DNA of 64,000 nt, taken from positions 4,588,001 to 4,652,000 of the forward strand of contig NZ_CP075583.1 in the NCBI RefSeq assembly GCF_023509035.1, written 5' to 3'. The position numbers and the translations under genes are program-made. This document shows positions 1 to 64,000 of the stretch, one piece after another. Within the stretch, counting starts at the first letter, position 1. Every line of letters starts with the position of its first letter. This DNA is from Janthinobacterium lividum. GTDB taxonomy: Bacteria; Pseudomonadota; Gammaproteobacteria; Burkholderiales; Burkholderiaceae_D. Below the pieces are notes generated by a model. It ran no database searches. It saw only the letters and a program-made list of their open reading frames with translations, and had not been told where the DNA came from.

Positions 1-932
1 CCACCCTGATTGACCAGCGCCTGCCCGTTGGCAGCATTCGCCGTGATGGCCAGCAAGCCATTCGTCGACACGATCGCCTTGCTGGTCGTCACATTGCCCG
101 TCAAGGCCGTCAAGCCGATGTTGACGGCACTGATCTGGCTGCCGGACACGTCGACCGATGCGCCCGTCAATTGCAGCTGGCCAGCCGCCATGTTCTGGCC
201 GCCAGCCTGCAAGACACCGCCCGTTTTCACCGTCAGATCGCCAGCCGAGGCAAAGCTGCCACCGGCGCGCATGCCTGCCGCCAGCAATCCATTACCGCTG
301 AGCTGTCCTGCCGTGATCGTCGTATTGCCCAGGGCAGCCAGCGAGCCTGTATTGCTCAGCAAGCCACCAATATCCAGGGTCTGGTCGCGCCCCGCATACA
401 GCACGCCAGCGTTGAGCACGTCGCCGACGACCTTGGCCGTGATATCCGTGCCCGCGCTGAGCGTGCCCTGCGCATTACGCAAACCGGCCGCATCCAGGCT
501 CAATGCGCCAGTGCCTGCCTGCAACAAGCCGCGCGTATTGTCGATGGCGCCGCCCAGGTGCAAATCGGTCGCCGCCGCGATCACGCCGTCGGTATTGACG
601 AGCGCGCCAGTGCTGACGATGTCGGCGGACGTTGCCGAGGTGATCTTGCCCTTGGTATTGTCCAGGCTGCCGGTCTGCACCGACAACACGCCATTGCCGG
701 CGATTTCACCACTCGTATTGTCGAGCTCGCCTGTGACGGCGACCGTCATGCCGCCCGCGCCCGTCTGCAGCAAATGGCCGCCCCGGTTGCTCAGGCTGTC
801 AGCCTGCACGCTCATGGACCGGCCCGTGGTGGTGGCGTTGGCATGCTCAAACAGACCGGCCTTGAGATCGACGGCGCCATTGCCGATGATGCTGCCGCCG
901 GCGCCCTGCAAGTTGGCCGCCGTGATGGCCAT
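1..932 (-). CDS. 3' continuation of the TpsA/CdiA-type exoprotein, out of frame with its 5' part and cut by the window edge
   Basis: The minus strand stays open from about 932 to base 3 in a different frame from the upstream part. I walked every codon in this stretch and found no stop. The translation carries on the same haemagglutinin-type repeats, for example NRGGHLLQTG, LDNTSGEIAGNG and, at the very edge, LLAITANA. It therefore belongs to the same gene as the reading frame that starts at 6091. The two parts are separated by what looks like 2 extra bases (or one missing) around 931-936. Aligning this site with the parallel repeats at about 2065, 3215 and 4385 shows the normal form GTLAI where this copy reads GTPWPS. 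The C-terminus, where a toxin domain or adhesin tip would lie, is outside the window, so its function cannot be called. Confidence 0.8.
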   Translation of the reverse strand, partial: MAITAANLQGAGGSIIGNGAVDLKAGLFEHANATTTGRSMSVQADSLSNRGGHLLQTGAGGMTVAVTGELDNTSGEIAGNGVLSVQTGSLDNTKGKITSATSADIVSTGALVNTDGVIAAATDLHLGGAIDNTRGLLQAGTGALSLDAAGLRNAQGTLSAGTDITAKVVGDVLNAGVLYAGRDQTLDIGGLLSNTGSLAALGNTTITAGQLSGNGLLAAGMRAGGSFASAGDLTVKTGGVLQAGGQNMAAGQLQLTGASVDVSGSQISAVNIGLTALTGNVTTSKAIVSTNGLLAITANAANGQALVNQG

Positions 933-3900
933 GGGGTGCCGCTGCCCGCATGTTCAATCTTGCCGCCCGCATTCGTCAAAGTGGCCGCGCCCAGAGTCAG
1001 GTGATTGCTATTGACGGCGATGCGCCCGGCGCTGTTGTCCAGCTTGCCCGTCTGGATGACGGTGTCGCCCGTGCCCGTCTGTATCAATGTGCCCTTGGTA
1101 TTGTCCAGGTTGCCCACATGCAGATCAAGTTGGCCGGCGCTGAGTTGCCCTTCCGTATTGCGCAAGATATCTTGCGCATGGATCGTCAAGGCACCGATCG
1201 TGCTGACCACGGCTTTCTGTGTGCTGATGTCGCCCTGTGCTGCCGTCAGGTCAATGCTGGTCGCACTGGTCTGGCTGCCGGAGAGGTCCACATTGGCACC
1301 GGTGAGATTGGCGCTGCCCGCTGCCAAGTTCTGCCCGTGCGCGGCCAGGGCTTGCGCGGTACTGATCGTCAAGTCGCCTACCGTGCCCAGCTTGCCATCG
1401 GCTTGCATGCCCGCGCCGATCAAGCTGCTTGCGCCGCTGTCGAGGCTGTTGGCTGTCAGGCTGGTGTTGCCCTGTGCCGCGATCACGCCTGTGTTCACGA
1501 TGGCGCCGCTGGCGTTCAGGGTTTGATTTCCGGCCGCGTACAGGCTGCCGGTATTATTCAGACTGGTCAGCGTGGCATTCAGGTTGGCGCCGGCAAACAC
1601 GCTGCCGGCAGTGTTGTTCAGCTTGCCAACCTTCAAGGTCGCCTCGCCAGCGACAGCCTGCAATTGCCCTTTGGTATTGTCGATGTCGCCACCGGTCAAT
1701 GCCAGATGACGGCCAGCCGCGACCGTGCCATCCGTGTTATCCAGGCTGCCGATATTCAACTCGGCATCCTGCGCCGCCACGATGCGGCCTGTATTGTTCA
1801 GCAAGGTAGCTGCTTTGACCAGCGCATCGCCATTGCCTTCGATCTTGCCGCCCGTATTGTCCAGCTGCCCGGTGGCAGTCACCAACATCACGCCCGCACC
1901 CGTCTGCGCCAGGCTGCCGGCGCGGTTGTCCAGGCTGCCGGCATTAATGGTCAGTTGCTTAGCGACTGTGATGGCATTGCGGTGGTCGAAGGCCGCCGCC
2001 GTGATGTCAAGTTTGCCGTTGCCCGTGATCTTGCCGAACTGGTTGTTGAACTGGCCCGCATTGATGGCGAGGATACCGGCACCGGCGTGCTCCAGCTTGC
2101 CGTTGATGTTGGTCAACAGCGTCGCGTTCAGGGCCAGGTTGGCGCTGTTGACGGCGATGCGGCCAGCCGTGTTGTCCAGCTTGCCCGTGGTGATGACGGT
2201 ATCGCCTGTGCCCGTCTGCACGATGTCGCCGCTGGCGTTGTCCAGATTCGCCACGCTCAGCTGCAACTGACCTGCCACCAGCTGGCCCTGGCTATTCACC
2301 AGCGACTGGGCGTTGTTTGCATTGGCCGTGATGGCCAGCACGTTGCTGGCGGAAATCACTGCCTTGTTCGTCAGCACATCACCGCTGCGCGCGGTAATGT
2401 CGATGTTTGCCGCAGCTGTCTGGCTGCCCGACAGATTCACGCTGGCGCCCGTCAGGACGGCACTGCCCGCCGCAAGGTTCTGTCCACTCGCTTGCAGCAC
2501 GCCATCGGCGTTGACGGTCAGATTACCTGCCGTACCCAGACTGCCATCAGCTTTCACACCGGCACCCAGCAAGCCGCTGCTGGTGACGTCGCCAGCGGAG
2601 ATCGTGGTGTGATTGGCGGCGGCGATGGAAGCCGTGTTGTTCAGCACACCGCCCACGGTCAACTGCTGGTCACGTCCCGCATACAGCAGGCCTGAGTTAT
2701 TCAGATCCCCGCCGACCTTGGCCGCCAGGTCCGTGCCCGCGCTCAGCGTGCCCTGCTGGTTCAGCAGGCTGGCCACATCCAGCGTCAAGGCGCCGGTGCC
2801 CGCTTGCAAGACACCACGCGTATTGTCCAGCGCGGCACCGCCGACCTGCAGGTCGGTGGTCGCCGCCAGCACGCCATCGGTATTATTCACAGCGCCCTTG
2901 CTGGCGACAGATGCCGCAGCCGCGGACGTGATGCGGCCCTTGCTGTTGTCGAGCACGCCGGCCCGCACCTGCACGCCGCCATTGCCGCCGATCTCGCCGC
3001 CGCTGTTATCGAGCTGCCCTGTCGTGGCTACCGTCATCGCCGCATTGCCCGTCTGCAGCACATGGCCGCCACGATTGCTCAGGCTATCGGCCTGCAGCGT
3101 CACTTGCTGCCCCACCGTGCTGGCCTGGTCATGCCGCATGACGCCCGCGTCGATGCGCACCAAGCCATTGCCGATGATGCTGCCGCGCTCGCCATCAAGC
3201 GTTGCCGCGTGGAGCGCCAGCGTGCCGTTGCCCGCATGTTCGAGCTTGCCATCCGTATTCATCAGCTTGCCGGCATCCAGGGTCGCATTCGCGCTGTTGA
3301 CGGCGATGCGGCCCCTGGTGTTGTCCAATATGCCTGCCGGCGTGCTCAACACGATGCGCGTATCGCCGGCGCCCGTCTGCACCACGGTGCCGCGGCGGTT
3401 GTCCAGGTTACTCAGTTGCAAGTCAAGCTGGCCCGCGCTCAGTTGCCCCAGTTCATTGACCAGGGTCTGGCCCGCATGTGCTCCCGCCGTCACCGCCAGG
3501 GTACCCGCCGTCGTCACCAGTGCCTGACGCGTCAGCACATCGCCCTGTGTCGCCGTCAATGCGATGTTCGCCGCGCCCGTCTGGCTACCTGTCAGGTCCA
3601 GCGCCGCGCCGTTCAGGGCCAGCTGGCCCGCCGCCAGGTTTTGTCCTTTGGTCAGCAGTCCCTGTGCCGTCGTTACGCGCAAATCGCCCGTCGCCAGCAA
3701 GCCGCCATCGGCCTTCACGCCCGCGCCCAGCAGGCTCGATGCCGAACTGTCCAGGCTAGCCGCCTGGATGGTCGTATGGCCCTGCGCCGCGATCACGCCC
3801 GTGTTCACAATGGCGCCCGTCGCCTTGAGCGTTTGATGCGCGCCTGCGTACACGCTGCCGCTGTTGTCGACCTTGTCGGCCGCAATCGCCAGGTCGCCCG

Positions 3901-6091
3901 CCGCAAACACGCTGCCGGCCGTATTCTGCAAATTGCCGATAGCCAGGCTGGCCGCACCGGATACCGCCTGGATCTGGCCGCGCACGTTGTTCACGTCGCC
4001 AGCATTCAAGGTCAAGGAAAGGCCAGCAGCCAACACACCGCTCGTGTTGTTCAGGCCCCCGGCCACGTTCATGTTGACGGCCTGCGCTGCGGCAATGCGG
4101 CCATGCTCGCTCAGCACACTGGCCGCCGACAGGTCAAGGCTGCCGTTGGTTTCCAGCCTGCCGCCGCTATTATCCAGACCCCGAGCAACATGCACCGTTG
4201 TTTGCTCGGTTCCCGTTTGAATGAGGCTGCCACCGCGGTTATCCAGCGTACCAGCTTGCACAGTCAGATGCCTGGCCAGCGTTGTCGCCTCGCGGTGGTC
4301 CACTGCGTCAGCCGCCAGCGCAAGGCCGCCATTGCCGGTTATCTGTCCGCGCTGGTTTGCCAGCGAGGCGGCATGGATAGCGAGGGTACCCGTGCCCGCA
4401 TGTTCGATCTTGCCGTCTGTATTGACCAGCGCCGCCACATCCACAGTCAGGTTGTGGCTATTGGTGGCAATCCGTCCAGCACTATTATCGAGTTGACCAG
4501 GCAGACGAAGCGCAAGGTCGCCTTCGCCAAGTTGCAAAATCTGGCCGCCCACATTCGATATGTCATGCGCAGCAATACTTACCTCTCTGCCCGTTGCCTG
4601 CGCGCCATCGGTACGCAATAAACGTGTGGTCTGCAGCGCCAGCGTGTCGCGCGCGGCCAGCGCGGCGTGGCGGGCATCCAGGTCTCCCTGGCTTGCCATG
4701 GCAGAAAGCTGCCTGGCGGACAGGTTAGCCCCGGCGAGATCGACTGCGGTTCCCGCAATCCGCACCGTATCGCCTGCGGCGCCGATACCATGGATACCTG
4801 CACCAGCATTTGCCTCGACGGTCAAATCGCCCGTTGCACGAAGCATATTGTCAGCATTCAGGCCAGCAGCCAGGACCGCACCGGCGGCTGAATCAACACG
4901 GCCGCCCCCATACAGCACAGTATTGCCAGCAGCAGCGATTAAGCCGCTGTTGCTGATATCGCCGCCGCTTGAAATGCCGGTATCGCCTGCAGCATAAATC
5001 GTGCCGGCATTTTGCAGATTCCCCGCTGCGCGGGCCTGTACCTGGCCGCCTTCAGCACCAGACTGAATATATCCACTGTTGCTGATCCAACCATCCGAAT
5101 GCAGCACCACATTACCCACCGATGCGGCCACGGTTCCGGCGTTACGCGTCCCGATACCAGCCTCGGTGCCTATCAGTGTAATTTTTCCAGCATACATGCC
5201 GCCCAACTGGGCGACATCCAGTGCAAACGCAGGCGTCGCGCCATCGCCGGATGCTGCAGCCTCGACCGCATGATTTGCATCCATCCGGTTCGCGCCCGTG
5301 ACGACCCGCAGATCGTTGGCCCATATGCCAGCATTCACTTGCACCGCCCGCGCCAGAATGGCCGTGTAATCGCTTTGTGACGTGTCCAGCCCCCTGCCGC
5401 TGACGGTGACCACGCCCCGCTGCACCACATAGCCGTCAAGATTGCCGCCATTGACGATGGGAGAACCAGTCGTCAACGTCACGCGGCTGGCGTTAATAAA
5501 GCCGCCGCCATCCACCGCTACCCCGGAAGGATTGGCGATGATGACCTCTGCGCGTTGCCCTGCCACCTCGACATAACCACGCAACTGGCTCGGATTGGCA
5601 GAGTTGACTTCGTTCAGGATGACGCGCGCGCTGCCACCGGCAAGCCATGGATTACCTTGTATCCAGCCACCGGTCTGGGTTTGCGTATTGCCACGGCTGT
5701 TATTCAGGATGACGCCATTGCTCTGCACGTCGAACTGGCTATACGTATTGCGCGACACGCCTGCCCCGCTGGGCGTCTGGATATTCACTTGCGGCATGCC
5801 ATTTGCTGTCTGCAGCACGGTCGGACGCTGGCCTCCCGGGGCATTGCGATCCGCCACGACCTGACCATGCGCCGCACCGGTCACAAAAAGCAGCATACCC
5901 AATGCACTGAACACCGCAAGGCAGGCCGGCCGCAACGTCGCCAGCGTCAATTCCGCGCCACCTCCTCCTGCACCGTCGTTCATGACACTTTCGCCGCCAG
6001 GAGCTTTGCCTTGCGACGTGGCATTCTCGCCCACCACCATCAATTGGCCACGGCGTTGATTGAATATGATGCGGTACAGGTGCTTATTCAT
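812..6091 (-). CDS. Filamentous haemagglutinin / CdiA-type two-partner secretion exoprotein (TpsA), 5' part
   Basis: Giant secreted protein exported through the neighbouring TpsB pore. The start chosen is the ATG at 6091, because the extended signal-peptide region of this family begins there (MNKHLYRIIFNQRRGQLMVV). An in-frame ATG 10 codons upstream is less likely. A hydrophobic signal segment ends near AAHGQVVAD. A TPS secretion domain follows with the family pattern NPSGVAVDGGGFIN at about residue 190. The rest is degenerate beta-helix repeats (LDNxxGxIxxxG, NTDGxLAA, NTGVIAAQG) arranged in super-modules of about 1.15 kb: equivalent sites lie near 4460, 3295, 2149 and 1008. The true frame is lost after about residue 1719 (near base 934), and the last 40 residues of this ORF to its stop at 812 are spurious. 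The family includes adhesins and contact-dependent inhibition effectors; which one this is depends on the missing C-terminus. Confidence 0.88.
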   Translation of the reverse strand: MNKHLYRIIFNQRRGQLMVVGENATSQGKAPGGESVMNDGAGGGGAELTLATLRPACLAVFSALGMLLFVTGAAHGQVVADRNAPGGQRPTVLQTANGMPQVNIQTPSGAGVSRNTYSQFDVQSNGVILNNSRGNTQTQTGGWIQGNPWLAGGSARVILNEVNSANPSQLRGYVEVAGQRAEVIIANPSGVAVDGGGFINASRVTLTTGSPIVNGGNLDGYVVQRGVVTVSGRGLDTSQSDYTAILARAVQVNAGIWANDLRVVTGANRMDANHAVEAAASGDGATPAFALDVAQLGGMYAGKITLIGTEAGIGTRNAGTVAASVGNVVLHSDGWISNSGYIQSGAEGGQVQARAAGNLQNAGTIYAAGDTGISSGGDISNSGLIAAAGNTVLYGGGRVDSAAGAVLAAGLNADNMLRATGDLTVEANAGAGIHGIGAAGDTVRIAGTAVDLAGANLSARQLSAMASQGDLDARHAALAARDTLALQTTRLLRTDGAQATGREVSIAAHDISNVGGQILQLGEGDLALRLPGQLDNSAGRIATNSHNLTVDVAALVNTDGKIEHAGTGTLAIHAASLANQRGQITGNGGLALAADAVDHREATTLARHLTVQAGTLDNRGGSLIQTGTEQTTVHVARGLDNSGGRLETNGSLDLSAASVLSEHGRIAAAQAVNMNVAGGLNNTSGVLAAGLSLTLNAGDVNNVRGQIQAVSGAASLAIGNLQNTAGSVFAAGDLAIAADKVDNSGSVYAGAHQTLKATGAIVNTGVIAAQGHTTIQAASLDSSASSLLGAGVKADGGLLATGDLRVTTAQGLLTKGQNLAAGQLALNGAALDLTGSQTGAANIALTATQGDVLTRQALVTTAGTLAVTAGAHAGQTLVNELGQLSAGQLDLQLSNLDNRRGTVVQTGAGDTRIVLSTPAGILDNTRGRIAVNSANATLDAGKLMNTDGKLEHAGNGTLALHAATLDGERGSIIGNGLVRIDAGVMRHDQASTVGQQVTLQADSLSNRGGHVLQTGNAAMTVATTGQLDNSGGEIGGNGGVQVRAGVLDNSKGRITSAAAASVASKGAVNNTDGVLAATTDLQVGGAALDNTRGVLQAGTGALTLDVASLLNQQGTLSAGTDLAAKVGGDLNNSGLLYAGRDQQLTVGGVLNNTASIAAANHTTISAGDVTSSGLLGAGVKADGSLGTAGNLTVNADGVLQASGQNLAAGSAVLTGASVNLSGSQTAAANIDITARSGDVLTNKAVISASNVLAITANANNAQSLVNSQGQLVAGQLQLSVANLDNASGDIVQTGTGDTVITTGKLDNTAGRIAVNSANLALNATLLTNINGKLEHAGAGILAINAGQFNNQFGKITGNGKLDITAAAFDHRNAITVAKQLTINAGSLDNRAGSLAQTGAGVMLVTATGQLDNTGGKIEGNGDALVKAATLLNNTGRIVAAQDAELNIGSLDNTDGTVAAGRHLALTGGDIDNTKGQLQAVAGEATLKVGKLNNTAGSVFAGANLNATLTSLNNTGSLYAAGNQTLNASGAIVNTGVIAAQGNTSLTANSLDSGASSLIGAGMQADGKLGTVGDLTISTAQALAAHGQNLAAGSANLTGANVDLSGSQTSATSIDLTAAQGDISTQKAVVSTIGALTIHAQDILRNTEGQLSAGQLDLHVGNLDNTKGTLIQTGTGDTVIQTGKLDNSAGRIAVNSNHLTLGAATLTNAGGKIEHAGSGTPWPSRRPTCRAPAAASSAMAPSISRPVCLSMPTPPPRAGP

Positions 6092-6149
6092 GGATTCTTC
6101 TCGTTTGAGAACACCTAACAAAACTTGCTGCGCTAGGTGTTATAAATAT

Positions 6150-6698
6150 TTAAATGGATGTCGTTTTGGCGTAATCGGCATGCATGGGCCTGGCGCTCCA
6201 CCAGCTGGCCGCCTGCGCCTTGGAAACCGCGCAGCCGCGTGATGTTTTTACTTGCAAACCCGTCTCGTCTCCCTTGTGATACAAAAACCGGTAGCAGGAT
6301 TCGGAAAGGCGCGTAGAGACTTCGCGTACGAACGATGCCGTGTGGCCAAATGGAGCAACCCATTCCGTAATCCACATGCGGTCGCCGCTATTCCAGTCTT
6401 CCGGGCGCATCAAGGTATGGTTGCCGTCTGCCAGATAGCGGCTTTCAGCATCGGCATCGAAATTTGCCCAGGCCAAGTAAGCCACCGGCTGCTGAACGCC
6501 ATCAAGCGACGCCGACGCCAGCATGAACTGCTGCCGTTTGATCGGATTCAATAAAGTCTGACTGAACGACGCTAGCGGCAAATCGCGATGATTCTTGGAA
6601 TGCATGCAAAGCCATGCCAGCGCGCCAAACAGTTCTGCCTCGCTGTGCCCAGGCAAGCCCAGGGCGGGGGCGATAATGTCCAAAGAAGAGGTACTCAT
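6150..6698 (-). CDS. HlyC-type toxin-activating lysine acyltransferase (CdiC-like)
   Basis: 182 aa, matching the RTX-toxin acyltransferase family: ALAWLCMHSKNHRDLPL near the N-terminus with the expected catalytic histidine (His37, aligning with HlyC His23), then PVAYLAWANFDADAESRYL, DWNSGDRMWITEW and VAPFGH. Such enzymes move a fatty acyl group from acyl-ACP to lysines of a partner toxin in the cytoplasm before export. The residue aligning with HlyC Asp92 is His119 here (APFGH rather than APFGD). The gene starts 16 bases after the tpsB stop and ends 58 bases before the tpsA start, so it is cotranscribed with a two-partner secretion pair rather than with an RTX toxin. From memory, some cdi loci are arranged cdiB-cdiC-cdiA with cdiC of this type. 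That would make the TpsA protein the likely substrate, which is inference. Confidence 0.88.
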   Translation of the reverse strand: MSTSSLDIIAPALGLPGHSEAELFGALAWLCMHSKNHRDLPLASFSQTLLNPIKRQQFMLASASLDGVQQPVAYLAWANFDADAESRYLADGNHTLMRPEDWNSGDRMWITEWVAPFGHTASFVREVSTRLSESCYRFLYHKGDETGLQVKTSRGCAVSKAQAASWWSARPMHADYAKTTSI

Positions 6699-6714
6699 GG
6701 TGTCGAATATATGG

Positions 6715-8487
6715 TTAATAGCTCGCGTTCAAATTGAAACCGGCCGTATGGCTGGCCGTGCGGAAGAGCTCCGGCTTGCGCATGGGCCAGCCGACAAAAG
6801 CGTCGTACTGCACCCCCAGCCACTGGCCGCGCAAACCGACGAAGCCGCCGGTCAGGCGCCGCGCAATCAGCCATTCGGCGGATGGTCCCGCCACTTCACC
6901 ATGGTCGAGACCGGCATACGCTTCCTGTCCGCTGCTGCCCAGCGGCACGCCGACTTCGTTGCGCAGCAGCCATCCCCGCTCGGCAGACAGGCTGCTTTCA
7001 CCGTCATAGCCGCGCACCGTGTAGCGCCCGCCGATGGCGAAGCGGTCCTGCGGCACCAGCGGCGTGCGGTTGTGCTGCATGCGCCAGCTGGCCGAATAAC
7101 GCAGCGCCTGGCCAGCCAGCATGAACGGCGCCGACAGGGCCGCATCGGCCAGCAGCAAACGCATGCGCGAAGTGCCTTCGCCAAACACTTCCTCGGGCGC
7201 GGCCAGCGCATCCATCGCGCCCGTACCGCGCCGGTATTGCAGGTTGAGGTCAAGCATGGCTTTGCCCAGGAATTCACGGTGGCCGATACCGATTTCCCAA
7301 CCTGCCATGCGGCGGCGCTGCACTTCCACTTCCGTGTCATCGATGAAGTTTTGCGCGGCGCGCTGCCAGCCGCGCAGGGAAACCGTCGTCTTGCGCGACG
7401 CATCGCGGTAGACCAAGCGCGACAGTTTGACTTCGCGATTCTGGCTGGCGCCGCTGTAGTTGTAGTCCTGGTTGATGCCGGCCACGGACTGGTGGTAATG
7501 GCTGTCGCTGACCGTGAAGGCCAGCAGCCAGTAGGCGTAGGGAATCGAATAATGCGCCACCATGCCGGCCGTGCCGCGCGGGCCGTGGTGGTCGCCGTCG
7601 ACGTTCTGGTTCAGACTCAGGTAAAACAGGTCGTTCAGGGTCAGCCAATGGTCATACGACAGGGTCACGCTGCCCTGCAGCTTGCCCGTCGAGCGCGAAC
7701 CGCCATCGTCGAGGCCCAGCGCCAGGCGAAACGGCAGACCCTGCTTCCACTGGATCTGCAGGTCGCTCTCGCCCGGCTTCGCGTTACCGCCCTCGGCCGG
7801 CATGATCTGGATATCGGCCTCGGCCGTCGGCACGCGCTTGAAGTTTTCCAGCGCCTGTTCCGTATCGCGCACATTGAGCAAGTCGCCCGGCCGCGCCGGC
7901 ACGGCATTCCACCAGGTGGCTCGGGGATTGGTGCCGGGCGCAAAGCCGATCTGGCGGATACGCCCCGGTATCAGCGTCAAGGCCAGGGTGCCACGGCTCA
8001 AATCTTGTGGTTCGGCCAGCACGCGCGTGGTGACGTAGCCGCGCGCGATGATGGCGTTTTGCAGCCGCCCCATCAGTACATTGATGGCTTGCGTGCCCAG
8101 GCAGCGGCCTAGCGGAGAGTCCGCCGCGCCCAGGTCGTCGCGCCCGGCGGCGGCCAGCGCCCACTGGAACTGCGCGGCGTCCTCTCCCCGCAGTTTGAGA
8201 TGACTAATGGTAAAGCACGGCGATTCGCCTTCAGGAAGGCGATTGGCGGAGACGGCCGCGGGCGCCTCGAGCAGGCGCACGTCGGGATTGCGCTCCTGCT
8301 GCTGGCGCAGGAGGCGCTCACGTTCTTGCTGGCGTATCAATTCTTGGCTGGCATCATCGCGCTGGCTGGTGCCAGGCGTATTGGGAAGGGGCGGCGCGAT
8401 TTCGGGACGGGTCTGCGCGGACACGGCGGCACACAGAGTGCCGCTAAACAGAAATACTCCGCACCATGGCGTCAAGCGCAGGTGCAT
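6715..8487 (-). CDS. TpsB / ShlB-FhaC-CdiB family outer-membrane transporter
   Basis: 590 aa. A signal peptide ends at AVSA/QT, followed by a charged Q/R/E-rich helix (about residues 45-70) and the PDVRL linker seen in this family. Two POTRA-type regions span roughly residues 90-240, and a beta-barrel follows. The barrel contains the conserved VRGYDGE motif (about residue 490) and ends in an aromatic residue (FNLNASY), as BAM-inserted proteins do. It would export the TpsA protein encoded two genes downstream on the same strand. Start: ATG at 8487 with AAGG seven bases upstream. A good promoter lies at 8520-8548, so this is the first gene of the tpsB-acyltransferase-tpsA operon. Confidence 0.93.
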   Translation of the reverse strand: MHLRLTPWCGVFLFSGTLCAAVSAQTRPEIAPPLPNTPGTSQRDDASQELIRQQERERLLRQQQERNPDVRLLEAPAAVSANRLPEGESPCFTISHLKLRGEDAAQFQWALAAAGRDDLGAADSPLGRCLGTQAINVLMGRLQNAIIARGYVTTRVLAEPQDLSRGTLALTLIPGRIRQIGFAPGTNPRATWWNAVPARPGDLLNVRDTEQALENFKRVPTAEADIQIMPAEGGNAKPGESDLQIQWKQGLPFRLALGLDDGGSRSTGKLQGSVTLSYDHWLTLNDLFYLSLNQNVDGDHHGPRGTAGMVAHYSIPYAYWLLAFTVSDSHYHQSVAGINQDYNYSGASQNREVKLSRLVYRDASRKTTVSLRGWQRAAQNFIDDTEVEVQRRRMAGWEIGIGHREFLGKAMLDLNLQYRRGTGAMDALAAPEEVFGEGTSRMRLLLADAALSAPFMLAGQALRYSASWRMQHNRTPLVPQDRFAIGGRYTVRGYDGESSLSAERGWLLRNEVGVPLGSSGQEAYAGLDHGEVAGPSAEWLIARRLTGGFVGLRGQWLGVQYDAFVGWPMRKPELFRTASHTAGFNLNASY

Positions 8488-8519
8488 ATGTTGCCTTAAA
8501 TAATTATTTATGTAATGAA

Positions 8520-8548
8520 ATTATAAAATAACTATTTCCATATAGCAA
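8520..8548 (-). promoter_or_regulatory. Sigma-70-type promoter of the two-partner secretion operon
   Basis: On the minus strand TTGCTA (8548-8543) and TATAAT (8525-8520) are separated by exactly 17 bases, about 33 bases before the tpsB start codon. The surrounding 8500-8620 is markedly AT-rich compared with its neighbours, a typical target for H-NS-type silencing (inference). Confidence 0.6.
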
Positions 8549-8675
8549 CTATATTTATTTCTTGAGAACTTTACCGCTTTAGTAACTATCTCTTAACTAT
8601 CGAATTACCACTAGTAAAAAACTGCGCCTCCTTGTGGCAGCAGAACAGGCAATGGGAGCAGGCACCGATGGCATA

Positions 8676-8702
8676 AAAAAAGCCCTGTAAAAACAGGGCT
8701 TT
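8676..8702 (-). terminator. Rho-independent terminator after guaA
   Basis: Stem AAAGCCCTG (8679-8687) pairs with CAGGGCTTT (8694-8702). Read on the minus strand it is followed by a T run. It lies about 45 bases past the guaA stop. Confidence 0.85.
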
Positions 8703-8745
8703 GGCTTACTCAGTCATTCCGAGATGCAAGGTTTCCACAGGAAAC

Positions 8746-10356
8746 TCACTCCCACTCGATGGTCGCCGGCGGCTTGCCCGAGATATCGTAGACGACGCGG
8801 TTGATGCCGCGCACTTCATTGATGATGCGGTTGGAGACCTTGCCCAGCAGGCTGTGCGGCAAGTGCGCCCAGTGGGCCGTCATGAAGTCCTGCGTTTGCA
8901 CGGCGCGCAGGGCCACCACGTATTCGTAGGTGCGGCCATCACCCATCACGCCCACCGATTTGACGGGCAGGAAGACGGCGAAAGCCTGGCTCGTCGCTTC
9001 GTACCAGTTCGCTGGCAGCGCGTCCGGGTCGACGGCCTGGCCGGCAACGAATTCGTACGGCGTGTTGCGCAGTTCTTCGATGAAGATGGCGTCGGCGCGG
9101 CGCAGCAGGTCGGCGTAGTCTTTCTTGACTTCGCCGAGGATGCGCACGCCCAGGCCCGGGCCCGGGAATGGGTGGCGGTAGACCATGTCATGCGGCAAGC
9201 CCAGGGCCACGCCAAGTTTGCGCACTTCATCCTTGAACAGTTCACGCAAGGGTTCGAGCAACTTGAGCTTCATGGTGTCCGGCAAGCCGCCCACGTTGTG
9301 GTGGCTCTTGATGGTCTGGCCTTTCTTGCCCTTGCCGGCCGATTCGATCACGTCCGGGTAAATCGTGCCTTGCGCCAGCCATTTGGCGTTGACCAGCTTG
9401 CCCGACTCGACCTGGAAGACTTCGACGAATTCGCGGCCGATGATCTTGCGCTTTTGCTCGGGGTCGGTAACGCCGGCCAGGTGGCCCATGAACTGGTCTT
9501 CCGCATCGACGCGGATGACTTTCACGCCCAGGTTCTTGGCGAACATGTCCATCACCATCTTGCCTTCGTCCAGGCGCAGCAGGCCGTGGTCGACGAAGAC
9601 GCAGGTCAGCTGGTCGCCGATGGCGCGGTGGATCAGGGCCGCCGCGACGGACGAATCGACACCGCCGGACAGGCCCAGGATGACGTCGTCGGTACCGACT
9701 TGCGCGCGGATTTTTTCCACCGCTTCGCTGATGTAGTCGGGCATGTTCCAGTCCGACTTGCAGCCGCAGATTTCATGCACGAAGCGGCCGATCATGGCCT
9801 TGCCCTGCACCGTGTGCGTCACTTCCGGGTGGAATTGCACGCCGTAGAACTGGCGCTCTTCGTCGGCCATGGCGGCGATCGGGCAGCTCGGGGTGTTGCC
9901 CATCAGCTTGAAGCCTGGCGGCATTTCCAGCACTTTGTCGCCATGGCTCATCCACACTTTCAGCATGCCGTGGCCTTCGTCGGTGACGAAGTCGGCAATA
10001 CCGTTGAGCAGCTTGGTGTGGCTACGGGCGCGCACTTCGGCGTAGCCGAATTCGCGTACCAGGCCGTTTTCAACCTTGCCGCCCAGCTGGGCCGCCATGG
10101 TTTGCATGCCGTAGCAGATGCCCAGCACGGGCACGCCCAGCTCGAACACGGCTTGCGGCGCGCGCGGCGAGTCGCCATCGAGCGTGGAGTTGTGGCTGCC
10201 CGACAGGATCACGCCGGCGGCGCCATAGTTGCGCACGAATTCGTCGCTGACGTCATACGGGAAGACTTCGGAAAACACGCCGGAATCGCGCACGCGGCGG
10301 GCGATCAACTGGGTGACTTGGGAACCGAAATCGAGAATGAGGATTTTAGAATGCAT
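8746..10356 (-). CDS. guaA: GMP synthase (glutamine-hydrolysing)
   Basis: Last step of GMP synthesis: amination of XMP using glutamine and ATP. The N-terminal class I amidotransferase domain has the nucleophile in GICYGMQT (Cys81) and the His/Glu pair in FHPEVTHT. It is followed by the ATP pyrophosphatase domain with the P-loop [11 protein letters not shown], and the C-terminal dimerisation domain ends in [10 protein letters not shown] place the start at [13 protein letters not shown] (10356), where family members normally begin; an in-frame ATG at 10380 would add eight residues, and neither has a strong Shine-Dalgarno. It lies downstream of guaB on the same strand, separated by a copy of the dispersed palindromic element. 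Confidence 0.96.
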
Positions 10357-10423
10357 GATGGGGACTTTATCTGAGGTCATTACAAAACCGGCGCACTAGG
10401 CGCCGGTCTGGTCTGTCGCTATA

Positions 10424-10527
10424 GCGCAGCGGAAAAAATTGTTCAGGGCAAGGCGCAGTGCCGAAGACAGTACGAATAGTACGGCGAGGCACTGTAACGC
10501 AGCCATGGGCAATTTTTCCTGTTGCGC
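10424..10527. repeat. Dispersed palindromic intergenic element, copy 1 (guaB-guaA)
   Basis: About 104 bp sharing the core GTTCAGGGCAAGGCGCA...GCCGAAGAC...GTACGGCGAGG with two other sites in the window (36005-36108 and 44428-44525). The inner stem is CAGTGCC (10456-10462) with GGCACTG (10488-10494). The outer stem is ggaaaaaattg with caatttttcc, flanked by gcgca/tgcgc. It ends one base before the guaB stop codon, so it would form the 3' end of the guaB message. Confidence 0.75.
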
Positions 10528-12450
<1,923 letters not shown>

Positions 12451-13491
12451 ATGGCGATCACACCACTGGCAGCACTGCACCGCAAACTATTCGACGAAGC
12501 CGATGGCAGCAAGTTTGCCACGCTCAAGGACCGACTGATCAAGAAACACGGCGAAACCGACCGGCTGGCGGTACTAGAGATACTGAGCGCTTATGCGCGC
12601 GAAGGCCAGTTGCTGCACTGGCGCAGCTCACTGGTCAACTCCATCGTGGGCCTAATGCAGCCGCAGGAGATGAAAGACTTTTTTACATGGGCCGTCACGA
12701 TGCCGGAGCTTGCCTACTGGGGCATCGATGGCCTAATGAAAAGCCAGGGCAAGGATGCTTACGAGACCGTGGTGGGACTCGCCAACTCTACTACCCTGCC
12801 CCTGGTGGTGAAGTCCAAGGCCGTGAAAAGCCTGGCCGTGCTGAGCCGCCAGCCATTTGACGCCGGCTTGCCAGCCGTTCCCGACTACTGGAAAGCCGAG
12901 AGCCTGAAGCTCGATGATGTGCTTGCCTGGCAGCGCGCCGGCTATCCGGACGGCGCGGGAGTTGCGCCACCGGCCACGCATGCGTCGCTGGACGATCCAC
13001 GTACGGCACTGGAAAAAGCGGCTGCGAAACTGGAGAAAAAGCTGGCGGCCGAGCGCAAGAAAGACCAGGACCTGGCCAGCCCGTCGAACTGGCTGGTCAT
13101 TGCGGATAATGCCGACCTGGCAGCCATCGACCAGCGCTGGACCTTGCCTGAACAATACCAGCGCTTCCTGGCCCGCTATTCGCCGCTGCGCGTGTATATC
13201 GACAGCAAGCGGTATTTCCAGGGCCTGAATCTGTATGGCGCGGCGGGGCTGATCAAGGCGCAGCACGGGTACTCCTACAATCCCGTCGACCAAGAAGTCA
13301 TCGCCGACTGGCCAGCCCACTATGTGGTGATTGCCGATGCGGGCGCCGATCCGTACTGCCTGGATCTCTCCGCAATTGAAAATGGCGACGCGCCCGTCTA
13401 TACGGCCGAGCACGGCGCAGGGGTATGGCGTTTTGAGCGCCATGCGGACAGCTTTGTCGAGTTCCTCAAGGAGATCGCCAAGGCTGCTTAG
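12451..13491 (+). CDS. Protein with C-terminal SMI1/KNR4 (SUKH)-like domain
   Basis: 346 aa. Start: ATG at 12451 with AGGAACACG just upstream; the longer reading frame from 12367 has no supporting site. The N-terminal 170 residues are helical with no motif I recognise. A lysine-rich coiled segment (AAAKLEKKLAAERKKDQD) leads into a C-terminal domain resembling the SMI1/KNR4 fold: IDQRWTLPEQYQRFLARYSP, then YNPVDQEVIADWPAHYVVIADAGADPYCLDLS and VWRFERHADSFVEFLKEI. SUKH proteins often act as immunity proteins against contact-dependent or polymorphic toxins, but no toxin gene is adjacent, so any role here is open. No operon partners. Confidence 0.7.
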   Translation: MAITPLAALHRKLFDEADGSKFATLKDRLIKKHGETDRLAVLEILSAYAREGQLLHWRSSLVNSIVGLMQPQEMKDFFTWAVTMPELAYWGIDGLMKSQGKDAYETVVGLANSTTLPLVVKSKAVKSLAVLSRQPFDAGLPAVPDYWKAESLKLDDVLAWQRAGYPDGAGVAPPATHASLDDPRTALEKAAAKLEKKLAAERKKDQDLASPSNWLVIADNADLAAIDQRWTLPEQYQRFLARYSPLRVYIDSKRYFQGLNLYGAAGLIKAQHGYSYNPVDQEVIADWPAHYVVIADAGADPYCLDLSAIENGDAPVYTAEHGAGVWRFERHADSFVEFLKEIAKAA

Positions 13492-13707
13492 CGCGGCTCG
13501 CCGCCTGGCCCGATCACGGATCATCCCCACTCCACCGCCAGTCGGCCCCAGGCTACGATCCAACTCGTCAGCCGTCGCTGCAACTTTACGCAGGCGCCGC
13601 ACCTCCCACAGCAGCACGAGCCCTCCGTCCTTGCAGCATAGAAAAGATATTTGAAAATAGCAAAAAATGGCGCGTACCAGGCAGCGCCACGCCGCCGCCC
13701 TGCCCGC

Positions 13708-14004
13708 TCAGCCCTTCGCTGGCTTGCCGCCGGCACGGCGCCGGCGCGCCTCTTTCGGGTCCGCTTGCAAGGGACGGTAGACTTCCACCCGGTCATGCTC
13801 ATGCAATACGGTATCGAGCGGCTTCCTCTTGCCATAGATGCCGACCATATTGATGACAAGGTCGATGCCGGGAATTTCCTGCAGTAAGCCGCTCAGCGCC
13901 ACCGCCTGCTCGATGGTGGTGCCTGCAGGCACCTTCAATGAACGCAGAAAGCTGCTATCGGGCAAGGCGTGACAGACTTGCACGTGAATGCTGGCCTCAG
14001 CCAT
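13708..14004 (-). CDS. rnfH: RnfH family ubiquitin-like-fold protein
   Basis: 98 aa with the small beta-grasp pattern of the UPF0125/RnfH family: IHVQVCHALPD, RSLKVPAGTTIEQAV, DLVINMVGIYGKRKPLDTVLHEHDRVEVYRPL split over the domain, and a basic tail. Its biochemical role is poorly defined. It starts eight bases inside the end of ratA, so the two are translationally coupled. The ratA-rnfH pair facing smpB is a widely conserved arrangement. Confidence 0.88.
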   Translation of the reverse strand: MAEASIHVQVCHALPDSSFLRSLKVPAGTTIEQAVALSGLLQEIPGIDLVINMVGIYGKRKPLDTVLHEHDRVEVYRPLQADPKEARRRRAGGKPAKG

Positions 14005-14428
14005 ACACAGTCTCCGCGCGCTTGCAGAAGGAATCGACCATGCTGTTGGCGATCATGCCGAAGACGGGTCCGATGATCTGCTCGAGCACGCGGCTGGAAA
14101 ACTCGTAATGCAGGTCCAGCTCGATCTTGCACGCATCTTCGCGCAGGGCCTTGAAGGTCCACACGCCGTCGAGGGTCTTGAAAGGACCGTCCACCAGCTT
14201 CATCTTGATGGAAGTCGGCGCCACGTTCTCGTTGGACGTGGTGAAGCTTTGGCGCACGCCGTGGTAATGTATGCCCACGCTGGCGACAACCGTGTTCTCG
14301 CCCCGCTCGCGTATCTCGACCGCACCGCACCAGGGCAGAAATTTGGGATAATCCTCCACTGCCGCCACCAGCGCGAACATTTGTTCGGCGCTATAGCCGA
14401 GAAAAACTGATTTATGTACTACTGCCAT
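13997..14428 (-). CDS. ratA: RatA/COQ10-type START-domain protein
   Basis: 143 aa, the full length for the family. The N-terminal hallmark MFALVAAVEDYPKFLPWCG and the internal GPFKTLDGVWTFKAL place it among RatA (YfjG)/Coq10 proteins with a lipid-binding START-like fold. In E. coli RatA has been reported as a ribosome-association inhibitor, and the Coq10 relatives bind ubiquinone; which applies here cannot be told from sequence. Divergent from smpB with about 90 bases between start codons. Confidence 0.9.
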   Translation of the reverse strand: MAVVHKSVFLGYSAEQMFALVAAVEDYPKFLPWCGAVEIRERGENTVVASVGIHYHGVRQSFTTSNENVAPTSIKMKLVDGPFKTLDGVWTFKALREDACKIELDLHYEFSSRVLEQIIGPVFGMIANSMVDSFCKRAETVYG

Positions 14429-14520
14429 TGAAGAACCATTTGCTATGATGTTGGATATAGTGATTTTATCGCGCTTGCGCGAGACAGTAGTTTAACCGAC
14501 CCGCGCACATTTACCATCTC

Positions 14521-14970
14521 ATGACCATAGCAGACAACAGAAAAGCCTTCCACGACTACTTTATCGAGGATCGCTACGAAGCCGGCATCGTGCTGGAAGG
14601 CTGGGAAGTCAAAGCCATCCGCGACGCCCGTGTACAAATCAAGGAAGCCTACGTCGTCGTCCGCGGCGATGAACTCTTCCTGTTCGGCGCGCATATCAGC
14701 GCCCTGCCGACCGCCTCCACCCATATCCATCCGGAAGCCGTGCGCACGCGCAAGCTGCTGCTGCACCGTACGGAAATGGATAAACTGATCGGCAAGGTGG
14801 AACGCTCCGGCTATACGCTGGTGCCGCTCAACCTGCACTACAAGGGCGGCCGCGTGAAATGCGAAATCGGCCTGGCCAAGGGCAAGAAGCAGCACGACAA
14901 GCGGGCAGCGGAACGCGACCGTGACGGCGCGCGTGAAGTGCAGGCGGCAATGAAGTCGCACCGCCGCTGA
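14521..14970 (+). CDS. smpB: SsrA (tmRNA)-binding protein
   Basis: 149 aa. Binds tmRNA and brings it to stalled ribosomes for trans-translation. Visible family marks: [20 protein letters not shown] near the N-terminus, [38 protein letters not shown], and the basic tail [16 protein letters not shown] terminator hairpin follows at about 15008. The tmRNA gene itself is not in this window. Confidence 0.96.
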
Positions 14971-15283
14971 TCCGGCACCACGCGCAGCGTGCTGCGCCGA
15001 TACCCTCAAGCCCGGCTATATGCCGGGTTTTATTTTGCCGGTGCCTGCGGCAAGCGGAAAAGCACAGCGCGACGGGATGAAAACAGGGAAAGGAAGAGAT
15101 ACGGCAGGAATAAGACGGGTATTGGTGAAAATACCGTGGAGATAAACGAATGAATCAGCTTTGCCTGCCTGGCCAAAGACGATAAATCAGGAAAGTTCCG
15201 GATGCTTGCATGCTGCCTTGTACTACACCTGTACCACTCCACAGGACAAGCATCCGAATGAACGGTTTTTTAAACCTTCAGGA
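14971..15283. other. Gap between smpB and the H-NS-like gene (convergent), terminator only
   Basis: Contains the smpB terminator, described separately. The remaining bases hold no convincing gene; a 70-codon minus ORF (15030-15242) has no recognisable features. Confidence 0.5.
15008..15034 (+). terminator. Rho-independent terminator after smpB
   Basis: CCCGGC (15011-15016), loop TATAT, GCCGGG (15022-15027), then TTTTATTTT on the plus strand, about 40 bases past the smpB stop. Confidence 0.8.
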
Positions 15284-15592
15284 TCACACCTTCAGCAGAT
15301 CACGCGACTTGCCCGAATCGGTCCACTCTTTGACCCATTTCGGTTGACGGCCACGGCCAGTCCATTGCTGCGTCGCATCATCCGGATTGCGATAGCGTAC
15401 CGCGACCGTGCCGGTTTTAGCGCGGATACCCGTACCAACCAGATCTTTTACGGAAACGCCCACACTCTGGGCGATTGCCAGGATTTGCTCGCGTGCTTTG
15501 GACAGATCGTCCTGTTCGCGTTTCTTCATTTGCTTCTTGATGTCGTCCTGCAAGGTGCGCAGTTCGGACAGGGATAAGCTGGACAGATCCAT
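15284..15592 (-). CDS. H-NS family nucleoid-associated DNA-binding protein
   Basis: 102 aa, typical of short betaproteobacterial H-NS/HvrA-like proteins. The N-terminal half is a charged oligomerisation helix (LSELRTLQDDIKKQMKKREQ). The C-terminal domain carries the DNA-binding loop WTGRGRQPKWVKEW, a variant of the TWTGQGRTP motif that inserts into AT-rich minor grooves. Start: ATG at 15592 preceded by AAGGAAATATC. Such proteins silence AT-rich acquired DNA; the AT-rich promoter of the two-partner secretion operon here would be a natural target (inference). Confidence 0.92.
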   Translation of the reverse strand: MDLSSLSLSELRTLQDDIKKQMKKREQDDLSKAREQILAIAQSVGVSVKDLVGTGIRAKTGTVAVRYRNPDDATQQWTGRGRQPKWVKEWTDSGKSRDLLKV

Positions 15593-16151
15593 GATATTTC
15601 CTTGTGTGAGTTGAAAAATATAACTGAACAGTTAAATTCTATCCAATTGTAACGCGGCTGAGGTGATTTTTCTTGAGATTTGATTGTTTTTTACAATTCT
15701 TTTACCAAAAACCCTACTTCCCGGCTTTCAAGCACTGCAATCCTTCAATCACGGGTAACGGTCATCGCGCATGAACTGCCTGTGCCAGCATCCCTGCTAT
15801 GTGCGGCTGCGATTCAATACAGCGCCAGTGGCAGTATTTATTTTGCAGTATTTTTTGTTTCATTGCAATTTATAGTAATTATAAATAGCAATTCAAAATA
15901 TACATGGGACCAATACTATCGCCCATTATGCATCGCCCCCAAACACCAGCCAGGCATCCGGCGCAGATAAAGGTGCAATCATAGCCATGCATGCGCAGCA
16001 GATTCTACTTCAATCAAATCGATAAGCGTCGCACGACAGCATATAATCCCGAAAGTGCGCACAGCATAGCATAAAGAAAAGATTTTCAGCGTTACTGCTT
16101 CAAGCGCAGATATTCGAGTCCTGCTGCCAGCACATATTCCAGTAGCGCAAA
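15593..16151. other. AT-rich intergenic region without a gene
   Basis: About 560 bases between the H-NS-like gene and the SPFH gene terminator. It contains the upstream region of the H-NS-like gene (AT-rich 15600-15720) and a second AT-rich stretch at 15830-15905. A 96-codon plus ORF from 15680 has no recognisable features. No tRNA, sRNA or repeat was recognised. Confidence 0.5.
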
Positions 16152-16153
16152 TG

Positions 16154-16183
16154 AAAACTGCCCGCGATACGGCGGGCAGTTTT
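16154..16183 (-). terminator. Rho-independent terminator after the SPFH gene
   Basis: Stem AAAACTGCCCGC (16154-16165) pairs perfectly with GCGGGCAGTTTT (16172-16183); on the minus strand a T-rich run follows. It lies 40 bases past the stop at 16223. Confidence 0.88.
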
Positions 16184-16222
16184 GACGACAAACTTGCTAT
16201 GTGTTTGCCATTCACCAGACAA

Positions 16223-17167
16223 TCAGGGAATAGCCACGCTGCCTTTCGGCTTCTGCGATTTCACCACCTGCATCGCCGTGGCGATCAAACCGCTCATATC
16301 ACCCAGATTGGCCGGCACGATAATCGAGTTATTTGTTTTCGCCAATTGCGCGAAGGCGCCCACATACTGCTCGGCTACTTTCAGGTTGACGGCATCCTCC
16401 CCACCCGGCTCGCGAATGGCGGCGCCCACCTGGCGCAGCGCTTCCGCGCTGGCCTGCGCCAGCGCGACGATGGCTGTAGCCTGACCTTCGGCACGGTTGA
16501 TCGATGCCTGCTTTTCGCCTTCCGAGCGGGCAATGTTCGCTTCGCGCTCGCCGCTGGCGATATTGATCTGCTCCTGCTTGCGACCTTCCGAAGCGGCAAT
16601 CAGGGCGCGCTTTTCGCGCTCGGCCGTAATCTGTGCCTGCATCGCATGCAGGATTTCCTTGGGTGGCGTCAAATCCTTGATTTCATAGCGCAATACCTTG
16701 ACACCCCAATTCGCCGCCGATTCATCGATGGCATTCACGATGGCCGTATTGATATGGTCGCGTTCTTCAAATGTCTTGTCGAGTTCCATTTTACCGATTA
16801 CCGAACGCAAGGTCGTTTGCGCCAGCTGCGTAATGGCGGCAATATAATTCGATGAACCATATGAAGCACGCATGGCGTCGGTAATCTGAAAATACAGAAT
16901 GCCATCGACCTGCAATTGCGTATTGTCGCGCGTAATGCATACCTGCGGCGGCACGTCGAGCGGAATTTCCTTAAGCACGTGCTTGTAGGCAATGCGGTCG
17001 ACAAAAGGCACGACAATATTCAGGCCAGGGCCCAATACCGCATGGAACTTGCCCAGGCGCTCCACCACCCAGGCATGCTGCTGCGGCACCACATTGACTG
17101 TCTTGAAGACAAATACCAGTGCCAGCAATAACAAGATCAGCGACATGCTTCCGATGCTTACTTCCAT
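16223..17167 (-). CDS. SPFH/Band 7 (stomatin, QmcA-like) membrane protein
   Basis: 314 aa. One N-terminal membrane helix (MSLILLLLALVFVF), then a Band 7 domain (VVPQQHAWVVERLGKFHAVL, PGLNIVVPFVDRIAY, RYEIKDLTPPKEI). A long Ala/Glu/Arg coiled coil (ITAEREKRALIAASEGRKQEQ onwards) and a C-terminal tail follow. Stomatin-like proteins assemble into membrane microdomain cages and often partner with NfeD proteins, and an NfeD gene lies 15 bases upstream on the same strand. Closest to the QmcA/paraslipin group rather than HflK/HflC, which come as a pair. Confidence 0.9.
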   Translation of the reverse strand: MEVSIGSMSLILLLLALVFVFKTVNVVPQQHAWVVERLGKFHAVLGPGLNIVVPFVDRIAYKHVLKEIPLDVPPQVCITRDNTQLQVDGILYFQITDAMRASYGSSNYIAAITQLAQTTLRSVIGKMELDKTFEERDHINTAIVNAIDESAANWGVKVLRYEIKDLTPPKEILHAMQAQITAEREKRALIAASEGRKQEQINIASGEREANIARSEGEKQASINRAEGQATAIVALAQASAEALRQVGAAIREPGGEDAVNLKVAEQYVGAFAQLAKTNNSIIVPANLGDMSGLIATAMQVVKSQKPKGSVAIP

Positions 17168-17182
17168 AATCTACTCTCCAGG

Positions 17183-17599
17183 TTATCCAACGATCAAACG
17201 ACTGCCACGCACGGCACGTATGGTGTAATGACCGGCCTGCGTATCGCTGCCGGGAATCAGCTCCACATCCCACAAGGCGCCGCGGTACATGACGCGCGCC
17301 GCGCCATCGACCCAATGCGCGACCGCCACGCTTTGGCCAATATCGAGATTCACATTCGGATCCTGCGACGCATCGCGCCGCGCCGCCTTGCCAAAACGGC
17401 TGCGCCGCAATAACAGGGTGGCCACGACGCCGACAATGGCGGCCGTCAGTGCTTGCCAGCCACCGTTGCCACCGGCCAGCGCCACCAGCCCTCCGGCACT
17501 GATGCCGATGGCGATCATCAGCAAATAGAACGTGCCCGTAAACAGCTCCAGGATCAATACCGCGCCAGCCGCCACAAACCAGCCTACCCATTCAGCCAT
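17183..17599 (-). CDS. NfeD family membrane protein (short form)
   Basis: 138 aa from the ATG at 17599, which has GGAGG six bases upstream; the reading frame is open further 5' but lacks such a site. Several hydrophobic helices (WVGWFVAAGAVLILELFTG, FYLLMIAIGISAGGLVALAG, ALTAAIVGVVATLLL) precede a C-terminal OB-fold-like soluble domain (GQSVAVAHWVDGAARVMYRG, DVELIPGS). Short NfeD proteins act with the adjacent stomatin-like protein at the membrane. Forms an operon with the SPFH gene. Confidence 0.88.
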   Translation of the reverse strand: MAEWVGWFVAAGAVLILELFTGTFYLLMIAIGISAGGLVALAGGNGGWQALTAAIVGVVATLLLRRSRFGKAARRDASQDPNVNLDIGQSVAVAHWVDGAARVMYRGALWDVELIPGSDTQAGHYTIRAVRGSRLIVG

Positions 17600-17631
17600 G
17601 ATGCCTCCATCTTTGCGTATCCGAAAATAAA

Positions 17632-17663
17632 AAACCCCGCGGCCTATATAAGCGACGGGGTTT
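17632..17663 (-). terminator. Terminator after dps, upstream of nfeD
   Basis: AAACCCCG (17632-17639) pairs with CGGGGTTT (17656-17663); a T-rich run follows on the minus strand. It separates dps from the NfeD/SPFH operon. Confidence 0.8.
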
Positions 17664-17784
17664 AATGCGTATGACTGCCTGATATTATTCTTGCCAAACA
17701 CCTATATACAAGCAGTCTAACGCAATTCCTGATGACGTCAATAGCCAGAGGCGAATTAGCGCCGGCGGAAAAGCATTTACTCTT

Positions 17785-18282
17785 TTACTCTTCCAGCAGG
17801 CTGCGCAACATCCACGCCGTCTTTTCATGCAAATCCAGGCGCTGCGTGATCAGGTCGGCCGTCGGCTGGTCATTGGCTTTCTCCAGCAGCGGGAACAAGC
17901 GGCGCGCCGTGCGCGCGGTCGCTTCCTGTGCCGACACCAGGTGGCTGACCATGTCCAGCGCCGGCGGCACGCCGTCGATTTCCTTGATCGAAGCCAGCTT
18001 GACGAATTCCTTGTAGGTGCCAGGCGCCGGATAACCGAGGGCGCGAATGCGCTCGGCGATCAGGTCCAGCGCGGCCCACTGCTCCGTGTATTGCGTCATG
18101 AACATCAGGTGCAGGGTGTTGAACATCGGCCCCTTGACGTTCCAGTGAAAATTGTGGGTCATCAGGTACAAGGTGTAGCTGTCGGCCAGCAGGCCGGACA
18201 GGCCTTCCGCGATCTTCGCGCGGTCCGCCTCGGAAATGCCGATGTCGATCTTTGCCACTTTGCTCGGTTTCTTGCTTGCCAT
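17785..18282 (-). CDS. dps: Dps-type DNA-binding ferritin
   Basis: 165 aa. Four-helix bundle of the Dps family with the inter-subunit ferroxidase signature: THNFHWNVKGPMFNTLHLMF supplies the His ligands and EQWAALDLIAERIRALG the Asp/Glu ligands. The lysine-rich N-terminus (MASKKPSKVAK) is of the kind that binds DNA. Dps stores iron using hydrogen peroxide and protects DNA under stress. Start at 18282 with GGGAG upstream; monocistronic, with its own terminator. Confidence 0.95.
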   Translation of the reverse strand: MASKKPSKVAKIDIGISEADRAKIAEGLSGLLADSYTLYLMTHNFHWNVKGPMFNTLHLMFMTQYTEQWAALDLIAERIRALGYPAPGTYKEFVKLASIKEIDGVPPALDMVSHLVSAQEATARTARRLFPLLEKANDQPTADLITQRLDLHEKTAWMLRSLLEE

Positions 18283-18374
18283 GAGAACTCCCGTTTCAAT
18301 GTATTGGTAGAATCATTTTAGCTGATCTGGCGCAAGCCCATCGAATACTGCCGTGCGCCGCATGGCATGCGTAA

Positions 18375-18408
18375 AAAACCCGCTGCCGGGTGAGCGGCAG
18401 CGGGTTTT
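18375..18408 (-). terminator. Rho-independent terminator after ppsA
   Basis: Perfect 13-base stem AAAACCCGCTGCC (18375-18387) with GGCAGCGGGTTTT (18396-18408); T run on the minus strand. Fifteen bases past the ppsA stop. Confidence 0.9.
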
Positions 18409-18422
18409 CAGAGGGCAGATGC

Positions 18423-20855
<2,433 letters not shown>

Positions 20856-21007
20856 AATGACACCCTTACTGATGATAGAAATCTTTACGCGCGGCGCACA
20901 GACAGTCTTCTTGTTATTCTTGGCGTCGTGCAGCACAATCATACCGTTGCAGCCATTTTACCTTGTGCGGCGCAAATTGACGACGCACAATCTTGATCCG
21001 AAAACCC

Positions 21008-21856
21008 ATGACACAAGAACCACGCCCTCCTCTGCCCTCCGCGGCCCGTACCGTCTTCTTCGTTTCCGACGGCACCGGTATCACCGCCGAGACGTTCGGC
21101 CACTCGGTGCTGACGCAGTTCGATCTGCGCTTCCGCCAGATCCGCCTGCCCTTCATCGACACCATGGACAAGGCCTACGAGGCGGCGCGCAAGATCAACG
21201 AAGCCTTCGCTACCGACGGACAGCGCCCGATCATTTTCTCCACCCTGGTAAAGAACGACCTGTCGGCCGTGATCCGCAAGTCCAGCGGCATGCACATGGA
21301 CCTGATCCAGACCTTTGTCGCGCCGCTAGAGCAGGAACTGGGCGTGATGTCGACCCATACCATCGGCCGCTCGCACAACATCGTCGACAGCGAGGAATAC
21401 AAGAACCGCATCGAGGCGATCAACTATTCGCTGGCGCACGACGATGGCCAGTCGCACAAGAACCTGTCCTCGGCCGATGTCATTCTGGTGGGTGTTTCGC
21501 GCTCTGGCAAGACCCCGACCAGCCTGTATCTGGCCATGCAATACGGTATCAAGGCGGCCAACTATCCGCTGATTCCCGACGATTTCGAGCGCGACAAGCT
21601 GCCATCGGCCCTGCTGGAATTTAAGAATAAAATTTTCGGATTAAGCATTACGCCCGAACGTTTGTCGGAAATACGCAACGAAAGACGCGCTGGAAGCAAG
21701 TATGCAGCCATCGAAAATTGCCGGTACGAGGTCAACGAAGCGGAAAAAATGATGAAACGCGAAGGTATCCGCTGGCTCTCCTCGACCACCAAGTCGATCG
21801 AAGAGATCTCCACGACGATCTTGCAAGAGATTAAGCCGAACCGCCGCGAGTACTAG
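21008..21856 (+). CDS. ppsR: PEP synthase regulatory protein (bifunctional kinase/pyrophosphorylase)
   Basis: 282 aa (DUF299 family). Inactivates PEP synthase by ADP-dependent phosphorylation and reactivates it by phosphate-dependent dephosphorylation. N-terminal [20 protein letters not shown] is the family hallmark; the P-loop is [15 protein letters not shown] near residue 160, and [14 protein letters not shown] follows. I chose the ATG at 21008 over a TTG at 20993. Its divergence from ppsA supports the assignment. Confidence 0.95.
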
Positions 21857-21900
21857 AACGCTTGACCAAACCTGCTGCGTGTCCGCTCGCTACGGTTTTG

Positions 21901-23115
21901 TCAGGTGTTCGTTTCTCTCGAAAGCACCGTCAGCGCGGCGACCAGCTGATCAAGTTCGCTGGTCTGCGTCGTGACGGCCACCGTGGCGCGCACGATATCG
22001 GTATCGCCGATATTGCGCTGCACGGTAAATACGCCAAAGCGCTGCAGCAAGGCCAGCTGCAGCGCGCGTGCCTCCATGCCATCGACGGCAAAGGCCACCA
22101 GCGCCGTGCCGTGCTTTGCGTCCTGCGGCGACAGCAGGCGCACGCCGGGCAGTTGCGCGGCGCGGCTGACCCAGTAATTGCGCAGCCAGGCCATGCGTTC
22201 GGCCTTGGCCGGCGTGCCGCCCAGGCGCTCATGAAAGTCAAACGCGGCGGGCGCAGCCAGGATGGCGGCGATTGGCGGCATGCCCATGTGCAGACGGCTG
22301 CGGATATCGTCAAGCGGATAATCATCGTCGCCAAAATGCGGCTCGATCTTGTGCAACTGCGATGCGCGGATATACACGACACCGAGTCCGGCCGGCGCGC
22401 CCAGCCATTTGTGCAGATTGAAACCGGCGAAATCAACGCCCATGGCCTGTACGTCCACGTCGACCTGCCCCAGCGCATGGGCACTGTCGAGCAGCACGTC
22501 GATGCCGTGTTCGCGCGCCAGCGCCATGATGTCCTTCACCGGCAGTTGCTGGCCATTGGCTGGCGCCACCTGCGACAGCAGCAGCAATTTGGGCTTGACG
22601 GCCTGGCGCATGGCTTGCGCGTAACTGGCGATGATCTCGTCATCGCTGATGGGCAAGCGCAATGTGACTTGCGTGCTGGTGACGCCACGGCGCTGTGCCA
22701 GCCAGCGCATGGCCGTTCGCATGGCTGGATAGTCGAGATTACTCCACAGCACCGTATCACCGGGCGCCAGGCCGTGGTATTGCGTGATCAGCACCTGCAT
22801 GGACTCGGTGCCGCTGCGGGTCAGCAGTATCTCGTGCGGCTCGGCCTGGATCAGCGCGGCAACGCGCTGGCGCAGGATATCCACATGCGTGCGCGTGAAC
22901 TCGCCGCGCACGAAAGGACTCAGCTGTTCATTCGTGTAGCGCACGGCCTGCTCGAAGGCCGCTTGCACGGGCGCAGCCATGGCGCCGAAATAGCCATGCT
23001 CGAGATTGACGATGGCGTCCGGCGGCGCGGGATAAAAGGCAGCGGCATGGCGCCACCAGGCCTCGTCACGTGCGGCGCCGTCGGCGAGCAAAGGCAAAAC
23101 TGGATGATCCGGCAT
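21901..23115 (-). CDS. Class V (isopenicillin N epimerase-like) PLP-dependent aminotransferase
   Basis: 404 aa. Fold-type I PLP enzyme of the NifS/epimerase-like class V group: NLEHGYFGAM near the N-terminus, LTRSGTESMQVLI (cofactor phosphate loop), DVLLDSAHALGQVDVD (Asp that contacts the PLP ring nitrogen) and FNLHKWLGAPAGLGVVYI, where the Lys is the Schiff-base residue. The substrate cannot be deduced; relatives are annotated as epimerases, cysteine lyases or desulfurases. It lies 22 bases downstream of the RNA methyltransferase on the same strand, so it is probably cotranscribed at the tail of the long envelope cluster. Confidence 0.85.
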   Translation of the reverse strand: MPDHPVLPLLADGAARDEAWWRHAAAFYPAPPDAIVNLEHGYFGAMAAPVQAAFEQAVRYTNEQLSPFVRGEFTRTHVDILRQRVAALIQAEPHEILLTRSGTESMQVLITQYHGLAPGDTVLWSNLDYPAMRTAMRWLAQRRGVTSTQVTLRLPISDDEIIASYAQAMRQAVKPKLLLLSQVAPANGQQLPVKDIMALAREHGIDVLLDSAHALGQVDVDVQAMGVDFAGFNLHKWLGAPAGLGVVYIRASQLHKIEPHFGDDDYPLDDIRSRLHMGMPPIAAILAAPAAFDFHERLGGTPAKAERMAWLRNYWVSRAAQLPGVRLLSPQDAKHGTALVAFAVDGMEARALQLALLQRFGVFTVQRNIGDTDIVRATVAVTTQTSELDQLVAALTVLSRETNT

Positions 23116-23137
23116 GGCGGGCTTTGGTTGGAAAGTT

Positions 23138-23923
23138 TCAGGACTGGCCCTGGCGCAGCTGCTCGAAAAAACAGACGGCGGCGCAGGCGGCCACGTTCAG
23201 CGATTCGATCTGGCCCAGATGGGGAATGACCACCTGGTGCGTCGCCATCGACAGCAGATCGTCGGCCACGCCCTGCCCTTCATGGCCGAACAGCCAGGCG
23301 ACGGGCTGGCGCAGGTCGACGTCGTACAGCTGCTTCGTGGCGTAGCCGCTGGTGGCGAGTGTCGCCACCTTGGCGCCGGAAACAAGCGCCGCCAGGTCGA
23401 CGTTTTCAAAGATGTCGAGCACGAAGTGCGCGCCCATCGCCGCGCGCAGCACCTTCGGCGACCAGCAGAAGGCCGTGCCGGCGCTGCAGTACACCTGCGT
23501 GATGCCCGCGGCGGCCGCGCTGCGCAGAATGGAGCCCACATTGCCCGGGTCTTGCAGGTTATCGAGCAGCACGGCCGACACGCTCAGGGGCTGCGTCACG
23601 GTCCGCTCCGGCATCTCGATGAGGAACATCACGCCCACGCCGTGTTCGACCTGGCTAACCGCGTGGTACAGCGCATCGGGCAAGCCCAGTACATGCGCGC
23701 GCTGGCTTTCCAGCTGGCCGACGATGTCCGCCACTTCCGGGTTCTGCAAGGCGCTTTCGCTGACGATGCACTGCTCCGGCATGCCGCGCAGCTGCAAGTA
23801 GGACTGGCACAGATGCACGCCGTCGAGCAGGGTACGGCCCGACTTGCGGCGCGCCTGCGAACTGCCCGCCAGTTTCAGCAAATCCTTGTATTGCGCGTTG
23901 TCGCGCGAGGTAATCGTCTTCAT
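23138..23923 (-). CDS. SpoU/TrmH family RNA 2'-O-methyltransferase
   Basis: 261 aa. N-terminal RNA-binding domain ([30 protein letters not shown]) and C-terminal SPOUT domain with the three knot motifs: [18 protein letters not shown] (motif 1), LFGHEGQGV (motif 2) and [16 protein letters not shown] (motif 3). It would methylate a ribose 2'-OH in rRNA or tRNA using SAM. The family does not allow the target base to be named. Its ATG overlaps the end of rnhB by four bases, indicating translational coupling. Confidence 0.9.
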
Positions 23924-24559
23924 GCCACCACCTCTTGTCCACCGAACAGGGCGATCACGTTGCGCACGGGCGCGAACGAGCGGCGGTGCACGGGCGAGGC
24001 GCCGTGCAAGTGCAAGCGCTCCAGGTGCAATTTGGTGCCATAGCCCTTGTGCTGGTCGAAACAGTACTCGGGATACGCCGCATGCAGGTGCACCAGGGCC
24101 GCGTCGCGCGCCGTCTTGGCCAGGATCGAGGCGGCGGAAATCGAATCGACCTTGTCATCGCCGCCGATGATGGCCATGCCGCGTATCGGCATCACGGGGC
24201 AGCGATTGCCGTCGATCAGGGCCAGGGTCGGCACGGTGGCCAAAGCCTCGACGGCGCGGCGCATGGCCAGCATCGACGCCTGCAAAATGTTCAGGCGGTC
24301 GATTTCCTCTTCCGACGCTTCGGCGATGGCCCAGGCCAGGGCCTTGGCCTTGATCTGCGGCGCCAGCAGGTCGCGCTTGGCTTCGGTGAGTTTTTTTCGA
24401 ATCGCGCAAGCCGTCGATCGGCTGCTGCGGGTCGAGAATCACGGCGGCGGCGAACACGGGGCCTGCCAGCGGACCGCGGCCTGCCTCGTCGACGCCGCAG
24501 ATGATTTCATCGAGCGAGAATGGCAAGTCGTCAAACAGGCCGGGATAGATATTTTTCAC
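23920..24559 (-). CDS. rnhB: Ribonuclease HII, frameshifted at an A7 run
   Basis: Degrades the RNA strand of RNA-DNA hybrids and cuts at single ribonucleotides. The N-terminal part reads [14 protein letters not shown] (GTG start at 24559) and contains the active-site Asp-Glu in [13 protein letters not shown]. The C-terminal part, in another frame from about 24390, reads [42 protein letters not shown] and ends [12 protein letters not shown]. The switch falls in a homopolymer: T7 on the plus strand at 24391-24397. Six would give the conserved [10 protein letters not shown]. So the gene is complete except for one extra base, either a sequencing error or a real mutation. It sits between lpxB and the RNA methyltransferase, as in many betaproteobacteria. 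Confidence 0.88.
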
Positions 24560-24603
24560 GTTGAATCTTTGGTTGGTACTGCGGTTGTAGCGGTGATCGG
24601 GAT

Positions 24604-25812
24604 TTACTTGCGGTTGGCGGCAATGACCTGCATGACGGCGTTGGCGCTCTCTCGCGCGCTGTCGCGCAGCAGGCTGTGGTGCATGTCCGCAAAGCGCTGC
24701 ACCAGGCGCAGACGGCCCGGCACGTCGCTCAGCTGCTGCCACATGGCCTCGGACAGCGCCTCCGGGCTGGCCGCGTTTTGCAGCAGCTCGGGCACCAGGT
24801 AGTCGCGCGCCAGGATGTTTGGTAAACCAATCCACGGCTGATAGCCCATGTGGCGCATGATTTCCCACGACGCGCGCATCATCTTGTAGGCGATGACCAT
24901 GGGCTTCTTGTACAGCGCCACTTCCAGCGACGCCGTGCCCGACGCCACCAGCACCGCATCGGCGGCGCAGATGGCCGTGTGCGAGCCGCCATCGGTGAGC
25001 AGTATCTCGACGTCCTGCAAGCCCGCTTCACGGATCAGCTGCAGGAAGTACTGGCGCTGCTTTTCGCCGGCCATAGGCGCGACAAAGCGCAGCGAGCGGT
25101 CGCGCGCCAGCAGCAATTTGCAGGCGGCCACGAACGCCACCGCATTGTATTTGAGTTCGCCCATGCGGCTGCCCGGCATCAGGGTCACGACATTCGCGTC
25201 TTCCGGCAAGCCCAGGACACGGCGCGCGGCCGCTTCGTCAGGCTGCAGGGGGATCATTTCGGCCAGCGGATGGCCGACATAGGTGACGGGCACGCCCGCC
25301 TTGCGGTATATCTCTTCCTCGAACGGGAAGATCACCAGCATGTGCGAGACGGCCTTGATGATTTTCTTGATGCGGCCACCGCGCCAGGCCCAGATCTGCG
25401 GCCCGATGTAATGCACGGTGGGGATGCCGCCTTCCTTCAGCTGCTGCTCCAGTCCCAGGTTAAAACCCGGGTAGTCGGCACCGATGAAGACGGCGGGACG
25501 CTCGGCCAGCAACTGGTCGCGCAGCGCGTTCTGGATGCCCTTGATCTCGCGGTAGCGGGGAATGATCTCGAACAGGCCGCGCACGGTCAGCTTGTCGAGC
25601 GGCCAGTCGGAAACAAAACCCTGCTTGGCCATGTGCTCGCCGCCGATGCCGTGAAAGCGGGCGCCGGGCAGCTGCGGCACAAGGTCTGACAGCAGCCGGC
25701 TGGCAAGCAGGTCGCCCGACACCTCGCCGGCGACGATGGCGACATTGGCGACCGACAGGCCGCTGGCCTGGTCAGCGGACGATGCCACGCGACGCGACGC
25801 CCAAAAATTCAC
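24604..25812 (-). CDS. lpxB: Lipid-A-disaccharide synthase
   Basis: 402 aa. Joins UDP-diacylglucosamine and lipid X to form the lipid A disaccharide at the inner-membrane face. Family marks: [16 protein letters not shown] at the N-terminus, [41 protein letters not shown], and [22 protein letters not shown], which forms the nucleotide-sugar site. The only plausible start before the conserved region is a GTG at 25812, giving a 41-base overlap with lpxA. Part of the fabZ-lpxA-lpxB block. Confidence 0.94.
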
Positions 25813-26563
25813 GCATGGCGCGAATGTGTTGCGCCACCTCGGGCGACGATGCCGCTTCTTCTTCGAACAGGGCTGCCTTGGATTCTTCCAGGGTCAGTCC
25901 GGAGCGATAGATGAGTTTATACGCGGTGCGGATGCCGTTGATCTGCTCGCGCGTGAAGCCGCGGCGTTTCAAGCCCTCGATATTGACGCCATGCGCCTGC
26001 GCCGGATTGCCGTTCAGGAGCACGAAAGGCGGCACGTCCTGCGTCAGGCTGGTGCTCATGCCGACAAAGGCATGCGCGCCGATCTTGCAGAACTGGTGCA
26101 CATTGGCGAAACCGCTCATGATGACCCAGTCGCCGATCTCCACGTGGCCCGCCAGTTGGGCGTTGTTCGAAAAGATCGTGTTGTTGCCGACCAGGCAGTC
26201 GTGCGCCAGGTGCACATACGCCGAGATCCAGTTGTCGTCGCCCAGGCGCGTCACGCCTCCACCCTGCACGGTTCCCGTGTTGAAGGTGCAAAATTCGCGA
26301 ATGGTGTTACGGTCGCCGATTTCCAGACGCGTCGCCTCGCCCGCCCATTTTTTATCCTGCGGCTGTGCGCCGATGGAGGAAAACTGGAACAGGTGATTGT
26401 CGCTGCCGATCGTCGTATGGCCGTCAATGACCACGTGCGGGCCCACCTTGGTGCCAGCGCCGATGCGCACGTGCGGACCGATGATGGTGTACGGGCCCAC
26501 TTCGACCGAGCTATCGAGCTCGGCCTTCGGATCGATGACTGCCGTGGAGTGGATGGCCGCCAT
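25772..26563 (-). CDS. lpxA: UDP-N-acetylglucosamine acyltransferase
   Basis: 263 aa. First step of lipid A synthesis, adding a 3-hydroxyacyl chain from ACP to UDP-GlcNAc. The left-handed beta-helix hexapeptide repeats are evident (IIGPHVRIGAGTKVGPHVVI, YVHLAHDCLVGNNTIFSNN, which includes the catalytic His region), with a C-terminal helical domain (GLKRRGFTREQINGIRTAYK). Start: ATG at 26563 ([14 protein letters not shown]), overlapping the fabZ stop by one base; the frame is open upstream but that part lies inside fabZ. Confidence 0.96.
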   Translation of the reverse strand: MAAIHSTAVIDPKAELDSSVEVGPYTIIGPHVRIGAGTKVGPHVVIDGHTTIGSDNHLFQFSSIGAQPQDKKWAGEATRLEIGDRNTIREFCTFNTGTVQGGGVTRLGDDNWISAYVHLAHDCLVGNNTIFSNNAQLAGHVEIGDWVIMSGFANVHQFCKIGAHAFVGMSTSLTQDVPPFVLLNGNPAQAHGVNIEGLKRRGFTREQINGIRTAYKLIYRSGLTLEESKAALFEEEAASSPEVAQHIRAMREFLGVASRGIVR

Positions 26564-27057
26564 CACTGCCCCGCTGGCTGACTCGCAGACTGGCTCGCAT
26601 CCTGCGCGCTGCGGATGGTGCACATCAGTTCCGCTTCCACCGCCAGCTTGCCGTCGACCGTACCGACGGCCTTGTATTTCCAGATGCCGCGCGAGACGCG
26701 CAGGATTTCCACATCCATCTTCAGCTGGTCGCCCGGTTCGACAGGACGCTTGAAGCGCGCATTGTCGATGCCGACAAAGTACACCACCGAATTTTCGTCC
26801 GGTTTCACGCCCATCGTCAGGAACGACAGCAAGGCCGCCGTCTGCGCCAGCGCTTCGATCATCAGCACGCCGGGCATGACCGGTTTGTGCGGGAAATGCC
26901 CCTGGAAGAACTCTTCATTGACCGTCACGTTCTTGATGGCGGTGATGGTTTTATTCGCTTCCCAGTCCAGCACGCGGTCAACCAGCAGCAGCGGGTAACG
27001 GTGCGGCAGCAGCGATTTGATGGCGAGGATGTCGAGGGTCTTTTTTTCAGTAGTCAT
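26563..27057 (-). CDS. fabZ: 3-hydroxyacyl-[acyl-carrier-protein] dehydratase
   Basis: 164 aa. Hot-dog fold dehydratase of fatty acid synthesis. The catalytic His and Glu lie in [20 protein letters not shown]; the N-terminus has [19 protein letters not shown]. The polar Ser/Gln/Ala tail (about the last 15 residues) is longer than the usual 145-150 aa form and is probably not structured. It overlaps lpxD by four bases upstream and lpxA by one base downstream. Grouping with lpxD/lpxA is standard because both compete for the same 3-hydroxyacyl-ACP pool. Confidence 0.96.
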
Positions 27058-28109
27058 TTTTCGTCTTGCGTGGTCAGTGTTTTAATTGTTTTTTCAAGCG
27101 CGCGGATCTTCTCGCGCATGCTTGACAGGTTGCGCACGATGGCGGCGCTCTTTTCCCAGTCGGCGTTCTTGGCCAGCGGATAAAAGCCCGTGTACTGGCC
27201 CGCTTCGAGAATCGACCGCGAGACCATGCTGCCCGAGCCCACGTGGACGCGGTCGGCAATGGTCAGGTGACCCAGCACCATGGCGGCGCCGCCAAAGGTA
27301 CAGTACTTGCCGATGATGGCGCTGCCGGCCACCCCGACACAGCCGGCCATGGCCGTGTGTGCGCCGATGTGGCAGTTATGGCCAATCTGGATCTGGTTAT
27401 CGAGCTTGACGCCATCTTCAATGATGGTGTCGGCCAGTGCGCCACGGTCGATGGTGGTGTTGGCGCCGATATCGACATCGTCACCGATCACCACCCTGCC
27501 CGTCTGCGGAATCTTGATATACACGCCGCCTTCGTTGGCGAAGCCGAATCCATCGGTGCCGATCACGGCGCCTGAATGGATGATGCCGCGCTGGCCGATC
27601 ACGCAGCGCGCGTGGAATGTCACGTTGGCGAACAGCTGGGTGCCCGCGCCGATGACGGCGTCGCGCCCCACCACGCAGCCGGCACCGATCACGCAGCCAG
27701 GGCCAATCACGGCGCCCGCTTCGATCACCGCATGCACGCCGACAGAGGCGCTGGCGTCAACTTGCGCGCTGGCGTCGACAAAGGCGCCCGGATGGATGCC
27801 GATCGGGGCCTTGATCTCATGCAGGGCGGCGAAATACTGCGCCGCGCGTGCGAAATACACATAGGGATTCGGTGTGACGATGCGCGCGCCGGCGTAGTCG
27901 TCGCCGATCAACGCATCGTCGGCTGGCGTGAGGATCAGCGCCGCAGCGCCGCTCTGGGCGGCCTGCGCGCGGAACTTGCTATTGCTGAGAAAGCTGATGT
28001 GCGAAGCTCCGGCGTCGGCCAGCGGTGCGATGCCTGTGACTTCCAGGTTGGGATCGCCCGCCAATTGCCCGCCGAAGCGTTCGACCAAATCTCCTAGTCG
28101 AGTGCCCAT
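27054..28109 (-). CDS. lpxD: UDP-3-O-(3-hydroxyacyl)glucosamine N-acyltransferase
   Basis: 351 aa. Third step of lipid A synthesis. The N-terminal uridine-binding domain ([42 protein letters not shown]) is followed by hexapeptide repeats forming a left-handed beta-helix ([39 protein letters not shown] with the catalytic His) and a C-terminal helix. Coupled to fabZ by a four-base overlap and 25 bases downstream of skp. Confidence 0.96.
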
Positions 28110-28134
28110 CTATTTAACCCTTATTTTATTGCTG

Positions 28135-28653
28135 TTACTTGTCCAGCGCCTTCAAGACCTTGTCGGTAATGTCGATGCGCGGGCTGGCCCACAGGGCTTC
28201 CTGCAGCACGATGTCATATCCTTCGATATGCGCCATCTGCTGGATGATGGTGTTGGCTTTTTCCGCGATGGCGCTGCGCTCTTCGTTCGTGCGCTGGCTC
28301 AAGTCTTCGCGGAACTCGCGCTGGCGGCGCTGCAATTCCTTGTCCAGCTCGAAAAACTCGCGCTGGCGCTTGGCGCGCTCCGCCTCGCTCAGGGTCGGCA
28401 TGTCCTTTTCCAGGGCTTCGTTGGCGACCTTGAAGCGGCTGGCCAATTCCTGCACGGCTTTTTCACGCGAGCGGAACTCTTCGGCCAGTTTGGCGCTGGC
28501 CGCTTTGGCCAGCTTCGATTCGTTATAAATACGTTCGCTGCTGATCCAGGCGATCTTCGAATCCTGAGCCTGCGCCTGCACCGGCAACAGCGAACTCCAG
28601 CACAATGCAATCATGGCAAGGGACTTGGGCAGGGTGGCGGATGCGGTATTCAT
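28135..28653 (-). CDS. skp: Periplasmic OmpH/Skp chaperone
   Basis: 172 aa. Signal peptide ending near LLPVQAQAQD, then the OmpH core (KIAWISSERIYNESKLAKAA) and two long charged helices (EEFRSREKAVQELASRFKVA, RQREFFELDKELQRRQREF) that form the tentacles holding unfolded outer-membrane proteins. It lies between bamA and lpxD, the usual place, and feeds substrates to the BAM complex. Confidence 0.94.
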   Translation of the reverse strand: MNTASATLPKSLAMIALCWSSLLPVQAQAQDSKIAWISSERIYNESKLAKAASAKLAEEFRSREKAVQELASRFKVANEALEKDMPTLSEAERAKRQREFFELDKELQRRQREFREDLSQRTNEERSAIAEKANTIIQQMAHIEGYDIVLQEALWASPRIDITDKVLKALDK

Positions 28654-28704
28654 GATACTCCATGGTCAAAAAGTAAAAGCTGTCGTCCCGATTCAGATGG
28701 CCGG

Positions 28705-31040
28705 TTAGAAACCGGTACCCATCTGGAACTGGAAGCGCTCCAGGCGATCCGTCGGCTTGGCGTTAAGCGGCTTGGCATAGCTCAGCTTGAGCGGGCCCAC
28801 CGGTGAAATCCAGCTGATGCCCAAGCCAGCAGAATAGCGCAATTGCGAAATCCGCATTTTTTCACCTTCCTGGTAGACCTGGCCGCCGTCAAGGAAACCG
28901 AACCAGCGCAGGCTGCGGTCATTGCCCGAACCGGGGAATGGCATCTGCAGTTCCGCGTTACCGATCAGGCGCGAAGCGCCGCCCAAGGCATCGTTGGTGC
29001 TCGGTTCGACCGCGCCCAGCGAGGAACTCAGGTAGCCGCGCACCGAACCGATGCCGCCGCCGTAGAAGTTCTTGAAGACCGGATACACGTGCTTGCCGAT
29101 GCCGTGGCCATAATCAATCTCGCCCTTCAGCGCCAGGGTGACCTTGCTGAACAGCGGACGGAAATACTGGTGCTCATAGATGGCACGGAAGTACTTCTGG
29201 TCGCCGATCAGGTCAGCCTCCAGATTGACGCGCTGGTAGCGGCCGATCGATGGCGTCAGGGCGCTGTCGCGGCTATCGCGCTGCCATGCCGCCGTCAGCG
29301 GGATGGAATTGGTGGTAGCCGAACCGATACCGTCAGACGGGCCGCCATTGTCGATCACGTACTGCTTGAAGCGGATCGGGCTGGTGATGTCGGTCTCGAT
29401 GCGCGAACGCTCGGCACCGATACCGAAGAAGACGGTGTCGACTTCCGAGAACGGCACGCCGAAACTGACGCGGCCACCGGTTTGCTTGATCTTGTAGCTG
29501 CCGATGTTCAGCGCCGGCGGTTCCGTCGTACGCAGATAGACTTCAAAGCTGCGCGAAATGCCGTCGTCCGTGTAGTACGGATTGGTTTGCGAAAACGCGA
29601 TCGTGCGGCTGTAATGGCTGGTATTGAGCTCAATGCCGACCGTGTTGCCGCTACCGGCAAAGTTGGCCTGCGAAATCGACGCCGACAGGGTGAACTTCTC
29701 CGATTGCGAGAAGGCGCCGCCGATCAGGAAGTTACCCGTTGGTTTTTCCACCACCGTCACGTTGACGTCGACCTGGTCGGTCGTTCCCTGCGCTTCCGGC
29801 GTGTCGATGGTCACGTCCTTGAAGTAGCCCAGGCGGTCGACACGGTCGCGCGACAGCTTGATCTTGTTGCTGTCATACCAAGACGATTCAAACTGGCGGA
29901 ATTCACGGCGGATGACTTCATCGCGCGTGGTGGTATTGCCGGCGATATTCATGTGGCGCACGTACACGCGCTTGCCCGGATCGATGAAGAAGGTGAAACC
30001 GACTTCATGCTTTTCACGGTTGATTTCCGGATTCGCGTTGACGTTGGCAAAGGCATAGCCGAACGTCGCCAGGCGGTCCTGGATGCGCTTGTTCGTCGCC
30101 GTCAGACGCGCGCCCGAATAGATTTCGCCTTCGCGCATCAGGTTCAGGGCTTTCAGCTCTTCTTCGCGGCCAAACATCTCGCCTTCGAACTTGGTGCCAG
30201 CGATCTTGTACTTTTCACCTTCGGTGATATTGATCGTCAGGTAAATGTCTTTTTATCGGGCGTGATCGACACTTGCGTCGAGTCGACCTGCATCTCGATA
30301 TAGCCGCGGTCCAGGTAGTAGGACTTGAGCGCCTCGATGTCGCCCGTCAGCTTGGTCTTCGAATATTGATCGGCCTTGGTGTACCAGCTGAACCAGCCGC
30401 CCGTGTTCAGGGCCAGCTGTTCGCGCAGTTCTTTGTCGGTGAAAGCCTTGTTGCCGACGATGTTGATCTGCTTGATGCGGGCCACATCGCCCTCGTCGAC
30501 GGCGAACACCACGTTGACGCGGTTGCGCTCGATCGGCGTGACGGTGGTGGTGATCTTCACGCCGTACAGGCCATGCGACAGGTACTGGCGCTTGAGTTCC
30601 TGTTCCGCGCGGTCAACGGATGCCTTGTCGAAAATCTTGGCTTCACCCACGCCGATTTCCTTCAATGCCTTGACCAGCACATCCTTTTCAAATTCCTTGG
30701 TACCCGTAAATTGCACGGTCGCGATGGCCGGGCGTTCCTCAACCAGCACCACCAGCACGTCGCCATCAGCTTCCAGGCGCACATCCTTGAACATGCCCGT
30801 CGCATACAGGGCCTTGATGGCGGCAACGCTCTTCTCGTCGGAGAACGTTTCGCCGACCCGCACCGGCAGGTAGGCAAAGACGGTGCCCGCTTCGGTACGC
30901 TGGATCCCTTCGACCCGGATGTCCTTGACAGTAAATGGCTGGACGGCCAGCGCGTGGCCGGAACAGAAGGCCATGACGGCGGCGCCGATCAGGCTGCGAC
31001 GAAAGGAAGGCAAGGCAAAACGAGCAGAATGTAATTTCAT
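28705..31040 (-). CDS. bamA: Outer-membrane protein assembly factor BamA, frameshifted at an A5 run
   Basis: Central subunit of the BAM complex. The 5' part (31040 to about 30250) has a signal peptide (ending GHALAVQPF) and POTRA domains 1-3 (FTVKDIRVEGIQRTEAGTVF, VNVVFAVDEGDVARIKQINI). The 3' part continues with POTRA 4-5 and the Omp85 barrel (GGGIGSVRGYLSSSLGAVE contains the VRGY motif; the C-terminus is FQFQMGTGF, ending in Phe). The frame breaks at VSITPDKK: a run of five bases at 30250-30254 would need six to read DKKDIYLTINITEG. One added base gives about 778 aa, the normal length. BamA is essential, so the break is most probably a sequence error. Confidence 0.93.
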
Positions 31041-31123
31041 TGGGGTTATTCAATGGGTAAATCAATGGACAACATACACAAAAGATTGCTTGTGCGACTC
31101 ACGCAATGGCATCAACCACCGCC

Positions 31124-32485
31124 CTAATTCAGCAATCGCAATACGTCATTAAAGACGGCAAGCACCATCAAGGTCAGCAACAAACCGATCCCCAGGCGCT
31201 GGGCAATCTCGCCTACGCGCTCCGGTAAGGGGCGTCCGGTCAAAACTTCCAGCGAATAATACAGCAAATGCCCGCCATCCAGAACAGGAATGGGTAGCAA
31301 ATTCATCACGCCAAGACTGATACTGATGAAGGCAATGAAGCTTAGGTAGCTTACCAGGCCGATGCGCGCCGTCTGGCCCGCGTAATCGGCGATGGTAATG
31401 GGCCCCGTCACATTCTTCAGCGAGACCTGGCCGGTGACCATCTTGCCCAGCATTTTCAGGCTCATGACACTGGTATCCCAGACCTTGGCGGACGCCTTGC
31501 CCACGGCAGAGAACGGTCCGGAGGCCACGGTGATCATATCCGGCACCTGCCCCAGCTTTGCCTGTATCTTACCAACTGTTACAGCTCCCTCTGCCCCGGC
31601 GCCCGGCACGGCTTCCGGCGTAATCGACAGGGTCAGGTCTTGGCCCTGGCGCAAGAGTTGCAATTGCAAGGTCCGGCCCGGCGCCTGACTCAGGGTGGCG
31701 ATGACGGCCGCCACGTCGTGCACGGGCTGTTCGTCGATGGCCAGGATCTGGTCGTTTTTCTGCAGGCCGGCGCGCGCGGCGGCGCCACCGGGCATGATTT
31801 CCATCAGGGTGGGCGCGGAACGGGCCAGGGTCAGACCCAGCTTGCCCAGCACGTCGCCTTCCAGGTCCGTTTCCGTCAGGCTGGCCGTCGGCAAGATCGC
31901 TTCCTGCTGGCCGCGGTAGGGCCGGCGCACTTCGATGCGGGCCGGCTGCTTGTCGAGGGTGGCCTGGATCAGTTCCCAGCGCAGCTCGGACCAGCTGGCC
32001 ACAGCCTTGCCATTCACCGTTTCAACGGTATCGCCGCTGCGCAGGCCGGCCGCATAGGCGGCCGTCTGCTCGGCCACTGGACCGAGCTTGCTCGACGGCT
32101 CTTCGATGCCGTACATGAATAGACCCGCGTACAGCACGATGGCGACGAGGAAATTGGCCAGCGGGCCGGCGGCCACGATGGCGATGCGGCGCCACACGCT
32201 CTGGCGCGTGAATTCGCGCCGCAATTCGCTTTCCGGCAAATCACTGAGGTCTTGTGCGCGGCTGTCGAGCATGCTCACATAGCCGCCCAGCGGCAGCGCG
32301 GAAATCGCCCATTCCGTCTGGTCCTTGCCAAACTTGCGCGAATACACCACTTTTCCCATACCGATCGAGAAACGCAGCACTTTCACGCCGCACCAGCGGG
32401 CCACCAGGTAGTGACCCAGCTCGTGCAAGGTAATCAGCGAGCCCAGCGCGACGATAAACGCCAGCAAGGTGGTAATCAAGGTCAT
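31124..32485 (-). CDS. rseP: Site-2 intramembrane zinc protease RseP
   Basis: 453 aa. Cleaves anti-sigma-E factor within the membrane after the first cut, releasing sigma-E during envelope stress. The zinc site [17 protein letters not shown] lies in the first membrane helix, two PDZ regions occupy the periplasmic middle ([20 protein letters not shown] and [20 protein letters not shown]), and the C-terminal helix carries [16 protein letters not shown] with the third zinc ligand. It lies between dxr (four-base overlap) and bamA. Confidence 0.95.
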
Positions 32486-33666
32486 GCGGCCAGCCTGTGG
32501 GCGATGTACGCCTGCGCGGCCACTCTGGCCAGGCGGTCCTGCTCCATCACGGCCTCGATGCTGGAAGCGGCGCCATGCGGCACCGTCTCGATCACGTGGG
32601 CGATGACGCGGTCGATCTGGCGGAAGCCGATCTGCTCGTCGAGGAAGGCTTGCACGGCCACTTCATTGGCCGCGTTCAGCAGGGCCGGCGCCGTGCCGCC
32701 CGCGCGCAAGGCGTCGAAGGCCAGAGCAAGGCAGGGGAAACGGCGGAAATCGGGACACTCGAACTGCAGGGTAGCCACTTGCGCCAGGTCCAGTTGCGCG
32801 ACGCCGGAAGCGATGCGCTGCGGATAGGCCAGCGCATGCGCGATCGGCGTGCGCATATCCGGATTGCCCAGCTGGGCCAGCACGGAGCCGTCGACATACG
32901 ACACCATCGAATGAATCACGCTTTGCGGGTGGATCAGCACCTCGATCTGCTCCGCTGGCGCGCCGAACAGCCAGTGTGCCTCGATCACTTCCAGGCCCTT
33001 GTTCATCATGGTGGCCGAATCGACGGAAATCTTGCGCCCCATGGCCCAGGTCGGATGCTTGCAAGCCTGGTCCGGCGTGACCGTGTCGAGCGTCTCGACG
33101 TCGCGCGTGAGGAAGGGGCCGCCTGACGCCGTCAGCACGATTTTCGCCACGCCCGCGGCGCCAGGCGCGCGGCCATGGGCGTGCGGCATGCATTGGAAAA
33201 TGGCATTGTGTTCGCTGTCGATCGGCAGCAGCACGGCGCCGTTATCGTGCACGGCATCGATGAACAGTTGGCCGGACATGACCAGCGCTTCCTTGTTCGC
33301 CAGCAATACTTTCTTGCCAGCACGTGCAGCCGCCAGAGTGGGCGCCAGGCCGGCCGCGCCGACGATGGCCGCCATCACACCCGTCACCTGCGGCGCGCTG
33401 GCGATGGCGCACAGGGCGTCCACACCGTACTCGACTTGGGTCTCGACGCCCTGCCCGCGCAGCAAGCGCGTCAGTTCAAGCGCGGCGTCTGCCGTGCCGA
33501 CGACGGCGCGCTGGGGACGGAACTGCAGGCACTGGGCGGCCAGTTCGGCCACACGGCTGTGCGCGCTCAGCGCATACACGCTGTACTGCTCCGGATGACG
33601 CGCGAGCACGTCCAGGGTGGACACGCCGATCGAACCGGTCGCGCCAAGGATGGTGATGTATTGCAT
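32482..33666 (-). CDS. dxr: 1-deoxy-D-xylulose-5-phosphate reductoisomerase
   Basis: 394 aa. Second step of the MEP isoprenoid pathway, NADPH-dependent. N-terminal Rossmann motif [18 protein letters not shown], the cofactor and metal region [26 protein letters not shown], and the substrate loop [20 protein letters not shown]. Supplies isoprenoid precursors used by uppS two genes upstream. Confidence 0.96.
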
Positions 33667-33674
33667 GAGTTTCC

Positions 33675-34508
33675 TTAAAGCCAGCTGGCCACGAGGGCGG
33701 CAAATGGCAGGACCGGGATCAACGCGTCGATACGGTCGAGTACGCCGCCATGGCCGGGCAGCAGATTGCTGCTGTCCTTGATGCCGGCGCGGCGCTTCAA
33801 TTGGGATTCGAACAGGTCACCGACAATGCTGGCGGCGACGATCAGCAGCAGCACCAGCAAGGCCACCAGCCAGCCGCGGCGCAATTGCAGCTGCACGGCA
33901 AAGGTGTCTTGCAAGACCGGCAGTGATGGCGCGGCCACGATGGTGATGGCGGCGATGAGCAGCACGGCGATGCCGCCGCCGATGGCGCCTTCCCAGGATT
34001 TCCCGGGAGAAATACTTGGCGCCAGCTTGCGCTTGCCGAAAGCCTTGCCCGAGAAATAGGCGCCGATATCGGCGATCCACACGAGGGCCATGACGGACAG
34101 CAGGTACAAAGGGCTGTGCAGGAACAGGGCGATGATGGCGACGAAGCAGCCGACGATGGTCACCGGGTACACCAGGCTGAGCAAGGTATTGCCCAGGCCT
34201 TCGGTGGGCGGCAAGCCCGTCGCCAGCGAAGGCACGAAGCGGATCAGCCAGATGGCCACGCACAGGGCGAACCAGAAATTGAGCTGCGCCATGCCGTTAC
34301 CGACAAAAAACGTATAAGCGAAGGCGGCAGTCCAGATGGCGGCAATCAGGAGCGCCTGGCGATTTTTAAAAATGCGGAAGCTTTCCCAGATGGCGGCGCC
34401 GAAGAACGCCGTGGCGATCACGGCGAAAGCGGGGAAATAATTCAGATACAGAACCGGCAGCAAGACCGCCAACAAGACCAGGGCAGTGATTATCCGTGTT
34501 TTCAGCAT
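33675..34508 (-). CDS. cdsA: Phosphatidate cytidylyltransferase
   Basis: 277 aa, about eight hydrophobic helices. Makes CDP-diacylglycerol from phosphatidic acid and CTP. The signature near the C-terminus, with the acidic metal-binding residues, is visible as [20 protein letters not shown] followed by [14 protein letters not shown]. One-base overlap with uppS and eight bases from dxr, so tightly cotranscribed. Confidence 0.95.
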
Positions 34509-35275
34509 CAGTTTGTCTTTTCAGTTAATTGCGCGCTGGTACGGCCAAAGCGCCGTTCGCGCTGCTGGTAAGACGCGATTGCCGCGTCGAGGCACTCGTC
34601 ATTGAAGTCGGGCCAGAAAGTCTCGGTAAAAAACAGCTCAGTGTACGCCAGTTGCCACAGCAGGAAATTGGAAATGCGCTGCTCGCCGCCCGTGCGGATG
34701 AACAGGTCCGGTTCGGGCGCGTAGGCCATGGCCAGGTGCGGGGCCAATTGCTCTTCCGTGTAAGCGTGCGCCGCGGGCTGGCCATCGACTGCCGCCTCAG
34801 CCGTCATTTTGTTGACTGCCTGCATGATGTCCCAGCGGCCGCCATAGTTGGCGCAGATGGACACCGTCAGGCGCGCGTTGTTAGCCGTCTTGCGCTCCGC
34901 ACTGGCGATCAGGGTTTGCAGCTCTCCATTAAAGCGCGACAGGTCGCCCACCACCTTCAGGCGGATGTCGTTGGCATGCATCTTGACCACTTCGCGTTCC
35001 AGCATGGTGACGAACAGGCGCATCAGCATCGACACCTCTTCTTCCGGGCGGCGCCAGTTTTCCGAGCTGAAGGCAAACAGGGTCAGATATTCGACGCCCC
35101 GTTCGAGGCAAGTCTCGACGATGCCGCGCACGGCGTCAGCACCCTTGACGTGGCCAGCCACGCGGGGCAGGAAGCGCTTGGTTGCCCAGCGGCCATTGCC
35201 ATCCATAATGATTGCCACATGGCGCGGCACCGTGCCCACCTCAGGTACAGCCGTTGTCGAACTCGAATAGATCAT
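34508..35275 (-). CDS. uppS: Isoprenyl (undecaprenyl) diphosphate synthase
   Basis: 255 aa. Cis-prenyltransferase making the C55 lipid carrier for peptidoglycan and O-antigen. The hallmark [13 protein letters not shown] with the catalytic Asp is at about residue 20; [18 protein letters not shown] and [19 protein letters not shown] are the other conserved regions. Next to cdsA, as in most proteobacteria. Confidence 0.96.
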
Positions 35276-35325
35276 GAAAACACGAATACCAAAAATAAAA
35301 GATAGCTATTATGCGCCAAATAGCA

Positions 35326-35356
35326 CTGCCCGGAAAAGCCATGCTTTCCCGGGCAG
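35326..35356. terminator. Strong hairpin between frr and uppS
   Basis: CTGCCCGGAAAAG (35326-35338) and CTTTCCCGGGCAG (35344-35356) pair over 12 of 13 positions with a five-base loop, 17 bases past the frr stop on the minus strand. The following T content is poor, so it may be a partial terminator or an mRNA 3'-end stabiliser rather than a full stop. Confidence 0.55.
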
Positions 35357-35373
35357 CGTCAGAGAACTGAAAA

Positions 35374-35934
35374 CTAGACCGTCAGCACTTCTTTTTCTTT
35401 GTCGATCACCATCTTGTCGATGTCGGCAATAAACTTGTCCGTCAGCTTCTGCACTTCTTCCGACGAGCGGCGCTCATCGTCCTCGGAGCAGGCTTTTTCC
35501 TTGACCAGCTTCTTCAGCGACTCGTTCGCATCGCGGCGAATGTTACGTACGGCAATCTTCGCGTCTTCCGCTTCGCTCTTGACCAGCTTGACCATTTCCT
35601 TGCGGCGCTCTTCCGTCAGCGGCGGCGTCGGAACGCGAATCAGGTCGCCCTGTGCCGATGGGTTCAGGCCCAGGTCGGCGTCGCGGATGGCTTTTTCGAT
35701 GGTGTTGGCCATCTTCTTTTCGTACGGCTGCACACCGATGGTACGCGCGTCGATCAGAGTCACGTTGGCGACCTGGGTCAGCGCCGTCGGCGAACCGTAG
35801 TAATCGACCATCACGTGGTCCAGGATACCCGTATGGGCGCGGCCGGTACGCACTTTGGCCAGGTCGGCCCGCAGTGTTTCCAGCGACTTCGTCATGCGTT
35901 CCTGGGTGTTCTTTTTAACGTCAGCTAAGGACAT
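35374..35934 (-). CDS. frr: Ribosome recycling factor
   Basis: 186 aa, standard length. With EF-G it splits post-termination ribosomes. Family marks: [40 protein letters not shown], and [20 protein letters not shown], with the two-domain helix-hinge pattern. Follows pyrH after a copy of the dispersed palindromic element. Confidence 0.97.
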
Positions 35935-36004
35935 TACTGTACTCCTTGTCTTGATAATAATGAATATTCTACTTTGCCGGACTCAGGAAACAAGCCCGTG
36001 CAGT

Positions 36005-36108
36005 CGGGAGTGCCGAAAACCGTTCAGGGCAAGGCGCAGCGCCGAAGACCGTACTGAATGTACGGCGAGGTGCTGCAACGCAGCCATTGATGGCTTCTCG
36101 GCGCTCCG
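36005..36108. repeat. Dispersed palindromic intergenic element, copy 2 (pyrH-frr)
   Basis: Shares GTTCAGGGCAAGGCGCA and the GCCGAAGAC...GTACGGCGAGG core with copies 1 and 3. The inner stem is CAGCGCC with GGTGCTG, one position a G-T pair. The outer stem is cgggagtgccga with tcggcgctccg, different bases from the other copies but still paired. It ends six bases from the pyrH stop codon. Confidence 0.75.
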
Positions 36109-36114
36109 TTTCCC

Positions 36115-36831
36115 TTATACGTGAACCAGGGTGCCTTCGTCGTCGCCCATGATCACGCGCATGAGGGCGCCTGGTTTCGTGATCGAAAACACCTTGATCG
36201 GCAGTTTCTGGTCGCGGCACAGGGCGAATGCGGTGGCGTCCATCACTTGCAGGTGCTTGGCGATGGCGTCGTCGAACGTAATCGTGTGGAACAGGGTGGC
36301 GTTCGGATCCTTCTTCGGATCGGCCGTATAGACGCCGTCGACCTTGGTGGCCTTCAGGACGATCTCGGCGCTGATCTCGGAACCGCGCAGGGCGGCCGCC
36401 GTGTCAGTGGTGAAGAACGGATTACCGGTGCCGGCGGCGAAGACGACCACTTTACCTTCTTCCAGGTATTGCAGGGCTTTCGGGCGGACGTACGGCTCGA
36501 CCACTTGTTCGATGCCGATGGCCGACATGACGCGCGCGGTAATGCCGACGTGGCGCATGGCATCGGCCAGCGCCAGTGCATTCATCACCGTGGCAAGCAT
36601 GCCCATGTAATCGGCGGTGGCACGGTCCATGCCTTGCGCGCCGGGCGCGACGCCGCGGAAGATATTGCCGCCGCCAATCACGATTGCCAGTTCCACACCC
36701 AACTTCGCCACCTCGGCCACATCGGCCACCATGCGCTCGATCGTGGCGCGGTTGATGCCGTAGGGATCATCCCCCATCAGGGCTTCGCCGGACAACTTGA
36801 GGAGGACGCGCTTGTAGGCTGGTTTTGACAT
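36115..36831 (-). CDS. pyrH: UMP kinase
   Basis: 238 aa from the ATG at 36831 ([20 protein letters not shown]), preceded by GGAG at nine bases; the open frame extends to 36951 but crosses the tsf terminator. Phosphorylates UMP to UDP. Amino acid kinase fold with [14 protein letters not shown], the substrate region [20 protein letters not shown], and [16 protein letters not shown]. Lies in the usual place between tsf and frr. Confidence 0.96.
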
Positions 36832-36949
36832 GAGCTGGGGCTCCATAAATGAGGTTATTCGAGTATGACATGGCGCAGCGCCTTGCAGCGCCGGATAGGC
36901 GCGCGGGGCTGCCCATGCCGCCGCCCGGCACGACAGGTGCGGGCGGGCC

Positions 36950-36974
36950 AAAAAAACGGGCCTCTCGGCCCGCT
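36950..36974 (-). terminator. Rho-independent terminator after tsf
   Basis: CGGGCC (36957-36962) and GGCCCG (36967-36972) with a short loop; on the minus strand seven T residues follow directly. It ends the rpsB-tsf unit and separates it from pyrH. Confidence 0.85.
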
Positions 36975-36978
36975 TTAC

Positions 36979-37890
36979 TTACGCTCCCTGGGAGGCAGCC
37001 ATCTGTGCTGCGACTTCTGCTGCGAAGTCGTCTTGCTTCTTCTCGATGCCCTCGCCCACTACGTACATGGCGAAACCTTTGACGCTGGTGTTAGCCGCCT
37101 TCAGCATTTGCTCAACCGACAGCTTGTCGTTTTTCACGAAAGCCTGGTTCAGCAGGGACACTTCTTTCAGGAACTTCTGCACGGAACCTTCCAGGCGCTT
37201 GGCCAGGATTTCCGGCGATTGCGCTGGCTTGCCTTCGGCGGCCGCTTTGGCTGCATCTTCTTCGGCTTTCAGTTGAGCAACCGAACGCTCTTTTTCGATC
37301 AGTTCCGCTGGAACTTCGTTCGACGACAGCGACACTGGCTTCATGGCAGCGATGTGCATGGCCACGTCTTTACCCACTTGCTCATCGGCGCCGTCGAATT
37401 CGACGATCACGCCAATGCGCGAACCGTGCAGGTACGAAGCCAGCTTGTTGCTGGTTTCGAAACGCTGGAAGCGGCGGATGGTCATGTTTTCGCCGATTTT
37501 GCCGATCAGGGCAGCGCGCACTTCTTCCAGGGTCTTGCCATCGAGTGGCAGGGCCAGCAGGGCAGCGACATCAGCCGGGTTGTGTTCTGCTACCAGACGG
37601 GCAGCGTTGTTGGCCAGTGCCAGGAAATCGTCGTTTTTCGCAACGAAGTCGGTTTCCGAGTTTACTTCGACCAGGGCGCCTACGCCGTTGGCGATGTAGG
37701 TTGCCACGACGCCTTCAGCGGTGATGCGTGCCGATGCTTTCGATGCCTTGCCGCCCAGTTTGACGCGCAGGATCTCTTCCGCACGAGCCATGTCGCCGTC
37801 GGCTTCGGTCAGTGCTTTTTTGCATTCCATCATTGGTGCGTCGGTTTTGCCGCGCAATTCGCCTACCATCGCTGCTGTAATCGCTGCCAT
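36979..37890 (-). CDS. tsf: Elongation factor Ts
   Basis: 303 aa. Nucleotide exchange factor for EF-Tu. N-terminal UBA-like domain with [20 protein letters not shown]; the core carries [20 protein letters not shown] and [15 protein letters not shown], where TDFVAKN is the conserved contact with EF-Tu. Start: ATG at 37890 with AGGAG upstream. Downstream partner of rpsB. Confidence 0.97.
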
Positions 37891-37970
37891 GTGTTTCTCC
37901 TGATTCGGTGAGTCGATAGTCGCGGCCGGGCATGCATGCCTCGCCAGCGGTCACTATCGTTTTTTTGTTA

Positions 37971-38042
37971 AAAAAGGGGGAGCTGCTGCCACCCCTTTTC
38001 CCTTACTGCTGTAAGCTTACAAACGGCTATCTTGCGATAGCC
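37971..38042 (-). promoter_or_regulatory. Hairpins between rpsB and tsf, possible attenuator
   Basis: Directly after the rpsB stop (minus strand) GGCTATC/GATAGCC (38042-38025) forms a hairpin, then the palindrome GTAAGCTTAC (38020-38011). Next is an AAAAGGGG...CCCCTTTT stem (37999-37971) followed by a T run, which looks like a leaky terminator. A longer inverted repeat CGATAGT...ACTATCG spans about 37914-37960. Together these could set the ratio of S2 to EF-Ts. Confidence 0.5.
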
Positions 38043-38048
38043 TGGCCA

Positions 38049-38800
38049 TTAAGCCTGTTCGTTTACTTCGACGAATTCGTCGCCAGCGGCTGCTTTAACC
38101 ATTTCAACAACTTCGTTACCGGCAGCTGCACGGCCTTCGATGATTGCATCAGCAACACCGCGAGCGTACAACATGATGGCTTTCGAGGAGTCATCGTTAC
38201 CTGGAATCACGAAGTTCACGCCTTCTGGGGAGTGGTTGGTATCGACAACGCCGATGACCGGGATACCCAGTTTAGCTGCTTCGGTGATCGCACCTTTGTG
38301 GTAGCCGACGTCCACAACGAAGATTGCGTCAGGAATGCCGCCCATGTCCTTGATGCCGCCGATCGATTTTTGCAGCTTGATCATTTCGCGGGAGAACATC
38401 AGCGCTTCTTTTTTCGACAGCTTCTCGATCGAACCGTCTTCGACCATCACTTCCATGTCCTTCAGACGCTTGATCGAGGTTTTGATCGTTTTGAAGTTGG
38501 TCAGCATGCCGCCCAACCAACGTTGATCAACGAAAGGCACGCCAGCGCGTTGTGCTTCAGCAGCGATGATTTCGCGAGCTTGACGCTTGGTGCCAACCAT
38601 CAGGATGGTGCCACGGTTTGCAGCCAGTTGACGCACGTGCTTCATTGCGTCCTGGTACATCGCCATGGTTTTTTCCAGGTTGATGATATGGATCTTGTTG
38701 CGATGACCGAAGATGAACGGTGCCATTTTTGGATTCAAAAACGGGTTTGGTGACCAAAGTGGACACCGGCTTCCAGCATTTCGCGCATTGTTACGGACAT
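38049..38800 (-). CDS. rpsB: 30S ribosomal protein S2, frameshifted near the N-terminus
   Basis: The start is the ATG at 38800 ([21 protein letters not shown]). The frame then hits a stop, and the remainder continues in another frame as [20 protein letters not shown] to the C-terminus. Restoring one G between TTTTTG and AATCC (plus-strand position about 38735, where GGATTC should read GGATTCC) gives the invariant RFWNPKM and a full-length S2 of about 250 aa. S2 is essential, so this is almost certainly a base missing from the sequence. First gene of the rpsB-tsf unit, preceded by a structured leader. Confidence 0.94.
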
Positions 38801-38870
38801 TATTAACTCCAGGGTTGGGTCTGGAATCCGATCAGTCACCATACAGGCACCCTTGTCGACCGGATTCGCG
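38801..38870 (-). promoter_or_regulatory. rpsB: rpsB leader, candidate autoregulatory RNA
   Basis: In the sense of transcription, GAATCCG (38867-38861 as CGGATTC on plus) pairs with CGGATTC (plus 38830-38824 as GAATCCG), enclosing about 30 bases. A second hairpin CCAG...CTGG (plus 38824-38809) runs into the GGAG ribosome-binding site. rpsB messages are autoregulated by S2 in enterobacteria; whether this leader does the same is inference. An AT-rich TTTATATAAATT element just upstream (38871-38886) may be the -10 region. Confidence 0.5.
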
Positions 38871-39188
38871 TGTTTATATAAATTAAAGACACTGTTTTAC
38901 TGCATTGCTTAAAAGAGAATTCAAGCAACCCGGGATTCTACACCGAAATGCCCATTTCATCAAGTCCACGGCGCAAATCGCGCGCGCAGCGATAGCAAGC
39001 ATTGCACCACACTGGTGCAATGCGTATCCGCTATGGGTTTTCCCGCAAAATCGCCTGCCAGCCATAGGATGAAGGCGGCGGATACAGGGCGCCTCGTTTA
39101 TAATTTCGACATATTTGCAGACTTTTCTTCATACACTGAGATTCGTCTGTGCTTTTCACCCGAATTCTTGCAGATTGCGAATTACACC
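38871..39188. other. Divergent promoter region between rpsB and map
   Basis: No gene is supported here; a 60-codon minus ORF (38883-39065) has no recognisable features. A TATAAT at about 39102-39107 on the plus strand is a plausible -10 for map, but I could not identify a convincing -35. Confidence 0.4.
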
Positions 39189-40001
39189 ATGTCCACCATC
39201 CGTATCAATACCGCCGCCGACATCGAAGGCATGCGCGTTGCCGGCAAACTCGGCGCCGAAGTGCTCGACTACATCACCCCCTTCGTCAAGGTCGGCGTCA
39301 CGACGGGCGAACTGGACCGTCTGTGCCACGAGTACATGGTCAACGTACAAGGCACCATCCCTGCCCCGCTGAACTATTGCCCGCCCGGCTACACGCCTTA
39401 CCCGAAAGCCATCTGCACCTCCGTCAACGACGTCATCTGCCATGGCATTCCCGGCGATAAGGTCCTCAAAAGCGGCGACTCCGTCAACCTCGACATCACC
39501 GTCATCAAGGATGGCTACCACGGCGACAACAGCCGCATGTTCCTCGTTGGCACGCCCACCATCCTGGCCAAACGCCTGTCGGAAATCACCTATGAGTGCA
39601 TGTGGCTGGGCATAGCCCAGATCAAGCCGGGCGCCCACCTGGGCGATATCGGCCACGCCATCCAGCAGCATGCGGAAAAAGCCGGCTACAGCGTGGTGCG
39701 CGAATTCTGCGGCCACGGCATCGGCAAGGTCTTCCATGAAGAACCGCAAGTGCTGCATTACGGCAAACCTGGCACCCTGGAACGCCTGGAAGCGGGCATG
39801 ATTTTCACCGTCGAACCGATGATCAACTCGGGCCGCCGCGAAATCCGCGAAATGAACGATGGCTGGACCATCAAAACCAAGGACCGCAGCCTGTCGGCGC
39901 AATGGGAACACACGGTACTGGTGACGGAAACGGGTTATGAAGTACTGACCGTCTCGCCCGGCATGCCGCCGCCGCCCGCCTTGATCGGCAATAAAGCCTG
40001 A
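39189..40001 (+). CDS. map: Type I methionine aminopeptidase
   Basis: 270 aa from the ATG at 39189 (MSTIRINTAADIEGM). Removes initiator methionine. The five metal ligands of the pita-bread fold are visible: Asp in VNLDITVIKDGYHGD (two Asp), His in REFCGHGIGKVFHEEPQV, Glu in FTVEPMINSG, and Glu in QWEHTVLVTETG. No strong Shine-Dalgarno precedes the start. Divergent from rpsB and followed by glnD on the same strand. Confidence 0.96.
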   Translation: MSTIRINTAADIEGMRVAGKLGAEVLDYITPFVKVGVTTGELDRLCHEYMVNVQGTIPAPLNYCPPGYTPYPKAICTSVNDVICHGIPGDKVLKSGDSVNLDITVIKDGYHGDNSRMFLVGTPTILAKRLSEITYECMWLGIAQIKPGAHLGDIGHAIQQHAEKAGYSVVREFCGHGIGKVFHEEPQVLHYGKPGTLERLEAGMIFTVEPMINSGRREIREMNDGWTIKTKDRSLSAQWEHTVLVTETGYEVLTVSPGMPPPPALIGNKA

Positions 40002-40066
40002 TCAGTGTAAATCAGTGTAACTAAGCAAGCCCGCCCCCACCCGACCCACCGCCACCCAGGGCCCAG

Positions 40067-42634
40067 ATGAAAAAGCAAGTTCGGGAACAGCTGAAGCAGC
40101 AACTGAAAGCCGACCGCCAGGTCGTCATTGCGGCCTTCCAGGCCGACGGCAAGCCTGAAAAACTGCTGCGCAGCCTGCGCCACAGCGTCGACGGCGTGCT
40201 GGCGCGCGCCTGGCAGGAAGCGGGCTTGCCGCCCGGCACGGCGCTGGTGGGCGTGGGCGGCTATGGCCGCGGCGAACTGTTTCCGTATTCCGACGTCGAC
40301 CTGCTGATCCTGCTGCAACAGGCGCCCGATGCAGCCGCGCAGGAAAAACTCGAAGAACTGGTACAACTGCTGTGGGACCTGGGCCTGGAAATCGGCCACA
40401 GCATCCGCACGGTCGATGAATGCCTGGTCGAATCGAAGGCCGACATCACCGTGCAAACGAGCTTGCTCGAGGCGCGCCTCGTGTGCGGCAACGCGGACTT
40501 GTTCGCGCAATTGCAGCAGCGCTACGACGCGGCCATGGACCCGCAGGCGTTTTTCCAGGCAAAAACGGCGGAAATGCGCCAGCGCCATGCGAAATACGAA
40601 GACACGGCGTTCAGCCTGGAACCGAATTGCAAGGAAAGCCCGGGCGGCCTGCGCGACTTGCAGGTCATCCTGTGGGTGGCCAAGGCGGCCGGCTTGGCGA
40701 ACTCGTGGCGCACCCTGGCCACGGGCGGCCTGATCACCCTGACGGAAGCGCGCCAGCTGATGGAAAAGGAGCGCGCCTTCAAGGATATCCGTGTGCGCCT
40801 GCACCTGCATGCTGGACGGCGCGAAGACCGCCTCGTGTTCGACGTACAGACGGCGATCGCGGAATCGCTGGGCTTGCAAGCCACGGGCAGCGGGCCGCAC
40901 ATGCGCCGCGCCAGCGAATTCCTCATGCAGCGCTATTACTGGGCCGCCAAGACGGTGACCCAGCTCAATACGATTTTGCTGCAAAACATCGAAGCGCGAT
41001 TGTTTCCGCAAGATGACGTGGCTTTGCCCATCAACGAACGCTTCAATGAAGTCAACAGCCTGATCGACATCAGCGCCGACGATACGTTTGAACAATACCC
41101 GTCGGCCATGTTGGAAGTTTTTGTCCTGATGACGGAGCGCCCTGCCCTGAAAGGCATGACCTCGCGCGCCACGCGGGCCCTGTGGCACGCACGCTTCAAG
41201 ATCGACGCGGCCTTCCGCCAGGATCCCGTCAACCGCGCCCTGTTCCTGCGCATCATGAAAGCTCCCGTGGGCATCATCCATGCGCTGCGGCGCATGAACG
41301 AGATGAGCATCCTGGGGCGCTACCTGCCGAATTTCCGCCGCATCGTGGGCCAGATGCAGCACGACCTGTTCCATGTGTACACGGTAGACCAGCACATTTT
41401 GATGGTGGTGCGCAACATGCGCCGCTTCACCATGAGCGAACACGCGCACGAATACCCGTATTGCAGCCAGCTGATGGCTGATTTCTCGCAGTCGTGGCTG
41501 CTGTATGTGGCGGCCCTGTTTCACGACATCGCCAAGGGCCGCGGCGGCGACCATTCGAAGCTGGGCGTGGCCGACGCCACCCAGTTCTGCCAGGACCACG
41601 GCCTGTCGGAAGAAGACACGGAACTGGTAGCTTTCTTGGTGGAAAATCACCTGACCATGTCGCAAGTGGCGCAAAAGCAGGATCTGTCCGATCCCGACGT
41701 CATTGCCGCCTTTGCGAAAGTGGTCAAGGACGAGCGCCACCTGACGGGTTTGTACCTGCTGACGGTGGCCGACATCCGCGGCACCAGCCCGAAAGTATGG
41801 AATGCCTGGAAGGGCAAGCTGCTGGAAGACTTGTACAAGATCACCTTGCGCGTGCTGGGTGGCGAGCCGCACACGGCCGACCGCGAGCTGAAAAATCGCC
41901 AGCAGGAAGCGCTGGCCACCCTGCGCCTGTACGGCTTGCCGCCGGACGCGCATCTGAAACTGTGGCAGCAGCTGGACGTGGCGTATTTCCTGCGCCACGA
42001 CGCCTCCGACATCGCCTGGCAGACGCGCTCGCTGTATGACAAGCTCGACAGCAAGTTGCCGGTGGTAAAATGCCGGCTGGCGCCCATCGGCGAAGGCTTG
42101 CAGGTAGCCGTGTACATTCCCGACCAGCCCGACCTGTTCGCGCGCATCTGCAGCTATTTCGACCGCAAGAATTTCAGCATCCTCGACGCGAAGATCCACA
42201 CGACGAAAAATGGCTATGCGCTCGACACCTTCCTGGTCACGGAGCAGAACTTCGCCAAGAGCTACCGCGACATCATCAGCCTGATCGAGCATGAGCTGGG
42301 CGAGCTGCTGCAGTCACAAGCGCCGCTGCCGCCGCCGGGCAAGGGGCGGCTGTCGCGCCTGTCGCGCACCTTCCCATTCCAGCCGACCGTGGATTTGCGG
42401 CCCGATGAAAAGGGCCAATACTATTTGCTGTCGGTGGCCGCCAACGACCGCACGGGCCTGCTGTATGCGATCGCCAACGTGCTGACCAAGTACCGCATCA
42501 ACTTGCACACGGCCAAGATCATGACCCTGGGCGAGCGGGTCGAAGACGTCTTCCTCGTCGACGGCCCCGCGCTCAACAATGCCCGCAACCAGATATTGCT
42601 GGAAACCGATTTACTCGATGCGCTGAAAGTGTAG
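40067..42634 (+). CDS. glnD: Bifunctional PII uridylyltransferase / uridylyl-removing enzyme
   Basis: 855 aa. Nitrogen sensor that uridylylates PII proteins at low glutamine and removes UMP at high glutamine. The N-terminal nucleotidyltransferase motif is VGGYGRGELFPYSDVDLLIL (about residue 65), with the DxD metal pair. The HD hydrolase domain has ALFHDIAKGRGGDHS (about residue 490). Two C-terminal ACT domains bind glutamine (IPDQPDLFARICSYFDRKNF and VAANDRTGLLYAIANVLTKY). All four domains are intact. Follows map, a common betaproteobacterial order. Confidence 0.96.
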   Translation: MKKQVREQLKQQLKADRQVVIAAFQADGKPEKLLRSLRHSVDGVLARAWQEAGLPPGTALVGVGGYGRGELFPYSDVDLLILLQQAPDAAAQEKLEELVQLLWDLGLEIGHSIRTVDECLVESKADITVQTSLLEARLVCGNADLFAQLQQRYDAAMDPQAFFQAKTAEMRQRHAKYEDTAFSLEPNCKESPGGLRDLQVILWVAKAAGLANSWRTLATGGLITLTEARQLMEKERAFKDIRVRLHLHAGRREDRLVFDVQTAIAESLGLQATGSGPHMRRASEFLMQRYYWAAKTVTQLNTILLQNIEARLFPQDDVALPINERFNEVNSLIDISADDTFEQYPSAMLEVFVLMTERPALKGMTSRATRALWHARFKIDAAFRQDPVNRALFLRIMKAPVGIIHALRRMNEMSILGRYLPNFRRIVGQMQHDLFHVYTVDQHILMVVRNMRRFTMSEHAHEYPYCSQLMADFSQSWLLYVAALFHDIAKGRGGDHSKLGVADATQFCQDHGLSEEDTELVAFLVENHLTMSQVAQKQDLSDPDVIAAFAKVVKDERHLTGLYLLTVADIRGTSPKVWNAWKGKLLEDLYKITLRVLGGEPHTADRELKNRQQEALATLRLYGLPPDAHLKLWQQLDVAYFLRHDASDIAWQTRSLYDKLDSKLPVVKCRLAPIGEGLQVAVYIPDQPDLFARICSYFDRKNFSILDAKIHTTKNGYALDTFLVTEQNFAKSYRDIISLIEHELGELLQSQAPLPPPGKGRLSRLSRTFPFQPTVDLRPDEKGQYYLLSVAANDRTGLLYAIANVLTKYRINLHTAKIMTLGERVEDVFLVDGPALNNARNQILLETDLLDALKV

Positions 42635-42676
42635 ACTTTCCGCGCAGCGCCCTACCCTTACTGAAACTGAAACAAC

Positions 42677-43426
42677 ATGACCGAAGAATTATTACGCTTG
42701 TCCAAACGCATGTCCGAACTGGGCCTGTGCTCCCGCCGCGAAGCCGATGAATGGATCGCGCGCGGCTGGGTCCGCGTGGATGGCAAGGTGGTGTCCGAGC
42801 TGGGCAGCAAGGTCTACCCCAGCCAGAGAGTCACCGTGGAACGCCAGGCGGCGGCCGAGCAATCGAAGCGCGTCACCGTGCTGATCAACAAACCTGTCGG
42901 CTATGTCAGCGGCCAGGCCGAAGACGGCTACACGCCCGCCGTAGCCCTGATCAAGGCGGAAAACCGCTGGGCGGAAGACCGCAGCCCGGAGCAATTCCAC
43001 CCGACCCAGCTGCGCAGCCTGGTGGCGGCCGGCCGCCTGGACATCGATTCCGTCGGTTTGCTGGTCCTGACGCAGGATGGGCGCGTGGCCAAGCAGCTGA
43101 TCGGCCACGATACCGATATCGACAAGGAATACCTGGTGCGCGTGAGCTACTCCAAGGGCGGCACCCTGCCCGACAGCGAACTGAAAAAGCTCAACCACGG
43201 CCTGTGGCTCGACGGCAAGCCTTTGCTGCCGGCCAAGGTGCGCTGGCAAAATGAAGACCAGCTGAGCTTTACCCTGCGCGAAGGCAAGAAACGCCAGATC
43301 CGCCGCATGTGCGAAGCCGTCGGTCTGAAAGTGCTGGGGCTGAAACGCGTGCGCATCGGCAAGGTCAAGCTGGGCGACTTGCCAACGGGGCAATGGCGCT
43401 ACCTGAGCGCGGACGAACAGTTTTAA
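42677..43426 (+). CDS. RsuA/RluB/RluF family RNA pseudouridine synthase
   Basis: 249 aa. N-terminal S4 RNA-binding domain (LSKRMSELGLCSRREADEWI, GWVRVDGKVV), then the pseudouridine synthase domain with INKPVGYVSG, the catalytic Asp in AAGRLDIDSVGLLVLTQDG, KEYLVRVS, and the family ending LREGKKRQIRRMCEAVGLKV. It would convert a specific rRNA or tRNA uridine. It most resembles the RluF-like group, but the target cannot be fixed from sequence. 42 bases after glnD. Confidence 0.9.
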   Translation: MTEELLRLSKRMSELGLCSRREADEWIARGWVRVDGKVVSELGSKVYPSQRVTVERQAAAEQSKRVTVLINKPVGYVSGQAEDGYTPAVALIKAENRWAEDRSPEQFHPTQLRSLVAAGRLDIDSVGLLVLTQDGRVAKQLIGHDTDIDKEYLVRVSYSKGGTLPDSELKKLNHGLWLDGKPLLPAKVRWQNEDQLSFTLREGKKRQIRRMCEAVGLKVLGLKRVRIGKVKLGDLPTGQWRYLSADEQF

Positions 43427-43578
43427 GCGGCGGCGTCAATTTGGCATGCCGCGCGGCCTGCCTAGTCACATAAGCAACAGGAATGTAGTGATATAAAAAC
43501 AATTATTGTGATTTACTTAGTAAATATTGCTTTAAACCTATACACTATTCCCCATCAGAACAAAAGAGATACGCTGTC
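43427..43578 (+). promoter_or_regulatory. AT-rich upstream region of the PilZ gene with short palindromes
   Basis: The stretch 43490-43560 is AT-rich and contains two near-perfect palindromes, ACAATTATTGT and ATTTACTTAGTAAAT, before a possible -10 (TACACTAT). This suggests a regulated promoter; no specific regulator site was recognised. Confidence 0.35.
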
Positions 43579-44343
43579 GTGAACGATCCTATTCCCAATC
43601 CCCTGCGCAAAGGCGCGCCCAGCCTGGCTGACGTGGCCGAGCCGATGGCCCCCGGCACCAAGCCGCACCATATGAGCGATCCGTGGGATATCGGCGAAAC
43701 CCTGTGCAGCCTGGCTGACAACGGCGACGCCATTTCCATTTACCCGGCAGGCGGCGAAGACGTCATCATGGCGCGCATTCTGTCCGTCGACGACGACTTG
43801 CCGCAATTCGTGCTGGAGCTCAATGAGGGTGCGACCCTGCCGCCTGGTGGCGCCACGTTTGTATCGTGGGTGCAAAGCGCCAAGTTGCAATTTACCATCA
43901 ATGGCGAATGGCAAACGTATCCCGAGCGGCCGAACGTTTACCTGACCAACTTCCCCAGTCATTGCCTGGTGCTGGAACGGCGCGAATCGACGCGACTGGA
44001 AACGCCGCTCGGTGTGTACTATCTGGCCGCCTTCGTGCTCGAGGGTCGTCCGTATGAATTGCAACTGTATGATTTCTCGGCCGGCGGCATCGGCATGCGC
44101 GCCCATCCGCGCGACACGGTCGGCCTGTACGTGGGGCGCAAACTGTCGCGCGTGCGCTTGGAACTGGGACCAAACAAGGTCATGATCGCCGACCTGGAAA
44201 TCCGCCTGTCGCGCACCTTCCGCTCCTTCCTGCTGGGCGAACAGGTGCAGATCGGCTGCCGCTTCCTGAACCTGACGGATGCCATGCAAGATGAGCTGAA
44301 GGCCTTGCTCGATAACCTGGGCAGCAGCCGCAAGGTGCGCTAG
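43579..44343 (+). CDS. YcgR-like PilZ-domain c-di-GMP-binding protein
   Basis: 254 aa, GTG start at 43579. The N-terminal YcgR-type domain (about residues 35-125) is followed by a C-terminal PilZ domain with both c-di-GMP-binding signatures: RRESTRLETP (the RxxxR motif) and YDFSAGGIGM (the D/NxSxxG motif). YcgR proteins slow flagellar rotation or affect surface attachment when c-di-GMP is high. No flagellar genes are adjacent, so the partner is unknown. Confidence 0.88.
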   Translation: MNDPIPNPLRKGAPSLADVAEPMAPGTKPHHMSDPWDIGETLCSLADNGDAISIYPAGGEDVIMARILSVDDDLPQFVLELNEGATLPPGGATFVSWVQSAKLQFTINGEWQTYPERPNVYLTNFPSHCLVLERRESTRLETPLGVYYLAAFVLEGRPYELQLYDFSAGGIGMRAHPRDTVGLYVGRKLSRVRLELGPNKVMIADLEIRLSRTFRSFLLGEQVQIGCRFLNLTDAMQDELKALLDNLGSSRKVR

Positions 44344-44368
44344 GTTCGCCTGGTTTGCTTCAGACATA

Positions 44369-44406
44369 AAAAATGGCCGCCCAGCTCATGCTGCGCGGCC
44401 ATTTTT
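44369..44406. terminator. Bidirectional terminator between the PilZ gene and def
   Basis: Stem AAAAATGGCCGC (44369-44380) with GCGGCCATTTTT (44395-44406), with A and T runs on both sides, serving both convergent genes. Confidence 0.85.
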
Positions 44407-44427
44407 GTTTGACAGTAACAACCACGA

Positions 44428-44525
44428 GGCGCCTGAAAAACGTTCAGGGCAAGGCGCATTGCCGAAGACAGTACGAATAGTACGGCGAGGCAATGCAACG
44501 CAGGCATGGGCGTTTCTCAGCCGCC
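44428..44525. repeat. Dispersed palindromic intergenic element, copy 3 (after def)
   Basis: Same core as copies 1 and 2. The inner stem is CATTGCC with GGCAATG, both sides changed together relative to copy 1 (CAGTGCC/GGCACTG). The outer stem is ggcgcctgaaaaacg with cgtttctcagccgcc. It ends two bases before the def stop codon. Confidence 0.75.
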
Positions 44526-44527
44526 GA

Positions 44528-45064
44528 TCAGTCGTCGTCGTTCGGATCCAAATCGGGGAACATAACTTCCGTATAGCCAAACTGCGTAAAATCGACGATA
44601 CGCATCGGATACAAAATGCCGTGCAAATGGTCGACTTCATGCTGTACCACCCTGGCATGGAAACCATCGCAATCGCGGCTGATGGGCTGACCGAACTGAT
44701 CCACGCCTTCGTAGTGCAGCTCGCTCCAGCGCGGCACGCTGCCGCGCAGGCCAGGCACGGACAGGCAACCCTCGAAACCCTCTTCCTTGCGTTCCGACAA
44801 AGGCGTCAGCACAGGATTGATCAGCACGGTTTCCGGCACTTGCGGCGCGTCGGGATAGCGCAGATTCTGTTTGAAGCCGTAGATCACCAGTTGCAGGTTG
44901 ACGCCGATCTGCGGCGCCGCCAGGCCAGCGCCATTGGCCGCGTGCATGGTGTCGAACATGTCGGCGATCAAGGCGTGCAATTCGGGCGTATCGAATTCAC
45001 GCACGGGTTCGGCCATGCGCAGCAGGCGCGGATCGCCCATCTTGAGGATTTCACGTACCGTCAT
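44528..45064 (-). CDS. def: Peptide deformylase
   Basis: 178 aa from the ATG at 45064 ([16 protein letters not shown]); the frame is open into galU but this start overlaps the galU stop as ATGA, indicating coupling. Removes the formyl group from nascent proteins. The three family motifs are intact: [21 protein letters not shown] with the metal-binding Cys, and QHEVDHLHG with two His ligands and the catalytic Glu. Probably a second deformylase in the genome, since it is not beside fmt. Confidence 0.95.
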
Positions 45065-45954
45065 TTTGTTTCCAGTACCGATTGCAGTTCTTGCAAGTAA
45101 GTACGGAAGGCCGCACCCGTTTCCGGATGTTTCATGCCCATTGCCGTTGTCGCCTTCAGGTAACCAAGCTTGGAGCCACAATCATAACGCTGCCCCTGGT
45201 AGCGGTAAGCCAGCACGCGCTCTTCGCGCATTAGGGCGGCGATGCCGTCCGTCAACTGAATTTCGCCGCCGGCGCCCGTGCCGATATTTTCCAGGTGATT
45301 AAAGATACGGCTGGTCAGCACATAACGGCCCACCACGGCCAGGGTCGATGGCGCCTCTTCGGGCGCAGGCTTTTCTACGATGGCCGAGACCAGTTCCAGG
45401 TCGGGCTGATAATTTTTTGCCGACACGATACCGTACTGCTTGGTTTCCGCGCGCGGCACATCCTGCACCGCCAGCAGCGAGCAATTCTCGTACTGGAAGA
45501 CATCGGTCATCTGCGCCAATACGGGGCGCACGCCCTCTTCCACATCCATGAAATCGTCGGCCAGCAAGACGGCAAATGGCTCGTCGCCGATCACGGGACG
45601 GGCGCACAGCACGGCATGCCCCAGGCCCAGCGGCGCCGACTGGCGTATGTAAATGCAATTGATGTGCTTGGGAATGACGTTTTGCACCATGTCGAGCAAC
45701 TGGCGCTTGCCAGCTGCTTCCAGTTCCGACTCCAGCTCGTAGGCCGTATCGAAATGGTCTTCGATGGCGCGCTTGTTGCGCCCTGTGATGAAGATCATTT
45801 CCGTGATACCCGCCGCCACGGCTTCTTCCACCGCGTACTGTATCAGCGGCTTGTCGACGATGGGCAACATTTCCTTCGGTTGCGCCTTGGTCGCTGGCAA
45901 GAAACGGCTGCCCAGGCCGGCGACGGGAAAAACTGCTTTTCTGATTTTTTTCAT
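45061..45954 (-). CDS. galU: UTP-glucose-1-phosphate uridylyltransferase
   Basis: 297 aa. Makes UDP-glucose for LPS and polysaccharide synthesis. The nucleotidyltransferase motif [23 protein letters not shown] is split over the N-terminus with the catalytic Arg and Lys; [18 protein letters not shown] and [11 protein letters not shown] (sugar-nucleotide site) follow. 24 bases downstream of ligA and coupled to def. Confidence 0.96.
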
Positions 45955-45978
45955 GGGTCTTCTGTAATATTTTAATGA

Positions 45979-49504
<3,526 letters not shown>

Positions 49505-49508
<4 letters not shown>

Positions 49509-52500
49509 GCTGCTTGTGCCTCGGTTGCAAAATTTGCGGCGGACTCCATGTCCACCGCCACGATGCGCGATACGCCCTGCTCCTGCATCGTCACACCGAT
49601 CAATTGATGGGCCATTTCCATCGCAATCTTGTTATGCGAAATGAAAAGGAATTGGGTCTGGTCGGACATGCGCTTGACCATGCGGCAGAAACGTTCCGTG
49701 TTCGAATCGTCCAGCGGTGCATCGACTTCGTCGAGCAGGCAAAACGGCGCCGGATTCAGGCGGAACATGGAAAACACCAATGCGGTCGCGGTCAGCGCCT
49801 TCTCTCCACCGGACAACAGGTGGATGGTGGCATTTTTCTTGCCGGGAGGCTGCGCCATGACTTGTACACCGGAATCGAGAATCTCGTCGCCCGTCATGGT
49901 CAGTTTCGCCTGGCCGCCGCCGAACAGAATCGGGAACAGCTCGGAAAAGTGATGGTTGACCTTGTCGAACGTGTCTTGCAGCAAGTCGCGCGTTTCCTTG
50001 TCGATCTTGTGGATCGCGTCTTCCAGGGTGTTGATCGCTTCCGTCAGGTCGGCATTCTGGGCGTCGAGGAAATTCTTGCGCTCGGATGCCTGCGCCAGTT
50101 CGTCCAGCGCAGCCAGGTTGACGGCGCCCAGGGAGGTGATGGCATTCGTCAAACGCGTGACTTCGCCCTGCAGATACGAAGGACGCATGTCCGGATGCAA
50201 TTTTTCCGTCAGGGCGGCCTCGTCGGCGCCCGATTCCAGCAATTGCTGGGCGAATTGCTCCTGGTTCAGGCGCGCGGCCTGTTCCTTGAGCTGCATTTCC
50301 ATGATCTTGTCGCGCTGCGGCTGCAGGCTGCGTTCCGATTGCGTGCGCGCATCTTCGGACAGGCGCAACTGCTGCGTGATCTGGTCCAGTTCGTGGCGCG
50401 CATCGGCCAGCGCCCGCTCCTGCGTGGTGCGACGCTCGAGCAAGTCCTGCAAGCCGTCGGCGGCCGCGCCGCTTTCCAGGTTGGCCAGCTCCAGTTCGCC
50501 CGCCTGCAGGCTGGCCGTCACTTGCTGCGCCTGCGTGCTGGCCGTGGCGATATTGCGGCGCAATTCCTCGATCTTCGCGCGGTGGGCTTTTTCCGCGTAT
50601 TCCGTATCCTTTGCGGCGCGTTCCAGGTCGCGCAGGGCTTCGCGTGCTTCGGCCAGGCGCTGTTCCTTCTGCAAGAAGTCCGTATGGCCGTCTTCGTGCG
50701 CTTCCTGCAGGTTGCCCAGTTCCATGTCCAGCTGTTCGAATTTTTCTTCCGACTCCAGCTTGGTCTGCATCTGCTCCGCTTCCTGCGCGGCGATTTCGGC
50801 CAGGTCCGCGCCGATCTGCGTGCTGCGCTGGTTAAAGCGCGCTTCCACTTCCGACAGTTTCACCACGTCCAGCTGCAAAGTATGCACGGACGACGTCAGC
50901 TGCTGCATGCGCAGGCGCAAGTCCGACAGGTTGCGCGTCAAGGCTCCCACGGCTGCATCGGCCCGCACGGAACGGGCGCGCGCCTCTTCGGCCAGCAATT
51001 GCTGGGCGCGCAACTGTTTGCCGATATTTTCGATTTCCTGCTGGCGCCCCAGCATGCCTTCCTGCTCCGAATCGGCCGCATAGAAGCGCACGCTGGTGGC
51101 CGTCACCACGTGGCCAAGCCGCGTGACGAAATAGCCGCCCGGCGGCAATTTTGCGCGTTCGGCCAGGGCTTCGGCCGCGTCTTCCACGGCATAGGCGTTG
51201 TACAGCCAATCCTGCAGCAAGCCGCGCAAGCCCGGATCGTTGAGTTTCAACAAGTTCAGGAAGGGCTTGAGGCCAGCCACTTCCGGCAGGGGCAGCGGCG
51301 CCACGGTCGATGGCGCGTACAGGGCCAGCTTGGCCGGCGGCGCGTCGGCAAAGAACGCCTTGGCCCAGTCGATATTCGACAGTTGCAGGGCCGACGTGCG
51401 CTCGCGCAGGATCGATTCCATGGCCGCTTCCCAGCCCGCCTCAATCTGCAGCTTTTGCCACAATCGCGGCAAGGTGTCGAGCTCGTGTTTTTTCAACCAG
51501 GGCTGGACCTTGCCTTGCGTCTGTACGCGTTCCTGCAATTGTTTCAAAGCGGAAAGACGCGCTTCCAGCTGGGCGTTGGCGGCCGTCTCGGCATTGACCT
51601 GCGCTTGCGCTTCTGCCCGCTCCTGCTCCAGCTTGGGCTGCTGCTCCAGCGCTTCTTCCAGATAGAAACCCTGTTCTTCCAAGGTTTGCTGCTTTTCTTC
51701 CAGCTGCAGTTTCAGGTTTTCCAGGTGACTGCTGTCGGGCAAACTGAGGCTGTTCTTTTCCTGCTGCAGGCGCTCGCGGCGCGTCAACAGGCTGGCCAGG
51801 ATGTTCGAAGCGTTGCGCTGGTGCGCCGATTCCAGTTCCAGCTGCTGCTGGGCCTGCATGATCCGGGCGCGCGATTCCGTGCTCTTGTTCTGCGCGGCGC
51901 GCCAGGCGGCGTCCAGCTCGGGCAATTGTTCGCCCTTCTGCTCGGCCATCATTTGGGATTGTTCCACCTTGGCGGCCAGTTCCTCGAGGTGGAATTCCGC
52001 CTCTTCGATCTGTTCCTGGTATTCGCTGCCTTGGCTGTTCCACTGGTCGCGCTGGGCCGTCAGGGTCGCCAGCTGCGCCTGCAGGCGGGCGCGCGATTCG
52101 ATGACGAACTTGATCTGCGCTTCCAGGCTGCCGATTTCCGCATTCGTCTGGTACAAATGGCCCTGCGCCGTATGCAAACGGTCGCCCACGGCAAAGTGCG
52201 CCTGGCGCATCTGCTCGAGCGTCAGCTCCACGTTGCGCAGCTTGGCCGTCTGTTCTTCCAGGTCCGTCTGCGCCTGTTCCACTTCGCGGAAATAGCGCGT
52301 CTGCTCGTTTTGCGCCTCGTTCTTGCGCAGCAGCCACAGCAATTTCTGCTTTTCTTCCTGGTCCGCCTGCAAGGCGTGGAAACGGGTGGCCACGGCCGCC
52401 TGCGCTTCCAGCTTTTCCAGGTTGGCATTGAGTTCGCGCAAGATGTCTTCCACGCGCAGCAAGTTCTCGCGCGTGTCCTGCAGGCGGTTTTCCGTCTCGC

Positions 52501-53032
52501 GGCGGCGTTCCTTGTATTTGGAGACACCGGCCGCCTCTTCCAGGAAGACGCGCAATTCTTCGGGACGCGATTCGATGATGCGCGAAATCATGCCCTGGCC
52601 GATGATGGCGTAGGCGCGCGGGCCAAGGCCCGTGCCAAGGAAAATATCCTGAATGTCGCGCCGGCGCACGGGCTGGCCATTGATGTAATAGGTGGAGGTG
52701 CCGTCGCGCGTCAGGGTGCGCTTGACGGCGATCTCGGCGTACTGGCCCCACTGGCCGGACGCCTTGCCATCGTTATTATCGAACACCAGCTCCACGGAAG
52801 CGCGCCCGGCCGGCTTGCGGTGGGTGGAGCCATTGAAAATGACGTCCTGCATCGACTCGCCGCGCAATTCCGATGCTTTCGATTCGCCCAGCACCCAGCG
52901 CACGGCGTCGATGATGTTCGACTTGCCGCAGCCATTCGGCCCGACCACGCCCACGAGCTGGCCTGGCACCTGGAAATTGGTGGGATCGACGAAAGACTTA
53001 AATCCCGACAACTTGATGGAAGAGAGACGCAC
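49505..53032 (-). CDS. smc: Chromosome segregation ATPase SMC
   Basis: 1175 aa. N-terminal Walker A VVGPNGCGKSNIIDAVRWVL, then a long coiled coil (about residues 170-500), a hinge (about 510-660), a returning coiled coil, and the C-terminal head with signature IHLLSGGEKALTATALVF and Walker B PFCLLDEVDAPLDDSNTERF. It organises and condenses the chromosome together with ScpA and ScpB, which are not in this window. First gene of smc-zipA-ligA. Confidence 0.97.
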
Positions 53033-53213
53033 GTGTTTTAGAGTTCCTGGCCTATGCTGGCGGTTGAGATCGGTGAACCCGGTTCCTATTCAGTTCAGAT
53101 ACACCATTGCGACGGCAGCCTGGCCACTCACCGCAGAAAAGTGGTTCATCATACCATTTCCTGATGCTTTTCTGGCCAAAAAACAGCAGCGTCAAGTGCC
53201 AGCCAGTACCATC

Positions 53214-53882
53214 TTAACGGGCTGGACGGCCATCCTGCGCCAGTTTCCAGTCTGCGCGGGAAAAAACGTGCTCATGACCGGACAGGACCTGCGCCAGTTT
53301 CTGCAGCCACTGCTCGGTCGGCATGGGTTCCGCCTTGAAGCTGAGCACTACCATCAGCACCAGGCTGGCCAGGGCCAGCGCATGGCTGACGGCGAAATTG
53401 ACGGCGCCACGGGCATTCCACATGAAGCCCAGCGCCAGCGCCAGGCCCAGCACGCAGCCGCTGACGGCTTCCGACACGCTGTGCGCATGCACGACCACGC
53501 GCGAAATGGCCACCAGCACGGCAAAGGCCACGCCGACAAGCACGCCGGCATGGCGCCAGCGCGGCGCGGCCCGCTGCAACAGCACATACATCAGCACGGG
53601 AAATACGGCGCCTGCCCGCATGGCGTGGCCGCTGAAACCCGTAAAATCGAGCACGCTGCTGCCCACGCCCCAGCTCATGAAGGCCAGCTTCGACAGCACC
53701 ACGAGGGCCAGGCCGCCGCCGTACCACAGGCTCCAGCTGAGCACCAGGCGCCACTGGCGCGACACGAGCAGCCATAAGGCGATCGCCACGCCCGCCGGCC
53801 CCATCACGGACATATCGGCCGCAAAAGAAATTCCATTCCACCAAGTCATCGTGCATGCGCTTATTTCATCATCAGCTTGCAC
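53214..53882 (-). CDS. PAP2-like membrane phosphatase with degenerate motifs
   Basis: 222 aa with about six hydrophobic helices. PAP2/lipid-phosphatase traits: FTGFSGHAMRAG in place of the PSGH motif, and ISRVVVHAHSVSEAVSG in place of SRxxxxxHxxxD, where the final acidic residue is Glu. The first motif (KxxxxxxRP) is not clearly preserved (KLAFMSWG). It could act on a lipid phosphate at the membrane, but activity is uncertain. The frame is open upstream of two possible ATGs (53882 and 53849); the second, MTWWNGISFAADMS, is equally plausible. Stands alone between smc and the ClpP-like gene. Confidence 0.7.
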   Translation of the reverse strand: MQADDEISACTMTWWNGISFAADMSVMGPAGVAIALWLLVSRQWRLVLSWSLWYGGGLALVVLSKLAFMSWGVGSSVLDFTGFSGHAMRAGAVFPVLMYVLLQRAAPRWRHAGVLVGVAFAVLVAISRVVVHAHSVSEAVSGCVLGLALALGFMWNARGAVNFAVSHALALASLVLMVVLSFKAEPMPTEQWLQKLAQVLSGHEHVFSRADWKLAQDGRPAR

Positions 53883-53993
53883 TATGCCACGACTCAGCCC
53901 TGTTCCGCGCGGCTTTTGCTGTGCTGCAGCGAAGAATTACATTCCATTACAAAATTTCCATGCAAAACCATCTGCCTGACCAGCGCCCGGGCC

Positions 53994-54566
53994 TCAGATA
54001 TTCGTCAGGCGCTTGCCCTTGGGCGGCGCAAAATCGCGGATCGACTCGACCATACCCACTTCCAACGCCTGGTCGGCCGTTAGGTGCAGGTCGGAATACG
54101 CGTGCACCTGCCATTGCTCTTCCGTCAGATTGACATGGCCGCGCAGGATGCGTTCGGTACGCATGTCGTCGGCGCGCAAGCCCTCGACGATGATGCTGAG
54201 CGCGTCGGGGCGGGAACCGGGCGAGGCTGTCGCATGTGACTTGTGCACCATGAAGCGGGCCGTATCGCTGGCATGGCGGTGCCGTCCCGCCAGGAACAGG
54301 GTGACGGCGATGGAGGCTACGGCGCCCGCGTTATAGGTGATGATGTCGAGCGGCAACTTGCTGAGGAAGTTGTACAGACAGATGCCATCGCTGACATAAC
54401 CGCCGTTGGACTGGATCAGAATGTGCGCGGCGGTGAGCTTGTCTTCCGTGATGTCGGCCACGGCATTGAAGACGCGCCGCACCATGTCACTGTTGACGTC
54501 GCCCGAGAGAGTAAAGTAGCCGTGCTGCTCGGTGTTGTTTTGTGTCTCGTTTTGCGTATTGTTCAT
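53994..54566 (-). CDS. ClpP-like (crotonase-fold) serine protease
   Basis: 190 aa from the ATG at 54566 (MNNTQNETQNNTEQHG); a further upstream start would lie in unlikely sequence. ClpP/SppA-fold signature: IQSNGGYVSDGICLYNFLSK, NAGAVASIAVTLFLAG with the nucleophile Ser, FMVHKSHA with the His, and LTADQALEVGMVESI with the Asp. It differs from housekeeping ClpP in length and detail and is not beside clpX or tig, so it is an accessory paralogue of unknown substrate. Divergent from the gcv riboswitch. Confidence 0.78.
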   Translation of the reverse strand: MNNTQNETQNNTEQHGYFTLSGDVNSDMVRRVFNAVADITEDKLTAAHILIQSNGGYVSDGICLYNFLSKLPLDIITYNAGAVASIAVTLFLAGRHRHASDTARFMVHKSHATASPGSRPDALSIIVEGLRADDMRTERILRGHVNLTEEQWQVHAYSDLHLTADQALEVGMVESIRDFAPPKGKRLTNI

Positions 54567-54704
54567 GGCAGCCACCCGCAAGAAAGCCAGAACTTCATCA
54601 TAGCGCATTCCCGCGCGGCGGGGCGCCCACTTGCGCAGGCCCCAAGCGCCCTCGCAGCCCCGCAAACTGCGGCTTTTGCAGCAATTTGGCAACGTCTATT
54701 CAGA

Positions 54705-54733
54705 TTGACAGAAACACCCTGCTGGCATATATT
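54705..54733 (+). promoter_or_regulatory. Sigma-70 promoter of the gcv operon
   Basis: TTGACA (54705-54710) and TATATT (54728-54733) with the ideal 17-base spacing, placing the start of transcription just ahead of the first glycine aptamer at 54744. Confidence 0.75.
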
Positions 54734-54743
54734 CCTCCCACTT

Positions 54744-54951
54744 GATCGGGAGAGGGCAACCCCGCGTTGCCGCCGAAGGGGCACTACCCAAAAACTCTCA
54801 GGCAAAAGGACCGATCAGGCGGACTGAAGCTGTTGCTTTGGCGACATCTTTAGCTCAACTCTGGAGAGCGGCCGCGGCTTTACGCCGGCGGCCCACCGAA
54901 GGGGCGCACGGGGCAAGCTCCCGTAATCTCTCAGGTACAAAGGACAGGGGG
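54744..54951 (+). ncRNA. Tandem glycine riboswitch
   Basis: Two glycine aptamers in series upstream of gcvT. Aptamer 1 (54744-54816) is closed by GATCGG/CCGATC and has GGGAGAG, GCCGAAGGGGCA and CTCTCAGGCAAAAGGACCGA. Aptamer 2 (about 54859-54951) has CTGGAGAGC, CACCGAAGGGGC and ATCTCTCAGGTACAAAGGAC. Between them lies a roughly 40-base linker. Glycine binding normally switches the downstream gcv genes on, so that glycine cleavage is made when glycine is plentiful. The expression platform must lie between 54952 and the gcvT start at 55030. Confidence 0.93.
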
Positions 54952-55029
54952 TCAGTGATCACGCCGGAATGCCGTGTTTGGCTCCGTGTGTTCTGTTAAC
55001 TTCCCCTTTACCTTCGTCCCGAGGATTCA

Positions 55030-56151
55030 ATGACGCTCAAAGCGACCCCACTCAATAACGCCCACCGTGCCCTCGGCGCCCGCATGGTCGATTTCGGCGG
55101 CTGGGACATGCCTGTCAACTACGGCTCGCAAATCGAAGAGCACAACGCCGTGCGCGGCGACGCCGGCATGTTCGACGTGTCCCATATGTGCGTGGTCGAT
55201 ATCGAAGGCCCGAACGTGCGCGCCTTTTTGCGCGGCTTGCTGGCCAACAACGTCGACAAGCTGCAAGTGTCGGGCAAGGCGCTGTACTCGTGCATGTTGA
55301 ATGCCGAAGGTACCGTCATCGATGACCTGATCGTCTACTTCTTCAATGAAAACTGGTTCCGCCTCGTCGTCAACGCGGGCACGGCGGAAAAAGACGTGGC
55401 CTGGATGCAGCAGCAAAATACCAACACCAACAGCGGCCTGACGATTACCCAGCGCCGCGACGGCAATGACGCGATGGCCCTGGTGGCCGTGCAAGGCCCG
55501 AACGCGCGCGCCAAGGTATGGCAAGTGCTGCCAGAAACGCAAGCCGCCTCCGAAGCCATCAAGCCATTCAACGTCGTCATCGTCAAGGACACGGCCTTCG
55601 GCGAAGTCATGCTGGCGCGCACCGGCTACACGGGCGAAGACGGTTTTGAAATCGGCGTGGCCGCCACCCAGGTGGAAGCGCTGTGGAACGCCCTGGCAGC
55701 TGCCGGCGTCAAGCCGGCCGGCCTCGGCGCGCGCGACACCCTGCGCCTGGAAGCGGGCATGAATTTGTACGGCCAGGACATGGACGAAACCGTCAACCCG
55801 CTCGATGCGGGCCTGGCCTGGACCATCGACCTGGTCAGCGAGCGTGACTTCATCGGCAAGGCGGCCCTGCTGGCCAAAGGCCAGAATGCGCAATTCGTGG
55901 GCCTGATCCTGCGCGAAAAAGGCGGCGTGCTGCGCGCCCATCAAAAAGTCATCATCGCCGGCAGCGAAGCCACGGGCGAAATCACCAGCGGCACCTTCAG
56001 CCCGACAATGCAGGAAGCGATTGCCCTGGCGCGCGTGCCGAACGGCGTGAACGTAGGCGACACCGTGCACGTGGAAATCCGCGGCAAGCAACTGGCCGCT
56101 TCCGTCGTCAAGCTGCCTTTCGTGCGTAACGGTAAAATCCTGGCTGCGTAA
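55030..56151 (+). CDS. gcvT: Glycine cleavage system T protein (aminomethyltransferase)
   Basis: 373 aa. Transfers the methylene group from H-protein-bound aminomethyl to tetrahydrofolate, releasing ammonia. Marks: [39 protein letters not shown], the folate-binding region [33 protein letters not shown] and [18 protein letters not shown]. First gene of the riboswitch-controlled operon. Confidence 0.97.
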
Positions 56152-56224
56152 GCGTATTTATAGAACCGCCCGCAAGACCGTACAACCATAATCAATAACG
56201 AACACTTACCATCTGGAGCCACAC

Positions 56225-56605
56225 ATGAACATTCCTGCAGACCTGAAGTACACCGCTTCCCACGAATGGGTACGCCTTGAAGGCGACGGCACGATCACCG
56301 TCGGCATCACCGAGTACGCGCAGGACGCCCTGGGCGATATCGTCTTCGTCGAACTGCCAACCGTGGGCAACACCTACGGCGCCGGCGACGACGCCGCCGT
56401 GGTGGAATCGGTCAAGGCAGCGAGCGACATCTACGCGCCGATCGCCGGCGAAGTCGTGGCCGTCAACGACGACGTGGTCAATGCGCCTGAATCGATCAAC
56501 GCCGACGCCTACGCCAACTGGCTGTTCAAGATCAAGCCAGCCGACGTGTCGGCCCTGGACGGCTTGCTCGACGCAGCCGCCTATGGCGCCACCACCAGCG
56601 CCTAA
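56225..56605 (+). CDS. gcvH: Glycine cleavage system H protein
   Basis: 126 aa. Lipoyl carrier that shuttles the aminomethyl intermediate between P, T and L proteins. The lipoyl-lysine is in [19 protein letters not shown]; the N-terminus [17 protein letters not shown] and the [19 protein letters not shown] segment are typical. GGAGCC lies just before the ATG. Follows gcvT by 73 bases. Confidence 0.97.
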
Positions 56606-56618
56606 TCGCGTTTGACTC

Positions 56619-56650
56619 ACGGGCCGCGCTTGCGGCCCGTTTGCTTTTTT
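56619..56650 (+). terminator. Terminator-like hairpin between gcvH and gcvP
   Basis: ACGGGCCGC (56619-56627) pairs with GCGGCCCGT (56632-56640), followed by TTGCTTTTTT. An intrinsic terminator inside the operon would lower gcvP relative to gcvT and gcvH. Confidence 0.75.
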
Positions 56651-56706
56651 CCAGCAGCGCCCGCGCGCCGCCTCCCGGTTTTTCAGTCTTTTTTGGCCTC
56701 TATATC

Positions 56707-59607
<2,901 letters not shown>

Positions 59608-59615
59608 ACGCCATT

Positions 59616-59635
59616 TGCCCGGCTAGCCGGGCAAG
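59616..59635. repeat. Perfect 20-bp palindrome after gcvP
   Basis: TTGCCCGGCTAGCCGGGCAA is its own reverse complement and lies nine bases past the gcvP stop. It may add to termination with the hairpin at 59647 or serve as a 3'-end stabiliser. Confidence 0.6.
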
Positions 59636-59646
59636 AGGAACACAGA

Positions 59647-59676
59647 ACGGCAGGCCGCAGGGTCTGCCGTTTTTTT
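59647..59676 (+). terminator. Rho-independent terminator of the gcv operon
   Basis: ACGGCAG (59647-59653) with CTGCCGT (59664-59670), followed by six further T residues on the plus strand, 40 bases past gcvP. Confidence 0.85.
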
Positions 59677-59686
59677 ATGCGCCGCT

Positions 59687-59845
59687 TTACAACGCCAGCA
59701 AGACCGCACCCGGCAGCCCCAGCACGGTGCCCAGTGTTGTCAGCAACACGACATCGCGCCGCTCGCAGCGGGCGCGGTGTGAACTCCATGCGGCAAACAG
59801 CAGCGCGACAGCCACGCCGCTGAGCGAGATTCCCACTTCCGTCAT
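59687..59845 (-). CDS. Small two-helix membrane protein, 52 aa
   Basis: Short minus-strand ORF of 52 codons (MTEVGISLSGVAVALLFAAW ... SHRARCERRDVVLLTTLGTV ... LPGAVLLAL). Two hydrophobic segments flank a basic loop, a hairpin-like topology. The ATG at 59845 has GGGGGAG eight bases upstream, an unusually strong ribosome-binding site. A 17-codon ORF (59895-59842, MKEETMTGGLPLMGETA) ends in an ATGA overlap with it, suggesting translational coupling. It is divergent from the efflux gene across the TetR-type palindrome at 59929, so both may share control. Function unknown. Confidence 0.5.
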   Translation of the reverse strand: MTEVGISLSGVAVALLFAAWSSHRARCERRDVVLLTTLGTVLGLPGAVLLAL

Positions 59846-59928
59846 GCCGTCTCCCCCATCAGCGGCAACCCGCCCGTCATTGTTTCTTCTTTCATCGTTC
59901 TCATCCTTTTCATTTATTGAACAAGCTA

Positions 59929-59940
59929 CCTACCGGTAGG
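59929..59940. promoter_or_regulatory. Palindromic operator between the small ORF and the efflux gene
   Basis: CCTACCGGTAGG is a perfect 12-bp palindrome, with partial extension outward (CTA...CAG). It sits in the divergent promoter region of an efflux gene whose downstream neighbour is a TetR regulator, so it is the natural operator candidate. The match to a specific regulator is inference. Confidence 0.55.
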
Positions 59941-59946
59941 CAGTAA

Positions 59947-61224
59947 GTGTACAATAAAAAACACGGCGGCGTCCATGCCCCGTTTTTTAACGAACGAAGG
60001 AAGCGCAATGCAGCAGCAAACCACTCTTCCCGCCGCCAGTCTTGGGCTGGCGGCTTCCTGGCCCTGGTGGCCGTGCTCGGCCCGGCTGGCATCGACATGT
60101 ATCTGGCGTCGATGCCGGCCATGGCGCGCGAGCTGCACACCTCGTATGCGAATGTGCAGCTGAGCCTGACCGTCTTCCTGCTGGCCCTGGGCGGCGGGCA
60201 GCTTCTATGCGGGCCGCTGACGGACATGCTGGGCCGGCGCCGTCCACTGCTGGCCGGCATCGCCGTGTACATTCTTGCGGCCGTATGGGCCTCGCAGGCG
60301 GATCAACTGAGCACCCTGCTGCTGGCGCGCACCTTGCAAGGCCTGGGCGCGGCGCTGACCCTGGTCGTGGTGATGAGCATGGTGCGCGACGTGGCCGATG
60401 GCGTGCAGGCGGCGCAGCTGTTTGCCTTGTTGATGACCATCGTGGGCCTGGCGCCCGTGCTGGCGCCCGCTGTCGGCGGCTTGCTCGACGCGCAGTATGG
60501 CTGGCGCGCCGTGATGCTGGCCCTGGCCGCGCTGGGCGGCGTCACCTTGCTCAATAGCGCGTTGTTCCTGCCGGAAACCCTGTCCCGCGCACGCCGTGTT
60601 TCACCAAAAGGCATGCACCGCACATATGCGCGCATTGCGCTGGACCGCACCTTCCTGCTGCCAGCGTTGGCCCTGTCCGCCACCTTCTTTTTCCTGTTTG
60701 CGTATATCGGCGGCGCGTCGCTCGTGTACCAGCGCGATTTCGGCCTGTCCGCCGGCAACTTCGGCCTCGTCTTCGGCGCTACGGGCGTGGCCGTGCTGCT
60801 CGGTGCCATGGCCAGCGGCCGCCTGGTGGAGAAGTGCGGCGTGGCGCGCTTGAGCGTGGCGGGCAGCATGGCCATGCTGGGCGGCGCGGGACTGGCCCTG
60901 CTTGGTGCCTGGGCGGGAGCGGGCATCGCCGCCGTCGTGCCAGGCATGTTCGTGGCCCTGTTTGGCCTGGGCATCGCGGAAGCGGCGCTGATGGCCATGG
61001 CCATGGGCTCGCAACTGCGCGCGCTCGGCTCCACGGCCGCGCTGCTGGGCGCCATCCAGATGACCTTGTCGTCCCTGGCGACGCCCCTGGCGGCCAGCCT
61101 GTCCGAATGGGGGCCGCTGCCCTGGCTGCTGTTCTTGACCGTGGCCGGCCTGCTGGTATCATGGCTGACCCTGGCAACTGCGCGTGTCCATCCGGTCCAC
61201 GCCACCAGCCTGGGAGCGCACTGA
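59947..61224 (+). CDS. MFS transporter, Bcr/CflA drug-resistance family (5' end uncertain)
   Basis: About 400 aa with 12 predicted membrane helices. Family marks: GPAGIDMYLASMPAMARELH in helix 1, GQLLCGPLTDMLGRRRPLL (MFS loop 2-3 motif), ARTLQGLGAAL and GLLDAQYGWRAVMLAL. It probably exports drugs or small molecules by proton antiport. The open frame starts at a GTG (59947) with little support and a non-family N-terminus. An ATG at 60008 has AAGGAAG correctly spaced upstream but is out of frame; one extra G in GGG at about 60045 (CTTGGGCTGG) would join MQQQTTLPAASLG to AGGFLALVAVLGP. I suspect the true start is 60008 and a base is missing. Followed by its likely TetR regulator. Confidence 0.85.
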   Translation: MYNKKHGGVHAPFFNERRKRNAAANHSSRRQSWAGGFLALVAVLGPAGIDMYLASMPAMARELHTSYANVQLSLTVFLLALGGGQLLCGPLTDMLGRRRPLLAGIAVYILAAVWASQADQLSTLLLARTLQGLGAALTLVVVMSMVRDVADGVQAAQLFALLMTIVGLAPVLAPAVGGLLDAQYGWRAVMLALAALGGVTLLNSALFLPETLSRARRVSPKGMHRTYARIALDRTFLLPALALSATFFFLFAYIGGASLVYQRDFGLSAGNFGLVFGATGVAVLLGAMASGRLVEKCGVARLSVAGSMAMLGGAGLALLGAWAGAGIAAVVPGMFVALFGLGIAEAALMAMAMGSQLRALGSTAALLGAIQMTLSSLATPLAASLSEWGPLPWLLFLTVAGLLVSWLTLATARVHPVHATSLGAH

Positions 61225-61246
61225 CGCCTCACCCACTATCACCCCA

Positions 61247-61858
61247 ATGATGAAAAAACGCTCGGCCTCGGCCGATAACATCTGTGCCGTCGCCGTCGTG
61301 CACTTTTCCGAACATGGCTACGACGCCTCGTCCCTCAGCGACATCGCCGAGCAGGCGGGCATGCGCAAGGCTTCGCTGTATTCGCACTTCGCCGGCAAGG
61401 ACGCGCTCTTCCTCGACGTGTTTGCCGACGCGCTGGCCGAAGAGCAAGCCTTCATGGATACCTGCTTCGCCGACGAAGCGGCCCTGGCGGGGCCCGGCGG
61501 CCAGCTGGCCGGCGCCCTCTACTGCGACCGCATGGCGCAGCGCTATGCTGATTCGGCGCACCTGCGCTTTTTGCTGCGCACGGCGTATTTGCCACCCGCC
61601 ACCCTGCGCATCGAAGTCGGCACGGGCTACGAAGCCTTGCTGGCACAGTTGCAGCAGCATTACGTGGCCAGCCTGGGCCGCATGGCGCCCGCCCTGGCGC
61701 CGCAACGCATCGACCTGTATGCGCAAGCCTACCTGGGCATCGTCGACAGCCTGCACGTGGAGCTGATCTACGCGGGCGGCGCCGCCCTGCAGCAGCGTCA
61801 CGCGGCCTTGTGGCAAATCCTCTCCGATTCGCTGGCGATGGCGCGCATCCAGGCGTGA
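61247..61858 (+). CDS. TetR/AcrR family transcriptional regulator
   Basis: 203 aa from MMKKRSASADN at 61247; the frame is open upstream within the efflux gene. N-terminal helix-turn-helix: VHFSEHGYDASSLSDIAEQA followed by GMRKASLYSHFAGKDALFLD, the usual TetR pattern. The C-terminal ligand-binding domain is helical and its ligand unknown. It begins 22 bases after the efflux gene stop, so it is cotranscribed with it and probably represses it through the palindrome at 59929. Confidence 0.9.
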   Translation: MMKKRSASADNICAVAVVHFSEHGYDASSLSDIAEQAGMRKASLYSHFAGKDALFLDVFADALAEEQAFMDTCFADEAALAGPGGQLAGALYCDRMAQRYADSAHLRFLLRTAYLPPATLRIEVGTGYEALLAQLQQHYVASLGRMAPALAPQRIDLYAQAYLGIVDSLHVELIYAGGAALQQRHAALWQILSDSLAMARIQA

Positions 61859-61961
61859 TTAGCTGGCCGAATTTGTACCCGCCAGGGGACCGGTCAGGAA
61901 ACGGAAACGCCATGCCGGATCGCCGGCCGAATTCACTGTAAGTTACTGATAATAAAGGGCA

Positions 61962-62000
61962 GTCATGATAAAATGACGGATGAATAGATGGACTTCATCC
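61962..62000 (+). promoter_or_regulatory. Inverted repeats upstream of the Fic gene
   Basis: GTCAT-N6-ATGAC (61962-61977) is operator-like. It is followed by GGATGAA...TTCATCC (61978-61984 with 61994-62000), a hairpin that runs into the GGGGAG ribosome-binding site. Both could control expression of the Fic gene; no regulator is identified. Confidence 0.4.
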
Positions 62001-62010
62001 GGGGAGATGT

Positions 62011-62961
62011 ATGACGGTTTCAGACAAGATTCGTAATGCAATTATTCAACCGATCAATGATGGCGACCTCGCGTTGCTTCCCACGAAGAATGTAAAGGAT
62101 TTTGTCAACCTGGCCGCCAGCTCCCACCAGATCGCCAGCAGCCATTCCCGGCTCGACGCCTGGGCCGAGGCGGTGACGCGGGCCGCAGGCGACAGCGTTC
62201 AGCTCGACCAGGTGGGCCAACTGCTCGTCGCGCTGTTCAAGGCCCGGCGGATCAACGACAGGCAAATGGCCAGGCTGATGAGCAATTACCTGCTCGAAAA
62301 AGACGGCTTGCACGGCGCCCCGCCGCACCGCAAACATGCTATGTTCGATCCATTTGGCGACGCCGCAACGCAGGGCTATTTACGCAATGTTGAAGGCTTG
62401 GCCGCATCAGGGATGATAAAGGTGCAAGAGCATTTGTTCTTTAGCGCCAACCTTGAACAGGCACTCGCCTATCTGGCGGCGCAGCGCTCCAGGGACATCA
62501 GCTATGCCACGTTTCTGCATGTACACAAGATACTGTTCAGCGATTTCTATCCCTGGGCGGGCCAGGACCGGGAAGCGCTGGGCGTGGGAAAGCATGTCAC
62601 AAAAGGTACTAGGGTCCAGTTTGAGCAGTCGGACCTGTCGAGACGAGCGGTGGAATATGGACTCCGCCTGGCCTCCGATGCGGACACCATGCGCAAAAAG
62701 CCTGGCACGGTCATGGGCTATTTTGCCTGGGGCCATCCGTTTCTTGACGGAAATGGCCGCACCATGCTGCTGGTGCACACGGAACTGTGCCGCCGGGCCG
62801 GCTTTGCCATCGACTGGGAGCGTTCGGCCGGAAATTCCTATCTGGAAGCACTGACAGCGGAATTATCGGCGCCGGACAAAGGCATACTGGACAAGTTTTT
62901 CGCGCCCTTGGCCTGCGCCCTCGATGATTTGCAACACCCACATTACACTTTGGAAACCTAA
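62011..62961 (+). CDS. Fic family protein (putative AMP-transferase)
   Basis: 316 aa. C-terminal Fic domain with the complete active-site motif GHPFLDGNGRTML (HPFxxGNGR), preceded by HKILFSDFYPWAGQDREALG, the usual upstream segment. Fic proteins transfer AMP or related groups to target proteins. The N-terminal 100 residues are helical with no clear match. I see no (S/T)xxxE(G/N) inhibitory helix at either end and no small antitoxin gene next to it, although a variant could be missed. GGGGAG lies four bases before the ATG. Monocistronic, accessory in character. Confidence 0.88.
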   Translation: MTVSDKIRNAIIQPINDGDLALLPTKNVKDFVNLAASSHQIASSHSRLDAWAEAVTRAAGDSVQLDQVGQLLVALFKARRINDRQMARLMSNYLLEKDGLHGAPPHRKHAMFDPFGDAATQGYLRNVEGLAASGMIKVQEHLFFSANLEQALAYLAAQRSRDISYATFLHVHKILFSDFYPWAGQDREALGVGKHVTKGTRVQFEQSDLSRRAVEYGLRLASDADTMRKKPGTVMGYFAWGHPFLDGNGRTMLLVHTELCRRAGFAIDWERSAGNSYLEALTAELSAPDKGILDKFFAPLACALDDLQHPHYTLET

Positions 62962-63310
62962 GATTTCTTCAGTTGACACCCTTGCAGCCCATCCATAAGA
63001 TGCCCTCATTATTCATTTACGGAGTCCCACGTGGGTACTTGTTCTAGTGACAGTAGCCGATCTTGTATCGGTGATTGCCTCGGCAGCTAAGCAGCAAGCA
63101 ACGCGGAATTCCGTTTCCTCCGTGCCTTGCTGAGCAAGGTGCGGTGTCTCGTGCGGCCAGTCTGGCCGCGCGCCTCCCCTCTTTCCGATCGCGACCGGCT
63201 ACTGACCCGGATTGCCCCCAAGCACCGTGGCTGCTCATGGTACGCTTGCGGCACGCAAGTCTTGCCTGCGGCTGCGCCGCCCGTCAACACCTCGCCGTGA
63301 AAGGAAGAGC
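62962..63310 (+). promoter_or_regulatory. Long structured leader of the mgtA-type gene
   Basis: About 350 bases without a conventional gene but rich in hairpins: CCCACGTGGG (63026-63035), CCGAT...ATCGG (63057-63071), CCTTGC-TGA-GCAAGG (63125-63139) and GCGGCCAGTCTGGCCGC (about 63155-63171). A 19-codon ORF from a GTG at 63031 to 63090 (peptide GTCSSDSSRSCIGDCLGS after the start) has GGAG six bases upstream. Mg2+ transporter genes in other bacteria are controlled by such leaders, through riboswitches or leader peptides; I do not recognise this one as a known class. Confidence 0.45.
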
Positions 63311-64000
63311 ATGAATCTCTTCACCCGCTTATTCGAATCATTCCTGCGCAAGCGCCATACGGCCGGCAACTTCCGCCGCCGCGCCATGCCACTGGAAAAC
63401 AGCACGGCCCGCCCTGTGCCCGACCATCTGGCGCGCCAGCTGCTGGCTGCCGCCCATGAAGACCTGGATAGCGCCCTGAACCGCCTGCACACGCGCCTGG
63501 AAGGCTTGCGCGATGCCGAAGCGCAAGTCATCGGCGCGCAAACGGGGCCGAACGAGGTCGAGCATGAAAAACCGCTGGCCTGGTACCAGCACCTGTGGCT
63601 GTGCTACAAGAATCCGTTCAACCTGCTGCTCACCGTCCTGGCGATTGTTTCCTACCTGACGGAAGACCCGAAGGCGACCATCGTCATCGGCACCATGGTG
63701 ATTTTGTCGACCCTGCTGCGCTTCGTGCAAGAAGGCCGCTCGAACCGGGCCGCCGAACGCCTGAAAGCCATGGTCAGCAATACGGCCACCGTGCTGCGCA
63801 ATGGCCAGCAAAGCGAGCTGCCCATCCGCCAGCTGGTGCAGGGCGACATCATCGTGCTGTCGGCCGGCGACATGATTCCCGCCGACTGCCGCTTGCTTTC
63901 CGCAAAAGACCTGTTCGTCAGCCAGGCCGCCATGACGGGTGAATCCTTGCCCGTGGAAAAGATGGCCGAACTGGCCGATGGCAATGGTAAAGACCCGATG
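63311..64000 (+). CDS. mgtA: Mg2+-importing P-type ATPase (MgtA/MgtB), 5' part, cut by window end
   Basis: The frame is open from the ATG at 63311 (AAGGAAG just upstream) to the window end, 230 codons. The N-terminus is basic (MNLFTRLFESFLRKRHTAGN), then the cation-ATPase N-terminal region. The first membrane segments follow (YKNPFNLLLTVLAIVSYLTE, ATIVIGTMVILSTLLRFVQE), then the actuator domain with VQGDIIVLSAGDMIPADCRL and the dephosphorylation motif TGESLPVEK. The RSNRAAERLKAMVSNTATVL pattern is characteristic of MgtA/MgtB. The phosphorylation site DKTGT lies beyond the window. Takes up Mg2+ when it is scarce. Confidence 0.92.
   Translation, partial: MNLFTRLFESFLRKRHTAGNFRRRAMPLENSTARPVPDHLARQLLAAAHEDLDSALNRLHTRLEGLRDAEAQVIGAQTGPNEVEHEKPLAWYQHLWLCYKNPFNLLLTVLAIVSYLTEDPKATIVIGTMVILSTLLRFVQEGRSNRAAERLKAMVSNTATVLRNGQQSELPIRQLVQGDIIVLSAGDMIPADCRLLSAKDLFVSQAAMTGESLPVEKMAELADGNGKDPM

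Follow-up and report, generated by a model that had tools for sequence, protein, structure and literature searches.

A palindromic repeat of about 100 bases, present in three copies in a stretch of the Janthinobacterium lividum chromosome, is a non-coding repeat of the Correia superfamily, MITE-type. Judged from sequence, its core is homologous to that of the Neisseria Correia element; related genomes have sites that are empty of it, it sits flush behind genes in one orientation, and its pairing is kept on the strand opposite the gene. We put the probability at roughly 40% that it is a mobile hairpin of Correia type, domesticated at 3′ gene borders and acting through the antisense strand.

The window, that is, the whole stretch of DNA analyzed, comprises 64,000 nucleotides (G000:C1:4588001-4652000) of a genome of 6,262,330 bases assembled as a single contig. 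Its features are listed in Table 1. As the initial annotation had claimed, the three copies share GTTCAGGGCAAGGCGCA and a GTAC..GTAC loop, have the inner stems CAGTGCC/GGCACTG, CAGCGCC/GGTGCTG, and CATTGCC/GGCAATG, and start no more than 10 bases from the stop codons of minus-strand genes. The window also carries tandem glycine riboswitch aptamers on the plus strand (positions 54737-54957; RF00504 twice) and, at positions ~100-5450, long repeats with a period of ~1.14 kb (113-nt units and others), probably one large repetitive gene.

Table 1. Element copies, adjoining genes, and terminator-like hairpins in the window
Feature	Position in window	Strand	Remarks
Element copy 1	10424..10527	+	Arm end flush with (0 bases from) the guaB stop codon; + is the constrained strand (F)
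guaB (IMP dehydrogenase)	10528..11952	-	Stop codon 10528-10530; start predicted; NCBIfam
Element copy 2	36005..36108	+	6 nt past the pyrH stop codon; kept in place in relatives having a copy
pyrH (UMP kinase)	36115..36846	-	Stop codon 36115-36117; start predicted; NCBIfam
Element copy 3	44428..44525	+	2 nt past the def stop codon
def (peptide deformylase)	44528..45064	-	Stop codon 44528-44530; start predicted; NCBIfam
Terminator-like hairpin, canonical	10383..10407	-	Past copy 1; same hairpin in empty-site relatives
Two-way terminator-like hairpin	44368..44407	.	Past copy 3; similar in L203-L205 (with element) and in L208, L213, and L214 (no element)

A 70-base core was searched in its own genome with blastn, which gave 23 matches; 21 of these were aligned and used to build a covariance model (R1). 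The covariance-model search, which had been proposed with the initial annotation, recovered 27 full-length copies in this genome (own copies), 22 of them also found by blastn, and matched relatives and the wider order as well; one partial copy (L051) and one weak antisense match were found besides and left out of the 27-copy set. Scans with stricter filters and limited candidates per genome gave R1 matches in at least 25 of 41 genomes of relatives and in at least 110 of the 300 genomes sampled from the order (at least 65 of 135 genera), the own genome being included in both. The relatives' set (n = 60) consists of 60 of the first 62 matches listed outside the own genome (G004:C1:2923111 and G006:C133:1443 were left out), and these copies are partly orthologous. 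A further set of named records, taken from among the matches listed, is largely Janthinobacterium and overlaps other genomes surveyed; because the named records overlap the relatives' genomes, the copy sets are not independent. The guaB orthologues L065, L129, and L168, all from Janthinobacterium records, are near-identical or close in sequence. Tandem runs were seen in two places (L316, four copies at ~115-bp spacing; L125, four copies at 81 bp), and the own genome has a tandem pair (L037/L051).

The element forms a single long imperfect hairpin of ~100 bases, with ~20-nt outer arms, a conserved middle stem, an asymmetric internal loop, a variable inner stem, and a GTAC..GTAC tip. On both strands, the three window copies give more stable folds than their shuffled versions (z, -3.2 to -6.3), with at most 1 of 200 shuffles folding as well. 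Over 34 pairs in 21 own copies, 83.2% of cells were paired versus 74.5% in shuffles, and 25 of the 34 pairs had changed on both sides versus 13.2 in shuffles; none of 500 shuffles reached the observed value in either test, although kinship among the copies means that both overstate significance. When the partner was shifted by 1 to 3 columns, pairing fell to 35 to 40%. Covariation spans both arms and the inner stem and supports the earlier claim that structure is selected; pyrH adds one clear case in which the element is conserved in place. The outer stems, said to differ completely, do not: most copies are loose variations on GCGCCTGAAAAA / TTTTTCAGGCGC.

Conservation in place is clearest at pyrH, where the six filled sites are on average 91% identical in the element and 92% in the coding end, versus 58% in the flank beyond (50 bases, from ~10 past the element). 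One pyrH orthologue (L239) has a full compensatory change from GCC/GGC to GTC/GAC. Elsewhere, the contrast between element and flank is smaller (guaB, 92 and 86%; def, 93 and 82%; L267 site, 93 and 84%); the guaB and def flanks hold the terminator or lie near it. Pairing could also be kept by mutation alone, with template switching in the quasi-palindrome copying one arm onto the other, and this would suit the concerted multi-base arm differences at one orthologous site (CTGG/CCAG versus AAAG/CTTT) and the internal deletions of the element in several relatives. Such copying predicts neither the wobble strand bias described below, nor the flush position, nor the conservation of the element over its flank at pyrH, and we consider it very unlikely.

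Placement was scored after all copies had been turned to have the CCATGG side in front. The leading end of 23 of the 27 own copies has an in-frame stop codon (14 TAA, 7 TGA, and 2 TAG) at -15 to +10 nt, counting open reading frames of ≥100 codons and, failing that, of ≥60 codons. A random intergenic position and orientation falls ≤10 nt past a stop codon of the correct sense in 2.7% of cases (from the 23 gaps in the window), which scales to ~6.4%, and at most ~7%, for the 26-nt span. When only the longest open reading frame of ≥100 codons was used, the count was 19 of 27, versus 2 of 27 at the other side. Relatives' copies gave 53 of 60 versus 3 of 60, and the order set, in which each of 28 other genomes is represented by its best copy, gave 17 versus 2, with L415 (contig edge) dropped. 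Pairing begins at the very first base past the stop codon in 20 of the 35 copies with a nearby stop, and right junctions vary among copies.

For the named records, exact-core matches were used (106 copies, after those with <500 nt of flank were dropped), and stop codons were counted 20 to 40 nt from the core. Copies without the GGACTTACGC terminal repeat gave 47 of 74 versus 9 of 74 at the other side, and those with it gave 3 of 32 versus 3 of 32; the split is a rough one, made by regular expression, and the class without the repeat still contains a few copies of Neisseria, Cardiobacterium, and Pasteurellaceae type. Within that class, the count is 27 of 39 versus 1 for Janthinobacterium and 20 of 35 versus 8, a weaker effect, for other taxa, and in the 40- to 60-nt bin the other side leads slightly (7 versus 3 and 5 versus 3). 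The 3′-end placement in fixed orientation noticed in the window is supported beyond it, in the own, relatives', order, and named-record sets. Undibacterium and others (L053, L056, L057, and L060, among others) have the same core inside TAGGACTTACGCAAAA-like terminal repeats and no stop-codon rule.

Four own copies depart from the rule. L031 lies ~10 nt after a tRNA-Thr(GGT) gene, and three copies from other Janthinobacterium records (L077, L079, and L104) are found close behind the same tRNA-Thr(GGT); L030 has its stop codon 28 nt away, and L027 and L041 are of a longer-arm subclass. This subclass (GGCGGGCCRGAGNCGCG...; L027, L041, L291, L301, L303, L315, and L318) has no flush stop codon, and L041 is placed between divergent genes that were read by eye as folD and aceE.

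That the element is movable, as had been suggested, is supported by filled and empty versions of the guaB and L034 sites and by patchy presence at def and pyrH. The empty guaB site in relatives (e.g., L181 and L183) reads GCTATTTACT, and the filled site has ~104 extra bases immediately past the stop codon; filled and empty sites among relatives give the same picture at the L034 gene. No clear target duplication (TA) was seen at guaB or L034 when filled and empty sites were compared. At def and pyrH, only some relatives have the element, and the rest often have other palindromes in its place. Presence being patchy, no single copy is essential. At the L267 site, the stop codon is part of the arm, and the last coding bases are paired with the far arm (CTGGAAG/CTTCCAG; AAAGAAG/CTTCTTT); G000 and G005 have only a core-deleted remnant at this site.

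A core-deleted remnant in the own genome (L332, ~5134156) consists of arms alone behind a stop codon. In relatives whose pyrH-frr gap is without the studied element (L237, L238, and L240-L245), the gap holds a second palindrome, ~130 nt long, whose ends resemble CGCCTGACAAAACC / GGTTTTGTCAGGCG and whose tip is GTAC..GTAC; L236 has both, adjoining. Palindromes of the form GGGGTCAGACCC / GGGGTCTGACCC occur shortly behind stop codons at the def site (L210 and L211, with a variant in L208) and at L330, in relatives without the element there, as if several repeat families used the same spots.

A plain selfish MITE, found wherever insertion is harmless between stop codon and terminator, would account for the patchy presence and for the short gap between stop codon and terminator in empty sites (guaB, ~17 nt; L034, 5 to 9 nt). 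However, a hairpin that is nearly symmetric ought to be tolerated both ways, yet the orientation is fixed; copies are near-flush even where the gap is longer (def), and the element is conserved in place at pyrH. This explanation appears highly improbable to us.

The constrained strand was identified from wobble pairs. Using symmetric scores, we aligned one arm of each copy with the reverse-complemented partner arm and counted a mismatch only where it had Watson-Crick pairs on both sides; copies without a recognizable loop were dropped (26 of 27 own copies were used, and 123 copies in the named-record test). Read in the upstream gene's sense, A:C versus G:U mismatches numbered 38:8 in own copies and 106:6 in relatives' copies, the latter ratio being inflated by orthologues and by the choice of copies that score highest under a model of that strand. 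The ratio was 78:12 in Janthinobacterium records, 36:16 (weaker) in other taxa, 42:9 in the terminal-repeat class (40:9 outside Janthinobacterium), and 29:8 in the order set. An A:C excess in the gene's sense amounts to wobble pairs on the opposite strand (F, the window plus strand), and a role as 3′-UTR RNA of the gene, as the initial annotation had envisaged, is therefore disfavored. Some def orthologues have G:U on the gene's sense strand (by eye).

Two causes of this bias were tried and rejected. C-to-T mutation was dismissed since unpaired sites have no C>T excess on the F strand (10 C>T and 33 G>A in own copies, from 30 rows in which two copies were counted twice and one is partial; 66 and 76 in relatives). 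A function as the 3′ border of a convergent neighbor was dismissed since the bias is also present in tandem pairs (19:6 and 70:3) besides convergent ones (17:1 and 35:3). RNA folding energy is better on the antisense strand in 22 of 27 own copies, 56 of 60 relatives' copies, and 21 of 28 copies of the order set. DNA parameters also favor that strand (25 of 27 own and 59 of 60 relatives' copies), and single-stranded DNA would yield the same wobble pattern as RNA.

The copies had also been proposed to be terminators. A canonical terminator-like hairpin lies further downstream at guaB in filled (L172 and L175) and empty (L180, L181, L183, and L185) sites, at the L034 site in filled (L034 and L354), core-deleted (L353), and empty (L356, L357, and L358) sites, and at def in filled (L202-L205) and element-free (L208, L213, and L214) sites, being absent from L210 and L211. 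With such a hairpin present downstream at three sites whether the element is there or not, the element is not simply the terminator. A T-run adjoins the hairpin in most Janthinobacterium copies; that of the constrained strand is short (TTTTC) and is missing in several other genera. The proposal is weakened by the hairpins at guaB, def, and L034 and by the copies in other genera that lack the T-run; at the other sites the element may have a terminating role, as a strict finder placed such a hairpin within 120 nt downstream of no more than 5 of 27 own copies and 20 of 60 copies of relatives. A role as an ordinary intrinsic terminator, or as an mRNA 3′-UTR stabilizer of the upstream gene, would fit the location, which read in the gene's sense is behind its stop codon, the T-run, the strong fold on both strands, and the 22 of 27 own copies that have no strict hairpin in the 120 nt downstream. 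It is nonetheless improbable, given wobble pairs on the other strand, the missing T-runs, and the three sites where a canonical hairpin lies downstream whether or not the element is present.

The preferred reading is that of a domesticated mobile hairpin acting through the antisense strand. Fixed terminal repeats do not define the element in the Burkholderiales branch. It inserts, or survives, flush behind a gene's last base with a fixed side toward the gene, mostly at the stop codon and, in some genomes, at the end of tRNA-Thr. Its working form would be the antisense strand, as RNA or as single-stranded DNA. In the simplest form of this mechanism, RNA coming from downstream would be stopped, trapped, or cut at the hairpin before antisense entry to the gene; we infer antisense RNA across the copies, and cutting by RNase III is suggested by analogy with the Correia stem-loop.

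Integron attC sites are variable in sequence and conserved in fold, lie flush behind stop codons, and have their folded strand opposite the gene. The studied element is similar in fold, flush position, and strand and differs in having scattered copies behind housekeeping genes. The main rival to the preferred reading builds on this likeness: flush, oriented placement would be targeting by the moving machinery, and the mobile form would be a folded single strand recognized by shape like attC. It is supported by arms that vary yet pair, by the fixed strand and the flush junction, by the lack of a clear target duplication at guaB and L034, and by relatives with fixed terminal repeats, in which the strand bias is also present (42:9) and the stop-codon rule does not apply (3 of 32 versus 3 of 32). 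Against this, no enzyme was found, own copies are roughly even in orientation versus replication (hand count; origin assumed near coordinate 0), and conservation in place at pyrH is unexpected for a mere substrate. The integron integrase TIGR02249 was above cut-off in 0 of 16 same-genus genomes (and in 2 of 25 genomes searched, both from other families), and it was rejected as the mover on that ground. The Y1 transposase family (PF01797) is present in all 16 same-genus genomes searched (the own genome and the element-free G001 and G014 being among these) and is uninformative about the mover; no tie to it was found, and the RAYT link raised by the initial annotation is not supported. Targeting by shape is thus possible but, in our judgment, unlikely.

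The gene between own copies L028 and L041, which are 1 kb apart, was considered as an enzyme gene and rejected (folD by eye, with aceE beyond). Unlikely, in our view, is a mobile hairpin family that would recognize gene 3′ ends and move or act as a folded antisense single strand, with variable arms recognized by shape; it would be an integrase-free, chromosomal, attC-like counterpart of Correia descent across Burkholderiales.

No mobile element is known to us that combines stop-codon placement, one orientation, and an opposite-strand fold. The present analysis joins the Correia element, described as Neisseria-only in the relevant passages of PMC2649163, to a family matching at least 110 of 300 genomes of the order, one branch of which is governed by a sharp rule, with copies at the stop codon, a single orientation, and the fold preserved on the opposite strand. 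How a small element finds, or is kept at, gene 3′ ends thereby becomes testable, as does the question whether dedicated hairpins manage antisense RNA at gene borders.

Rfam gave no family for the element at gathering score; when the threshold was relaxed, it gave just two microRNA matches, both scoring far short of gathering. A search of the open-license literature for the exact core sequence and for Janthinobacterium repeats returned nothing on the element; the letters of the Correia repeat were located in print. The initial annotation recognized no named family in the copies; a named relative exists, the Correia element (CREE/NEMIS). REPs are 20 to 40 bp long with a GTAG or CGTC tag (PMC3733652); the element resembles REP/REPIN sequences as an intergenic palindrome in many copies and differs in being a 100-bp hairpin. 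The BRE of Hot et al. (2011) is ~90 bp long, dispersed in Betaproteobacteria, and intergenic, with some copies overlapping the ends of open reading frames and some in tandem runs (sections of PMC3110155). Table 2 of that paper names no Janthinobacterium, and its section on BRE gives no stop-codon rule (PMC3110155). The element shares size, dispersal, intergenic position, occasional overlap with open reading frame ends, and tandem runs (compare L316 and L125) with BRE as described in those sections. It may belong to one family with the BRE known from Bordetella and further Betaproteobacteria.

The closest named relative is the Correia element, which has a short form of ~100 bp and is dispersed, mostly intergenic, and mobile (as described in parts of PMC2649163 and PMC5039591). 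According to passages of PMC2649163, clear insertions are often at a TA and the stem-loop is an RNase III target. One R1 match (L416, in a 1.8-Mb genome) is a Correia element (E, 2.1e-14); of its two ends, the right one is identical to tatagtggattaaatttaaatcaggacaa, a published 26-bp variant, and the left one is a single base off tatagtggattaaatttaaaccggtacgg. The likeness extends to a homologous core between inverted repeats, the hairpin layout, the size of ~100 bp, dispersal, and mobility. The own copies differ in having no fixed TATAGTGGATTAA terminal repeats, no clear TA duplication at guaB or L034, and a place behind stop codons; the 26-bp Correia inverted repeats (tatagtggattaa...) do not occur in them, the arms being variable and loosely GCGCCTGAAAAA. 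The match to L416 and the differing terminal repeats together make the element a relative of Correia rather than a member by terminal repeats.
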